Source: Cryomorphaceae bacterium
Lineage (GTDB): Bacteria; Bacteroidota; Bacteroidia; Flavobacteriales; Schleiferiaceae
Direction: 5' to 3'
Assembly (NCBI GenBank): GCA_021298655.1
Contig: JAJTFK010000013.1
Span: 1-51,387 of the forward strand
Length of the DNA: 51,387 nt
The notes below the pieces were generated by a model, which was not told the DNA's origin, did no database searches, and worked only from the letters and a program-made list of their open reading frames with translations. Positions 1-51,387 of this stretch are shown here, one piece after another; the stretch's first letter is position 1, and every line of letters starts with the position of its first letter. The translations under genes were made by a program, and so were the position numbers.

Positions 1-1231
1 ACTCCAGGCTGGGCTTGTCGCGGAACGTAGGGCGCACATCCAACTTTACGCCTTCAAAGTAGACGTCGGTGTCGGTTAGAATCCACGAAGATTCGTCGGT
101 TTCGTCGTCGCTCAAGCGCAGCGTGGTTCCGCCCGCAACAGGCACGGTTTCCATGGCCATGGTCCAGTTCGTGACGCCCTCGGGCAGGGCCTCAACGTGA
201 ATAACCGTGGCCTCTTCGCGGAATTCCGACGCCATGCGCGTTCCGAGCACAGCCATCAGCGCGATGCCCACCACCGACAGCATCAGGGCTGCGCCCATGA
301 TTCCGCGGTGCACCGAGCCAAATTGGCGGAACAGGAGGCGAAGTGCGAGCAGCACCAGCGCCACCAACGGCCCCATCAGCACGAGGACGGTCGCCGTCCA
401 GAAGTAGGGCTGACCGAAGCCCGCGGGAAGGAAGACGCCCAAAAGTTCCGTCACCGAAATGCTGGCCCCGTCGATGGTGATCCCGGTGCCAAAGACGGCG
501 ATCAGGATGACCGAGCCTACGAAAAAGGCAAGCATTAAGAAAAGCCCGCCAAGGAAGCGCGCGAATCCCGCGAGGATGCTGGTTACTATGTCGCCGGCGG
601 TACGGGCTGCGCGCTTGACGCGGCTGCGGTTTTCATTGGAGTTGATGCGCGATTCGACGTTCCGGAACTCTTCTTCGACCGTTTGGCGGATGTTGTCAAA
701 GGTGGCCGGCTTGCCCTTCATGGCCAAGCGCTCCGCAGGGGTCACGGCCTTGGGCGTCGCTGCCCAAAGCACGAAGTAGAGGACTACGCCAAATCCGGTG
801 AAAACTCCGAGTACGGCGAAAAGTATGCGAACCAGCACCACGTCGATGTCGAAGTAGTTGGCGATGCCCGCACAAACCCCGGCAATCTGCTGTTCTTCGG
901 CGTCGCGGTAGAGGCGACGGCGCTTGGGCTCTGCGGACGCATCGCCCGCGGGGTCGTTCGCAGCCTCTTCGCCCGCGAAGTCCTTGGGCTGCCCCAGCGT
1001 GTTCATGGCCGCCTGCACGTCGTCGGTGCTCACGACCTGGCGGGTGCCGCCCATGCGCTCGGTGAAGATTTCGGCGATGCGCGCTTCGATGTCGGAGAGC
1101 ACTTCTTCGCGGCCCTCGGTGGCAGCGAGGTGGCGGCGCAGGGCCTCGAGGTAGCCCGAAAGCACGGCGTAGGCGTCTTCGTCGAGGTGAAAGAGCAGTC
1201 CGCCCAGGTTGATGTCAATGGTCTTTTTCAT
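1..1231 (-). CDS. PspC domain membrane protein, 3' end beyond the window
   Basis: The frame is open from the ATG at 1231 down to the window edge, giving at least 410 residues, with the C-terminus missing. Residues 1-100 are a soluble, charged region starting MKKTIDINLGGLLFHLDEDA. A PspC domain follows at about 108-170, with the typical RRLYRDAEEQQIAGVCAGIA segment and a hydrophobic helix. Three or four more membrane segments lie at about 240-330, and the rest is probably extracytoplasmic. PspC proteins are linked to envelope stress; the exact role here is unknown. The start overlaps the padR stop (ATGA), so the two genes are co-transcribed and probably translationally coupled. PadR-PspC pairs are common in Bacteroidota. 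Confidence 0.9.
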   Translation of the reverse strand, partial: MKKTIDINLGGLLFHLDEDAYAVLSGYLEALRRHLAATEGREEVLSDIEARIAEIFTERMGGTRQVVSTDDVQAAMNTLGQPKDFAGEEAANDPAGDASAEPKRRRLYRDAEEQQIAGVCAGIANYFDIDVVLVRILFAVLGVFTGFGVVLYFVLWAATPKAVTPAERLAMKGKPATFDNIRQTVEEEFRNVESRINSNENRSRVKRAARTAGDIVTSILAGFARFLGGLFLMLAFFVGSVILIAVFGTGITIDGASISVTELLGVFLPAGFGQPYFWTATVLVLMGPLVALVLLALRLLFRQFGSVHRGIMGAALMLSVVGIALMAVLGTRMASEFREEATVIHVEALPEGVTNWTMAMETVPVAGGTTLRLSDDETDESSWILTDTDVYFEGVKLDVRPTFRDKPSLE

Positions 1232-1554
1232 GAGTTCTTCAGGGAGTTTACGGCGTCAACAAACGAGGTCCATTCCGAATTCATGGCGTCCAAAAGGATG
1301 CGGCCCGATTCGGTAAGTTGGTAGTACTTGCGGGGGGGGCCCGATTTGGATTCCTCCCAGCGGTAGTCGAGCCATCCGGCGTTTTTCATGCGGGTCAGCA
1401 ACGGGTACAGCGTGCCTTCGACCACGAGCAGGTCGGCCTGCTTCAGCGCTTCGGAGATGTCGGAGGCGTAGGCCTCTCCGCGTCCCAAAACCCGAAGCAC
1501 GCAGAGCTCGAGGACCCCTTTGCGCATCTGAGCGCGTGCGTTTTCAGTATTCAT
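1228..1554 (-). CDS. PadR family transcriptional repressor
   Basis: A 108-residue winged-helix protein, usual for short PadR regulators. It begins MNTENARAQMRKGVLELCVL, has the PadR core (GEAYASDISEALKQADLLVV, then EGTLYPLLTRM) and ends in the RKYYQLTESG wing and a dimerisation helix. It is the first gene of an operon with the PspC membrane protein, so it probably controls that gene and itself. The ATG at 1554 is chosen because a TATCTTTG box lies five bases upstream; longer in-frame extensions would run through this promoter. The inverted AGTACT-like sites at 1578-1604 are a likely operator. Confidence 0.92.
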   Translation of the reverse strand: MNTENARAQMRKGVLELCVLRVLGRGEAYASDISEALKQADLLVVEGTLYPLLTRMKNAGWLDYRWEESKSGPPRKYYQLTESGRILLDAMNSEWTSFVDAVNSLKNS

Positions 1555-1559
1555 TAATG

Positions 1560-1604
1560 CAAAGATATAAATAAAACTTGGTACTTTGTTTGGCATAGTA
1601 CTAA
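1560..1604 (-). promoter_or_regulatory. padR-pspC promoter and probable PadR operator
   Basis: Read on the minus strand, TATCTTTG (plus 1560-1567) matches the Bacteroidota -7 element TAnnTTTG and ends five bases before the padR ATG. Just upstream lies an inverted repeat, TTGGTACT (1578-1585) and AGTACTAA (1597-1604), with 7 of 8 arm positions matching and 11 bases between. Its place over the -33 region suits a repressor site. The assignment to PadR is inference from position. Confidence 0.55.
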
Positions 1605-1671
1605 AAACGTGCCAAAGCTGCGGGGTAAACCTTTTTACGCCCCGCGGGTTAACCCAAAAATTCCCAACTCC

Positions 1672-3099
1672 ATGCGATCCCTCCTGACAGCCCTTGCCCT
1701 GCTCGCCGCCGCCAGCTTGTCTGCCCAAACCAACGTACAAGGCGGAATTTACAGCAACACCACCTGGACCCTCGCCAACTCCCCCTACGTGATGACGGGG
1801 TCGATCGTGGTCTTCCCGGGCAAAACCCTGACCATCCAACCGGGTGTCGTGGTCAAGGTCCAAAATCCGGGTCCGGGCAACATGTACTACCTCGAGGTGC
1901 GCGGCAACTTGGTCGCCCAAGGCACCAAAACCCAGCCCATCGTTTTTGAAAGTGCGGTTCCCGACACCACCTACACGTGGTCCGGAATCTTGGTCAAAGG
2001 CACCCAGGGCGGCAGCATCAACTTGAATGCCCTGCACCTCAAAAACGCCTACCACGCCCTGGACAACGACCAATTCGACAGCACCCACCACAGCTGGAAG
2101 CACATGCGCTTCGAACACAACTACTTCGGACTCATGTACCCCGGGGGCATGGACGTCGACTCGTCGCTGTTCCGCCACAACCAATACGGGCTGTTCATCA
2201 ACGGGTACAGCTCCGCGGACACCAACTACATAACGCGGTGCCGGTTTGTGGACAACACGGTGGGCGCCAACGGATTTTACTCCGCCACCGAGTTTTTGGG
2301 CTGCGCCTTCGACAGCAATACCTACGGATACTTTTCGGCCAATCCGTTTATTTTAAACTACATAGGATTCGAGGACTGCGCGTTTAACGCCAACTACCGG
2401 GCCGTCGAGTCGCCTGCGGGGGGCTGGATTCGCTCCTGCAGCTTCACCGGCAACGGGCGCGGGATCAACCAGGCCAACTCCTGCATCATTGAGAACTGCA
2501 CGTTCACGGGCAACGAGTGGGCCGCCGACGTCTACAACGATACCTACTTCACCGACAACGTCGTCGAAAACAACCAAAACGGACTCACCGTGGCCCGCAC
2601 CACCGCATGGGGAAACCTCGGCGGAACCCCCGTGGTCGAAGACAACCGACTGTGCGACAATTCGCTCTACAACGTGCTCAACGGCAGCGACTTCAACCTC
2701 GAACTGGAGAAAAACTGCTTTTGCCTGTCCGACTCCGCGGCCATTGAGGCCAAGATCTACGACGGCTACGACGACATCACGCGCGGACTCCTCAACTTCG
2801 CGGTGTACGATTCCACCTGCACCACCCAAATGTACCGGGTGATGAAGGTGAACATTATGGGTGAAGGCGAATCGACGGCTCCAGCGATTGCCGCCTACCC
2901 AAACCCGGTAACCGACGTTTTGGTGCTTGAGGGACTTGCTCCCGGCAGCCTGGTGCGCGTCGTGAACGCCCTGGGGCAGTCCGTGGCCGTATTCCGTGCA
3001 GCGAGTTCGACCGAAACCCTCCCTGCAGCTGAATGGCCCCGCGGAATCTACTTCGTGCGGACCGAGGCCAGCGACGCGCTGCGCGTGGTGAAGCCGTAG
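1672..3099 (+). CDS. Secreted right-handed beta-helix protein with T9SS sorting domain
   Basis: 475 residues. The signal peptide is MRSLLTALALLAAASLSAQ, followed by a repeat-rich region with many Asn, Asp and aromatic residues and recurring 'NxF..N..G' turns (about 60-370) typical of parallel beta-helix passenger domains. A C-terminal type A sorting domain starts near AAYPNPVTDVLVLEG and ends GIYFVRTEASDALRVVKP. The protein is therefore exported by Sec and then by the type IX system, probably to the cell surface. The substrate is unknown; beta-helix folds are common in polysaccharide-active or adhesive proteins, but no catalytic motif is evident. The start is set at 1672 because upstream in-frame codons would put charged sequence ahead of the signal peptide. 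Confidence 0.85.
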   Translation: MRSLLTALALLAAASLSAQTNVQGGIYSNTTWTLANSPYVMTGSIVVFPGKTLTIQPGVVVKVQNPGPGNMYYLEVRGNLVAQGTKTQPIVFESAVPDTTYTWSGILVKGTQGGSINLNALHLKNAYHALDNDQFDSTHHSWKHMRFEHNYFGLMYPGGMDVDSSLFRHNQYGLFINGYSSADTNYITRCRFVDNTVGANGFYSATEFLGCAFDSNTYGYFSANPFILNYIGFEDCAFNANYRAVESPAGGWIRSCSFTGNGRGINQANSCIIENCTFTGNEWAADVYNDTYFTDNVVENNQNGLTVARTTAWGNLGGTPVVEDNRLCDNSLYNVLNGSDFNLELEKNCFCLSDSAAIEAKIYDGYDDITRGLLNFAVYDSTCTTQMYRVMKVNIMGEGESTAPAIAAYPNPVTDVLVLEGLAPGSLVRVVNALGQSVAVFRAASSTETLPAAEWPRGIYFVRTEASDALRVVKP

Positions 3100-3116
3100 C
3101 GGAGTATATTCGGGTT

Positions 3117-3635
3117 ATGGTATTCAACTTCCACCGCTGGCTCGAGGAGCACCGCCACGAGCTTAAGCCGCCCGTCGGCAACAAGAACCTCACGCCCGAG
3201 TCCGAAGACTACATCGTCATGGTGGTCGCCGGCCCCAACGCCCGCAAGGACTACCACTACAACGAAACCGAGGAGGTGTTTTACCAGCTCGAGGGCCGCA
3301 TCACCGTGCGCACCCAAGAAAACGGCAAGCCCGTGGACCACATTTTAGAAGCCGGCGACATGTTCGTGTGCCCGGCCAAAACGCCGCATTCGCCGATGCG
3401 CGAGGCCGGCAGCATTGGCCTGGTGATCGAGCGCAAGCGGGCCGGCAAAGGCTTTACCGACGGACTGCTGTGGTTCTGCGAATCCTGCAACCACCCCCTG
3501 CACGCGGCCTACTTCGAGCTGCACAACATCGAGAAGGACTTCCTTCCGCACTTCAAGGAATTTTACGGCAGCGAAGCCAAGCGCACCTGCACGGGCTGCG
3601 GGCACGTGATGGAAACGGATCCCCGATTTACCTAG
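3117..3635 (+). CDS. nbaC: 3-hydroxyanthranilate 3,4-dioxygenase
   Basis: 172 residues, the bacterial length. This cupin enzyme opens 3-hydroxyanthranilate to 2-amino-3-carboxymuconate semialdehyde in kynurenine degradation. The catalytic iron ligands fall at His47, Glu53 (in DYHYNETEEVF) and His91 (TPHSP). The second, rubredoxin-like metal site is complete: Cys121 and Cys124 (CESC), Cys158 and Cys161 (CTGC). The ATG at 3117 follows a TATATTCG box at 3105-3112 by four bases. It faces the decarboxylase that acts on its product, and the two genes end in a shared palindrome, so they are functionally paired but transcribed from opposite strands. Confidence 0.96.
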   Translation: MVFNFHRWLEEHRHELKPPVGNKNLTPESEDYIVMVVAGPNARKDYHYNETEEVFYQLEGRITVRTQENGKPVDHILEAGDMFVCPAKTPHSPMREAGSIGLVIERKRAGKGFTDGLLWFCESCNHPLHAAYFELHNIEKDFLPHFKEFYGSEAKRTCTGCGHVMETDPRFT

Positions 3636-3649
3636 TTACCAGTAACTAG
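3632..3649. repeat. Convergent-junction palindrome, copy 1 (perfect)
   Basis: CTAGTTAC-CA-GTAACTAG: perfect 8-bp arms around a two-base centre. It spans the nbaC stop (TAG, 3633-3635) and abuts the stop of the opposing decarboxylase gene (3650-3652). Related copies occur at 10919, 37005, 41864 and 51193. It contains stops in several frames on both strands. Confidence 0.75.
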
Positions 3650-4657
3650 CTACTCGTTGCCGTACAGCCAGCGTTCCGCGTTGGTTCGCAGCACTTTGAC
3701 CTTCACCGCGTCGGACCAGGGCATGCTCCGCACCAGTTCGCCCGGAACGTGTTCGCCCAGGGGATAGGGGTAGTCGGAGCCCACCGCAATTTTGTCTTCG
3801 CCGACCAAGCGCAGCAGGTTTTCGAGTGCGTGCGGGTCGTGCACCAGGCTGTCCACCCAAAATTTGCCCAGGTAGTCGGTTGGCGGAACGGCGTTGTCCA
3901 CCGCGACCAGGTCGGGGCGCACATCAAACCCGTGCTGGATGCGGCCCAGCGTGGCCGTAAAGGATCCGCCGCCGTGGGCAATAGCCACACGCAGCGCCGG
4001 GAGCCGCTCGAACACCCCACCAAAAATGAGCGAACACAGGGCCCGACTGGATTCCGCGGGCATGCCCACCAGCCAGGGAAGCCAGTACTTTTTCATGTCG
4101 CCGCTGCCCATCATGTCCCAGGGGTGCACAAAAAGGGCGAGTCCGCGCCGGGCCATCTCTTCAAAAACCGGAAAAAACGCCGGGTCGTCGAGGTTGCGCT
4201 GGTTGATGTTGGATCCGATTTGCACGCCGCGCAGGCCCAGCCGCTCGATGCGGTCGAGTTCGCGGAGCGCCAAGTCGGTGTCCTGCATGGGCAGGGTTCC
4301 GAGGCCCTCAAAGCGCGTCGGGTTGCCCGCCACCACCTCGGCCAGGTGGTCGTTTAAAAACTCCGCCACCGCGGCCCCGTCGCGGCCGGGCGTCCAGTAG
4401 CTGAACATTACGGGCACGGTCGACAGCACCTGCACCCCCACCCCGTGGCGGTCGCAGTCGTGGATTCGCGCCGCCGGATCCCAGTTGTTGGCCTCGATTT
4501 CGCGAAAGAGCACGTCGTCCTTCATCATGCGCGCGCAGCCCGGACAGTGGTGCTCGAGGCGAACGAATCCGCCGTAGCCAAACCGCTCGGCAAAGGGCGG
4601 AATATGCTCCGGGATGAGGTGGGTGTGGATGTCGATGGGCGCGGGCAGCGAATTCAT
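3650..4657 (-). CDS. 2-amino-3-carboxymuconate-6-semialdehyde decarboxylase (ACMSD)
   Basis: 335 residues of the amidohydrolase superfamily, ACMSD-like. The N-terminal zinc motif is DIHTHL (His11, His13); further ligands are expected in [20 protein letters not shown] and [11 protein letters not shown]. The reaction removes the carboxylate from the ring-opened product of NbaC, giving 2-aminomuconate semialdehyde and steering flux away from quinolinate. The ATG at 4657 starts [14 protein letters not shown]; longer starts run through the promoter region. A weak TATCTTCG box sits at 4685-4692 on this strand. Related amidohydrolases can be misnamed, but the neighbour NbaC makes ACMSD by far the best reading. 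Confidence 0.93.
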
Positions 4658-4684
4658 GCGAAGGATTGCGTCAAGGGTGCCTTG

Positions 4685-4710
4685 CGAAGATAGGCAGCGC
4701 CCTAACTTTG
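4685..4710. promoter_or_regulatory. Divergent promoters of ACMSD and the PurF-like gene
   Basis: On the plus strand TAACTTTG (4703-4710) ends eight bases before the ATG at 4719. On the minus strand TATCTTCG (4685-4692) lies 27 bases from the ACMSD start. Both fit the Bacteroidota -7 element TAnnTTTG, the second with one mismatch. Confidence 0.55.
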
Positions 4711-4718
4711 CCCTCGCT

Positions 4719-6599
4719 ATGTGCGGCATTGCCCTTCTGCGCCTGCGCAAACCCCTAGACTACTACCTCGACGAGCACGGGACGGCCCTTTACGGCCTCA
4801 ACAAAATGGTGCTCATGATGGAAAAGCAGCACAACCGCGGCCAGGACGGCGCGGGGCTCGCGGGGGTGAAGCTCGACATGCCCCCGGGGCAGCGCTACAT
4901 CAGCCGCTACCGCTCGACCGACCCGAAGCCGATTCAGGACATTTTCACGCGCATCCAAAACCGCATCGAGGAGCGCATCGCCGGCAAGCCCGAGCGCCTC
5001 AAGGACGCCGCCTGGGTCAAAGAAAACGTGGCCTTTGCCTGCGACGTCTACCTGGGCCACCTGCGCTACGGAACCTACGGCGGAAACAGCATCGAGGCCT
5101 GCCACCCGTTCTTGCGCCAGTCCAACTACATGAGCCGCAACCTGCTCGTGGCCGGCAACTTCAACATGACCAACGTCGACGAGCTGTTTGACGAGTTGGT
5201 GAACCTGGGTCAACACCCCAAGGAGAAGGCCGATACGGTCACGGTGATGGAGAAAATTGGCCACTTCCTCGACAAGGAAAACCGCCGCCTGCACCAGATT
5301 GCCAAAGACGAGCTCGGCCTGAATAAAATCGAGCGCAGCCAGTACCAGGCCGACCACCTCGACCTGCCCCGTGTGCTTGAGAAGGCCAGCCGCGACTGGG
5401 ACGGCGGCTACGCCATGGGCGGCATCATCGGCCAGGGCGACGCCTTCCTGCTGCGCGACCCCCACGGCATTCGCCCGGCGTTCTACTTCGTCAACGAAGA
5501 CGTCGCCGTGGTTGCCTCGGAGCGCCCCGTGATCCAGACGGCCTTTGGTGTGACCGAGGACGAAGTCCACGAAGTGCCGCCCGGCCACATGGTCTGGATT
5601 CGCCGCAACGGCGACGTGTCGGTGGTTCCGGTGCGCCCCGCTGCCCCACGCGCCGCCTGCAGCTTTGAACGCATCTACTTTTCTCGGGCCAACGACGGGG
5701 CCATTTACCGCGAACGCCTGGAACTCGGACGCCGCCTCACCGACCGCGTGATGGCCGCCGCCGGAGGCGATTTTGACCGCACCGTGTTCAGCTTCATTCC
5801 GAACACCGCCGAAATCGCCTTCTATGGATTGGTCAAGGGCGCCGAAGACGCCCTCAAGCGGGAAAAGTCCGCCCAGCTCGTCGCCAAGGGCAGCGCCATC
5901 ACGCCCGCCGACATTGAGCAGGTGATGACCGCCCGTCCGCGCGTCGAAAAAATCGCCTGGAAGGACGTCAAGCTGCGCACCTTCATCACCGAGGATTCCA
6001 GCCGCAACGACATGGTGGCCCACGTCTACGATTCGACCTACGGCATCGTGCAGCCCGACGACAGCATTGTGGCGATCGACGACAGCATCGTGCGCGGAAC
6101 CACGCTCAAGCAGAGCATCTTGCGCATGCTGGACCGCCTGAATCCCAAGCGCATCGTGGTCGTCAGTTCGGCCCCGCAAATCCGCTACCCCGACTGCTAC
6201 GGCATCGACATGGCCAAAATGGGCGACTTCATCGCGTTCCAGGCCGCCGTTTCGCTGCTGCGCGAGCGCGGAATGGATTCCGTCCTCGACCAAGCCTACG
6301 CCGACGCCAAGGCCGAACTCGCCAAGCCCATGGAGGCCCAGCGCAACGCCGTGCAGGCCGTGTACGCGCCGTTCAGCGACCAGGAACTCAGCGACCGCAT
6401 CGCCCAGCTGCTCACCCCCGTCGGAACCCGTGCCGAGGTCAAGGTCGTGTACCAGACCGTCGCCGACCTTCACGAGGCCTGCCCCGATTCGCCGGGCGAC
6501 TGGTACTTCACGGGCAACTACCCCACGCCGGGCGGAACCCGGGTCGCCAACCGCGCCTTCGTGAACTACATGGAGGGCAAGACGGGCCGGGCATACTAA
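4719..6599 (+). CDS. Long amidophosphoribosyltransferase-like (PurF paralogue) protein
   Basis: 626 residues. It starts [10 protein letters not shown], so removal of Met leaves the Cys nucleophile of class II glutamine amidotransferases. The glutaminase half has NRGQDGAG and [10 protein letters not shown]; the phosphoribosyltransferase half has the PRPP loop [13 protein letters not shown]. It is about 120-150 residues longer than ordinary PurF, with insertions near 55-105 and 170-260. Where PurF has HNGNLTN, this protein reads AGNFNMTN, so the Asn of the NG oxyanion pair is missing. Long paralogues of this kind are known in Bacteroidota, usually named amidophosphoribosyltransferase; whether it makes phosphoribosylamine is unproven. 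The next gene, a cobalamin adenosyltransferase, follows after 43 bases. Confidence 0.85.
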
Positions 6600-6642
6600 A
6601 CCCTTAGGACCCTTTTGGGGTTAACCTTCAACGTTCGCAGCC

Positions 6643-7212
6643 ATGAAAATCTACACCAAAACCGGAGACGCCGGCCAAACCGGCCTTTTTAGCGGAACCC
6701 GCATCGCCAAGTACGACCTGCGCCTGCATGCCTACGGCACGCTCGACGAGCTCAACAGCCACCTGGGCCTGCTGCGCGACCAGGTTCCGGCGGAATGGGA
6801 CGCGGTGCGCGCCGAGCTCGCCCAAATTCAGAGCGACCTTTTTGCGCTGGGGTCCCACATGGCCAACGACCTGCCCGAGATGGTGTCTCGCTTGCCCCAC
6901 AGTGATTCGCAGTGGATTGCGCGCCTCGAGGCGGCGATTGACCGCATGGACCTGGACCTGGAGCCGATGCGGAACTTCCTGCTCCCCGGCGGACATGTTT
7001 TGGTCAGCCAGTGCCACGTGGTGCGCACGGTGGCCCGCCGCGCCGAGCGATGGGTGGTGCAGCTGCGCGACCAACTGGGCGCCGACGACGTCCAGCTGCC
7101 CGAGCCCACGGTGGCCTATTTGAACCGTTTGAGCGACTACGCGTTTACGCTTTCGAGGTGGCTGGCCAAGGAGCTGGGAGCGCCCGAAATCCCCTGGATT
7201 TCAAAGGCCTAA
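6643..7212 (+). CDS. Cob(I)yrinic acid a,c-diamide adenosyltransferase, PduO type
   Basis: 189 residues, typical of the PduO family. It transfers adenosyl from ATP to Co(I) corrinoid to make coenzyme B12. The ATP-binding N-terminus is clear (IYTKTGDAGQTGLFSG), followed by YGTLDELNSHLG and the helical bundle; near the end are CHVVRTVARRAERW and YLNRLSDYAFTLSRWL, which form the conserved active-site helices. It probably shares a transcript with the PurF-like gene ahead of it. No cobalamin synthesis genes are nearby, so salvage of imported corrinoid is the likely context. Confidence 0.95.
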   Translation: MKIYTKTGDAGQTGLFSGTRIAKYDLRLHAYGTLDELNSHLGLLRDQVPAEWDAVRAELAQIQSDLFALGSHMANDLPEMVSRLPHSDSQWIARLEAAIDRMDLDLEPMRNFLLPGGHVLVSQCHVVRTVARRAERWVVQLRDQLGADDVQLPEPTVAYLNRLSDYAFTLSRWLAKELGAPEIPWISKA

Positions 7213-7220
7213 AATTTCGC

Positions 7221-7250
7221 TTGCGCAGCACCCGAAAAAAACTACTTTTG
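7221..7250 (+). promoter_or_regulatory. Canonical Bacteroidota promoter of the DUF2795 gene
   Basis: TTG (7221-7223), 19 bases, then TACTTTTG (7243-7250). The box ends four bases before the ATG at 7255, leaving almost no room for an untranslated leader. It is the cleanest example of this arrangement in the window. Confidence 0.65.
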
Positions 7251-7254
7251 CGCC

Positions 7255-7479
7255 ATGTACTGGACTCTTGAACTAGCATCCTACCTGAGCGACGCCCCCT
7301 GGCCCGCCACCAAGGACGAACTCATTGACTACGCCATCCGCACGGGGGCTCCGCTTGAGGTTGTGGAGAACCTCCAGGCCGTCGAAGAAGAAGAAGCCGA
7401 AATCTACGAGTCAATCGAAGACATTTGGCCCGACTATCCTTCGGACGAAGACTTCCTCTGGAACGAGGAAGAGTACTGA
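7255..7479 (+). CDS. DUF2795 family small acidic protein
   Basis: 74 residues. The N-terminal two thirds match DUF2795 (ELASYLSDAPWPATKDELID, then AIRTGAPLEVVENLQ), a small helical domain of unknown function found widely in Bacteroidota. The tail is strongly acidic (EEEEAEIYESIEDIWPDYPS, then DEDFLWNEEEY). It has its own canonical promoter and sits just ahead of secA. Its function is unknown; nothing in the sequence suggests enzymatic activity. Confidence 0.9.
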   Translation: MYWTLELASYLSDAPWPATKDELIDYAIRTGAPLEVVENLQAVEEEEAEIYESIEDIWPDYPSDEDFLWNEEEY

Positions 7480-7533
7480 TTTTCAGGCCAAGCAGACAGC
7501 TTGTCTGCAAACGTTTAGGTGGCACAGAGGTTG

Positions 7534-7541
7534 TACCTTTG
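7534..7541 (+). promoter_or_regulatory. secA -7 promoter element
   Basis: TACCTTTG ends seven bases before the secA ATG at 7549. The position decides the start: an in-frame start at 7519 would lie upstream of the box and could not be on the transcript. No good -33 TTG is visible at 19-21 bases. Confidence 0.5.
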
Positions 7542-7548
7542 GCGACCT

Positions 7549-10500
7549 ATGCTTGACAAGATTTTAAAGGTTTTTTTGGGTGATCCGTCGCAGCGCACGC
7601 TGAAGGAGATCCAGCCCTACATCGACCAAGTTCACGCTGCCGAACAGGCGCTGGCTGGCCATTCCGACGCCGAACTCCGCGCCGAGACGGCCGCGTTCCG
7701 CGCACGCCTTCGCACCGAAACCGAAGCCAAAACCCTCGAACGCGACCAGCTCAAAACCGAGGCCGAAGCCGAGGCCGACGTCGACCTCAAAGAGGCCCTA
7801 TACCGCCAAATCGACCGCCTCGACCAAGACATTTTGGCCGACGAAGAGCAGATCCTCCTGGAAATCCTTCCCAAGGCCTTTGCCGTGCTGCGCGAAACCG
7901 CGCGCCGTTTGGCCAACGGCCCGCTCCGCGTACCCGCCCAAGATTGGGACCGCGAGCTGGCGCCCCGCCTCGACGCCGTGACCCTCGACGGCGACACCGC
8001 CGTGTGGAACAACCGCTGGCTGGCCGCCGGCAACGAGATCACCTGGAACATGGTCCACTACGACGTTCAGCTTTTTGGCGGCGTCGTACTGCACAAAGGC
8101 CGCATTGCCGAGATGGCTACCGGAGAAGGTAAAACCTTGGTGGCTACCCTGCCGGTCTACCTCAACGCCTTGAGCGGACGCGGCGTGCACGTCGTGACCG
8201 TGAACGACTACCTGTCGAAGCGGGACTCCGAATGGATGGGCCCCCTCTACCAATTCCACGGGCTGAGCGTGGAGTGCATCGACAAGCACCGCCCCAACAC
8301 CGAGGCGCGCCGCCAAGCCTACCTCGCCGACATTACCTTCGGAACCAACAACGAGTTTGGCTTTGACTACCTGCGCGACAACATGGCCCGCGAAACGGCC
8401 GAGTTGGTGCAGCGCGGTCACCACTACGCCATTGTCGACGAGGTCGACTCCGTCCTGATTGACGACGCGCGGACGCCGCTCATTATCAGCGGACCGACGC
8501 CCAACGGCGACCAGCAGGAGTTCGACTACCTAAAGAATTTTGTGGTCGGACTGGTCAACCAGCAAAAAACCGTGGCCCAAGACGCGCTGACCAAGGCCAA
8601 AGAGGCCCTTGCCGCCGGGGACAAAACCGAGGCGGGATTCCAGCTGCTTCGCTCGCACCGCGCCCTGCCCAAAAACAAGGCGCTCATCAAGTTTTTGTCG
8701 GAAGACGGCGTGAAGGCGCTGCTCCAAAAGACCGAGGGCGTCTACCTCCAGGACCAAGGCAAGGAGATGAAAAAGATCGACGAAGCCCTGTACTTCACGA
8801 TCGAAGAGAAGCACAACCAAGTGAACCTCACCAACTTGGGCTTGGGCTACTTGGCTGAGCAGACGTCGACCGACTTTTTTGTGTTGCCCGTGATTTCGGT
8901 CGAGCTTGACCGCATCGAAAAAGCCCACGACGACGTGGCCGAGCGTGCCGCACGCAAGGATCAATTGATGCGCGAATACCGCGCCAAAAGCGAGCGCATT
9001 CACAGCACCAACCAGCTGCTCAAAGCCTACGCCCTGTTTGAAAAAGACGTGGAGTACGTGGTCATGGACGGCAAAGTCAAAATCGTCGACGAGCAGACGG
9101 GCCGCATCATGGACGGCCGCCGCTACTCCGACGGACTGCACCAAGCCATCGAGGCCAAAGAAGGCGTGACCATTGAGGCCGCGACGCAGACCTACGCAAC
9201 CATTACGCTGCAGAACTACTTCCGCATGTACCACAAGCTTTCGGGCATGACCGGTACGGCCGAAACCGAAGCGGGCGAGTTCTGGGAAATCTACAAGCTC
9301 GAGGTTACCGTGATTCCGACCAACGTGCCGGCCAAGCGCGAAGACCGCAACGATCTGGTTTTCAAGACCAAGCGCGAAAAATACAACGCCGTCATCGACG
9401 AAATCGAGAAGCTGCGCGAAGCCGGACGCCCCGTGCTCGTCGGCACCACCTCGGTCGAGATTTCGGAGCTGCTCAGCCGCACGCTGAACATCCGCAAGAT
9501 TCCGCACCAAGTGCTGAACGCGAAGCTGCACCAGAAAGAGGCCGACATCGTCGCCGAAGCCGGGCGCCCCGGAACGGTGACCATCGCCACCAACATGGCT
9601 GGCCGCGGTACCGACATCAAACTCACCCCCGAGGCGAAGGCCGCGGGCGGACTCGCCATCATTGGCACCGAGCGCCACGATTCGCGCCGCGTCGACCGCC
9701 AGCTGCGCGGACGCGCCGGACGCCAGGGCGATCCGGGTTCGTCGCAGTTTTTTGTTTCGCTCGAAGACAACCTGATGCGCCTTTTCGGCTCGGAGCGCAT
9801 CGCCAGCCTGATGGACCGGATGGGCCACAAGGAAGGCGACGTGATCGAGCACTCGATGGTTACCAAGAGCATCGAGCGCGCCCAGAAGAAGGTCGAAGAA
9901 AACAACTTCGGCAGCCGCAAGCGCCTGCTCGAATACGACGACGTGATGAACGCCCAGCGCAGCGGAATCTACCGCCGCCGCCGCAATGCCCTGTCGGGGG
10001 AGCGCCTCGCGTTGGACCTCGCCAACAGCGTGTACGACGCCGCCGAAGCCCTCGTAGGCGGAACCAAGCCCAGCCGCGACTTTGGTGCGTACGAACTCGG
10101 CTGCTTCGAGAACTTCGCCATGCCGGCACCGGTCGACCATGCGGAGTTTGAACGCCTCAACGCCCACGAGCTCACCCTAAAAACCTATGGGGCCGCCCAG
10201 GCCGCCTACCGAGCCAAGTGCGAGCGCATTGCCCTCCAGGCGCTGCCGGTGCTGGAAAACGTGCTGCGCGAGCAGGGCGGCCAGTTCCAGAACATTTTGG
10301 TTCCGTTCACCGACGGCATCAAGTCCATTCAGATCCCGACGAACCTGCAGCGCGGGGTCGACAGCCGCGGGCAGTCACTGAGTACCGACCTCGAGAAGGC
10401 GATTGTGCTCAGCATGATTGACGAGCACTGGAAGGAGCACCTGCGCAATATGGACGACCTGCGCCAAAACGTGCAGGGCGCCGTGTACGAGCAGAAGGAC

Positions 10501-10908
10501 CCGCTTTTGGTGTACAAGCACGAGTCGTTCAAGTTGTTTAAGGACATGGTGGACGAGATGAATTCGAGCATTTTGGGCTTTTTGTTCCGGGCGGGGCTTC
10601 CGCAGGCGGAGCCCGGTCAAGCGGCCGTGCGCCAGGCCCCCGCGGCCCCGGCTCGCGCCGCGCAGCAGCTCACGACTTCGGGGCCTGGCGCCGAGGAGGC
10701 CGGCGCGCCTGCGGCGCGCGGCACTGCCTCGCGGTCGGCTACGCCGCCCGCGGCCGCCGCTCCCAAATCCGCACCCGCCGTCAGCACCAAGAAGTACGGA
10801 CGCAACGACCAAGTCACCGTCGTCAACCTCATGACGGGCGAGCAAAAGCAGGTGAAGTACAAAGTTGCGGAGCCGCTGCTGACTCAGGGCTGGCAGATAC
10901 TTGGCTAA
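7549..10908 (+). CDS. secA: Preprotein translocase ATPase SecA
   Basis: 1119 residues, the large Bacteroidota form. SecA drives preproteins through SecYEG by ATP hydrolysis. Visible motifs: Walker [10 protein letters not shown] (about 200), DEAD-like [20 protein letters not shown], the arginine-finger region [12 protein letters not shown], and the scaffold and wing domains to about 1010. The C-terminal tail is an Ala/Pro-rich linker ending [20 protein letters not shown] and a short conserved end; there is no cysteine-rich zinc SEC-C motif. The start [16 protein letters not shown] follows the TACCTTTG box. Type IX cargo such as the beta-helix protein here would first need this pathway. Confidence 0.98.
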
Positions 10909-10918
10909 AAACTAGCGA

Positions 10919-10936
10919 CTAGTTACTGGTTACTAG
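10919..10936. repeat. Convergent-junction palindrome, copy 2
   Basis: CTAGTTAC-TG-GTTACTAG: the copy-1 palindrome with one arm mismatch and the centre inverted (TG for CA). It lies between the secA stop (10906-10908) and the stop of the convergent EnvC-like gene (10933-10935, inside the element). A partial ACTAGCGACTAG precedes it. Confidence 0.7.
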
Positions 10937-12168
10937 TTGAGCCAAGGCTTCGGGTCCTGATTCTGGGTGTTCATCCAGAGCTCAAAGTGGAGCGTGGAGG
11001 CCCCCGTTTCGGGGTCTTCCATTACGCGGCCAATGGCCTCTTTGGTTGAGATTTTGGCACCCTTGGCTACGAAGACCTCCGAAAGGTTGGAGTACACGGT
11101 GAAGTAGTTGCCGTGGCGCACCAAAACCACCTTGCCGGCGCCGGGAACACTCACTACAGAAGCCACTTCGCCCTGGAAGACCGCGCGCGCCGTGGATTTG
11201 GCTGGCGTTCCGATGTCGATGCCGGGGTTCTTAATCGTTACGCCGGTGGCGCCAGGAACCGCGTTTTCACCAAAGGTTTGGGTCACCACGCCGCGCTCTA
11301 CCGGCCAGGGAAGGCGTCCGCGGTTGGCCGCAAAATCCTTGGCCAAGGCCGCAGCTTCGGGGGTTAGCGAGTAGCCTTCGCCCACGCTCTTCGAGCCCGT
11401 GGTTCCGGCGGCGGCGTCGCGCTGCTTGCGGAGTTCCTCCTTAATAATGGCCGAAATCTGGCGCTCGAGCTTGGCGAGCTCCTGGCGCTTCTTGCCGATC
11501 GACGACGAAATCTGGCCTTCCTTCTTTTTGAGGGCGCTCAGGGCCTTGGCCTGCTGGGCGCGCTCCTGGGCGAGCAGCTGCTTTTGGCGGAGCTCCTGGC
11601 CGAGCAGCTCTTTTTGGCGGTTGCGCTCCACTTCGACGGCCGCCACGCGTTGGGCTTGTGCTTCTTGGTACAGGCGGATTTCTTCAACTTTTTCCTTGCG
11701 GAACTCCGTGTACTGCCGCAGGTAGTTCATGCGTTTGATGGCCATCGACAGGTTTTCGGCGCCCAATATGAAGCGCAGGGCCTGCTCGGTGCTGCCGCGC
11801 TGCTGGGCCTGGCGCAGCATGCCGGCGTACTCCTTCATCATTTGGTCGATCTCGCGGTCCTTCTCGGCAATGTCGTTTTGAAGTCGCGCAATTTCCGACT
11901 CGGATTCGCGCACTTGGGCCTGCACGTTGCGGATCAGGGCCTCGCGGGCCTTGAGCTTTTTCTCGAGCGCGCGGAGCTCGCCCAGGGTGAGGTCGCGGTC
12001 CTTTCGGGTCTTCGAAAGGAGCTCATTCGCCGCGCTGATTTCCTTTTGAAGGCGGGCCTTCTCGGCCTCAAGTTGGCTCTTTTTGTCGCCGGTTTGGGCG
12101 CCCAAGTGCAGGGCGCTGCCGGCCAACAAGGCCACCCAAAGAAGGTGCTTAAAACGTAATCCGCGCAT
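10933..12168 (-). CDS. EnvC-like murein hydrolase activator with degenerate M23 domain
   Basis: 411 residues: signal peptide MRGLRFKHLLWVALLAG..., a long coiled coil (about 30-260), then a LytM/peptidase M23 fold (about 290-411). The zinc residues of active M23 enzymes are not kept: the HxxxD motif reads NPGIDIG, and the usual YAHL reads YSNL. As in EnvC, this suggests a non-catalytic activator of periplasmic amidases in cell separation. It is the last gene of the minus-strand envelope operon. Its ATG lies 20 bases inside the DUF4292 gene; a TTG at 12186 is possible but gives a poorer signal peptide. Confidence 0.88.
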   Translation of the reverse strand: MRGLRFKHLLWVALLAGSALHLGAQTGDKKSQLEAEKARLQKEISAANELLSKTRKDRDLTLGELRALEKKLKAREALIRNVQAQVRESESEIARLQNDIAEKDREIDQMMKEYAGMLRQAQQRGSTEQALRFILGAENLSMAIKRMNYLRQYTEFRKEKVEEIRLYQEAQAQRVAAVEVERNRQKELLGQELRQKQLLAQERAQQAKALSALKKKEGQISSSIGKKRQELAKLERQISAIIKEELRKQRDAAAGTTGSKSVGEGYSLTPEAAALAKDFAANRGRLPWPVERGVVTQTFGENAVPGATGVTIKNPGIDIGTPAKSTARAVFQGEVASVVSVPGAGKVVLVRHGNYFTVYSNLSEVFVAKGAKISTKEAIGRVMEDPETGASTLHFELWMNTQNQDPKPWLN

Positions 12169-12919
12169 AGTCCGAAGGTAGTTCAAAGGGGAACGACAAA
12201 ACTTCGCCTTTCGTGCGCTGGCTTACGCGGAATTCCGCCTTAGCCGACTGGCTCGGGACCTCCGCGGCCCAGCCGCCGTCGCCCGTGTAGCGCACCGTCA
12301 GGGCTTCGCCCTTGCTGGACAAGCGCTGCCAAAGGACCGTCGACGGGTTGCTTGAAGCCACGGCAACCTCGACCAGCACTTCGTGGGCTCCGCGCTGTTC
12401 GCGCACCGCCATAATCAGCGACGTGTCCTGAACGGACCACTGCGCGTCGGACCACTTGGTGGGCACCAAAATGGGAAGCCCCAGGGCCAAGCGCCGGGCA
12501 TCCTCGGTCTGGAGGTCAATGCCCATGCTGCGCAGTCGACTCAGGGGCTCGTTGACGTACTGACGGTAGAGGCGAATAAAACCTTGAACGCTGTCTTGGT
12601 ACACCCGGGCCCGGCCAATTTTTAGTCCGATTAGGGGGTCGGCCACGTCCATCCAAATCAGGGGTTCGGGCAGGCTTCGTATGCGCAGGTCCAGTTTGGC
12701 CGAAAGGGATTTGCCGCCAAAGTCGACCTTGAGGGTGCCCACCGAGCGCTCATCGCCCGAGGGTTGGCGCAGCGTCTTCAAAAGGGCCGCGTGGGGAACA
12801 TCGTACATAGGCATTTTCGCCACAGAGGGCGCGGTTTCAGGGGGGACCGGCTGGGGCAACCGGCTGCGGCAGGCCGCCAGGCTTGCGGTCGCCAGGATCA
12901 GGAGGATGGCGTGCTTCAC
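12149..12919 (-). CDS. DUF4292 family lipoprotein
   Basis: 256 residues. The lipobox LAAC puts the lipidated cysteine at 17, and Pro-rich sequence follows. The body resembles LolA/LolB-like antiparallel sheets: VGTLKVDFGGKSLSAKLDLR, PLIWMDVADPLIGLKIGRAR and later strands. DUF4292 is typical of Bacteroidota and has been proposed to be LolB-like, but its function is unproven. The start overlaps the TPR gene stop (ATGA), and its end overlaps the EnvC-like gene, so it is part of one operon. Confidence 0.9.
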   Translation of the reverse strand: MKHAILLILATASLAACRSRLPQPVPPETAPSVAKMPMYDVPHAALLKTLRQPSGDERSVGTLKVDFGGKSLSAKLDLRIRSLPEPLIWMDVADPLIGLKIGRARVYQDSVQGFIRLYRQYVNEPLSRLRSMGIDLQTEDARRLALGLPILVPTKWSDAQWSVQDTSLIMAVREQRGAHEVLVEVAVASSNPSTVLWQRLSSKGEALTVRYTGDGGWAAEVPSQSAKAEFRVSQRTKGEVLSFPFELPSDYARITF

Positions 12920-14526
12920 GGCTTCGGAAGTTGGTCAAGTTTGCGAACCAAGTCGCTCGAGGCGTTGCCCAAAAACTGGGCTTGCAGGTAGAGGCGCTTG
13001 GCCTCGTCGTGGGCGCCGAGGGCGGCGTAAATGTCTCCCGCCCGCTCCACTACGGCCGCGGACTGGGTTCCGCCCAAGTCCAGCGCTTTTTGGATGGCCT
13101 CTTTGGCCTTGGGCAGCTTGCGTTGGGCCGCATACACGGCGGCCAGGGTGTCCCAAAAATTGATTTCGCCCGGGGCGAGGGCCACGGCGCGTTCCGCCAT
13201 GCCGGCGGCCTCCTTGAGGTTTCGTCCGCGCAGCGCCAAAAAGTAGGCGTAGTTGTTGAGGCAGGTAGGGTTGTCGGGATGTACCGCCAGCGCCCCTTCG
13301 AAGTGGGCCTGAAATTCCTCGATGCGGCCAAGGCGGTGGCAGACTTCGCCCAAGTACATTAGGTACTGTTCGCGCACCGACGGGTCGTCGCCAAAGCGCG
13401 TTAATCCCTCGGTCAGGGTGGCGTAGGCGGCCGTGTAGTCGGCGCTTCGGCTTTGGGCAACGCCGTAGAAGAGCGGGCCAAAGGGATGTTCGGGATGCGC
13501 CTTCTGGGCGGCTTCAGCGTCGCGCACCAAGGCCGCTACCTCGTTGCGATCGAGGTCGAGCTGCAGGAGCTGCTGGTACACGGGCCACTGGCCTCCGCCC
13601 GGGAGCGCAATGCAGCGGCGCCAGGATTCGTCGGCGGTCGCCGCGTCGTCGAGCCAGCGGGCGACGTCGCCGCGAAGGGCCCAAAAGGCGGGGTTGGTGG
13701 AGTCTTGGCGAAGCAGGCCCTCGGTCCAGCGCACCGCCAACGCGGCGATGCCCTCCTCGCGGGGATCCTCGTTGAGCAGCTGCGACACGTAGGCCACCTT
13801 TGCCCGTTCGGCCACGCTGGGGTCGGACCAAATGGCGGCCGACTCGCTCAAGGCGTCCTCCCATCGGCCGGTGCCCGCCGCCCAGCGTACAAACTGCCAC
13901 GAAAGCTCGGTCACCGAGGGAAAGGCCTTTTTGGCGCTGCGGAAGGCCATGTAGGCTTCTTCGTTGGCCCCCAGATCGGCAAGGGTTTGGGCATACAGCA
14001 TCGCCGCCTGGGGATCGCTTGGTGCGGCCGCCAGGTAGTCGGCCGCGGCATGGAGGGCCGAATCGCCTTCAAATAACCGCAAAAAGACATTCCGTCGCGA
14101 AGAGGCGCTTCGAAAGCTTGGCCCCTCGACGGCCTCGGCGTAGCGCACGAATTCCAGGGTGGTTACGTAGTCCTCTAAGCCAAAGGACCACTCTGCCGCA
14201 GCCCAGTAGTCCGAAGGTCGGCCCTGCCCCAGCTCGCGAAGGCGGTGCTGGGCCTTGATAAAGGCCGCGTAGTCTTGGCGTTGGTAGCTCGTCCAGGCCA
14301 AAAGCTGCCAGGTGGGTACGTTTTGGGGCACTTTAGCGGCCCGAGCGGCCGTTGCGCGACCAAGGCGGTCGAGCAGCTTGGCCTGGCGGGCGGGCGGAGC
14401 CTGCTGAACCTTGCGCAGCTGCGCTTCAAGCTTTGGTTCGGAATCCCAGGTAGGCGCCGATGCCTGCGCCCACGCACTCCCCCCCGCAAGGGCTGCGATG
14501 CAGATCAGGAGTGCGCCGAACCTCAT
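12916..14526 (-). CDS. Exported tetratricopeptide repeat protein
   Basis: 536 residues with signal peptide MRFGALLICIAALAGGSAWA. The rest is helical TPR-like repeats throughout, clearest near the C-terminus (NNYAYFLALRGRNLKEAAGM, FWDTLAAVYAAQRKLPKAKE and AGDIYAALGAHDEAKRLYLQ). It is probably periplasmic or attached to the outer membrane. It lies between the sugar nucleotidyltransferase and the DUF4292 lipoprotein with four-base overlaps on both sides. This gene order is familiar from Bacteroidota, which suggests a shared envelope function, but the exact role is unknown. Confidence 0.88.
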   Translation of the reverse strand: MRFGALLICIAALAGGSAWAQASAPTWDSEPKLEAQLRKVQQAPPARQAKLLDRLGRATAARAAKVPQNVPTWQLLAWTSYQRQDYAAFIKAQHRLRELGQGRPSDYWAAAEWSFGLEDYVTTLEFVRYAEAVEGPSFRSASSRRNVFLRLFEGDSALHAAADYLAAAPSDPQAAMLYAQTLADLGANEEAYMAFRSAKKAFPSVTELSWQFVRWAAGTGRWEDALSESAAIWSDPSVAERAKVAYVSQLLNEDPREEGIAALAVRWTEGLLRQDSTNPAFWALRGDVARWLDDAATADESWRRCIALPGGGQWPVYQQLLQLDLDRNEVAALVRDAEAAQKAHPEHPFGPLFYGVAQSRSADYTAAYATLTEGLTRFGDDPSVREQYLMYLGEVCHRLGRIEEFQAHFEGALAVHPDNPTCLNNYAYFLALRGRNLKEAAGMAERAVALAPGEINFWDTLAAVYAAQRKLPKAKEAIQKALDLGGTQSAAVVERAGDIYAALGAHDEAKRLYLQAQFLGNASSDLVRKLDQLPKP

Positions 14527-15533
14527 TCGCCTTCGAGTCGGGAATAGTCGCCGAGGCTAAGCGAAACAAACTGCCCGTCGAGCACCGCGTGGCGGCCAAT
14601 CATGGAGTTGCGCAGCGTAATTCGCTGGAGTTGGCTGTCTTCGCCCACAATGCAGTCGGTCAGGGTGGAATCGGTCACGGTGCTGCGGGCCCCAATGCTG
14701 ACGTGGGGTCCAACGCTGCTGTTTACAATTTTTGCGCCAGGCCCAATGAAGCACGGCGGAATGATTCGGGCGTTGACCAGTTCCGCGTTCGGCGAAACGA
14801 GCTCTTCGTCAAACTGGACGAAGTCCAAAATGCGGCCGTTGGTTTCGACGGTAACGTCTTTGTTGCCGCAGTCCATCCAGGCGTCCACGGTTCCGGGCAC
14901 AAAGCGCAGCCCGGCGTTTTTCATGTTTTCCAGCGCGTGGGTGAGCTGGTACTCGCCGCCGCCCTTGATGTCGTTGTCGATAAGGTACTGCAGCTCGCGG
15001 CGCAGGCGGGCGCCGTCCTTAAAGTAGTAGATGCCGATGATGGCCATGTCGCTGACGAATTGCTGGGGCTTTTCGACGAATTCGACGATTCGGCCGTCTT
15101 CGCCCAACTGCACCACGCCAAAGGCGCGCGGATCGTCGACGCGCTTCACCCAAATCACGCCGTCGGCATGTTGGTCGAGCTTGAAATCGGCGCGGAACAG
15201 GGTGTCGGCAAAGGCCACGACCACCGGTCCCTCGAGGTGTTCGGCCGCGCAGAGCACGGCGTGGGCGGTGCCCAAGGGCTTGTCTTGGTAGTGGATGCTT
15301 CCCTGGGCCCCCTGGCCCTGAGCCACGTCGAGCAGCATGCGCTCCACCTCGTCGCCAAACTCGCCCACCACGTAGGCGATTCGGTTCAGTTCCTCGCCAA
15401 CAATGCCCGCGATGTCTTCGACCAAACGCTGCACAATGGGCTTTCCGGCCACCGGGAGCAGGGGCTTGGCGGTGGTGAGGGTGTGCGGACGCAGGCGCGA
15501 TCCGCGGCCTGCCATGGGAATAATGATGTTCAT
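14523..15533 (-). CDS. Sugar-phosphate nucleotidyltransferase
   Basis: 336 residues. The N-terminal NTP_transferase domain starts MNIIIPMAGRGSRLRPHT with the activating Lys in TTAKPLLPVAGKP; it couples a sugar 1-phosphate to a nucleotide. From about 245 on, the sequence becomes a left-handed beta-helix (ARIIPPCFIGPGAKIVNSSV, GARSTVTDSTLTDCIVGEDS). Substrate specificity cannot be read reliably; glucose- or mannose-1-phosphate are both possible. It follows dut after 42 bases, with a TATTTTTG box at 15563-15570, so it may have an additional promoter, and overlaps the TPR gene by four bases. Confidence 0.88.
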   Translation of the reverse strand: MNIIIPMAGRGSRLRPHTLTTAKPLLPVAGKPIVQRLVEDIAGIVGEELNRIAYVVGEFGDEVERMLLDVAQGQGAQGSIHYQDKPLGTAHAVLCAAEHLEGPVVVAFADTLFRADFKLDQHADGVIWVKRVDDPRAFGVVQLGEDGRIVEFVEKPQQFVSDMAIIGIYYFKDGARLRRELQYLIDNDIKGGGEYQLTHALENMKNAGLRFVPGTVDAWMDCGNKDVTVETNGRILDFVQFDEELVSPNAELVNARIIPPCFIGPGAKIVNSSVGPHVSIGARSTVTDSTLTDCIVGEDSQLQRITLRNSMIGRHAVLDGQFVSLSLGDYSRLEGE

Positions 15534-15575
15534 TGCTCGGATTGCGGGTTGGTTTGGTCCCGCAAAAATAGGGAC

Positions 15576-16007
15576 TTAGCCCCGCCCGCTGTGGCCAAAT
15601 CCGCCTTCGCCGCGCTCGGTGGCATCCAATTCCTCGACGAGCAGCCATTCGGCGCGTTCGTAGCGCGCAAAAACCAGCTGCGCGATGCGTTCGCCGGGCT
15701 GGATTTCAAAGGCCTCGGACCCGAGGTTGACCAAGATGACGCCCACCGGGCCGCGGTAGTCGGCGTCCACGGTTCCGGGGCTGTTGAGGACCGTGATTCC
15801 GTGCTTCAGCGCCAATCCCGATCGCGGGCGAACCTGCGCTTCCCAGCCATCGGGCAGGGCCATGCGGAGTCCGGTGGGAATGAGGCGGCGCTCGCCCGGC
15901 TGGAGCACGACGGGCCCGTCAAGGTGGGCTTTAAGGTCCAGGCCCGCGGAATGCGGCGTGGCGTACTCGGGCAGCGGATGGGGCGAATCGTTGATAACGC
16001 GAATCAT
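15576..16007 (-). CDS. dut: dUTP diphosphatase
   Basis: 143 residues; all five trimeric dUTPase motifs are present: [37 protein letters not shown] and the C-terminal [10 protein letters not shown]. It hydrolyses dUTP to dUMP and pyrophosphate, keeping uracil out of DNA and feeding thymidylate synthesis. The start [11 protein letters not shown] at 16007 is 10 bases after the flippase stop. Its place between a flippase and a sugar nucleotidyltransferase reflects conserved gene order rather than pathway. Confidence 0.97.
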
Positions 16008-16017
16008 GATCGGGGCA

Positions 16018-17433
16018 TTAAGTCGTTCGTCGGGCAAGCAGGGCGCGCTCGCTGCGGAGCACCAGCGCCAGCATCAGCCCCAGCGCGGCGGCGGCGGGCC
16101 ACCCGGGTTGGTGGAATGCGATTCCGCCCAGAACCAAGGCGGCCAGCGTATACAGGGCCAAACGGCCCCAATCGTAGGGTACCGGATGCATTTTTTGGCC
16201 AAGCAGCAGGGAGAGCAGGAGCATGCCGCCGTAGCTGAGCAGCGTGGCGTAGGCGGCGCCCATCATTCCGAGCGAAGGAATCCACGCAAGGTTGCCGGCC
16301 ACCGTGAGCGCAAAGCCAAAGAGGGTGATCCACAGACCCATCATCGTGCGGTCGCTGAGCTTGTACCACATCGAAACCTGGGTTGAAAGCGAAAGCAGGT
16401 AGTTGGCGAACAGCAGCACCGGCAGCAGCAGCAGGTCGTTCCAGTACTTGTCGGCGATGAAGTGCTTGAGCCAGGGTAGCCCGGCAACCACCGCGACCAC
16501 CCCAAAGGCGAGCAGGGCCGCAAAAAGCCGCGTCGCAGTCGCCAGCTGCCGCAGGTCGTGCTGGGCGTTTTTGAAAAAGTAGGGTTCCGCCGCAAAACGA
16601 AAGGCCTGGTTGAACAAAATCAGGAAGATGCTCAGTTTGTACACCGCCGAGTAGGCCCCGACGCCCTCGATGGCAAACTCCGCCGGCAGCAGGGCCTGAA
16701 GAAAAAAGCGGTCGGCCATTTCGTTGGCCACGCCGGGCAATCCGGCGAGAAGCAGCGGAAAACCATACGCCAGAAGGGTTCGGGCCGTTCCGCGGTCGAA
16801 TTGGGCCGGTTTGATGGCGAGCCATTCCGAGGCAAGCAGGAGCATCATGAAGCTGCTGGCCGCGAGGTTGGCGATCAGGACCCATCCCACCTGGAGCGCC
16901 GGCCATCCGTCCACCGACTTCGGTAAAAACACAAAAAACGCGTAGTTGAGTACCAGATTTAGTCCGATTTGCGCCGTTTTAATCGCCACAAATCGTTTGG
17001 CTCGGTTGCGGGCGCGGAGTCGCGCAAAGGGAACTGCCGCCAAGACGTCCATCGCAATGATGAGGCCGGTCCACAGTACGTATTCGGGGTGGTCCTGCAC
17101 TCCAAGCCAGCCCGCCGCGCTGCGGTAGGCGGCGATCAGGACTAGGGCAAACACGCCGGTCGTCGCAAGCAGCAGCGTCATCGCGGTCGAATAGACCTTT
17201 TCGGGATCGGCGCCGTCGCGCTGGCTCTGGCGAAAGAAGGCCGTCTCCATTCCGTAGGTCAGCAGCACCATGGCAAAGGCTACCGAAACGTACAAAAGGC
17301 TGTTGACGCCGTATTCCGCCTTGGTCAATGCCGCGGTGAGCAGGGGCGTAAGCAAAAAGTTGAGCAACCGCGCGAGGATGCTGCTCAGGCCGTACAGGGC
17401 CGCGTCACCAAAGAGCTTTTTTACGCCCGACAT
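16018..17433 (-). CDS. Oligosaccharide flippase family membrane protein
   Basis: 471 residues, with 12-14 predicted membrane segments and the MurJ/Wzx-like (MATE superfamily) pattern: amphipathic start [20 protein letters not shown], then paired hydrophobic helices to the end. It probably moves a lipid-linked saccharide across the inner membrane for surface polysaccharide or lipopolysaccharide synthesis. It is the first gene of the six-gene minus-strand operon, with a TACCTTTA box at 17439-17446, five bases before its ATG. No glycosyltransferases are in view, so the substrate is open. Confidence 0.88.
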
Positions 17434-17438
17434 GGGGT

Positions 17439-17446
17439 TAAAGGTA
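17439..17446 (-). promoter_or_regulatory. -7 element of the flippase operon
   Basis: Minus-strand TACCTTTA ends five bases before the flippase ATG at 17433. It has one mismatch to TAnnTTTG, and the same octamer is used ahead of scoA and tatA. Confidence 0.45.
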
Positions 17447-17497
17447 GGCCGCCGGGCGCGGTCGGTCGGGAGCGAAAAAAAATTTTCTTATTGTGGT

Positions 17498-17529
17498 TTG
17501 TACACTAAGTCATTTTATTACTATGTTTG
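17498..17529 (+). promoter_or_regulatory. Canonical promoter of a candidate small RNA
   Basis: TTG (17498-17500), 21 bases, then TATGTTTG (17522-17529), a full match to the Bacteroidota consensus in a locally AT-rich stretch of a GC-rich genome. No credible protein gene follows before the hairpin terminator at 17574. Confidence 0.65.
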
Positions 17530-17533
17530 CAAC

Positions 17534-17599
17534 GAATTCCCTCATATGGGGCGGATTCATCAAGGGTTGTGAAACGTCGCTGTCAAAAGCGGCGTTTTT
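17534..17599 (+). ncRNA. Candidate small structured RNA, about 65 nt
   Basis: Predicted between a perfect TTG-N21-TATGTTTG promoter and an intrinsic terminator. A 5' stem-loop can form from GAAT/ATTC (17534-17537 with 17555-17558) extended by C39-G53, C40-G51 and C41-G50 (offsets from 17500), with a TCATAT-type loop. An outer CAAC/GTTG pairing (17530-17533, 17566-17569) is only possible if transcription starts upstream of 17531, which is doubtful. The 3' part is the terminator hairpin. It lies between divergent genes (flippase and dehydratase). It may belong to a described Bacteroidota motif such as Flavo-1; I cannot confirm that by eye. Confidence 0.5.
17574..17599 (+). terminator. Intrinsic terminator of the small RNA
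   Basis: A 7-bp stem, ACGTCGC (17574-17580) with GCGGCGT (17589-17595) including one G-U pair, an eight-base loop, and a run of five T (17595-17599). It ends the candidate small RNA 50 bases ahead of the dehydratase start. Confidence 0.65.
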
Positions 17600-17654
17600 C
17601 ATTTAATGCCCTTCCGATCGCGGTACACGGCCTCAGGGCCCGAACTTTGCCCCC

Positions 17655-18665
17655 ATGAAGGCCTCCCTTGACCCCTATTTCGATGCGTTTTTGGATCCCG
17701 ATGCTTTGGCGATTCGCTACGCGGAACTGGCCCCATCGCTCCACCGAACGCCGGTGCTGCGTTCCGCCAGTTTGGACGCTTGGGCCGGAGCCGCGCTGCA
17801 TTTGAAGTGCGAGAATTTCCAGCGGTCTGGGGCGTTCAAGATGCGGGGCGTGTCCAATGCGTTGCGGGAGCTGGCGAGTCACGGGCTCCCGGCGGGCGGG
17901 GTCTGCACCCACTCATCCGGGAACCACGGCCAAGCCCTGGCCTGGGCCTCGGGTGGGCTGGGGATTCCCTGCACGGTGGTGATGCCGAGCAACGCGCCGC
18001 AGTTTAAAAAGGATGCGGTTCGCGCGGCCGGCGGGCGTATTGTGGAGTGTAGGCCGACGCTGGCCGCGCGCATCGAGGCGGTTGCCGAGGTGGTCCGGGC
18101 CACGGGCGCGGTGGAAATCCATCCGTCGAACCAGGCGCCGGTGATTTTGGGCCAGGGCTCGGCCGCGTGGGAGCTGCTCGAAGACTGCGCCGCCCGGGGC
18201 ATCGCCTTGGACTGGGTGGGCGTTCCGGTGGGCGGAGGCGGCTTGTTGGCCGGAACGGGCTTCGCGGTGGCCCGCTGGAATCAGCGGCACGGAACCCGCG
18301 TGCGCGTGTTCGCCGGCGAACCGTCCGGCGCGGACGACGCGGCACGCAGCCTCGCTTCGGGCCAAATTGAGCACAACGACAACCCCCAAACGGTCTGCGA
18401 CGGCATGCGCACCGAACTGGGCGACGTGAATTTTCCCGTCATCCGCGAAACGGTCACCGCGATTTACCCCGTCGACGATTCCGAGATTTTGGTCGCCCAG
18501 CGCCTGATTGCGGACCGCGTCAAAATCATCGTGGAAACCAACTGCGCGCCGCCCGTAGCCGCGGTGGCCAAGCATCTTTCGGTGTTTTCCGGACAGCAGG
18601 TAGGCGTCGTCCTTAGCGGCGGAAACCTAGACCTGAGCGCGCATGCTTGGGGTCCGGCGAATTAG
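17655..18665 (+). CDS. Threonine/serine dehydratase (PLP fold type II)
   Basis: 336 residues. The PLP lysine lies in SGAFKMRG; phosphate binding is by SSGNHGQA and GGGGLLAG, and the C-terminal SGGN is kept. It deaminates threonine or serine to 2-oxobutyrate or pyruvate; a serine racemase activity is also possible in this branch. There is no C-terminal ACT domain, so it is the short, catabolic type rather than the isoleucine-inhibited biosynthetic enzyme. A GAACTTTG box (17642-17649) lies five bases ahead of the ATG. It is preceded by the candidate small RNA on the same strand. Confidence 0.9.
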   Translation: MKASLDPYFDAFLDPDALAIRYAELAPSLHRTPVLRSASLDAWAGAALHLKCENFQRSGAFKMRGVSNALRELASHGLPAGGVCTHSSGNHGQALAWASGGLGIPCTVVMPSNAPQFKKDAVRAAGGRIVECRPTLAARIEAVAEVVRATGAVEIHPSNQAPVILGQGSAAWELLEDCAARGIALDWVGVPVGGGGLLAGTGFAVARWNQRHGTRVRVFAGEPSGADDAARSLASGQIEHNDNPQTVCDGMRTELGDVNFPVIRETVTAIYPVDDSEILVAQRLIADRVKIIVETNCAPPVAAVAKHLSVFSGQQVGVVLSGGNLDLSAHAWGPAN

Positions 18666-18734
18666 GAAGCATTTAACTCCGTTTAACCTCGGATAGCCGG
18701 CAGGGGCCTGTTCCGCCCCGCGCAGCGCAGCGAT

Positions 18735-18742
18735 TACCTTTG
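18735..18742 (+). promoter_or_regulatory. -7 element of the rid-ileS unit
   Basis: TACCTTTG, a full match to TAnnTTTG, ends five bases before the ATG at 18748. The -33 element is unclear. Confidence 0.5.
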
Positions 18743-18747
18743 CGGCT

Positions 18748-19170
18748 ATGTCTGCTGAATCGAATACGCCCCAGCCCGTGGGAAGCTACCCCGCGACGCG
18801 CCGTGTGGGCAATCTGCTGTTTATTTCCGGAATGGGCCCGCGCTTGCCCAAGAGTCCTGCGGCGGCCAGCTCCGTGCCGGGATTGCGCCTGGACGCCAAC
18901 GGGAACTATTTGGAATTCAGCTTCGAAGACCAAGTTCACAGCGTGATGGCCAACGTGAAGTCCGCCCTCGAAGAGGCCGGTGGCCGCTGGGACCAACTGG
19001 TCGACATCACCGTCTTTTTGACGGACATGAAGCGGGATTTTGCCGCCTTCAACCGCATCTACGCCGAGTATTTTGCCGACGTTGACCCCAAACCCTGCCG
19101 CACTACGGTTCAGGTTACGGCGCTTCCGACCCCCATCGCGGTGGAGCTTAAATGCATTGCCGCGCTATGA
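18748..19170 (+). CDS. Rid family protein, probable 2-aminomuconate deaminase
   Basis: 140 residues. It has the Rid fold and the conserved Arg (CRTTVQV) that binds the substrate carboxylate. Its features GSYPATRRVGNLLFISGMGP and DITVFLTDMKRDFAAFNRIY resemble the 2-aminomuconate deaminases (NbaF/AmnD group) more than housekeeping RidA. That would place it two steps after ACMSD in the same kynurenine route, although the genes are 14 kb apart here. A general enamine/imine deaminase remains possible. Its stop overlaps the ileS start (ATGA). Confidence 0.82.
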   Translation: MSAESNTPQPVGSYPATRRVGNLLFISGMGPRLPKSPAAASSVPGLRLDANGNYLEFSFEDQVHSVMANVKSALEEAGGRWDQLVDITVFLTDMKRDFAAFNRIYAEYFADVDPKPCRTTVQVTALPTPIAVELKCIAAL

Positions 19171-19415
19171 GTGCGCACTTTACCGAACGCGGACCGCTGA
19201 ATTTGCCGGAAATCCAGCGCGAAGTCCTGGACTACTGGAAGGCCGAAGACGTTTTTAAGCAATCGCTGCGCGACGGAGCCCCCTCGTTTGTGTTTTACGA
19301 GGGTCCGCCCTCGGCCAACGGAATGCCCGGCATCCACCACGTAATGGGCCGCGCCATTAAGGACCTTTTTTGCCGGTACAAGACCCAAAAAGGCTTCCGC
19401 GTCGAGAAGCCGTGA
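19167..19415 (+). CDS. ileS: Isoleucyl-tRNA synthetase, N-terminal fragment (gene broken)
   Basis: 82 residues: start MSAHFTERGPLNLPEIQREV, the class I signature region GPPSANGMPGIHHVMGR (HIGH-like), then FCRYKTQKGFRVEKP and TGA. In intact enzymes the sequence after KGFRV continues with a conserved GWDTHGLP segment and about 40 more residues; here these are gone and the frame changes. The start overlaps the rid stop. This fragment alone cannot be a working synthetase. See the downstream fragment for the rest. Confidence 0.85.
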   Translation: MSAHFTERGPLNLPEIQREVLDYWKAEDVFKQSLRDGAPSFVFYEGPPSANGMPGIHHVMGRAIKDLFCRYKTQKGFRVEKP

Positions 19416-22378
19416 TGCGCTACACCGACGTGTGGAACCGCCTGACGGAGCAAATGGGCTACTGGGTGGACCAAGAAAACCCCTACGTCACCTACACGAC
19501 CAAGTACATGGAGTCGGTGTGGTGGCTTCTGGGGCAACTTCACGGCAAGGGATTGCTGTACAAGGGCTACACGATTCAGCCCTATTCGCCCAAGGCCGGA
19601 ACGGGCCTGAGTTCCCACGAGCTCAACCAGCCCGGCTGCTACCGCGACGTGACCGACACCTCCGTTACCGCACAGTTCGCGCTGGTCGCTGGCGACCAAA
19701 GCCGTGCGCTTTTTGGCGACCGTGCCGTGCACATCTTGGCCTGGACCACCACGCCCTGGACGCTGCCGTCGAACACGGCCTTGACCGTGGGACCGAACAT
19801 CGAGTACAGCTTGATTGCCACAACGAACCCCTACACGGGCCTCGAGGTCAACGTTGTGCTGGCCAGCGCGCTGGTCGCCAACTACTTCAAAGCCGAAGAA
19901 GAAGGCGGAACGTGGACCCGCGTGGCCGCAGTGAAGGGTGCGGACATGGTGGGCCTGAGCTACGAACAGCTGCTGCCCTATGCCCTGCCGTACCAAGACG
20001 CCGATCGGGCGTTTCGCGTGATTCCCGGTGATTTTGTCACCACCGAAGACGGAACCGGCATTGTGCACACTGCGCCCACGTTTGGGGCCGACGACGCCCG
20101 GGTGGCTGCGGCGGCCGGAGTTCCGCCCATGCTGGTGCTGGACGCCGAGGGCAACCCCGTTCCGCTGGTGGACCTGCAGGGCCGATTTGTGGCGCAGGCC
20201 GGTCCCCTCGCGGGCAAGTACGTGAAAAACACCTACTACGACGCCGGCCAGGAGCCCAAGCTGAGCGTCGACGAAGAGATCGCCATTCAGCTCAAGACCG
20301 ACAACAAAGCCTTCAAGGTGCAGAAGTACGTGCACAGCTACCCGCATTGCTGGCGCACCGACAAGCCCGTGCTCTACTACCCGCTGGACAGCTGGTTTAT
20401 TCGGAGTACCGCGGCCAAGCAGCGCCTTCAGGAGCTGAACACCACCATCAACTGGAAGCCCGCCAGCACCGGCACCGGCCGTTTTGGCAACTGGCTTGAG
20501 AACCTGAACGACTGGAACCTCAGCCGCAGCCGCTACTGGGGCATTCCGTTGCCCATTTGGCGCAGCGAGGACGGCCGCGAAGAGGTCTGCATCAGCTCAT
20601 TGGAGCAGCTCCGCGCCGAACTCGAGCGCAGCGTGGCCGCCGGTCACATGGCGACCAACCCCTTGGCTGGGTTTACGCCCGGCGACATGTCGGATGCCAA
20701 CTACGCCGGGGTCGACCTGCACCGCCCGTTCGTGGACGATTGGGTGCTCACGGGGGCCAGCGGTCAGCCGCTTTATCGCGAAAAAGACCTGATCGACGTA
20801 TGGTTTGACTCGGGCGCCATGCCCTACGCCCAGGTGCACTACCCCTTCGAAAACAAGGAAGCCATCGACGGGCGCACCGCCTTCCCCGCCGACTTCATCG
20901 CGGAGGGCGTGGACCAGACGCGCGGATGGTTTTTTACCCTTCACGCGATCGCCGGAATGGTGTTCGATTCGGTCGCCTATAAAACCGTGGTCTCCAACGG
21001 ATTGGTCCTCGATAAGAATGGCCAAAAGATGTCCAAGCGCTTGGGCAACAGCATCGATCCCTTTGAGGCGATGGCGCAGTACGGAAGCGACGCCCTGCGC
21101 TGGTACATGCTCACCAACGCCCAACCCTGGGACAACCTCAAGTTTGACCCCGACGGCGTGACCGAAGTGCAGCGCAAGTTTTTCGGAACGCTGCACAACA
21201 CCTACGGGTTTTTTGCGCTCTACGCGAATGTCGACGGATTTGACCCCAAGGCACCGCAGGTTCCGCTTGCGGACCGAGCCGAACTGGACCGCTGGATACT
21301 GAGCCGCTTGCACAGCGTGGTCGCCGAAGTCAACGAGGCCATGGATGCCTACGAGCCAACGCGGGCGTTCCGCCCTGTGGCGGATTTTGTCGTCGACGAG
21401 CTCAGCAACTGGTACGTGCGCCTGAGCCGGCGCCGATTCTGGAAGGGTGCCATGGGCGACGACAAGCTGGCCGCATTCCAAACGCTTCACGAGTGCCTCG
21501 ACACGGTGGCCCGCTTGATGGCGCCGCTCGCGCCGTTTTACGCCGAGCAGCTGTACCGCGACCTCAACGGACCCGCGAACTCGGTGCACTGGAGCCGCTT
21601 CCCCGAGGCGAATGCCGCGCGCATCGACGCCGACCTCGAGCGCCGCATGGACTTGGCCCAGCGCATGACCAGTCTGGTCCTTAGCGTGCGCAAAAAAGAA
21701 AAGGTCCGCGTGCGCCAGCCCCTGCCCCGCATCGTGGTTCCCGTACTCAACCCAACCCAGCACCGCGACCTGGACGCCATCGAGGAGCTCCTGCTCGGCG
21801 AAGTCAACGTCAAGCACCTGGAGCGCGTGGAACCCAACTCCGGACTGTTTGTACAGCGGGCCAAACCCGACTTTAAAGCACTAGGACCGAAAGTTGGACC
21901 CCGCATGAAAAGCGTTTCAACCGCCCTCGCGGCGCTGACCGACACGCAGTTGCGCGACCTCGAGCGCGACGGCCAACTGACGCTGCAACTCGCCGACGGC
22001 CCCTACACGGTGGACCCCGGCGACGTGCTCGTGGTAACCGACGACATTCCGGGCATGGCCGTGGCCAGCGAGCGCGGAACCTTGCTCGCCGTCGACCTGC
22101 AGCTCAGCGCCGAACTGCTGGAAGAAGGCTTGGCTCGCGAGGCCGTAAACCGAATTCAAAACCTGCGCAAAGACAGCGGATTGGAGATCACCGACCGCAT
22201 CCAACTCTGGATTTCGGGAGCAAGCGAGGCCCTTAAGGCCGTGGCGGCCCACCGCGACTACGTAGCAGCCGAAACCCTGGTGGCGGCGTGGGGCGAAGGT
22301 TCCGCGCCGGGCGATGCCCACCGGGTCGATACCGACCTCGAGGGCCTGAGCGTAACCCTTTCGTTAAAAAAAGCCTAA
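19415..22378 (+). CDS. ileS: Isoleucyl-tRNA synthetase, main fragment (gene broken)
   Basis: 987 residues in a different frame from the N-terminal fragment. It resumes at MRYTDVWNRLTEQMGYWVD, with homologous sequence a few codons earlier (REAV). It includes the editing domain, a KMSKR signature (21026-21040), the anticodon-binding domain and a full C-terminus (ending TLSLKKA). Together the two parts lack about 41-42 residues including GWDTHGLP. Loss of about 124 bp (a number giving remainder 1 on division by 3) explains both the gap and the frame. ileS is normally essential, so a sequence/assembly error or a second copy elsewhere is likely; a true lesion is less so. Confidence 0.9.
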   Translation: MRYTDVWNRLTEQMGYWVDQENPYVTYTTKYMESVWWLLGQLHGKGLLYKGYTIQPYSPKAGTGLSSHELNQPGCYRDVTDTSVTAQFALVAGDQSRALFGDRAVHILAWTTTPWTLPSNTALTVGPNIEYSLIATTNPYTGLEVNVVLASALVANYFKAEEEGGTWTRVAAVKGADMVGLSYEQLLPYALPYQDADRAFRVIPGDFVTTEDGTGIVHTAPTFGADDARVAAAAGVPPMLVLDAEGNPVPLVDLQGRFVAQAGPLAGKYVKNTYYDAGQEPKLSVDEEIAIQLKTDNKAFKVQKYVHSYPHCWRTDKPVLYYPLDSWFIRSTAAKQRLQELNTTINWKPASTGTGRFGNWLENLNDWNLSRSRYWGIPLPIWRSEDGREEVCISSLEQLRAELERSVAAGHMATNPLAGFTPGDMSDANYAGVDLHRPFVDDWVLTGASGQPLYREKDLIDVWFDSGAMPYAQVHYPFENKEAIDGRTAFPADFIAEGVDQTRGWFFTLHAIAGMVFDSVAYKTVVSNGLVLDKNGQKMSKRLGNSIDPFEAMAQYGSDALRWYMLTNAQPWDNLKFDPDGVTEVQRKFFGTLHNTYGFFALYANVDGFDPKAPQVPLADRAELDRWILSRLHSVVAEVNEAMDAYEPTRAFRPVADFVVDELSNWYVRLSRRRFWKGAMGDDKLAAFQTLHECLDTVARLMAPLAPFYAEQLYRDLNGPANSVHWSRFPEANAARIDADLERRMDLAQRMTSLVLSVRKKEKVRVRQPLPRIVVPVLNPTQHRDLDAIEELLLGEVNVKHLERVEPNSGLFVQRAKPDFKALGPKVGPRMKSVSTALAALTDTQLRDLERDGQLTLQLADGPYTVDPGDVLVVTDDIPGMAVASERGTLLAVDLQLSAELLEEGLAREAVNRIQNLRKDSGLEITDRIQLWISGASEALKAVAAHRDYVAAETLVAAWGEGSAPGDAHRVDTDLEGLSVTLSLKKA

Positions 22379-22405
22379 AGGGCTTGTATGGGCGACCATA
22401 TTGTT

Positions 22406-22413
22406 TAAATTCG
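22406..22413 (+). promoter_or_regulatory. Promoter of the DksA-like/lspA unit
   Basis: TTG at 22384-22386, 19 bases, then TAAATTCG (22406-22413; one mismatch to TAnnTTTG), ending eight bases before the ATG at 22422. It lies in a locally AT-rich gap behind ileS. Confidence 0.45.
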
Positions 22414-22421
22414 GCCTTCTT

Positions 22422-22799
22422 ATGGAACCAACTGTACGCTATTCCGACGCCGAACTCGAGGAGTTTAGGACGTTAATTCAGTCAAAAATTGACAAGGCTG
22501 ATGAAGATTTGCGCATCCTTAAGGAGCAGTTTACCAACAACATGGATAACGGCACCGAGGATACCGCGCCGATGTTCAAAAGCTTCGAAGAGGGCTCCGA
22601 AACCATGAGCAAAGAGGCCAACGCCATGCTCGCGGCTCGGCAAGAAAAATTCTTGCGCGACCTCAAGGCCGCCCTGGTGCGCATCAGCAACAAAACCTAT
22701 GGGGTGTGCCGCGTCACCGGCAAGCTCATTGAAAAAGAACGCCTCAAGCTGGTTCCGCACGCGACAACCAGTATGGAAGGCAAGCTTCGCAAGCATTGA
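22422..22799 (+). CDS. DksA/TraR family protein with degenerate zinc finger
   Basis: 125 residues: a charged coiled-coil N-terminal part (ELEEFRTLIQSKIDKADEDL) and the C-terminal DksA-type globular region. The C4 zinc finger is not intact: the region reads YGVCRVTGKLIEKERLKLVP with one cysteine only. Cysteine-poor DksA-like proteins are usual in Bacteroidota. The family binds RNA polymerase in the secondary channel; that this member does so is inference. The stop overlaps the lspA TTG start, a conserved pairing. A TTG at 22401 is a less likely start because it precedes the promoter box. Confidence 0.88.
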   Translation: MEPTVRYSDAELEEFRTLIQSKIDKADEDLRILKEQFTNNMDNGTEDTAPMFKSFEEGSETMSKEANAMLAARQEKFLRDLKAALVRISNKTYGVCRVTGKLIEKERLKLVPHATTSMEGKLRKH

Positions 22800-23428
22800 A
22801 CCGACTGCGCAAGCCGTTGATGCTCGCCCTGGTGCTGATCGCCGCCGATCAGGCACTCAAAATCGCCATTAAAACCCAGTTCGCCTTGGGCGATTCGGTG
22901 GAGCTTTTGCCGTGGTTCCAGCTGCACTTCACCGAGAACCCGGGCATGGCCTTTGGCCTCAACTGGGGCGGAGCCGCCGGAAAGGTGGTCCTCAGCCTGT
23001 TCCGTATCGCGGCCATCGGCGGCATTGTGTGGTACGCGGTTCACTTGGCCAAAAAGGGCGCGCACCCCTTTGTGCTCACCACCCTCGCGCTGATTTTTGC
23101 CGGTGCCCTCGGCAACGTGCTCGACAGCTTGTTCTACGGCCTGCTGTTTGACCGCGGCCTGGTTTGGTCGCCCGAATACGAATTCTGGATGGCCTACGAC
23201 GGCGTCGCCCAGTGGGGCGGTGGCTACGCCGCTCCCCTCCTGGGCAACGTGGTTGACATGCTCTACTTCCCGCTTTGGACGGGCTACTTGCCCGAGTGGC
23301 TGCCGTTTTGGGGCGGAGATTATTTTCAGTTTTTTCGACCGATTTTTAACTTGGCCGACGCCTACGTGACCGTGGGCGTGGTCTTTTGGTACCTCGCGAG
23401 CCGCCGACCCGAATGGTGGCCCACCTAA
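22796..23428 (+). CDS. lspA: Lipoprotein signal peptidase
   Basis: 210 residues with four membrane helices. LspA cleaves prolipoproteins ahead of the lipidated cysteine in the inner membrane. The catalytic aspartates are expected in GNVVDMLYFP and in FNLADAY; FTENPGMAFG is the conserved N-terminal box. It is longer than the proteobacterial enzyme because of an insertion around WMAYDGVAQWGGGYAAP, common in Bacteroidota. It starts with TTG at 22796 inside the preceding stop (TTGA). Lipoproteins in this window (DUF4292, DUF4837, GldH) would be its substrates. Confidence 0.95.
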   Translation: MNRLRKPLMLALVLIAADQALKIAIKTQFALGDSVELLPWFQLHFTENPGMAFGLNWGGAAGKVVLSLFRIAAIGGIVWYAVHLAKKGAHPFVLTTLALIFAGALGNVLDSLFYGLLFDRGLVWSPEYEFWMAYDGVAQWGGGYAAPLLGNVVDMLYFPLWTGYLPEWLPFWGGDYFQFFRPIFNLADAYVTVGVVFWYLASRRPEWWPT

Positions 23429-23442
23429 CCCACAGCTCCCTT

Positions 23443-24825
23443 ATGCGCACCCTCTTTTGGGCATTCTGCCTTACGTCCCTTGCGGCCTCAGCCCAGTTGG
23501 CCCGACATGCTTCGCCCGCGGTGGCCGAACAACTTTACGTCCACGAACGCTACCTGGCGAGCGACGAACTCGGCGGACGCTTGCCCGGCAGCGAAGGCGG
23601 GGCCGAAGCGGCTGCCTACATTCAAAACGCGTTCCGCCAGATGGGCCTCAGTCCGCTTTTTGACGAGCGATTCACCCAAGAGGTGAAAATCCCCGATGCG
23701 GCCAAGGTTTCGTCCGCAACCAACTACATGGTGGTGGGTAAAGACAGCGTGCGCCTCACCGCGTCCTTCTGGCCGAGCACCCTGTCGAGCAACGGAACGG
23801 TCGCCGCCAAGTTGGCCTGGATTGGCTACGGACTGCCCGCCGAAGTGGCCGCGTTGCCCAAAGGGAGCATCGCCGTGCTCGTGCGCGACCTGCCCAAGGA
23901 TGCCGCCGCCAAGGCCGGCAAAGCTGGCGCGCTCGCTTTACGCGTTTCCGCCGCCCAAAGAGCCGGTGCTGCTGGGGTAATCGTCCTCGCGCCGGTCAAC
24001 GGAGCCCCGCGGCTCGACCTGCTTCGCCGCACCCGTCCCGTGGGGATTCCCGTGGTTGAGGTGCACGACGTGAAGTGGGCCAAGCGCCTGGCCAAGTCCG
24101 CCAAAAAAGGCAAAGCCGCCAACCTGGCCACCGAGATTGTTGCCCAGCAAATCACGGCCCCCAACGTCGGTGCCTGGCTGGACCGCGGCAAGCCCCGCAC
24201 CATCGTTATTGGCGCCCACTACGACCACGTTGGCCTTGGTGCCTGGGGATCGCGCAAGCCCGAGCTCGCCGGACAGGTACACAACGGCGCCGACGACAAC
24301 GCCAGCGGAACCAGCGTGCTCCTGACCTTGGCGCAGATGCTGGCCAAAGTGCCCTCGCTGGGCGACGCCAACTTGGCCTTTGTGGCCTTCACCGGCGAAG
24401 AAAGCGGGCTTCTGGGCTCCAAAGAATTCGTTGAAACCATCCCCGCGCCCCTGGGCAAGGTGACGACGATGCTCAACTTGGATATGGTGGGCCGACTCAA
24501 CCGCTCGGACTCCCTTCGCGTGTACGGCGTGCACACCGCTCCGGAATTCCAGCAAATGCTCGAAACCATTCCCGCCGACGGCTTCTACTGGGACCTTCGC
24601 AACGAAATTTTTGGCCGGTCGGACCACGCTCCCTTCATTCAAAAGGGCATTCCTGCGGTGTTCTTTTTCACCGGATTGCACGAAGACTACCACGCGCCGG
24701 GCGACGACCTCGAGAAGATTGATCTCGACGGCATGGCGGCGGTAACCGAGGCGGCGGCGGCCTTTATTCAGCTCTTGGCCAACAATGCTCCGCCCACGTT
24801 TAACCCGGAATCCTCAAAGGACTAA
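23443..24825 (+). CDS. Exported M28 family metallopeptidase with PA insertion
   Basis: 460 residues. Signal peptide MRTLFWAFCLTSLAASAQ, then an inserted PA-like domain (about 110-235) and the M28 zinc aminopeptidase core. Zinc ligands and the catalytic acid are visible in GAHYDHVG, GADDNASGTS, TGEESGLLGS, LDMVGR and SDHAPF. It probably trims peptides in the periplasm or outside. The start at 23443 is chosen for the signal peptide; it is 14 bases after lspA. The stop overlaps the gpsA start (TAATG). Confidence 0.93.
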   Translation: MRTLFWAFCLTSLAASAQLARHASPAVAEQLYVHERYLASDELGGRLPGSEGGAEAAAYIQNAFRQMGLSPLFDERFTQEVKIPDAAKVSSATNYMVVGKDSVRLTASFWPSTLSSNGTVAAKLAWIGYGLPAEVAALPKGSIAVLVRDLPKDAAAKAGKAGALALRVSAAQRAGAAGVIVLAPVNGAPRLDLLRRTRPVGIPVVEVHDVKWAKRLAKSAKKGKAANLATEIVAQQITAPNVGAWLDRGKPRTIVIGAHYDHVGLGAWGSRKPELAGQVHNGADDNASGTSVLLTLAQMLAKVPSLGDANLAFVAFTGEESGLLGSKEFVETIPAPLGKVTTMLNLDMVGRLNRSDSLRVYGVHTAPEFQQMLETIPADGFYWDLRNEIFGRSDHAPFIQKGIPAVFFFTGLHEDYHAPGDDLEKIDLDGMAAVTEAAAAFIQLLANNAPPTFNPESSKD

Positions 24826-25820
24826 TGGGTAAAAACCCGAAAATTGCGGTCCTGGGGGGCGGATCCTGGGCCACGGCCATCGTGAAAATGCTCACGCAAA
24901 ATGAGGATTTTGTGGGATGGTGGGTGCGCCGTGAGGAGGTGGCCCTGCACATACGCAAGTACCACCACAATCCGAATTACCTGTCGGAGGTAGCGCTCGA
25001 AACCGACAAGATTTACGTTGACCACGACCTGCTCAGCGTAGCCGCCCAGGCTGAGATTTTGGTGCTGGCGGTGCCATCAGCCTTTTTGGCGGAAGCCATC
25101 GAGCCCCTGCACGAGGTCCTCGCCCAAAAGTGGGTCGTGTCGGCCGTTAAGGGCATTGAGCCCAATTCCCACCAGATTATTGGCGAGTACCTTCACGACC
25201 GCATGGGCTTGGATTACAGCCGCTTCGGTGCGCTAGTGGGTCCCTGCCACGCCGAAGAGATTGCCCTCGAGCGCCTGTCCTACCTCACCGTGGCCAGCGA
25301 AAACGAAAAGCTGTCTGAAGCCGTGGCCCAAAAACTCCGCGGCCCCTTCGTCAAGGTTTCGTGCACCACCGACATTTACGGCACGGAGTACGCCGCAGTC
25401 CTCAAGAACATCTACGCCATCGCCGCGGGCATGGCCCACGGGGTCGGCTACGGCGACAACTTTCAGGCCGTGCTCGTAAGCAACGCCTTGCGCGAAATGA
25501 AGCGGGTGATTCGCGCCGTTCATCCCATCAAGCGCCAAATTATTCAAACGGAGTATTCGGGCGACCTGTTTGTAACCATGTATTCTCCCTTTAGCCGAAA
25601 CCGCCAGCTCGGCAACCTCATCGGCAAGGGCTACAGCCTTTCGGCCGCACGGTCCGAAATGAAAATGGTCGCCGAAGGCTACTACGCGGCCAAACTGATT
25701 CGCGAAGTCAAGCGCGAACGCGAGGTCAAAATGCCCATTGCGTCGGCGGTTTATAAGATCCTCTACGAGAACGCGTCTCCGAAAAAAACCCTGCGGGCAC
25801 TGGCTGAAAAGCTCAAGTAG
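24825..25820 (+). CDS. gpsA: Glycerol-3-phosphate dehydrogenase (NAD(P)+)
   Basis: 331 residues. The Rossmann glycine motif is GGGSWATA near the start; the catalytic Lys lies in SAVKGIEP, and GTEYAAVLKNIYAIAAGMAH is the conserved substrate region. It reduces dihydroxyacetone phosphate to sn-glycerol 3-phosphate for phospholipid synthesis. The start shares a base with the M28 peptidase stop. Confidence 0.96.
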   Translation: MGKNPKIAVLGGGSWATAIVKMLTQNEDFVGWWVRREEVALHIRKYHHNPNYLSEVALETDKIYVDHDLLSVAAQAEILVLAVPSAFLAEAIEPLHEVLAQKWVVSAVKGIEPNSHQIIGEYLHDRMGLDYSRFGALVGPCHAEEIALERLSYLTVASENEKLSEAVAQKLRGPFVKVSCTTDIYGTEYAAVLKNIYAIAAGMAHGVGYGDNFQAVLVSNALREMKRVIRAVHPIKRQIIQTEYSGDLFVTMYSPFSRNRQLGNLIGKGYSLSAARSEMKMVAEGYYAAKLIREVKREREVKMPIASAVYKILYENASPKKTLRALAEKLK

Positions 25821-25835
25821 CAAAGGACCGCGTCG

Positions 25836-25843
25836 TACCTTTA
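25836..25843 (+). promoter_or_regulatory. -7 element ahead of tatA
   Basis: TACCTTTA lies 19 bases upstream of the tatA ATG, leaving a short leader, unlike most boxes in this window. Confidence 0.35.
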
Positions 25844-25862
25844 CCCCTCATCTGAAGAAACT

Positions 25863-26060
25863 ATGGCATTAAGCGTATTTCTGGGCATTGTTGGCCCCTG
25901 GCAAATCGTCTTGATTGTGGCCTTGGTTATCCTGCTTTTTGGCGGACGCAAAATTCCCGAACTCATGAAGGGATTGGGCGGCGGCGTCAAGGAGTTTAAG
26001 AAAGCCATGCGCGAAGACGACGACGACAATTCAAAAGGCGACAGCAAAAAACTGTCATGA
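25863..26060 (+). CDS. tatA: Twin-arginine translocase subunit TatA/TatE
   Basis: 65 residues: one N-terminal membrane helix (GPWQIVLIVALVILLFGG), the conserved FGGRKIPELMKGLG amphipathic helix and a charged tail. It forms the pore component of the Tat pathway for folded proteins. No tatC is in the window. The stop overlaps the gatA start (ATGA). Confidence 0.95.
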   Translation: MALSVFLGIVGPWQIVLIVALVILLFGGRKIPELMKGLGGGVKEFKKAMREDDDDNSKGDSKKLS

Positions 26061-27475
26061 CCTTCGATCGGATCGAAGACCTTCACCGGGCCCTAGATTC
26101 CGGTCAGACCACCTGTGCCGCATTGGCTGAGGAGGCGCTGCGCCGCGCCGAATCCGAAAATCCCGGCATCAACGCGCTCGCGGAGCTCTTCGGGTCCAGT
26201 GCGCGCGCTCAAGCGGCGGCCGTGGACGCCCGCCGCGCCCAAGGCGACCGCCGCGCCCTTGACGGCTTGACCATGGTCATCAAAGACAACATGGTGTACC
26301 AAGGGCATGCTGCCGGCGCTTCATCTAAAATTCTCACGGGCTTTGTGAGCCCCTACAGCGCCACCGCGGTACAGCGCGTGCTGGACGCCGGAGCCATCAT
26401 CGTCGGCCGAGCCAACTGCGACGAGTTTGCCATGGGGTCCTCCAACGAAACCTCGGTGTACGGCCCCGCGCGCAACCCCTTGGACCGCAACCGCACGCCG
26501 GGCGGATCGTCGGGCGGATCGGCCGCCGCCGTAGCCGCCGGCTGGGTACAGGCCGCCCTTGGAAGCGATACCGGCGGATCCATTCGCCAACCCGCCGCAT
26601 TTTGTGGGATATTTGGCGCCAAGCCCACCTACGGCCGGGTTTCGCGCTACGGCTTGATCGCCTACGCCTCGTCGTTTGACCAAATTGGCCCGTTTGCGCG
26701 CAGCGCGGGGGACCTCGCCGCAATCACCGAAGTGCTTTCGGGCTCCGACGCATTCGACAGCACCTGCAGCGACCGGCCGGTTCCCTCGATGGCCACCGAT
26801 GGCCGCGACCCGCGCAGCTTGAGCTTCGGCTACTACCAAGAGGTCTTGGACAATCCGGCCCTAGACCCGGAGCTTCGGGCGGCCTTCATGGCCCGCATGG
26901 AGTCCCTTCGGGCGGCAGGGCACCGCGTCGAGGCGCTTCGATTTGACTACCTCGACGTACTGGTTCCGATTTACTACATCTTGACCACCGCCGAAGCCAG
27001 CGCCAACCTCGCCCGATTTGACGGCGTGCGCTACGGCTACCGCGCCGAAGGCGTCAAAACCCTCGACGAGCTGTACAAACGCAGCCGTTCCGAAGGCTTT
27101 GGCACCGAGGTGCAGCGCCGCATTTTGCTCGGGACCTTTGTGCTCCGCAGCGGCTACTTTGATGCCTACTACGGCAAGGCCCAAAAGGCCCGTCGCGCCG
27201 TGCAGGACGCCACCAACGCCGACTTGGCCAAGGTCGACCTGCTCATCAGCCCGACAACCCCCCACACCGCGTTTGAATTAGGACGCGAAGCAAGTGATCC
27301 GACCGTTATGTACCTTGAAGACATCTTTACGGTGCAGGCGCCGATTGCGGGATTACCCGCGCTGAGTTTGCCCATGGGGCTGCATTCCAACGGGCTTCCG
27401 ATGGGACTGCACCTCACCGCGAAGGCCTTCGACGAGCCCACCTTGTTTCGCGCCGCAGAATACTTGAGTTCATGA
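26057..27475 (+). CDS. gatA: Aspartyl/glutamyl-tRNA amidotransferase subunit A
   Basis: 472 residues of the amidase signature family. The Ser-cisSer-Lys triad is visible in MVIKDN (Lys), GGSSGGSAAAVAAG (cis-Ser) and SDTGGSIRQPA (nucleophile). GatA releases ammonia from glutamine to amidate misacylated Glu-tRNA(Gln) or Asp-tRNA(Asn) as part of GatCAB. GatB and GatC are not in view. The length and motifs separate it from general amidases. It overlaps tatA and mltD by four bases each. Confidence 0.95.
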   Translation: MTFDRIEDLHRALDSGQTTCAALAEEALRRAESENPGINALAELFGSSARAQAAAVDARRAQGDRRALDGLTMVIKDNMVYQGHAAGASSKILTGFVSPYSATAVQRVLDAGAIIVGRANCDEFAMGSSNETSVYGPARNPLDRNRTPGGSSGGSAAAVAAGWVQAALGSDTGGSIRQPAAFCGIFGAKPTYGRVSRYGLIAYASSFDQIGPFARSAGDLAAITEVLSGSDAFDSTCSDRPVPSMATDGRDPRSLSFGYYQEVLDNPALDPELRAAFMARMESLRAAGHRVEALRFDYLDVLVPIYYILTTAEASANLARFDGVRYGYRAEGVKTLDELYKRSRSEGFGTEVQRRILLGTFVLRSGYFDAYYGKAQKARRAVQDATNADLAKVDLLISPTTPHTAFELGREASDPTVMYLEDIFTVQAPIAGLPALSLPMGLHSNGLPMGLHLTAKAFDEPTLFRAAEYLSS

Positions 27476-28749
27476 TTCGTACCCTAGCGATATTCGCCGC
27501 CCTGACCTTCACGGCGCCCCTGTTCGGTTTTTTGCCCGAGGCGGACACCGTGCGCCACGGCTTGGCCACCAAGGTCGATACCATGTACGCCAAGTGGCTG
27601 CTCAGCAGCAGCGAGCGCAACTGGACCAGCCAGTTCAAAGGGCCCATCGACACCTTGGCCGGCGCCACCCTTGGCGTGAGCGACGAGGTGATCAAGCAGC
27701 GCCTTGCCGCCCTCGACCGACGCACCCCCATGGACCTGCGCTACACCCAAGACGTGAAAAACGCCATTGCGATGTACGTGGTCCGCAAAAAGGACCTCGT
27801 TTCGCGCGTCATGGGCCGCGGTCGCTACTATTTCCCCATTTTTGAGGCCGGTCTGGACCAGTACAACCTGCCGTTTGAACTGCGCGCCCTGCCCATGATT
27901 GAGTCCGCGCTCAACCCGCTGGCCACGAGTCCCGCCGGCGCCAAAGGCCTTTGGCAGTTTATGTATGCCACGGGCAAGCTTCAGGGGCTGGAAATCAGCA
28001 GCTACGTCGACGAGCGGTCCGACCCGGTCAAGTCGACCGACGCCGCCTGCCGCTACCTGCTCAAGCTCTACGACATGTTCGACAGCTGGGAGCTCGCCCT
28101 GGCCGCCTACAACGCCGGGCCGGGCAACGTGACCAAGGCCATTCGTGCTTCGGGCGGAAAAACGAACTACTGGGAGATTCGGCCCTACCTGCCCCGCGAG
28201 ACGCGCAGCTACGTGCCCAACTTCATCGCAGCCAACTACGCCCTGGCCTACGGCGGACTGCACGGAATTTACCCCGACATGCCCCCGGCGACGTTTTTTG
28301 ACGTCGACACGGTTCAGGTCACGGCCACCTTGGACCTCACCCAGGCGTCCAACCACTTTAGCGTCGATCCCGCCCTGCTGAAGGTGCTGAATCCGATGTA
28401 CAAGCTCAACGTGATTCCGGCCCCGCGGGACGGCAAAATGTACCCCTTGGTACTGCCCAAGGCCGCGGTAGCCAGCTTCCAAGAGTGCGCCGACTCGGCC
28501 TACGCCGCCTCGGCCCCGGGCCGCAGCAGCGCGGCACCGGAAACGGAATCAGCCGGAGCGGCTGCGACGGCCAGCACGCCAACCCCGGCAGCGGCCCCGT
28601 CTACCCGCCGCACCCACACCGTGCGCTCGGGCGAAACCCTGAGCAGCATTTCGAAGAAGTACGGAACTAAGGTGAGCGACATCCAAAAATGGAACGGCCT
28701 TCGGGGAACGACCATTCAAATTGGACAACGCCTGGTGGTGAAAAAATGA
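27472..28749 (+). CDS. Membrane-bound lytic murein transglycosylase with LysM domain (MltD-like)
   Basis: 425 residues: signal peptide MIRTLAIFAALTFTAPLFG, an N-terminal region, an SLT catalytic domain (about 125-250) with the catalytic Glu in LPMIESALNP and the motifs GLWQFM and AAYNAGPGNV, an Ala/Pro/Thr linker, and one C-terminal LysM repeat (RTHTVRSGETLSSISKKYGT). It cleaves peptidoglycan glycan strands, forming 1,6-anhydro-muropeptides. No lipobox is seen. The start is in the gatA stop, and the DUF4837 gene follows with an ATGA overlap. Confidence 0.93.
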   Translation: MIRTLAIFAALTFTAPLFGFLPEADTVRHGLATKVDTMYAKWLLSSSERNWTSQFKGPIDTLAGATLGVSDEVIKQRLAALDRRTPMDLRYTQDVKNAIAMYVVRKKDLVSRVMGRGRYYFPIFEAGLDQYNLPFELRALPMIESALNPLATSPAGAKGLWQFMYATGKLQGLEISSYVDERSDPVKSTDAACRYLLKLYDMFDSWELALAAYNAGPGNVTKAIRASGGKTNYWEIRPYLPRETRSYVPNFIAANYALAYGGLHGIYPDMPPATFFDVDTVQVTATLDLTQASNHFSVDPALLKVLNPMYKLNVIPAPRDGKMYPLVLPKAAVASFQECADSAYAASAPGRSSAAPETESAGAAATASTPTPAAAPSTRRTHTVRSGETLSSISKKYGTKVSDIQKWNGLRGTTIQIGQRLVVKK

Positions 28750-29762
28750 GGAACTGGATCGCCGCACTTGCCCTAACCGCCCTTGCGGGATGCGGCTCCG
28801 AGTCCGGTTCCCCTTCGGGCGAAGCGGCGGCCCCGCAGCGAACCTTGGCGCGAAGCAACGGGACGCACAACGAGCTTACGGTTATTTGCCCCGAAAACCT
28901 TTGGCAGGCCTCGGCCGGGTTGGCCGTGGCCGAGGTGCTTGGCGCGCCGGCGGATGGGCTTCCGCAGGCCGAGCCGCGGTTCGGAATCATTCACACCGTT
29001 CCCGAAAAAGTGAACAGCCTGCTGCGCAAGGGGAAAAGCATGCTGAGTATTGAAGTCATCCCCGATTCCACCGCCGTGCTGGAGGTGACCGATGCCTTCG
29101 CGCGCCCCCAGCTGGTTATTCAGGTTATCGCTCCTTCGGCCGAAGCCCTTCCCCAGGTGCTCGCCGAAGTCCTCCCCCAGTTGGCTACCCGATTTGCCGC
29201 CCACGATGCCAAAGTGCTCCAAACCAACTTGCGCCGCCGGAGCCAAAAACCCCTACCCAGCGCGGTTCGGGCCTTGGGTGTTTCGGACATGCTGCTGCCC
29301 GAGGGGTTTGTCGTGACCCTGAGCAAGCCCGGGGTGGTCGTCTTGCGAAACGAAACCAAAAAGTCGCTGCAGTACCTGATTTTGACGCGTAGTGCCTCCG
29401 ACGACTCCCCCACGCCGGAAGCCGACGTGATTAAGGACCGCGACGCACTGCTTCGCCGCTACTTTGAGGGGCCCGAGGCCAAGAGCCACTTGGCAACCGA
29501 GCTCCTCGTTCCGCCCAGCCAAATGGCCTACACGGCACCCGGTGGGCACCGCGCGCTCCGCACCATTGGGCTTTTTAAAACCGTCGGCGGATTTGGCGGC
29601 GGACCCTTCCTCAACCACCGGGTTTTCGACGATACCCGCGGCATCGTCGGAACCGCCGATGCCTTGGTTTTTGCGCCAAGCACGAAAAAGCGCAAGCTTC
29701 AAATGGAGCTGGACGAGGTTGCCGCCTCGGTGCGCTGGGGCGATGTGCCCAAGAAGCCCTAA
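28746..29762 (+). CDS. DUF4837 family lipoprotein
   Basis: 338 residues. A short signal with lipobox LAGC puts the lipidated Cys at 16. DUF4837 is a Bacteroidota family of unknown function; the region ICPENLWQASAGLAVAEVLG and the C-terminal half (KTVGGFGGGPFLNHRVFDDT) fit it. Gene order gatA, lytic transglycosylase, DUF4837 recurs in the phylum. Its stop overlaps the stop of recO on the other strand, with no intergenic sequence and no palindrome at this junction. Confidence 0.88.
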   Translation: MRNWIAALALTALAGCGSESGSPSGEAAAPQRTLARSNGTHNELTVICPENLWQASAGLAVAEVLGAPADGLPQAEPRFGIIHTVPEKVNSLLRKGKSMLSIEVIPDSTAVLEVTDAFARPQLVIQVIAPSAEALPQVLAEVLPQLATRFAAHDAKVLQTNLRRRSQKPLPSAVRALGVSDMLLPEGFVVTLSKPGVVVLRNETKKSLQYLILTRSASDDSPTPEADVIKDRDALLRRYFEGPEAKSHLATELLVPPSQMAYTAPGGHRALRTIGLFKTVGGFGGGPFLNHRVFDDTRGIVGTADALVFAPSTKKRKLQMELDEVAASVRWGDVPKKP

Positions 29763-30454
29763 AGGCTTCGAAGCACCTCCAAGGACTTAAGTTGTCCCCA
29801 GCCGGTGTGCTGGGCTTCGAGGTAGGCCAGTGCCGCGTCGAGCGCTTCGTTACGTCGCGTGCGGTCCAAGGGCTCCCCGTGCAGGGCCGCCGCCAAGGCT
29901 TCCGACTCCGACGGGGTGCAGGCGGAGCTCGCAAAGCTTCCGAAGGGCGCCCACTGGCCTTCGGCGGGGTAGAAAAGCCCCTGGGACGCCTCGGGTGCTT
30001 CGAGTTCGAATCCCAGGTGCCGGCAAAGCATCAACGTCCAATCCAAGGGCGCCCGGCCCAAGGGCGTTTCGGGGCGATCCCAGTCGACCAAGACCGCCAT
30101 AACCTCGTCAAAAAAGGCCGAATTGGCGCTGCCCTCGTGCAGCACGCGCCGCAAGACCTCGGCAGCAAACAGTACGAGCATTTGTGCCGTGGGCTCGTCG
30201 TGAAGCCTGCGCCAGACGGGCTCCAGCCGCGCCTCCTTGATGCGGCCGAGGGAACCCCGTCCGCGGTCGGGTACCAGTTCCAGGGCGGCAAGGGCCTGGG
30301 CCATGGCCGGACGAAATCCGCCCGCCGAGGACCGAAGGCTGGGAACATAGGCCGACCAAACCCCGGTATCTCGGAGCCAAATGCGCAGCACCGCGGCGCG
30401 TTCGCCCTGTGGGGTGCGGCCAAGTACCAGTGCGGGCTGCGCGGAGCGTTCCAT
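29759..30454 (-). CDS. recO: DNA repair protein RecO
   Basis: 231 residues. It begins MERSAQPALVLGRTPQGERA with the N-terminal OB fold, followed by the helical domain (LVLFAAEVLRRVLHEGSANS, LCRHLGFELEAP). RecO helps load RecA in the RecFOR pathway. The typical four-cysteine zinc site is not visible, as in other Bacteroidota members. The start at 30454 shares a base with the porZ stop, so the two are co-transcribed; longer upstream frames are only porZ antiframe sequence. Confidence 0.88.
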   Translation of the reverse strand: MERSAQPALVLGRTPQGERAAVLRIWLRDTGVWSAYVPSLRSSAGGFRPAMAQALAALELVPDRGRGSLGRIKEARLEPVWRRLHDEPTAQMLVLFAAEVLRRVLHEGSANSAFFDEVMAVLVDWDRPETPLGRAPLDWTLMLCRHLGFELEAPEASQGLFYPAEGQWAPFGSFASSACTPSESEALAAALHGEPLDRTRRNEALDAALAYLEAQHTGWGQLKSLEVLRSL

Positions 30455-32769
30455 TAGGGCCGAACCAAAAGGCCCTGAACGACCGTGGTTTGGGCCCCGA
30501 GTGGGTCGTTGATCCAGAACTGGTAGAGTCCGCTGGGGACCGGTTCGCCCGTTGAACCCTGCGTATCCCAAACAAATTGGCCGCCCGAGGCGTAGCCCTC
30601 GGCAACGCGGCGTCCGTCGGCGGTGGTAACCTTGACGTAGCAGCCGTCCACCAGCCCGGTAACGGTCCAGGGCCCGCGGAATTCCGGCCGGTAGGGGTTG
30701 GGGAAGAGCAGGGCGTCCGTCATGCGCGCTGCCGGCGCCGTCGAGGCCGAACGCAGCGCGAAAAGTCCGCGGTCGGTAGCGACGTAGGCGTAGCCTTCTT
30801 CGAGGTCCATCGCCAAGCCGTTGACGCGGTTGGTCGGGAGCGGGCTGGTCTCGGTCGTGTAGTGGGCCACCTGGGTGAGTCCGTCGGGCGAAAGCACGAA
30901 TACCCCGGCCGAGGCGGTGCCGATCCACTTGCGGTTCCCGCCGTCGACGGCAATGGCGGTGATGTCCTGGCCCGCAAGGACTGCCTGGACCCGACCGTCC
31001 ACTTCGACCAGGAGTTGTTGGGCCTCAAACGGCCCGCCCGTAAAGGCATTTTTGGGCGAATACAGCACGCCCAGGCCGCTCGAGGTGCCGACCCAAAGCT
31101 TGCCGTCGGGCGTAAACGCAAAGGCGCCAATGTTGGGACTGGGCAAGTTGCCGTTGCCGGTCCCCGAGCCCAGCACGCGGGCCGATGCCACCCCCGCCGC
31201 CACGCGCACCGCAACCAACCCGGCGGTGCGGGTCTGTACCCAAAAATCGCCGTTTTCGGCCTGCTGAATTTGGCGTATTGCTTGGCCGTTGAGGGCGCCC
31301 ACGGTATAGCCCTGCCAGGTTTCGCTCACCGGGTCGTATCGGTGAAGCGGCACGTCCGAAAGGCTGTTGGTCACCCAGAGGGCGCCGTCTTGACCCCAAA
31401 CCAGTCCACCGCAGCGCACGTCGTTGGGCCCGGCCCCGTTCGCAGCCCGAAGGCTGGTGTTGCCGACGGTCCAGCGGCGGTAGAGGCTCCCGTTGCGGAA
31501 CTCCAGCACCCCTCCCCCCCAGGAAGCCGCAAACCAGTGGGTGGAGTCGGCCGGATTGGTGCAGACCTCGAGCACGTCCTTGGCGCCGCCCAGGGAGCTG
31601 CCGTCGGTGCCGGTCCACGTTGCGCCCGGACGCGGAAGTCGGGTGAGCCCGCCGTTTAGGTAGAGGGGCGTCCAAGGGCCTTCGGCAGCCCCAGTGAGCA
31701 CGGTCGTGCCGCGCAAGGCATCCCAGCGGACGTCAAAGGACTGGGAAATCCGCGGCCCGTTCACCGCAAAATGCTGGGCGTAATTGGGGTTATCCACGAG
31801 GGTGATTCCGCGGGTTGGGTTGGCAATCCAGCGCATTGCCTGGCCATCCTGGCCCGTGAAACCGCAGGCTATGTCCCGGGGCGTAAAGCCGGCGTTTCCA
31901 AAAAGTCCGCCCGAAATGTCGCCGGAACCCTGGCCCTGGGGGGTGAAAAACACCACGCCGAATTGGCGGACCACCGCAAGGGAACCGGCGCAAGCACAAA
32001 CCCGCGTAGCCTCCTGTCCGTCGGAAGGCGTCGCCAACGGGATCCAGCCCGTGGCCGTGCGCAGGTAGGCTTGACCGCCCGCTACGGCCGCAAGCTGTCC
32101 CTGGTGTACCGCCAAAGAGGTGAGCACCGAATCGGCAAAGGGCCCAGTGGCCGTCCAAGATCCCGGAAGGTAAAGGGGTGCCGTGAGCGCAGCGGCCTTG
32201 AGCCCGTCGGCCGTAGCCGCAAACACGGAATCGCCGAGTACCGCCACGGCATATACCTTGAGGGGCTCGCTGTCGGACCGCATGCGGTAGGTTCCGCGCA
32301 CCACATTGAGTTCGAGATCCAACTCCAGCAGGCCAAAGTCGGCGGCCGCGAACACGCGCTGCGGGGAGGCAAACGCCCATTCACGAATGGCGGTGAGGCC
32401 CTGAAACTGCCCGCTGCGCGGCACGTCGTCGAGGGTGCGCACTTCGTTCGGCGACCAGCGGTCGATGCGGCCGTCTTCGTAGCCAATCAGCGCGTACTTT
32501 CCGTCTGGGCTCGCAACCAACGAGCTTAGGCCAACGCCACTCAAGCCCTCTACCGTGCTGTAGGGCGTGAGTACCCGCCCCTCCAGCTCGAGGCTCATCA
32601 GCCCGTGGGTCGAAAGGGCGAGCACGCGGTCGTGGAGCACGGCGATGCGCTGCGCTTCGCGAAACGGCGCATGGTACTGCCAGGATTCCACCGCCGTTTG
32701 GCCCCAAATCGGCCCCGTAGCACCGGCCCAAGCCAGCGCCCAGTACATGATGAATGTTCGGCGTCCCAC
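30454..32769 (-). CDS. porZ: Type IX secretion system protein PorZ
   Basis: About 771 residues: a signal peptide, two seven-bladed beta-propellers (WxSPNE..., SPDGKYALIGYEDGR, FTPDGKLWVGTSSGLGVLYS) and a C-terminal domain resembling T9SS sorting sequence (LLFPNPYRPEFRG... GLYQFWIN). PorZ sits on the surface and delivers anionic lipopolysaccharide to the cargo attachment complex. A GTG start at 32769 is preferred: it gives MGRRTFIMYWALAWAG, a normal signal peptide, and lies four bases after the CATCTTTG box. ATG at 32748 is the alternative. It is co-transcribed with recO and divergent from gldH. Confidence 0.85.
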   Translation of the reverse strand: MGRRTFIMYWALAWAGATGPIWGQTAVESWQYHAPFREAQRIAVLHDRVLALSTHGLMSLELEGRVLTPYSTVEGLSGVGLSSLVASPDGKYALIGYEDGRIDRWSPNEVRTLDDVPRSGQFQGLTAIREWAFASPQRVFAAADFGLLELDLELNVVRGTYRMRSDSEPLKVYAVAVLGDSVFAATADGLKAAALTAPLYLPGSWTATGPFADSVLTSLAVHQGQLAAVAGGQAYLRTATGWIPLATPSDGQEATRVCACAGSLAVVRQFGVVFFTPQGQGSGDISGGLFGNAGFTPRDIACGFTGQDGQAMRWIANPTRGITLVDNPNYAQHFAVNGPRISQSFDVRWDALRGTTVLTGAAEGPWTPLYLNGGLTRLPRPGATWTGTDGSSLGGAKDVLEVCTNPADSTHWFAASWGGGVLEFRNGSLYRRWTVGNTSLRAANGAGPNDVRCGGLVWGQDGALWVTNSLSDVPLHRYDPVSETWQGYTVGALNGQAIRQIQQAENGDFWVQTRTAGLVAVRVAAGVASARVLGSGTGNGNLPSPNIGAFAFTPDGKLWVGTSSGLGVLYSPKNAFTGGPFEAQQLLVEVDGRVQAVLAGQDITAIAVDGGNRKWIGTASAGVFVLSPDGLTQVAHYTTETSPLPTNRVNGLAMDLEEGYAYVATDRGLFALRSASTAPAARMTDALLFPNPYRPEFRGPWTVTGLVDGCYVKVTTADGRRVAEGYASGGQFVWDTQGSTGEPVPSGLYQFWINDPLGAQTTVVQGLLVRP

Positions 32770-32773
32770 CTCA

Positions 32774-32791
32774 CAAAGATGCATACCTTCG
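32774..32791. promoter_or_regulatory. Back-to-back -7 elements of porZ and gldH
   Basis: Minus-strand CATCTTTG (32774-32781) for porZ and plus-strand TACCTTCG (32784-32791) for gldH are two bases apart. Each has one mismatch to TAnnTTTG. Gaps to the starts are four (porZ GTG) and 13 (gldH ATG) bases. Two polymerases could not occupy both at once. Confidence 0.45.
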
Positions 32792-32804
32792 CAGTATTAA
32801 ACGT

Positions 32805-33296
32805 ATGCACCCGATTTTGCGCTGTTTTGCCCTCGCTGCACTGGCCCTTGGAGCGGCTTCGTGCGGTCCGAACCCAGAATTTATCGTCGTTCGCGAGCTC
32901 GCCGGCGAGGCCTGGTACCGCGACAGCATGCTCGTTTTTGAGGTGCCCGTTACCGATACGGCGGCAACCTACCGGGTCGAGGTCGACGTGCGCCACGCCG
33001 GGGACTACGCCTACCGCAACCTGTATGTGGGCCGCGACGTGCTCAATGCGCGCGGAACCGTGTACCACGACACCGCCGAGTTTCAGCTTGCGAGTCCCGA
33101 AGGGCAATGGCTTGGCGACGGCATTGCGGGCCTCAAGACCGTGACGCTGGCGTACCGAAGCGAAGGCCTGCGCTTTCCCAAGGCCGAAACCTACCGCTTC
33201 CGAATGCAGCACCTCATGCGCGACGAGCCGCTGCAGGGAATTCACTCGGTCGCGCTCAAACTTTACCGAACGGAGCCCCAAGATGGCCAAGACTAA
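32805..33296 (+). CDS. gldH: Gliding motility lipoprotein GldH
   Basis: 163 residues. Lipobox GAASC puts the lipidated Cys at 20. The body matches GldH: AYRNLYVGRDVLNARGTVYH, SPEGQWLGDGIAGLKTVTLA, and RFPKAETYRFRMQHLMRDEP. GldH is needed for gliding and type IX function in Flavobacterium; its biochemical role is unknown. Its end overlaps the penicillin-binding protein gene by 14 bases, a pairing common in Bacteroidota. It is divergent from porZ, so two T9SS genes share one promoter region. Confidence 0.9.
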   Translation: MHPILRCFALAALALGAASCGPNPEFIVVRELAGEAWYRDSMLVFEVPVTDTAATYRVEVDVRHAGDYAYRNLYVGRDVLNARGTVYHDTAEFQLASPEGQWLGDGIAGLKTVTLAYRSEGLRFPKAETYRFRMQHLMRDEPLQGIHSVALKLYRTEPQDGQD

Positions 33297-35571
33297 TCCC
33301 GCCGATTTTCGCCTCTACGTTCGCTGGTTTTGGTACGCGGTGGTGGCCGCTCCAACCGGCCTCATCCTCATCCTCTTGCTGACGTGGGCCGGACTTTTTG
33401 GAAGCCTTCCTTCGACCGAAGAGATTGCGAATCCGCGCAGCTACCTGGCCACCCAAATTATTACGTCCGACGGACGCCAGCTGGGGACCTTTTTTACCGA
33501 AAACCGGGTGCACTCCGACTACAACGAGCTGCCGCCCCACCTCGTTCAAGCCTTGATCGCCACCGAAGACGAGCGGTTCATGAAGCACGGCGGCATCGAC
33601 TTCCGCGCGCTAGCCCGTGCCGTGGTGAAGCTCGGCCGCGACGGCGGGGGTTCCACGATCACGCAGCAGCTTGCCAAGCAAATGTTCCACGAGCCTGCGC
33701 GCGGATTTAAGCGCTTGTTCCAGAAGCCCAAGGAATGGATCATTGCCATGCAGCTCGAGTCGCGCTACTCCAAAGAGGAGCTGATTGCGATGTACTTCAA
33801 CCAATTCGACTTTTTGTATCAAGGTGTGGGCGTGTACAATGCGTCCAACGTGTACTTCGGCAAGAAGCCCAACGAACTGACCATCGAAGAGTCCGCCACG
33901 CTGGTGGGCATGTGCAAAAACCCCTGGCTTTATAATCCGGCCCGCGAAGGCCGCGAGGAGGCTGCGCTCAACCGCCGCAACACGGTGATTGACCAGATGG
34001 AGCGGAGCGACTACCTGACCGAAGAAGAGGCGGACTCCCTGAAGGCGATTCCGATGAAGATCAACTTCACCCCGGGCGGGCACGACAAGGGCTTGGCGCC
34101 CTACCTGCGCGAGCACATCCGCCAGTTTATGAAGGAATGGGTCGAAACCCACCGCAAGCCCGACGGAAGCGAGTACAACCTCTACACCGACGGCTTGAAA
34201 ATTTACACCACGGTCGACAGCCGCATGCAGCGCGCCGCCGAAGAGGCCGTGGAACAGCACATGACCCAGCTCCAAAAGGCGTTTTTCAGGCAGATCAAAG
34301 GCCGCGCCGCGGGTCCGTTTTATTTTGACAACGGGAATTCGGTGGCCGGGGCCAACCAAATCATTGCCAAGGCGATGAAGCAAACGGGGCGCTGGCAAAA
34401 CCTGCTGGATTCGGGCCTCAGCGAAGAGGCCGCCGTGAAGGCCTTTAAGAAGCCGATCGAAATGAAGGTATTTGCCTGGGGCGGCGACCGCGACACGGTC
34501 ATGAGCCCCTGGGACTCCATCAAGTACATGAAGTCCATTTACCAGGTCGGCCTGCTGAGCGTAGAGCCCCAAACCGGCTTCGTCAAGGCCTGGGTGGGCG
34601 GAGTGGATTTTCGCCATTTTAAGTACGACGCGGTGCGCCAAGGACGCCGTCAAGTTGGCTCCACGTTTAAGCCGTTTGTCTACGCAGCCGCCATCGCCGA
34701 CAAAAAATTCTCGCCCTGCATGCAGGTGCCCAACATCCAAACCTGCATCGAAGCGGGGCAGTATGGGCTGGCGGAATCCTGGTGCCCGAGCAATTCCGAC
34801 GACAAATACGGCGGCGTGCTGACGCTCAAGCAAGCCCTAGCCGGGTCGGTCAACACCGTAACCGCCTACTTAATGAAGCAAATCGGCCCGGCGCCCGTGG
34901 CCCAACTTGCTCAAAATCTTGGGGTTAAATCAGACATTCCCATCGTGCCGTCGATTGCCCTTGGCACCGTGGACATGAGCATTTTTGAACTCGTGGGTGC
35001 CTACACGGCCTTTGGCAACCAGGGGTTGTACACCGAGCCCATCGTCATTTTGCGCATCGAAGACGCCAACGGGGTCGTGCTGGACGAGTTCAGCCCGGCC
35101 ACGCGCGAAGTGTTTAGCCCCGAAGTCGCCTACACGATGGTCAGCCTCCTTCAGGGCGTAACGCAGTCCGGAACGGGCGCACGCCTGCGCTACGGCGGCG
35201 GCGGCTACCCCGACGGCGTGGCAACCGGATTTCCCTACTCGTTTGACATGCCGATTGCGGGTAAAACGGGCACGACCCAAAACAACTCCGACGGCTGGTT
35301 TGTCGGAATGGTTCCCAACCTCGTAACCGGCGTTTGGGCCGGATGCCAGGACCGCTCGGCGCACTTCGGATCCACGGCCTACGGGCAGGGCGCGAGCACG
35401 GCGCTTCCCGTGTGGGCACTTTACATGCGCCGCCTCTACGCCGACCCCAAAATTGGCGTACGCCGCGACGGTTTTGACCGCCCGTCGGTGCCGATGACGA
35501 TTCCGCTTGACTGCGGCGAGTTCTTCAGCGACCAAGCCGAGGCGCGCGAAGAGGATTCCGAATTCAATTAA
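33283..35571 (+). CDS. Penicillin-binding protein 1A (bifunctional)
   Basis: 762 residues: one N-terminal membrane helix (about 14-40), a glycosyltransferase domain with EDERFMKHGGID and GGSTITQQLAKQ, and a transpeptidase domain with the Ser-x-x-Lys motif in VGSTFKPF, Ser-x-Asn in AGSVNTVTA and KTGTT. It polymerises lipid II and cross-links peptidoglycan. It overlaps gldH by 14 bases and is probably co-expressed with it. Confidence 0.95.
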   Translation: MAKTNPADFRLYVRWFWYAVVAAPTGLILILLLTWAGLFGSLPSTEEIANPRSYLATQIITSDGRQLGTFFTENRVHSDYNELPPHLVQALIATEDERFMKHGGIDFRALARAVVKLGRDGGGSTITQQLAKQMFHEPARGFKRLFQKPKEWIIAMQLESRYSKEELIAMYFNQFDFLYQGVGVYNASNVYFGKKPNELTIEESATLVGMCKNPWLYNPAREGREEAALNRRNTVIDQMERSDYLTEEEADSLKAIPMKINFTPGGHDKGLAPYLREHIRQFMKEWVETHRKPDGSEYNLYTDGLKIYTTVDSRMQRAAEEAVEQHMTQLQKAFFRQIKGRAAGPFYFDNGNSVAGANQIIAKAMKQTGRWQNLLDSGLSEEAAVKAFKKPIEMKVFAWGGDRDTVMSPWDSIKYMKSIYQVGLLSVEPQTGFVKAWVGGVDFRHFKYDAVRQGRRQVGSTFKPFVYAAAIADKKFSPCMQVPNIQTCIEAGQYGLAESWCPSNSDDKYGGVLTLKQALAGSVNTVTAYLMKQIGPAPVAQLAQNLGVKSDIPIVPSIALGTVDMSIFELVGAYTAFGNQGLYTEPIVILRIEDANGVVLDEFSPATREVFSPEVAYTMVSLLQGVTQSGTGARLRYGGGGYPDGVATGFPYSFDMPIAGKTGTTQNNSDGWFVGMVPNLVTGVWAGCQDRSAHFGSTAYGQGASTALPVWALYMRRLYADPKIGVRRDGFDRPSVPMTIPLDCGEFFSDQAEAREEDSEFN

Positions 35572-35592
35572 CGCGGCGCGGCGCGGCGCGGC
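35572..35592. repeat. Short CGCGG tandem repeat
   Basis: Four perfect copies of CGCGG between the PBP1A stop and the CoA transferase promoter. It is too short to be a known element; slippage could change the copy number. Confidence 0.6.
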
Positions 35593-35613
35593 AACCAGTC
35601 GCTGGCCGCTCGT

Positions 35614-35621
35614 TACCTTTA
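35614..35621 (+). promoter_or_regulatory. -7 element of scoAB
   Basis: TACCTTTA ends four bases before the ATG at 35626. No clear -33 TTG is seen because the upstream sequence is GC-rich. Confidence 0.45.
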
Positions 35622-35625
35622 GCCC

Positions 35626-36336
35626 ATGATTCGCAAAGTTGTAGCTAACGCCGACGTGGCCCTGGACGGGCTCACCGACGGCATGACCTTGATGGTCGGC
35701 GGATTCGGGCTCTGTGGCATCCCCGAAAACCTCATCGCAGCCCTTCGGAAGCGCGGAACCCGAAACCTTACCTGCATCTCCAACAACGCCGGCGTCGACG
35801 GATTCGGCCTCGGACTGCTGCTGGAAACGCGGCAAATCCGCAAGATGATCAGTTCCTACGTGGGCGAAAACGACGAATTCGAGCGCCAGATGCTCTCGGG
35901 TGAACTCGAGGTTGAACTCATTCCCCAAGGGACCCTAGCCGAGCGCTGCCGGGCGGCGGGCGCCGGAATTCCGGCCTTTTTCACCCCCGCAGGGTTTGGC
36001 ACCGAAGTGGCCGAGGGCAAGGAAGTCCGCATGTTTGGCGGCAAGCCCTACCTGCTCGAGCACGCCTTTGACGCGGATTTTGCGCTGGTCAAAGCCTGGA
36101 AGGGCGACGAAGCGGGCAACCTGATTTTTAAAGGCACTGCGCGGAACTTCAACCCCATGATGGCCATGGCCGGCCGCGTAACGGTCGCCGAGGTTGAGGA
36201 ACTCGTTCCCGCCGGAACACTTGACCCCAACGCCATCCACGTTCCGGGCATTTTTGTGCACCGCATCTTCCAAGGGGCGCACTACGAAAAGCGCATCGAG
36301 CAGCGCACCGTCCGACCCAAAAACCCCGCGATCTAA
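35626..36336 (+). CDS. scoA: 3-oxoacid CoA-transferase subunit A
   Basis: 236 residues of CoA transferase family I, alpha subunit. It has the [13 protein letters not shown] oxyanion motif and the conserved [14 protein letters not shown] and [18 protein letters not shown] segments. With ScoB it moves CoA between succinyl-CoA and a 3-oxoacid such as acetoacetate. Succinate/acetoacetate is the usual substrate pair for this type, but 3-oxoadipate CoA transferases are similar and cannot be excluded by eye. scoB follows after three bases. Confidence 0.92.
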
Positions 36337-36339
36337 GCC

Positions 36340-36999
36340 ATGGCACTCGACAAAAACGGCATTGCGCGCCGCATCGCCCAAGAGCTGCGCGACGGCTGGT
36401 ACGTGAACTTGGGCATCGGAATCCCCACGCTCGTCGCCAACTTCATCCCCGAGGGCATCGACGTGGAATTCCAATCCGAAAACGGCATCCTCGGCATGGG
36501 CCCCTTCCCCTTCGAGGGCGACGAAGACGCCGACCTGATCAACGCCGGCAAGCAAACCATTACCGCACTGGCGGGCGCATCCCTTTTTGACAGCGCCACC
36601 TCCTTTGGCATGATCCGAGCCCGCAAGGTTCAGCTCACCGTGCTGGGCGCCATGGAGGTTTCGGACCGAGGCGACATCGCCAACTGGAAAATTCCGGGGC
36701 GCATGGTCAAAGGCATGGGCGGAGCCATGGACCTCGTCGCCAGCGCCGAAAACATCATCGTCGCCATGCAGCACAGCAACCGCGAAGGCGAGTCCAAGCT
36801 GCTGACGGAGTGCACCCTGCCCCTTACGGGCGTAGGCTGCGTCAAAAAAGTGGTGACCGACCTGGCCGTGCTCGACATCGATCCGGAACGCGGCTTCATC
36901 CTGCGCGAGCGGGCCCCCGGCGTCGGCGTGGACGAAATCGTCGCCAAAACGGCCGGCCGCCTGGTGGTGGAAGGAGCAATCCCTGAGATGCGGCTCTAA
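36340..36999 (+). CDS. scoB: 3-oxoacid CoA-transferase subunit B
   Basis: 219 residues, beta subunit. The catalytic Glu that forms the CoA thioester lies in FQSENGILGMGPFP; GIGIPTLVANFIP and GGAMDLV are also typical. Co-transcribed with scoA and acting as its partner. It faces the ABC ATPase gene across a junction repeat. Confidence 0.93.
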   Translation: MALDKNGIARRIAQELRDGWYVNLGIGIPTLVANFIPEGIDVEFQSENGILGMGPFPFEGDEDADLINAGKQTITALAGASLFDSATSFGMIRARKVQLTVLGAMEVSDRGDIANWKIPGRMVKGMGGAMDLVASAENIIVAMQHSNREGESKLLTECTLPLTGVGCVKKVVTDLAVLDIDPERGFILRERAPGVGVDEIVAKTAGRLVVEGAIPEMRL

Positions 37000-37004
37000 C
37001 CCGC

Positions 37005-37026
37005 AACTAGTAGCTAGCGGCTAGTT
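37005..37026. repeat. Convergent-junction repeat, copy 3 (diverged)
   Basis: AACTAGTAGCTAGCGGCTAGTT: several CTAG cores with an imperfect inverted order. It covers the stop of the ABC ATPase gene (37007-37009) and lies five bases after scoB. It is related to the CTAGTTAC palindromes but not a clean copy. Confidence 0.5.
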
Positions 37027-38479
37027 CCACGGTTCGATCGCTCATGTAGCGCACCACCCGCGCGTCGTGGCTGATGAACAGGTAGCTAAACCGAAAACGG
37101 TCCTTGAGGTCGTTGAGCAGGTTGAGGACCTGGGCCTGAACGCTTACGTCAAGTGCGGCCACCGATTCGTCGCAAATCAGCACCTTCGGTTCCAGCGCTA
37201 GGGCGCGAGCGATCCCAATGCGCTGGCGTTGACCGCCCGAAAACTCGTGGGGGTACTTTTCGGCTGCCGACGGCGGAAGACCCACCGCCTCCAGGAGCTC
37301 CGCAACCCGGGCGCGCCGCCGTGCCGCATCCCCAAGTCCGTGCACCGCGAGGGGCTCCTCGAGCAGCGTTCCGACCCGCATTCGGGGCGGAAGACTTGAA
37401 AACGGATCCTGAAAGATGTACTGAATCTCGCGGGCAAAGCGCCGGCGCTCCGCCGGCGAAAGCTGGTCGATGCGGGTTCCGCGGTACGTAATTTCACCTT
37501 GATCGGGTTGCTCCAGGCCCACAAGGCATCGGGCAATCGTCGACTTTCCCGAGCCCGAAGCGCCCACGAGCCCCAAGGTCTCGCCCTCGTGCAGGACCAG
37601 GTCAAACCCGTCCAAAATGCGCTGGCCCTTAAAGGTCTTGCGCAGTCCGCGCACCGACAAAACTTCGGCGCCCCCCTCGAATTTCGGACGTTGGGCCGCA
37701 GACGGCGGAGTGCCGTCCAAGAAATCCTGCACCGTGGGTAGGCGCAGCGGTTTGCCCGAATCCGGCGGGCGCGAGGCCAAAAGTCCGCGCGTGTAGGGCT
37801 GCTGCGGATGCTCCAAAATACCGGCAAGCGTCCCGGACTCGACGACCGTCCCGGCGCGCAGCACCACCACCCGATCGGCCACACGTGCCACCGCCTCAAG
37901 ATCGTGGCTGATGAACAGCATGGCCATACCCCGCTCGCGCTGCAGGGCCTTAAGCAGGTCCAGGAGCTCAAAGGCCACGGCGTGGTCGAGCGCCGTCGTG
38001 GGTTCGTCGCAAATCAACAGATCCGGATCCATGGCCATGGCCATCGCAATCATAACCCGCTGGCGCTGCCCTCCCGAAAGTTCGTGGGGGTACTTCCGCA
38101 TCGCGCCTTCGGGGTCCGGAAGCCGAACCCGGCGAAATTCGTCCAGCGCGCGCGCCCGGGCCAGGGAAGGCCTTAATCCCAGCGCAGACTCGGCAGCCTC
38201 GGCAACCTGCCTGCCGACGCGCATCGTGGGATTCAGTGCCGACATCGGCTCCTGGAACACCATGGCCTTTCGGGGAAGATCGTCGCGCAGCCCGTCCCAG
38301 CTCGCCGTGAGCTTGGGCGGAAGAAGTCCCATTAGCGTCAAGGCCGTCAGCGACTTGCCCGAGCCGGACTCCCCAACAAGGGCCACGCATTCTCCGGCGC
38401 GAAGGTCAAGGTTTAGCCCCGAAAGCAGCGGGAATTCGGCCGTGCGCACACCGAGGTTAACCCCGTGGAATTCCCTCAT
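37007..38479 (-). CDS. Fused double ABC ATPase, oligopeptide/dipeptide transporter type
   Basis: 490 residues with two complete ATPase domains. Domain 1: GESGSGKS Walker A, LSGGQRQRV signature, LLICDEPTTALD Walker B. Domain 2: GASGSGKS, FSGGQRQRI, LICDESVAALD. This is the DppD-DppF fusion layout (as in YejF), used to power peptide or nickel uptake or peptide export. No permease or binding protein is nearby. The start MREFHGVNLGV at 38479 overlaps the serine hydrolase stop (ATGA); a longer frame upstream has no support. Confidence 0.9.
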   Translation of the reverse strand: MREFHGVNLGVRTAEFPLLSGLNLDLRAGECVALVGESGSGKSLTALTLMGLLPPKLTASWDGLRDDLPRKAMVFQEPMSALNPTMRVGRQVAEAAESALGLRPSLARARALDEFRRVRLPDPEGAMRKYPHELSGGQRQRVMIAMAMAMDPDLLICDEPTTALDHAVAFELLDLLKALQRERGMAMLFISHDLEAVARVADRVVVLRAGTVVESGTLAGILEHPQQPYTRGLLASRPPDSGKPLRLPTVQDFLDGTPPSAAQRPKFEGGAEVLSVRGLRKTFKGQRILDGFDLVLHEGETLGLVGASGSGKSTIARCLVGLEQPDQGEITYRGTRIDQLSPAERRRFAREIQYIFQDPFSSLPPRMRVGTLLEEPLAVHGLGDAARRRARVAELLEAVGLPPSAAEKYPHEFSGGQRQRIGIARALALEPKVLICDESVAALDVSVQAQVLNLLNDLKDRFRFSYLFISHDARVVRYMSDRTVELAASY

Positions 38480-39615
38480 TTCCACGCGTATTCTTCGGCC
38501 AGGGCGCGGAACGGAACCGGTTCCCACGACCCCTTGGGCCGCACTCCTTCGGTGCGCCCGAGGCGCACCACCACGCGTCCCGTCTCGGGAAACGCCAAAA
38601 TCCACTGGCCCAAATGGCCGCGAAGGGCCACGTAGCGGCGAGCAGGGCCCGATCCGACGGGGTCGGCGACTTCGCCCAACCAAAAGCTATGACCATAAAA
38701 AGCCGCCGAGGTTGGCGAAGTGGCCACCGAAACCCAAGCACTGTCCAAAAGCTGGGTCCCGTTCCAGTTGCCTTGGTGCACCAGTACGTGGCCGAGGCGG
38801 GCGTAGTCGCGCGCCGTGGCGTTAAAGCAGCAAAACGCCATGGCCTCGCCCTGGCCGTCTACGTGCCAGGTGGCATCCGATTCCGCCCCAAGCGGAGCCC
38901 AAAGCTTGCGCGCCGCGTACGAGGGCATCGATTCGCCCACTGCCTTCTCGAGGCACACGCTCAGCAACGTGGTCGCGGCCGATTGGTATTCGTAGCGCAG
39001 GCCCACCGAGTCCCCTACCTCGCGCTCCAAAATCAGCTCCATTTGGTCGTCGCCGTAGTACAGCTTGGCCGTTTCGCCAAAGGCATTGTAGTAGTTCTCG
39101 GTCCAGTCCAGGTCGGCGTGCATCGAGCTCAGGTCCCGCAGCGTAAGCCGCTCGGCGCCCGGCCCGTGCAGCTCGGGGATGTAGGTCTTGGCCTTGGCCT
39201 CCCAGCTCGGAATCTTGCCTTCCTGCACGGCGATTTGCACCAGCATCGTCACGATGGACTTGGCCATTGAAAACGAGTTGACGCGAGACGACGGCGCGAA
39301 ATCCTCAAAATACGCCTCGTGGCGCAGCGTGTCGCGATCAAAAACCAGCAGCGCACCGGTCTTGCTTTCCGACAGCAAGGCCGCGGTGGGCTCGCTCGGC
39401 TTCAGTTCGTCGCTCGGGGCAACCGGCCACGGAAGCGGACGGGGCGAAGCGGCCACCGGCTCCACCTCAAAAAGGCGTTCGTCAAAGGGATCCGACGTGG
39501 TGCGCCCCTGAAGGTAGGTTGAATAAATTCCGTTAAAAAGGTATCCGTACCACGAAAAATTGAGGGCGGTAAGCGCGACAGCCAGGGCCGCGAGACCAAT
39601 GAGCACACGTTTCAT
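38476..39615 (-). CDS. Serine hydrolase, beta-lactamase class C-like
   Basis: 379 residues: an N-terminal membrane anchor or signal (MKRVLIGLAALAVALTALNF), then a beta-lactamase/transpeptidase-like fold. The nucleophile motif is SMAK in NSFSMAKSIVTM; RYEYQSAA takes the YxN position, and RGHLGQW the C-terminal motif. The substrate is unknown: peptidase, esterase or D-aminopeptidase activities occur in this group. A TAGATTCG box on this strand at 39631-39638 precedes it by 15 bases. It is joined to the ABC ATPase gene by a stop/start overlap, so a peptide-related role for both is possible. Confidence 0.88.
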   Translation of the reverse strand: MKRVLIGLAALAVALTALNFSWYGYLFNGIYSTYLQGRTTSDPFDERLFEVEPVAASPRPLPWPVAPSDELKPSEPTAALLSESKTGALLVFDRDTLRHEAYFEDFAPSSRVNSFSMAKSIVTMLVQIAVQEGKIPSWEAKAKTYIPELHGPGAERLTLRDLSSMHADLDWTENYYNAFGETAKLYYGDDQMELILEREVGDSVGLRYEYQSAATTLLSVCLEKAVGESMPSYAARKLWAPLGAESDATWHVDGQGEAMAFCCFNATARDYARLGHVLVHQGNWNGTQLLDSAWVSVATSPTSAAFYGHSFWLGEVADPVGSGPARRYVALRGHLGQWILAFPETGRVVVRLGRTEGVRPKGSWEPVPFRALAEEYAWK

Positions 39616-39635
39616 GCGATGCAAGTTAGGCGAAT

Positions 39636-40370
39636 CTAGGCCCCGAGCAAACGGTCCGCGGGCGTGGCCACCAAGTCCACGTCAAAGAGGCGCGCAAAAT
39701 GTGCGGCGACCCGTTCCTTGACCTCGGCCTCGTCGACGCTCCGCCCCAGCTCCCGATGGAGCGACGTCACGGCCTTGTCCTTGATTCCGCAGGGAATAAT
39801 GTACTCGAAGTAGCGCAGGTCCGTGTTGAGGTTGAAGGCCCAGCCGTGCATGGTCACCCAGCGCGATGCCCGAACGCCCATCGCACAAATTTTGCGGGCA
39901 AAGGGAGTGCCGACGTCGAGCCAGACGCCCGTCTCGCCGGGACTTCGGTCGCCGCTCAAGCCGTAGTCTGCGAGGGTCGCGATGATGACCTCTTCGAGGG
40001 TGCGCAGGTAGCGGTGGATGTCGGTAAAGTATTCGTCGAGGTCCAAAATCGGGTAGCCCACCAGCTGGCCGGGGCCGTGGTAGGTGATGTCGCCGCCGCG
40101 GTTGGTCCGGAAAAACTCCGCGTTGATGGCCTTGAGCCGCTCGCCGTCGGCGAGGAGGTTGTCCAGGTCGCCGCTCTTGCCCAGCGTGTAGACGTGGGGG
40201 TGCTCGACGAACAGCAGGGTGTCCTCGGTCGGAATCCGCTCGTCCTCGGGAAGCTTGCGGTTCGACGTCTTGCGGTCAACGACCTTGGTAAAAATGGCTT
40301 CTTGAAGGTCCCAGGCCTCGCGGTAGGTCACGTTCCCCAGGTCGGCAAAGCGAACGGCGCGGCGGCTCAT
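39636..40370 (-). CDS. lipB: Octanoyl-[acyl carrier protein]:protein octanoyltransferase
   Basis: 244 residues. The active-site Cys lies in IIPCGIKDK and the Lys in FARKICAMGVR; GGDITYHGPGQLVGYPILDL and VTMHGWAFNLN are diagnostic. LipB moves octanoyl from ACP to the lipoyl domains of 2-oxoacid dehydrogenases and the glycine cleavage H protein, the first step of lipoate synthesis. A 2-oxoacid dehydrogenase E1 end lies at the right edge of the window. The start at 40370 overlaps the isomerase stop (ATGA). Confidence 0.95.
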   Translation of the reverse strand: MSRRAVRFADLGNVTYREAWDLQEAIFTKVVDRKTSNRKLPEDERIPTEDTLLFVEHPHVYTLGKSGDLDNLLADGERLKAINAEFFRTNRGGDITYHGPGQLVGYPILDLDEYFTDIHRYLRTLEEVIIATLADYGLSGDRSPGETGVWLDVGTPFARKICAMGVRASRWVTMHGWAFNLNTDLRYFEYIIPCGIKDKAVTSLHRELGRSVDEAEVKERVAAHFARLFDVDLVATPADRLLGA

Positions 40371-41362
40371 GCCTTGCCCAGGGCGTCTTTGAGGTCGTCG
40401 ATGACCTTGATGTCCATGATGTCCACGGCGTTGCGCTCGCTCAGCACGTAGCTGACCCAATCCCCGAGGGCTACCAGATCAAGTGCCTGCTCAAGCGGCG
40501 AATTGCCGTGGGCGTGGAGTTCGACCACGTGCGTGCCGTGGGCGCGTACCGCCGGAGCGTTGAGTTCCATGCGCATTCGGTTGCGCGGGGCATCAAAGGC
40601 GGAATGCAGAAAAACCGCGCTGAAGCGGGCTCCGCCGCCGGCCCAGCCCACCATTTCGTTGTGGTTCATTTCGGGAACTTCGGCATCCCAACCCGGCATT
40701 TTACTGTTTTCGTTGAGCTGCTGGCGCCAGCGGGTGGCTACGCCTGCCATGCCCGTGGCCGCGTACACGGCGAAGGCGGTGCCCTCAAGGCTATCCGAAA
40801 CGGCATCGGCCTCGCTCAAGTGCACGTCGCGGCGGGCAATGAGGTCCTTGACGGCCTGCTGGGCCTGGGCCTGCCAGCCCTTCGGAGCGCCCGCACCGGC
40901 CAAATCGAGGTGGGCCAAAATCTGAATCACCGCGTAGCCAAACATCGAGCGGGGGGGATTGCCGCCGGGCACCACGCTGACGTTCCAGCCGTTCGCTTCG
41001 GCCTGGCGCTTGAGCTCGCCCCCGCTGGTAATGGCCGAAACCATGCACCCTGCCGACACCGCCTGCCGGAGTGCCTCCAGCGTTTCTTCGGTGTTGCCGC
41101 TGTAGCTGCACGCAACCACCAAGGTGTTCGGGCCGACCCAATTGGGCAGCGCGTAGCCCTTATTCACCGAAATCGGAACCGTGGCCGTGGCCGCGCACAG
41201 GTCCGCCGCGACGGTGCCGCCGATGCCGCTGCCCCCGAGGCCCGTAATCACCACCTGGTTTATGGGGCGCGGTAGCGCTTTCCAAACCTTCGATAAACCT
41301 TCGGCAATTTTCAGTGAATCAGCAATATGCTGCGGAAAGTCTTTAATCAGTTGGAGCATCAT
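40367..41362 (-). CDS. Bifunctional phosphoglucose/phosphomannose isomerase
   Basis: 331 residues with two SIS domains. GLGGSGIGG and SYSGNTEET bind the sugar phosphate; NHNEMVGW is characteristic of the PGI/PMI family. It interconverts glucose 6-phosphate or mannose 6-phosphate with fructose 6-phosphate, feeding glycolysis and mannose-based polysaccharides. The start can be either of two adjacent ATG codons (41362 or 41359). A TACTTTTA box lies at 41382-41389 on this strand. Confidence 0.93.
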   Translation of the reverse strand: MMLQLIKDFPQHIADSLKIAEGLSKVWKALPRPINQVVITGLGGSGIGGTVAADLCAATATVPISVNKGYALPNWVGPNTLVVACSYSGNTEETLEALRQAVSAGCMVSAITSGGELKRQAEANGWNVSVVPGGNPPRSMFGYAVIQILAHLDLAGAGAPKGWQAQAQQAVKDLIARRDVHLSEADAVSDSLEGTAFAVYAATGMAGVATRWRQQLNENSKMPGWDAEVPEMNHNEMVGWAGGGARFSAVFLHSAFDAPRNRMRMELNAPAVRAHGTHVVELHAHGNSPLEQALDLVALGDWVSYVLSERNAVDIMDIKVIDDLKDALGKA

Positions 41363-41405
41363 GGCGCGCGTTTTATTCCCGTAAAAGTACGAACTTGCCC
41401 GGCCC

Positions 41406-41867
41406 ATGGCATCCCTTATTTCGTGGCATTTTGCCCATTTTTCGGACCTGAGCGCCGAACAGCTCCACGGCCTGCTCGCCCTGCGCGCCGACGTGTTTGT
41501 GGTGGAGCAAAACTGCCCCTACGCCGACCCCGATACCAAGGACCGGGTGAGCTACCACCTTTGGGCATCCGACGCCCACGAAACCCTAGTCGCCGTGGCG
41601 CGCGTGGTTCCGCCGGGAATTTCCTACCCCGAGCCCAGCATCGGCCGCGTGGCTACGGCCATCGCGCACCGCCGGACCGGGCTGGGCCGCGAACTGATGC
41701 GCCGCGCCATGGCTCAAGCCGAGGCCCTGTACCCCGGGCGCGACCTGGTCATCAGCGCCCAGGCCTACCTAAAACGGTTCTACGAGGAACTGGGGTTCCG
41801 CTCCGAAGGCGGGGAATACGACGAAGACGGCATTCCGCACGTCCAAATGCGCAAAACCAGTACCTAG
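41406..41867 (+). CDS. ElaA-like GNAT acetyltransferase
   Basis: 153 residues, GNAT fold. The N-terminal LRADVFVVEQNCPYADPD is typical of ElaA, and the acetyl-CoA loop is visible in GRVATAIAHRRTGLGRELM. The acceptor substrate is unknown. It is divergent from the PGI/PMI gene and convergent with paaE, its stop lying in junction palindrome copy 4. Confidence 0.9.
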   Translation: MASLISWHFAHFSDLSAEQLHGLLALRADVFVVEQNCPYADPDTKDRVSYHLWASDAHETLVAVARVVPPGISYPEPSIGRVATAIAHRRTGLGRELMRRAMAQAEALYPGRDLVISAQAYLKRFYEELGFRSEGGEYDEDGIPHVQMRKTST

Positions 41868-41881
41868 TTACCAGTAACTGG
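41864..41881. repeat. Convergent-junction palindrome, copy 4
   Basis: CTAGTTAC-CA-GTAACTGG: the copy-1 palindrome with one mismatch in the right arm. It includes the acetyltransferase stop (41865-41867) and ends two bases before the paaE stop (41883-41885). Confidence 0.72.
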
Positions 41882-41882
41882 T

Positions 41883-43025
41883 TTACGCGTCGTAGCTCAC
41901 CACTACGCGCTCGCTGCGGGGCATCGCTTGGCAGGTCAGCACGTAGCCTTCGGCCACCTCGTCGTCGGTCAGCGAGTAATTCATCGCCATTTCGACCGTG
42001 CCTTCGAGGACCTTGGCGCGGCAGGTGCAGCACACGGCGCCCTTGCAGGCATAGGGCACGTCGGCCCCCGCATCCAACGCGGCGTCGAGCACAAATTCCT
42101 TGGCGGACTGCGTAAAATGGGTTTCTTCGCCGTCGAGCACCACGGTCACGTAGGCATCGCCTGAGGCGGACCCTTTGTCGGCCTTGGCGGCCGGAGCCGC
42201 GGCCGGAGCGGCAGCGGTAAACAATTCAAAGTGGATCTTATCGGCCGAAACCCCGGCGGTTTTTAGCACCTCGCTCGCCGCGTGGATCATCGGTTCGGGT
42301 CCGCACAAAAAGTAGCCGTCGGCCTTGGTCACCGTCGGAATGTGGTCGGCAAAGTAGCGGATGCGGTCGGCGTCCAAGCGGCCAAAGAGTGCGTCGCTCC
42401 CTTGGTCTTCCCGGCTGAGTACGTGGTGCACCTCAAGGCGACCCATGTAGCGGTCCTTGAGGTCTTCAAGCTCGTTTTTGAACAGAATGCTCGCGGTTTT
42501 GCGGTTGCCGTAGAAAAGCAAAAACTCCGATTCGGGTTCGCGCTCCAGGGCCGTCTTCAAAATCGAGAGCACCGGCGTTATGCCCGATCCGGCGGCAAAA
42601 CCGACGTAGCGGCGGCGTTGGGTAGGATCCGTTTCGAGCAAAAAGTTGCCCATCGGCGGCATCACGTCCAGCACGTCGCCCGCCTTGAGCTGGGTGTTGG
42701 CCCAGGTCGAAAAAACACCGCCCTCGACCTGCTTGATGGCCACGCGCAGCGTTCCGCTCAGCGGGCTGGAACAGAGGGAGTAGGATCGGCGAACCTCGGC
42801 GCCGTTGATCTCGGCCTTGAGCGTCAGGTACTGCCCCGGGAGGTAGCGAAACTCGGCCCCCTCCGGAACCTCGAACGAAACGGACACGCTGTCGCTCGTT
42901 TCGCGGCGCACTTCGAGCACGGTCAGCGGGTGGAACTTCGGCTTGCTGCCCTTTTGTTCGGCCTTGGTGGCCAAAAGACCTTCTGAAGAAGTCGACGGGG
43001 CGGATTTTTTAAACCAAGAAAACAT
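41883..43025 (-). CDS. paaE: Phenylacetyl-CoA epoxidase reductase subunit PaaE
   Basis: 380 residues: FAD-binding RxYS motif (RRSYSLCSSP), an NAD(P)H-binding region (FAAGSGITPVLSIL, GYFLCGPEPM), an Ala/Lys linker (about 270-290), and a C-terminal plant-type 2Fe-2S ferredoxin domain with CKGAVCCTC and a fourth Cys in VLTCQAMP. It passes electrons from NADPH to the PaaA diiron site. It is transcribed away from paaABCD, unlike the usual co-directional paaABCDE, with 100 bases between. Confidence 0.95.
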   Translation of the reverse strand: MFSWFKKSAPSTSSEGLLATKAEQKGSKPKFHPLTVLEVRRETSDSVSVSFEVPEGAEFRYLPGQYLTLKAEINGAEVRRSYSLCSSPLSGTLRVAIKQVEGGVFSTWANTQLKAGDVLDVMPPMGNFLLETDPTQRRRYVGFAAGSGITPVLSILKTALEREPESEFLLFYGNRKTASILFKNELEDLKDRYMGRLEVHHVLSREDQGSDALFGRLDADRIRYFADHIPTVTKADGYFLCGPEPMIHAASEVLKTAGVSADKIHFELFTAAAPAAAPAAKADKGSASGDAYVTVVLDGEETHFTQSAKEFVLDAALDAGADVPYACKGAVCCTCRAKVLEGTVEMAMNYSLTDDEVAEGYVLTCQAMPRSERVVVSYDA

Positions 43026-43033
43026 AGTAGGTA

Positions 43034-43041
43034 CAAATCTA
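43034..43041 (-). promoter_or_regulatory. -7 element of paaE
   Basis: Minus-strand TAGATTTG, a full TAnnTTTG match, ends eight bases before the paaE ATG at 43025. In the same 100-base divergent region I found no convincing box for paaA, only TAATTTG at 43089-43095, which has one base too few. Confidence 0.5.
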
Positions 43042-43125
43042 GGGGTGCAATGCGAACCAGCGGGGACTGCATTTTGTTCTTATGGCAGTAATTTGCAGCA
43101 GAATTAACCCCCTTGATTCCAAACC

Positions 43126-44100
43126 ATGGCCCCAACAGTTGACTTAGAAGCCCGCTTTCTGGACTACGTAGCCGCCGAAAACAAGGTGGAACCCAAGGAT
43201 TGGATGCCCGACGCCTACCGCAAAACCTTGGTGCGCCAAATTAGCCAACACGCTCATTCTGAAATCGTTGGAATGCTTCCCGAGGCGAATTGGATCACGC
43301 GCGCTCCGTCGCTTCGCGCCAAACTGATTCTGCTTGCCAAGGTTCAGGACGAGGGCGGACACGGCCTGTACCTCTACTCGGCCGCCGAAACCTTGGGTAC
43401 GTCGCGCGACCAAATGGTCGACGACCTGCTTACGGGAAAAGCAAAGTATTCCAGCATTTTTAACTACCCCACGCTAACCTGGGCCGACATGGGTGCCGTA
43501 GGTTGGCTGGTTGACGGGGCCGCCATCCAAAATCAGGTCATGCTTTGCCGCACGTCTTATGGCCCGTACAGCCGCGCCATGGTCCGCATTTGCAAGGAAG
43601 AGAGTTTTCACCAGCGCCAGGGCTACGAAATCATGATGCACTTAGCCCGCGGAACCCAAGAGCAAAAAGCCATGGCCCAAGACGCCCTGAACCGCTGGTG
43701 GTGGCCGTCGCTGATGATGTTTGGTCCGAGCGACGACAAGAGTCCCAACTCCGCACAGAGCATGGCCTGGCGCATCAAGCGCAAGTCCAACGACGACCTC
43801 CGCCAGGAATTTATCGACAAAACGGTTCCGCAAGCGGAATTCATTGGTTTGACCATCCCCGATCCCGACCTCAAGTGGAACGAGGAGCGCGGCCACTACG
43901 ACTTTGGCGCCATTGACTGGACCGAGTTTTTTGCGGTTGTAGCCGGAAACGGACCCTGCAACACCGAGCGCCTTGAGGCCCGCCGCAAGGCCCACGCCGA
44001 CGGAGCCTGGGTCCGCGAGGCGGCTACGGCCTACGCGGCGAAGCACTCCGCGCGCCGCGCTGCGCCATCGCCGGCGGCATCCAAAGCCCACGCCGCATGA
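43126..44100 (+). CDS. paaA: 1,2-phenylacetyl-CoA epoxidase subunit PaaA
   Basis: 324 residues, the catalytic subunit. It carries the diiron ligands in [19 protein letters not shown] and [14 protein letters not shown]. With PaaBC(E) it epoxidises the ring of phenylacetyl-CoA. The usual [20 protein letters not shown] segment is present. The C-terminus ends in an Ala-rich tail. paaB begins in its stop (ATGA). Confidence 0.97.
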
Positions 44101-44387
44101 GTACGCCCGAACAGTGGCCCCTTTGGGAGGTCTTTGTCCGCTCCAAAAACGGACTTTCGCACAAGCACTCGGGCAGCCTTCACGCGCCCGACGCCGAAAT
44201 GGCCCTAAAAAATGCGCGCGACGTCTACACCCGCCGCAGCGAAGGCACCAGCATCTGGGTGGTGCCCTCGAGCGCCATCGTGGCCTCAGCCCCCGATGAA
44301 AAAGAGGTGCTGTTTACGCCCTCCGACGACAAGGTGTACCGCCACCCTACCTTCTACGAGATTCCCGATGAAGTGGGACATATGTGA
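44097..44387 (+). CDS. paaB: 1,2-phenylacetyl-CoA epoxidase subunit PaaB
   Basis: 96 residues. The family signature is [20 protein letters not shown] and [19 protein letters not shown]. PaaB is a small structural subunit of the epoxidase. It overlaps paaA by four bases and paaC by 20. Confidence 0.96.
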
Positions 44388-45132
44388 TCCCTCGGTGCAG
44401 TACCTGCTGCACCTGGGCGACGACGCGCTGATCTTGGGCCACCGCCTGAGCGAGTGGTGCGGACACGGGCCCGTCCTCGAAGAAGACATTGCGCTTAGCA
44501 ACATTGCCCTTGATTTAGTAGGCCTCGCACGGCAGTACTACCAATTGGCGGCAGAACGCGTTGGCGGAGGCTGCACCGAAGACGATTTGGCCTACTGGCG
44601 CTCCGACCGCGAGTTTCGCAACCACGTACTCGTGGAGCAACCCAACGGAGACTTTGCCGATACCATGGCCCGGCAGCTTTTCTTTGATGCCTTTCACTAC
44701 CTGCAGCTCGAGGCCCTTCAAAACTCCGGCGACGCGCAGGTTGCGGCCATTGCGCGCAAGGCGCTCAAAGAAACCACCTACCACGCAGAACACAGCGCCG
44801 ATTGGGTCGTTCGCCTGGGCGACGGAACCGAAGAGAGCCGACGTCGCATGGCGGCCGCCCTGGAACGCTTCCTGCCGTTTACGGCCGAACTGTTTACTCC
44901 GGCCGAGGTAGACCGCGTGGCCTTCGAACGCGGCTGGGGTCCCGACGTGGCCTCGCTAAAAGGCCCCTGGGACCATCTGGTCCTCGAGGTGCTTCAAAAG
45001 GCTACGCTCGAACGTCCCGAGGTGCCCCACAAACTGCTCCGCGGAAAGTCCGGCATTCACAGCGAATCCCTTGGGTTCCTTCTTGCCGAAATGCAAAGTC
45101 TGCCTCGGGCCTATCCCGACGCAACGTGGTAA
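44368..45132 (+). CDS. paaC: 1,2-phenylacetyl-CoA epoxidase subunit PaaC
   Basis: 254 residues of ferritin-like fold, the structural partner of PaaA. LGDDALILGHRLSEWCGHGP and LEEDIALSNIALDLVGLARQ are typical. The start [11 protein letters not shown] at 44368 gives the usual family N-terminus and lies 20 bases inside paaB; no later ATG leaves the first helix intact. Confidence 0.93.
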   Translation: MKWDICDPSVQYLLHLGDDALILGHRLSEWCGHGPVLEEDIALSNIALDLVGLARQYYQLAAERVGGGCTEDDLAYWRSDREFRNHVLVEQPNGDFADTMARQLFFDAFHYLQLEALQNSGDAQVAAIARKALKETTYHAEHSADWVVRLGDGTEESRRRMAAALERFLPFTAELFTPAEVDRVAFERGWGPDVASLKGPWDHLVLEVLQKATLERPEVPHKLLRGKSGIHSESLGFLLAEMQSLPRAYPDATW

Positions 45133-45614
45133 GTACCGCTGCCCTCGTCCAACGACTGCATCGGGTACTCGACCCCGAAGTGCCCGCCCTATCGGTCATG
45201 GACCTCGGCATCGTTCGGGACGTTACCGCAACCCCCGACGGCTGCGAAGTTTGCCTAACTCCCACCTATACGGGGTGCCCCGCCACAGAACGCATAGAGC
45301 GCGACGTACGCGAAGCGCTCGAAGAACTGGTTGGCGCCGGCAACGTCCGAGTGCGCACCGTGCTGGATCCACCCTGGACGACGGACTGGATCAGCGAAGA
45401 GGGCCTGCGCAAACTGGAAGACTACGGAATCGCCCCGCCCCCAAAGCGCAGCGCCGACAAACGCTCGCTGCTGGGTATTCGAACGCCCTTAGCCTGTCCC
45501 AAGTGCCGCAGCACCGACACGGAACGCATCGCTGCCTTTGGTTCGACGGCCTGCAAGGCCCTGCATCGCTGCCTGGAGTGCCGGGAGCCCTTTGAGGCAT
45601 TCAAGTGCATTTAA
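45126..45614 (+). CDS. paaD: Phenylacetate pathway protein PaaD
   Basis: 162 residues with a GTG start inside the paaC end. The N-terminal MIP18/DUF59 domain (VLDPEVPALSVMDLGIVRDV) suggests iron-sulfur or diiron assembly for the epoxidase. The C-terminal zinc ribbon has CPKC and CLEC cysteine pairs. A strong intrinsic terminator follows, closing the paaABCD unit. Confidence 0.92.
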   Translation: MVSTAALVQRLHRVLDPEVPALSVMDLGIVRDVTATPDGCEVCLTPTYTGCPATERIERDVREALEELVGAGNVRVRTVLDPPWTTDWISEEGLRKLEDYGIAPPPKRSADKRSLLGIRTPLACPKCRSTDTERIAAFGSTACKALHRCLECREPFEAFKCI

Positions 45615-45626
45615 GCGCTTAAAACG

Positions 45627-45657
45627 AAAAACCCCAAACGAATCGTTCGGGGTTTTT
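45627..45657. terminator. Intrinsic terminator after paaD
   Basis: AAAAACCCC (45627-45635) pairs with GGGGTTTTT (45649-45657), with a further AACG/CGTT pairing inside. The A and T runs on both sides could allow termination in both directions. It separates paaABCD from the second paa unit. Confidence 0.85.
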
Positions 45658-45734
45658 GCGGTTGGATTTGGTGTGAAGCCGTCTCGGTTTCGCAGCAAAT
45701 GTGCGAAATAGACCCAAAACGCATACAATTAATC

Positions 45735-45776
45735 GTGAGAAATTGTGAGAAGTTAAAAATTTCACGTAGTTTCACA
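45735..45776 (+). promoter_or_regulatory. Operator-like array over the second paa promoter
   Basis: Two direct GTGAGAA half-sites (45735 and 45745) and two inverted TTTCAC half-sites (45760 and 45770); each pair is exactly 10 bases apart, one helical turn. A possible promoter lies inside: TTG (45743-45745), 21 bases, then TAGTTTCA (45767-45774), four bases from the ATG at 45779. The binding protein is not known. Confidence 0.55.
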
Positions 45777-45778
45777 TT

Positions 45779-47167
45779 ATGAATCGGGCCCGAATCACCG
45801 TCGTCTTTTTACTGTCTTTCAGCTCTTTATGGGGACAGACGACGCTGAACAAAAGCCCTATTTCCGGAAAGGCCTTTGTGTACCACAACGACAGCATTAA
45901 GGCGCTGGATTTCCACGCCGGAACCATTTCCTGCTTGAGTCAAAACACCTGGGTGGTCTACGGGTACCTGCCCGAGCTACCCGCCGAAATGCGGATTAAT
46001 TCGCACCCTCCGCCCACGGTCATTCAAACTCCCGACACCACCTTGATTAGCTTTTCGGGCTCCGGGCTGGTGTACAGCCTCGGACGAAACGGGGGCATTA
46101 CGCGGCACGACCGAACCTATTTTTCGGGCTACAACTTCGGGGCACTCCGCTTCTTTGACGGCAACCGCTTGTGGAGCATTGGCGGCTACGGACTGTGGCG
46201 CGTCACCGACCTCACCCTATTCTACGACCACGAGTTGCGCGAATGGGAACGGCAGCCCATGAGCCCCAGCATCATCGAGGGATTTGGGGACGGATTCTAC
46301 TCGCTGGTCGCCCCTGGAGTGCTGCGCATGGCGGTCTCAAGCCGTGCAGACTTCAATGGTTCTGAAGTCCAGCTCATGGTTCTGGAGGCGGATTTGAAAA
46401 ACAAAACCTACCGGTTCGTCGGATCGCCCGTGGTCGACCTCGACCTGTTCAACAACACCGACAACCTGGGCTACGCTTCGAACGGAACCTGGAACCTGCT
46501 CTACGAAGAAAACCGCCTCTTGCTGGCCAACCTGGCCGAAAACCGCCTGATACAAACCCCCCTAACCAATGCCTTCGCGCAGGCCTTTGATGGGAACAGC
46601 GGCGCACTTCTTCATCCCAAAGGCGTGCTGTTTGTGGAGGTGGCCAGCACCGTGACCAACAACCACTACAAAATAGTTCAAACCGACCTTAAAACGCTGC
46701 TTAACAACCCCGAAAACAAGGAAATAGGACCCATCTACGAGCCCTATTGGGTCAATCAGGTTCGCGCCAACCTCAAGCTCATCGCTTCGCTCCTGCTGGG
46801 CATTGGCGGCCTCACGGCGCTCATCATTCGGTACCAGCGAAGCCGACCCGTCGCCGAGCGTGCCTTTGCACAGGACCTTTCTCCCAGCCAGCGAATCCTG
46901 TTTAAGCACCTGATGATACTGCCCGCGGACGCCAGCATCACCACCCTGGAACTCAATCAAATCCTGGGAATCGAAGAAAAAACCTGGGATAACCAGCGCA
47001 AAATCCGAAGCACCCTGCTTCAGGAGCTCGAAGAAAAAGGCATGAAGCACTTGGGCGTACCTTCGTTCATCGAACGTATTTCGAGTGAGGACGACCGCCG
47101 AATTCGGCGCTACCGGATCAAACCCGAGCTTCGTGACGACCTTATTTCGGTACTTAAGTATGTATAA
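45779..47167 (+). CDS. Transmembrane protein with propeller-like exterior and winged-helix-like tail
   Basis: 462 residues. Signal peptide MNRARITVVFLLSFSSLWGQ; an extracytoplasmic region (about 20-328) with repeated aromatic/glycine beta-strand patterns like a kelch-type propeller; one membrane helix (about 329-350, NLKLIASLLLGIGGLTALII); and a 110-residue cytoplasmic tail. The tail (SITTLELNQILGIEEKTWDN, then YRIKPELRDDL) looks like a winged helix. I do not recognise a named family, though similar proteins occur in Bacteroidota. It starts the second paa unit and overlaps paaG by eight bases, suggesting a sensor or regulator of that unit. Regulation is inference. Confidence 0.8.
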   Translation: MNRARITVVFLLSFSSLWGQTTLNKSPISGKAFVYHNDSIKALDFHAGTISCLSQNTWVVYGYLPELPAEMRINSHPPPTVIQTPDTTLISFSGSGLVYSLGRNGGITRHDRTYFSGYNFGALRFFDGNRLWSIGGYGLWRVTDLTLFYDHELREWERQPMSPSIIEGFGDGFYSLVAPGVLRMAVSSRADFNGSEVQLMVLEADLKNKTYRFVGSPVVDLDLFNNTDNLGYASNGTWNLLYEENRLLLANLAENRLIQTPLTNAFAQAFDGNSGALLHPKGVLFVEVASTVTNNHYKIVQTDLKTLLNNPENKEIGPIYEPYWVNQVRANLKLIASLLLGIGGLTALIIRYQRSRPVAERAFAQDLSPSQRILFKHLMILPADASITTLELNQILGIEEKTWDNQRKIRSTLLQELEEKGMKHLGVPSFIERISSEDDRRIRRYRIKPELRDDLISVLKYV

Positions 47168-47939
47168 CTTTTTACGCGTTTCCCACCACGACGGGGTCGT
47201 TCGCCTGGCGCTGAACCGGCCCGAGGTATTCAACGCCTTCCACCGCGGAATGGCGCTTGAGCTTCAAGACGCCCTTAAGGAAGCGGACCGCAACCCCGAC
47301 GTTCGCGCGGTGCTGCTGACGGGCGAAGGGCGCGCATTCTGCAGCGGACAAGACCTCGCCGAAGCCGTGGACCCGCTCGGGCCCGGACTCGACCGAATTT
47401 TACGCGAGCACTACAATCCCCTGGTGCTGCAGCTTCGCGCACTCCGCAAACCCATCGTAGTGGCGGTCAACGGCGTGGCCGCAGGAGCGGGTGCCAACCT
47501 GGCGTTGGCTGGAGACGTGGTGCTGGCGGCCCAATCCGCCAAATTCATTCAAGCATTCAGCAAAATCGGCCTGATTCCCGACACGGGCGGAACCCTGAGC
47601 CTGCCGCGCCTCGCCGGATTCGCCAAAGCGAGTGCGTGGATGATGCTGGCCGACGCCGTGGGCGCCGAAGAAGCCGAGCGCCACGGACTCATTTACCGGG
47701 TTGTTCCCGACGAAACCCTTGCCGACGAGGCCATGGCGGTTGCGCAAAAGTTGGCCAAAATGCCCACCGAAGCCCTGGCCCTGACCAAAGAAGCCTTGAA
47801 TGCCTCGGTGTTTCACGGGCTTGAATCCCAGCTCGAATTGGAGCGCCATCTTCAGAATAAAGCCGGAGCAACCGCCGACTTTGCCGAAGGCGTATCGGCC
47901 TTCCTCGAAAAACGTCAACCCCAATTCCGCGGCCAATGA
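47160..47939 (+). CDS. paaG: Enoyl-CoA hydratase/isomerase, PaaG type
   Basis: 259 residues, crotonase fold. GRAFCSGQDLAE and VNGVAAGAGANLALAGD form the oxyanion hole; FSKIGLIPDTGGT has the Asp typical of PaaG. PaaG turns the ring-1,2-epoxide into the oxepin. The start MYNFLRVSHHDGV lies within the end of the upstream gene. paaF and paaZ are not in the window, so other crotonase roles in the pathway cannot be excluded. Confidence 0.9.
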   Translation: MYNFLRVSHHDGVVRLALNRPEVFNAFHRGMALELQDALKEADRNPDVRAVLLTGEGRAFCSGQDLAEAVDPLGPGLDRILREHYNPLVLQLRALRKPIVVAVNGVAAGAGANLALAGDVVLAAQSAKFIQAFSKIGLIPDTGGTLSLPRLAGFAKASAWMMLADAVGAEEAERHGLIYRVVPDETLADEAMAVAQKLAKMPTEALALTKEALNASVFHGLESQLELERHLQNKAGATADFAEGVSAFLEKRQPQFRGQ

Positions 47940-49099
47940 GTCCCCGATTTTTTAACCAAAAAGCGCTAGTCGTCGGCGCCGGCGCCATGGGCGGAGGGAT
48001 TGCGCAGGTCCTCACGGAGTCCGGTTGGGAGGTATTGCTTTACGACACCCAAGACGAAGCCCTCGAAAAAGGGCTTGGCCGCGTGCGCGCTACCTGGGAC
48101 AAGCTTGTGGAAAAGGGCAAGATTTCCGCCGAGCAGCGCGAAACCTATTCCGCCCGTCTCAAGGCAGCCTACGTGCTTCGCGAAGCCGCCGACGTGAGCC
48201 TCGCGATCGAAGCCATCTACGAAAACCTCGAAGCCAAGCGGTCCGTGTTCACAACCCTCGACGACGTAGTCCGCACGGACTGCATCTTGGCCACCAACAC
48301 CTCGTCGCTCAGCGTTTCGTCCATTGCGGCCGGCGTGAAGCAGCCCGAGCGCGTCATCGGCCTGCACTTTTTTAACCCCGCACCGCTGATGCCCTTGGTC
48401 GAACTGGTTCCGGGGCTGGCTACCGCGCCCGAAGTGGTCGAAGCCTGTGTCCACGCCGTGGCCTCGTGGGGCAAGGTGGGCGTCATTGCCCAAGACACCC
48501 CCGGGTTCTTGGTAAACCGCATCGCGCGGCCGTTTTACGGCGAATCCCTGCACCTGGTCGAAGAGCGCATGGCCGACATGGCAACCGTCGACTGGGCATT
48601 AACCGAATTGGGCGGGTTCCGCATGGGACCCTTTGCGCTCATGGACCTTATCGGCCACGACGTCAACTACGTGGTCACCGAAACCGTGTGGAAGCAGTTT
48701 TACTACGACCCTCGGTTTCGCCCGAGCCTGAGCCAAAAGCGCCTGCTCGAGGCCGGCTGGCTGGGACGCAAGTCGGGGCGCGGATTCTACGACTACCGCA
48801 ACGGAGCAACCCTGCCCGAGCCCACCCGCGACGAGGCCCTAGGCCGCCGCATCGTGGAACGCGTGGTGGCTATGCTCATCAACGAAGCGGCCGACGCCGT
48901 GTACCGCGGAATCGGCACGGAATCGGACGTTGAAACCGCCATGCTCAAGGGCGTCAATTACCCTAAGGGCCTGATTGCCTGGGGCCGCGAGTGGGGCTGG
49001 ACCGCCGTGCGCGACCAAATCGAAGCCCTTCACCGCCGAACCGGAGATCCGCGCTACCGCGTTTGCCCCTGGATTCACGACCAAATTGCCGCCCAATGA
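47936..49099 (+). CDS. paaH: 3-hydroxyacyl-CoA dehydrogenase, PaaH type
   Basis: 387 residues. The NAD-binding motif is GAGAMGGGIAQVL, and the catalytic His and Glu lie in GLHFFNPAPLMPLVELV. The two C-terminal helical domains follow (GFLVNRIARP, GWLGRKSGRGFYDY). In this context it oxidises 3-hydroxyadipyl-CoA to 3-oxoadipyl-CoA. Four-base overlaps at both ends. Confidence 0.93.
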   Translation: MSPRFFNQKALVVGAGAMGGGIAQVLTESGWEVLLYDTQDEALEKGLGRVRATWDKLVEKGKISAEQRETYSARLKAAYVLREAADVSLAIEAIYENLEAKRSVFTTLDDVVRTDCILATNTSSLSVSSIAAGVKQPERVIGLHFFNPAPLMPLVELVPGLATAPEVVEACVHAVASWGKVGVIAQDTPGFLVNRIARPFYGESLHLVEERMADMATVDWALTELGGFRMGPFALMDLIGHDVNYVVTETVWKQFYYDPRFRPSLSQKRLLEAGWLGRKSGRGFYDYRNGATLPEPTRDEALGRRIVERVVAMLINEAADAVYRGIGTESDVETAMLKGVNYPKGLIAWGREWGWTAVRDQIEALHRRTGDPRYRVCPWIHDQIAAQ

Positions 49100-49587
49100 A
49101 CTACCTCCAATCTGCGGTGGACCGCGTGCGAAGCTGGACCGACGAAGAATACGGCCAAAACCTTGGCAGCTTTCTCGACGAACAGCCCATGCTCTTTTCG
49201 TGGCTGATCCGCCTGAGCGAAGAATTTGACGACGACGTCCACGAGCAGCTCGTGCGCAGCGCCATGGTGCTGCGCGAGGGCTTTCGCGGCATGGGCCTCG
49301 CGGTCGGCACCATCTCGGACCCCTGCATCACCGACGTCACCACCGAAGTCGTCGAAGCATTTGAGGCGCTTGAAGCGGAAGTCGAAGTGCTCGACCTCGA
49401 ACGCATCGAAAAGGTCGCCCGATCCCCCTTTGTGCACACCGAAGTCCGCAACTTTCTTCACCAAGAGCTGCGCTCGGGCCTTCCGCGTGGGGAAGCCGAC
49501 CAGCACAACCTGATGCTCGTCGTCGACATCCTCATCGGATGCTTCGAAGAGTCCGTCGAACAACCCGGCGCAAGCGGCCAAGCATGA
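49096..49587 (+). CDS. Hypothetical acidic helical protein in the paa unit
   Basis: 163 residues beginning MNYLQSAVDRVRSWTDEEYG. It is acidic and mostly helical, with no signal peptide or membrane segment and one cysteine near the middle (SDPCITDV) plus one near the end. I do not recognise a domain. It has four-base overlaps with paaH and paaI, so it is translated with them; a pathway accessory role is inferred from that alone. Confidence 0.8.
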   Translation: MNYLQSAVDRVRSWTDEEYGQNLGSFLDEQPMLFSWLIRLSEEFDDDVHEQLVRSAMVLREGFRGMGLAVGTISDPCITDVTTEVVEAFEALEAEVEVLDLERIEKVARSPFVHTEVRNFLHQELRSGLPRGEADQHNLMLVVDILIGCFEESVEQPGASGQA

Positions 49588-50003
49588 CGGCTCCCGAAAT
49601 CGTCAACCAAATGATGCGCCGCGACGCCTTTAGTCAGTGGCTGGGCCTCGTCGTTCGCACGGCGGAACCCGGTCACTGCGTGCTCGAGGCCCTCGTGCGA
49701 CCCGAAACACAGAACGGCTTCGGAATCGCCCACGGCGGCCTCACCTACAGCCTAGCTGACAGCGCCTTAGCCTTCGCAAGCAACGGACACGGCCAGCACG
49801 CCGTTTCCATCGAAACCAGCATCGCCCACCTCAAACCCGTGTCGGCCGGCGACCTGCTCGTCGCCGAAGCCACCGAGCGCCACCGCAGCAAAACCCTCGG
49901 TCGCTACGACGTCATCGTGCGCCGCGACGGCGTGGACGTGGCCCATTTTCGCGGAACCGTATTTTTTAAAGACACCCTATGGCAACCCGAAGCGCATTCT
50001 TAG
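49584..50003 (+). CDS. paaI: Phenylacetate-pathway thioesterase PaaI
   Basis: 139 residues, hotdog fold. NGFGIAHGGLTYSLADSALA is the active-site helix region of PaaI, with the Asp nucleophile candidate in LADSA. It hydrolyses stalled aryl-CoA intermediates to recover CoA. It overlaps paaJ by 25 bases, the largest overlap in the unit. Confidence 0.93.
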   Translation: MTAPEIVNQMMRRDAFSQWLGLVVRTAEPGHCVLEALVRPETQNGFGIAHGGLTYSLADSALAFASNGHGQHAVSIETSIAHLKPVSAGDLLVAEATERHRSKTLGRYDVIVRRDGVDVAHFRGTVFFKDTLWQPEAHS

Positions 50004-51199
50004 TCGACGGAATCCGAACCCCCATTGGCAGCCTCGGCGGCAGCCTTAGCGCCGTGCGCGCCGACGACCTCGCGGCCCACGCCCTGCGCGCCCTCGCAGC
50101 CCGGCACCCCAACCTCGACCTGGCTGCGATTGACGACGCCTTCCTGGGCTGCGCCAACCAAGCCGGCGAAGACAACCGCAACGTCGCCCGCATGGCGACC
50201 TTGCTCGCCGGCATTCCCCACACGGTGCCGGCCGAAACCGTGAACCGCCTCTGCGCCAGCGGCTTATCGGCCGTTCAGCACGCAGCCCGCGCCATCCTGT
50301 CCCACGAGGGCGACCTCGTCCTGGCCGGGGGCGTGGAACACATGACCCGCGCGCCCTTCGCCCTGTCCAAGGCCTCCAAAGCCTTTGGCGGCGACAGCCA
50401 GCTCTACGACACCACCTTCGGATGGCGCTTCGTCAACCCCGAAATGAAGCGCCTGTACGGCACCGACGCCATGGGCGAAACCGCCGAAAACCTGGCCGAC
50501 CAGTACCACATCTCGCGCGAAGACCAAGACGCCCTGGCCCTGCGCAGCCAGCAGCGCACCGCGGCCGCCGTAGCGCGCGGCTTCTTCGCCGGCGAAATCG
50601 CCCCTGTTTCCCTGCCGCAGCGCAAGGGCGACCCTGTCGTGTTTGATCGCGACGAATTTGCCAAGCCCGCCACCACCCTCGAGGGCCTCGCGGGGCTGCG
50701 CCCCGCCTTCCGTCCCAACGGAAGCGTCACCGCCGGCAACGCCTCCGGCTTGAACGACGGCGCCGCGGCCCTCTTGCTCGCCTCCGAAGACGGCCTGAAG
50801 CGCCACAACCTGACGCCCCTAGCCCGCGTAGTATCCAGCGGCGTAGCCGGCGTAGAGCCCCGCATCATGGGCATCGGCCCGGTGCCCGCCACCGAGATTG
50901 CGCTGCGCCGAGCCGGCCTCAACCTCGCCGACATCGACCACATTGAGCTCAACGAAGCCTTTGCCGCTCAGGCACTTGCGGTAACCCGCACCCTAGGTTT
51001 GGACGACCTTGACCCCCGCATCAACCCCAACGGAGGCGCCATTGCCATGGGCCACCCCCTCGGCATGTCGGGTGCGCGCCTCGCGCTCACCGCGGCCCGT
51101 GCGCTGCGCGAAACCAAGGGCCGCTACGCCCTCGTCACCATGTGCATCGGCGTCGGCCAGGGGTATGCGGTGATCATAGAGCGCACCAGCAACCAGTAA
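49979..51199 (+). CDS. paaJ: 3-oxoadipyl-CoA thiolase
   Basis: 406 residues. The thiolase triad is visible: Cys in [11 protein letters not shown], His in [12 protein letters not shown], and Cys in [10 protein letters not shown]. The protein splits 3-oxoadipyl-CoA into succinyl-CoA and acetyl-CoA, the end of the phenylacetate route. PcaF of the 3-oxoadipate pathway is the same activity, but the gene context supports paaJ. The stop lies in junction repeat copy 5. Confidence 0.92.
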
Positions 51200-51210
51200 C
51201 TAGTAACTGA
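51193..51210. repeat. Convergent-junction repeat, copy 5
   Basis: CCAGTAACTAGTAACTGA: a variant of the junction element, with CCAGTAACTAG matching the right half of copy 1. It contains the paaJ stop (51197-51199) and the stop of the opposing gene (51200-51202). Confidence 0.6.
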
Positions 51211-51387
51211 TCAACGCTTCCAGCGCTCCCCGCACCTTGTCCGCGTTGGGCAGGTAGGTGTATTCCAGCGTTTTATTCAGGGGAATCGCGGGGGTGTCTT
51301 CGGCGCCCAGCACCCGAACGGGCGCGTCGAGGGCGGTGAAGCACTCCTCCTGAATGCGCGCGGCAATCGAGCGCGCAAAGGGCTGTA
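51200..51387 (-). CDS. 2-oxoacid dehydrogenase E1 component, C-terminal end only
   Basis: The last 61 residues of a gene entering from the right. The sequence includes ARIQEECFTALDAPVRVLG and EDTPAIPLNKTLEYTYLPN, the usual end of E1 beta or of fused E1 alpha/beta proteins, forming the end of the transketolase C-terminal domain. The substrate (pyruvate, branched-chain or 2-oxoglutarate) cannot be told from this part. Confidence 0.8.
   Translation of the reverse strand, partial: QPFARSIAARIQEECFTALDAPVRVLGAEDTPAIPLNKTLEYTYLPNADKVRGALEALISY

Follow-up and report, generated by a model that had tools for sequence, protein, structure and literature searches.

The analyzed window is a stretch of 51,387 nucleotides from a draft genome of a Cryomorphaceae bacterium, and it carries ileS, the gene for an IleRS2-like isoleucyl-tRNA synthetase, at 19167-22378 on the forward strand. 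The neighboring genes on the same strand are intact and have unbroken matches in congeners. Upstream, a Rid-family (L-PSP) gene at 18748-19170 (PF01042, and TIGR00004 below its curated cut-off) overlaps the start of ileS by 4 bases, and downstream a DksA/TraR-type zinc-finger gene (PF01258) is followed by lspA (NF011369, lipoprotein signal peptidase, over cut-off) within 22401-23428. The ileS gene itself is read in two pieces. The 5’ part (19167-19402) matches positions 2-64 of PF00133 (E 1.6e-12), and its frame (19167-19415) yields 82 residues that end in FCRYKTQKGFRVEKP before a TGA at 19413-19415. From 19403 a shifted frame reads REAVMRYTDVW and continues free of stops up to the stop codon at 22376-22378; this 3’ part of 991 amino acids plus stop matches PF00133 at 105-412, Anticodon_1 and DUF5915, and by itself exceeded the TIGR00392 (ileS) cut-off of 621.4 bits with 815.3 bits. 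The two frames confirm the description of the gene in an earlier note as 82 residues ending at a TGA, with REAV and MRYTDVW following in a different frame. Positions 65-104 of the PF00133 profile are absent, and with the frame switched at the joint there is no continuous frame across the ileS catalytic domain in the window.

We compared the joint at the DNA level with 20 congeneric ileS loci, 14 of which matched both of its sides; one of the other six (L131) stops at a contig end and five (L022-L026) are too diverged for a match on both sides. All 14 matching loci have exactly 124 extra bases relative to the window at 19403-19405 (+), and their frame stays open through F(R/K)V(D/N)...NAAC. The earlier note had proposed that about 124 bp, including the GWDTHGLP region, was missing and that 8 bases separated GTC (19401-19403) from GTG (19412-19414); we counted exactly 8, and the congeneric loci sharpen the loss to exactly 124 bp. 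The lost segment, GWDTHGLP included, spans 41 codons and 1 further base, hence the change of frame. The bases CGA at 19403-19405 are compatible with either flank, giving a 3-base overlap at the joint. When up to 3 mismatches were allowed, the joint pattern was found in one of 22 genomes of the genus, namely this draft, and is private to this assembly in that set; with this draft the sole genome of its species among those searched, a joint present throughout the species would be compatible with the result.

Across a wider set, an ileS frame of at least 1,116 amino acids was present in 33 of 39 other genomes. Contig ends interrupt the gene in five of the remaining six; the sixth (G018, completeness 84%) gave only a weak match of another synthetase. 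We considered whether ileS might be a hotspot for contig ends and dropped the idea, as five congeners with contig ends inside the gene is about the expectation from contig counts (hand estimate). The sequence on either side of the joint is close to that of congeners: 19179-19405 is 88.5% identical in DNA to congener G017, and the 3’ part is 91-92% identical to G017 and to G020. A chimaera of two species at the joint was likewise rejected, since both flanks share their nearest congeners at 84-89% DNA identity and we saw no sign of mixed origin.

IleRS2 is the usual type of isoleucyl-tRNA synthetase in this phylum. Along nearly the full length of its intact ileS product, congener G020 gives matches to solved isoleucine--tRNA ligases, the best being 8c8w (residues 14-1071 of 1,109), which is presumably an IleRS2, its match naming only isoleucine--tRNA ligase. 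The segment lost from the window is present in 8c8w, the only solved relative displayed at the level of single residues. The class I signature motif can be read from the window at 19329-19340 (+) in the swapped form GIHH (GXHH in place of HXGH), and the same four residues occur in all 14 translated congeneric loci. In excerpts of one report, the swapped GXHH motif of some IleRS2 enzymes is tied to mupirocin hyper-resistance (PMC10485003). The window gene is like the bacterial IleRS2 described in excerpts of two papers (PMC4861432, PMC10485003) in its TIGR00392, PF00133 and Anticodon_1 matches and its GIHH signature, but unlike them the window copy is without 41 codons of the catalytic fold, which the intact congeners keep. 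The GWDTHGLP string was not found in the literature matches to it.

A deletion that was real would contradict the expected need for the lost part of the enzyme. A species carrying it would have to use a two-piece synthetase without the GWDTHGLP segment, or to charge tRNA-Ile by other means, and we regard this as very unlikely. The first of these possibilities supposes that ileS is truly split yet working, with the lost segment either dispensable or supplied in trans. As such an arrangement would have it, the two printed pieces are conserved and show no other damage, but they lie in different frames and the segment is present in 14 of the 14 aligned congeneric loci as well as in 8c8w. We also searched with a 55-residue query over the lost part, which was not found in the draft beyond 13 residues to the right of the joint; the same query is present in 11 of 12 other genomes, the one miss being G018, which shows no ileS. 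A piece supplied in trans was dropped on this result, and a working split enzyme is barely credible.

We evaluated selection on the printed pieces by comparison with G017. The dN/dS was 0.061 for the 3’ part, with a dS near 0.9 that is close to saturation, and 0.090 for the 5’ part; intact pairs range from 0.03 to 0.16 over both parts. Judged from these ratios, the rest of ileS shows strong purifying selection. Gene decay leading to a real pseudogene was rejected on the same grounds, as we found no relaxed selection, no damage besides the one joint, and dN/dS values within the range of intact pairs. A real loss that happened very recently would leave the same picture in dN/dS, and selection alone does not decide the matter.

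The selection result also bears on the possibility of a fixed deletion with an intact ileS located either on an unbinned replicon or in the portion of the genome that was not assembled (about 3%, going by estimated completeness). The draft comprises 1,603,178 bases in 45 contigs and is 97.22% complete with 0.04% contamination, so a contig may be missing. Against this, the printed copy is under purifying selection of the same strength as its intact relatives, there is no sign of decay besides the one joint, and none of the genomes compared has a second full-length ileS match. A search of the 1.6-Mb, 97%-complete draft with the TIGR00392 profile found no second ileS, giving no support to the second copy that the earlier note had offered as an alternative. 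The other TIGR00392 matches in the draft, on contigs C42, C39, C30 and C2, fell below the cut-off, and from frame length we take those on C42, C39 and C30 to be the valine, leucine and methionine enzymes, respectively. An intact copy hidden outside the draft is highly improbable.

We examined whether the draft contains other losses of this kind by comparing about a quarter of it (405,790 of 1,603,178 bases, ~25%) mainly with G020 and partly with G004, G010, G001, G019, G007 and G012. The sample consisted of the window, the whole of C42, C39 (which contains one long N run) and C30, and the first 77 kb of C3 and C14; the contigs were picked for synthetase or aminotransferase genes and not for any break. 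Over the 276,907 bases that aligned to G020, a single script applied to both sides found nine abrupt gaps of at least 30 bp with bases missing in the draft and none with bases missing in G020 (sign test by hand, 0.004 two-sided). The window had been selected for its break, and without it the count is 8 versus 0 (sign test, 0.008). Six of the nine gaps lie inside G020 frames of at least 120 amino acids; without the window this becomes 5 versus 0, which is not significant alone (0.06). Gaps of 15-29 bases were seen in both directions. Among matched places, 10 of 190 in the draft’s own contigs and 13 of 299 in the congeners’ contigs were flagged as split. The split rows that we left out were mostly upstream, non-coding portions of frames defined from stop to stop, the ileS and C42 breaks copied in antisense, and N runs; rows with a net difference of 1-2 bases on either side were also left out of the counts.

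Besides the 124 bp of ileS, the in-gene losses affect five genes, and the frame is broken in all but one. On C42, a PLP-dependent aminotransferase gene near 39998 (L157) is short of 76 bp and an inositol-monophosphatase-family gene near 5651 (L155) is short of a total of 52 bp, a 35-base part of which entered the script's count; both genes are whole in congeners. The aminotransferase bases are present in 8 of 10 congeneric loci (L208-L213, L215 and L217), with no match at L214 and L216. The inositol-monophosphatase-family bases are present in the six of nine congeneric loci that align across the gap (L188-L193); L195 and L196 gave no DNA match, and the partial match at L197 ends short of it. 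On C3, rlmH near 51343 (L230) lacks 75 bp in frame, with its family matched through the lost part (PF02590), a TamL-like gene near 24619 (L229) lacks 214 bp and scores 398.3 against a family cut-off of 400, and a frame of 1,026 amino acids near 67113 (L231) lacks about 167-170 bp. Natural variation may account for the three gaps that are not clearly in genes, which lie on C39 near 26128 (among intergenic repeats), on C3 near 34776 and on C14 near 15491. For the cases on C3, C14 and C39, G020 was the sole comparison genome, and an insertion in G020 would give the same picture, though for rlmH the family match through the lost part speaks against one.

The draft also contains a gap that is marked by Ns and wrongly sized. 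On C14, the N run at 9903-9965 (L232) holds 63 N against 211 bases in G020, inside an open frame of 1,453 amino acids, and is thus too short by 148 bases. C30 has one run of 44 N; the 36-base difference seen in that contig is an N run, and we left it out of the counts. Short N runs occur in other drafts of the genus as well: we counted six in the stretches of G004 and two in that of G019, against none in the stretches of G020. Contig C53 of G004 has 61 N in place of 39 window bases near window 4132-4172, and the resulting 22-bp difference, being an N run in G004, was also left out; G019 (L143) has 54 N for 144 window bases near window 24695. As the N gaps of G004 and G019 are also mis-sized, poor sizing of gaps is not peculiar to this draft.

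On these comparisons of sequence, the break in ileS is very probably an artefact of the draft’s assembly, and the most fitting view is that it belongs to a class of joins closed silently in the draft and is not a feature of the organism. The earlier note had considered an assembly or sequencing error most likely, and the other silent losses together with the mis-sized N gap, set against the lack of any gap of at least 30 bp on the G020 side, support that view. We suggest that 124 bases within an intact ileS were left unassembled and that the flanking ends were joined directly on a chance 3-base overlap, with no Ns kept between them. Such a joint would have arisen during scaffolding or gap closing and not from a read that carried the deletion. 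If a gap were given a size of zero or less and then closed without N, the outcome would be an abrupt loss whose ends overlap by chance over one or a few bases. The gene ileS is normally essential, presumably in this organism as well, and the living organism would be expected to carry an ordinary full-length enzyme.

The 3-base overlap could also point to a real deletion allele, carried by some of the sampled population or by some DNA molecules, which the assembler chose over the intact allele. Overlaps of this kind are often found at short deletions between microhomologies, and the printed joint may rest on real molecules. By a hand calculation, about 5% of random joints should have an overlap of at least 3 bases, so the evidence from it is weak, and in unrelated genes of the draft, losses of that size class have overlaps of about 1 base (by reading). 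Charging of tRNA-Ile would not be expected in cells with only the deletion allele. A mixed population is not needed to explain the break, given the other silent internal losses and the mis-sized N gap in a draft compared with a genome, G020, that has no such loss of at least 30 bp; we consider the deletion allele improbable. Two further ideas on how the bases were lost were abandoned. A hairpin in the lost segment, as a cause of slippage or poor sequencing, found no support in four relatives (z-scores -0.75 to 0.36). SPAdes-type assemblers use k values of 127 and 77, and the ileS and aminotransferase losses give these sums when their overlaps are added (124+3=127; 76+1=77), but alignment of the relatives by hand puts the 52-bp case at 53, 54 or 56 and not at 55.

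If the break is an artefact of assembly, it has no biological import and serves as a caution only. The draft is rated 97.22% complete, yet six genes in the sampled quarter, as compared with one congener, are without a stretch and carry no N warning. Because the losses are silent, absent motifs and ‘pseudogenes’ in this draft are not to be taken as biology. Excerpts of one study document spurious broken genes arising from assembly, in greater number at low coverage (PMC11017572). The case described here is alike in that a conserved gene reads as broken where the organism would be expected to have it whole, and in that there are several breaks per assembly. It differs in that the study (PMC11017572) counts internal stops and frameshifts in general, whereas the present draft, which has N gaps as well, shows abrupt losses of 52-214 bp. 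Elsewhere in the window, comparison with other congeners showed differences, left out of the counts, of 85-367 bases near 18651, 29732, 35573 and 36998, each with 27-58 unaligned window bases and none of them abrupt.
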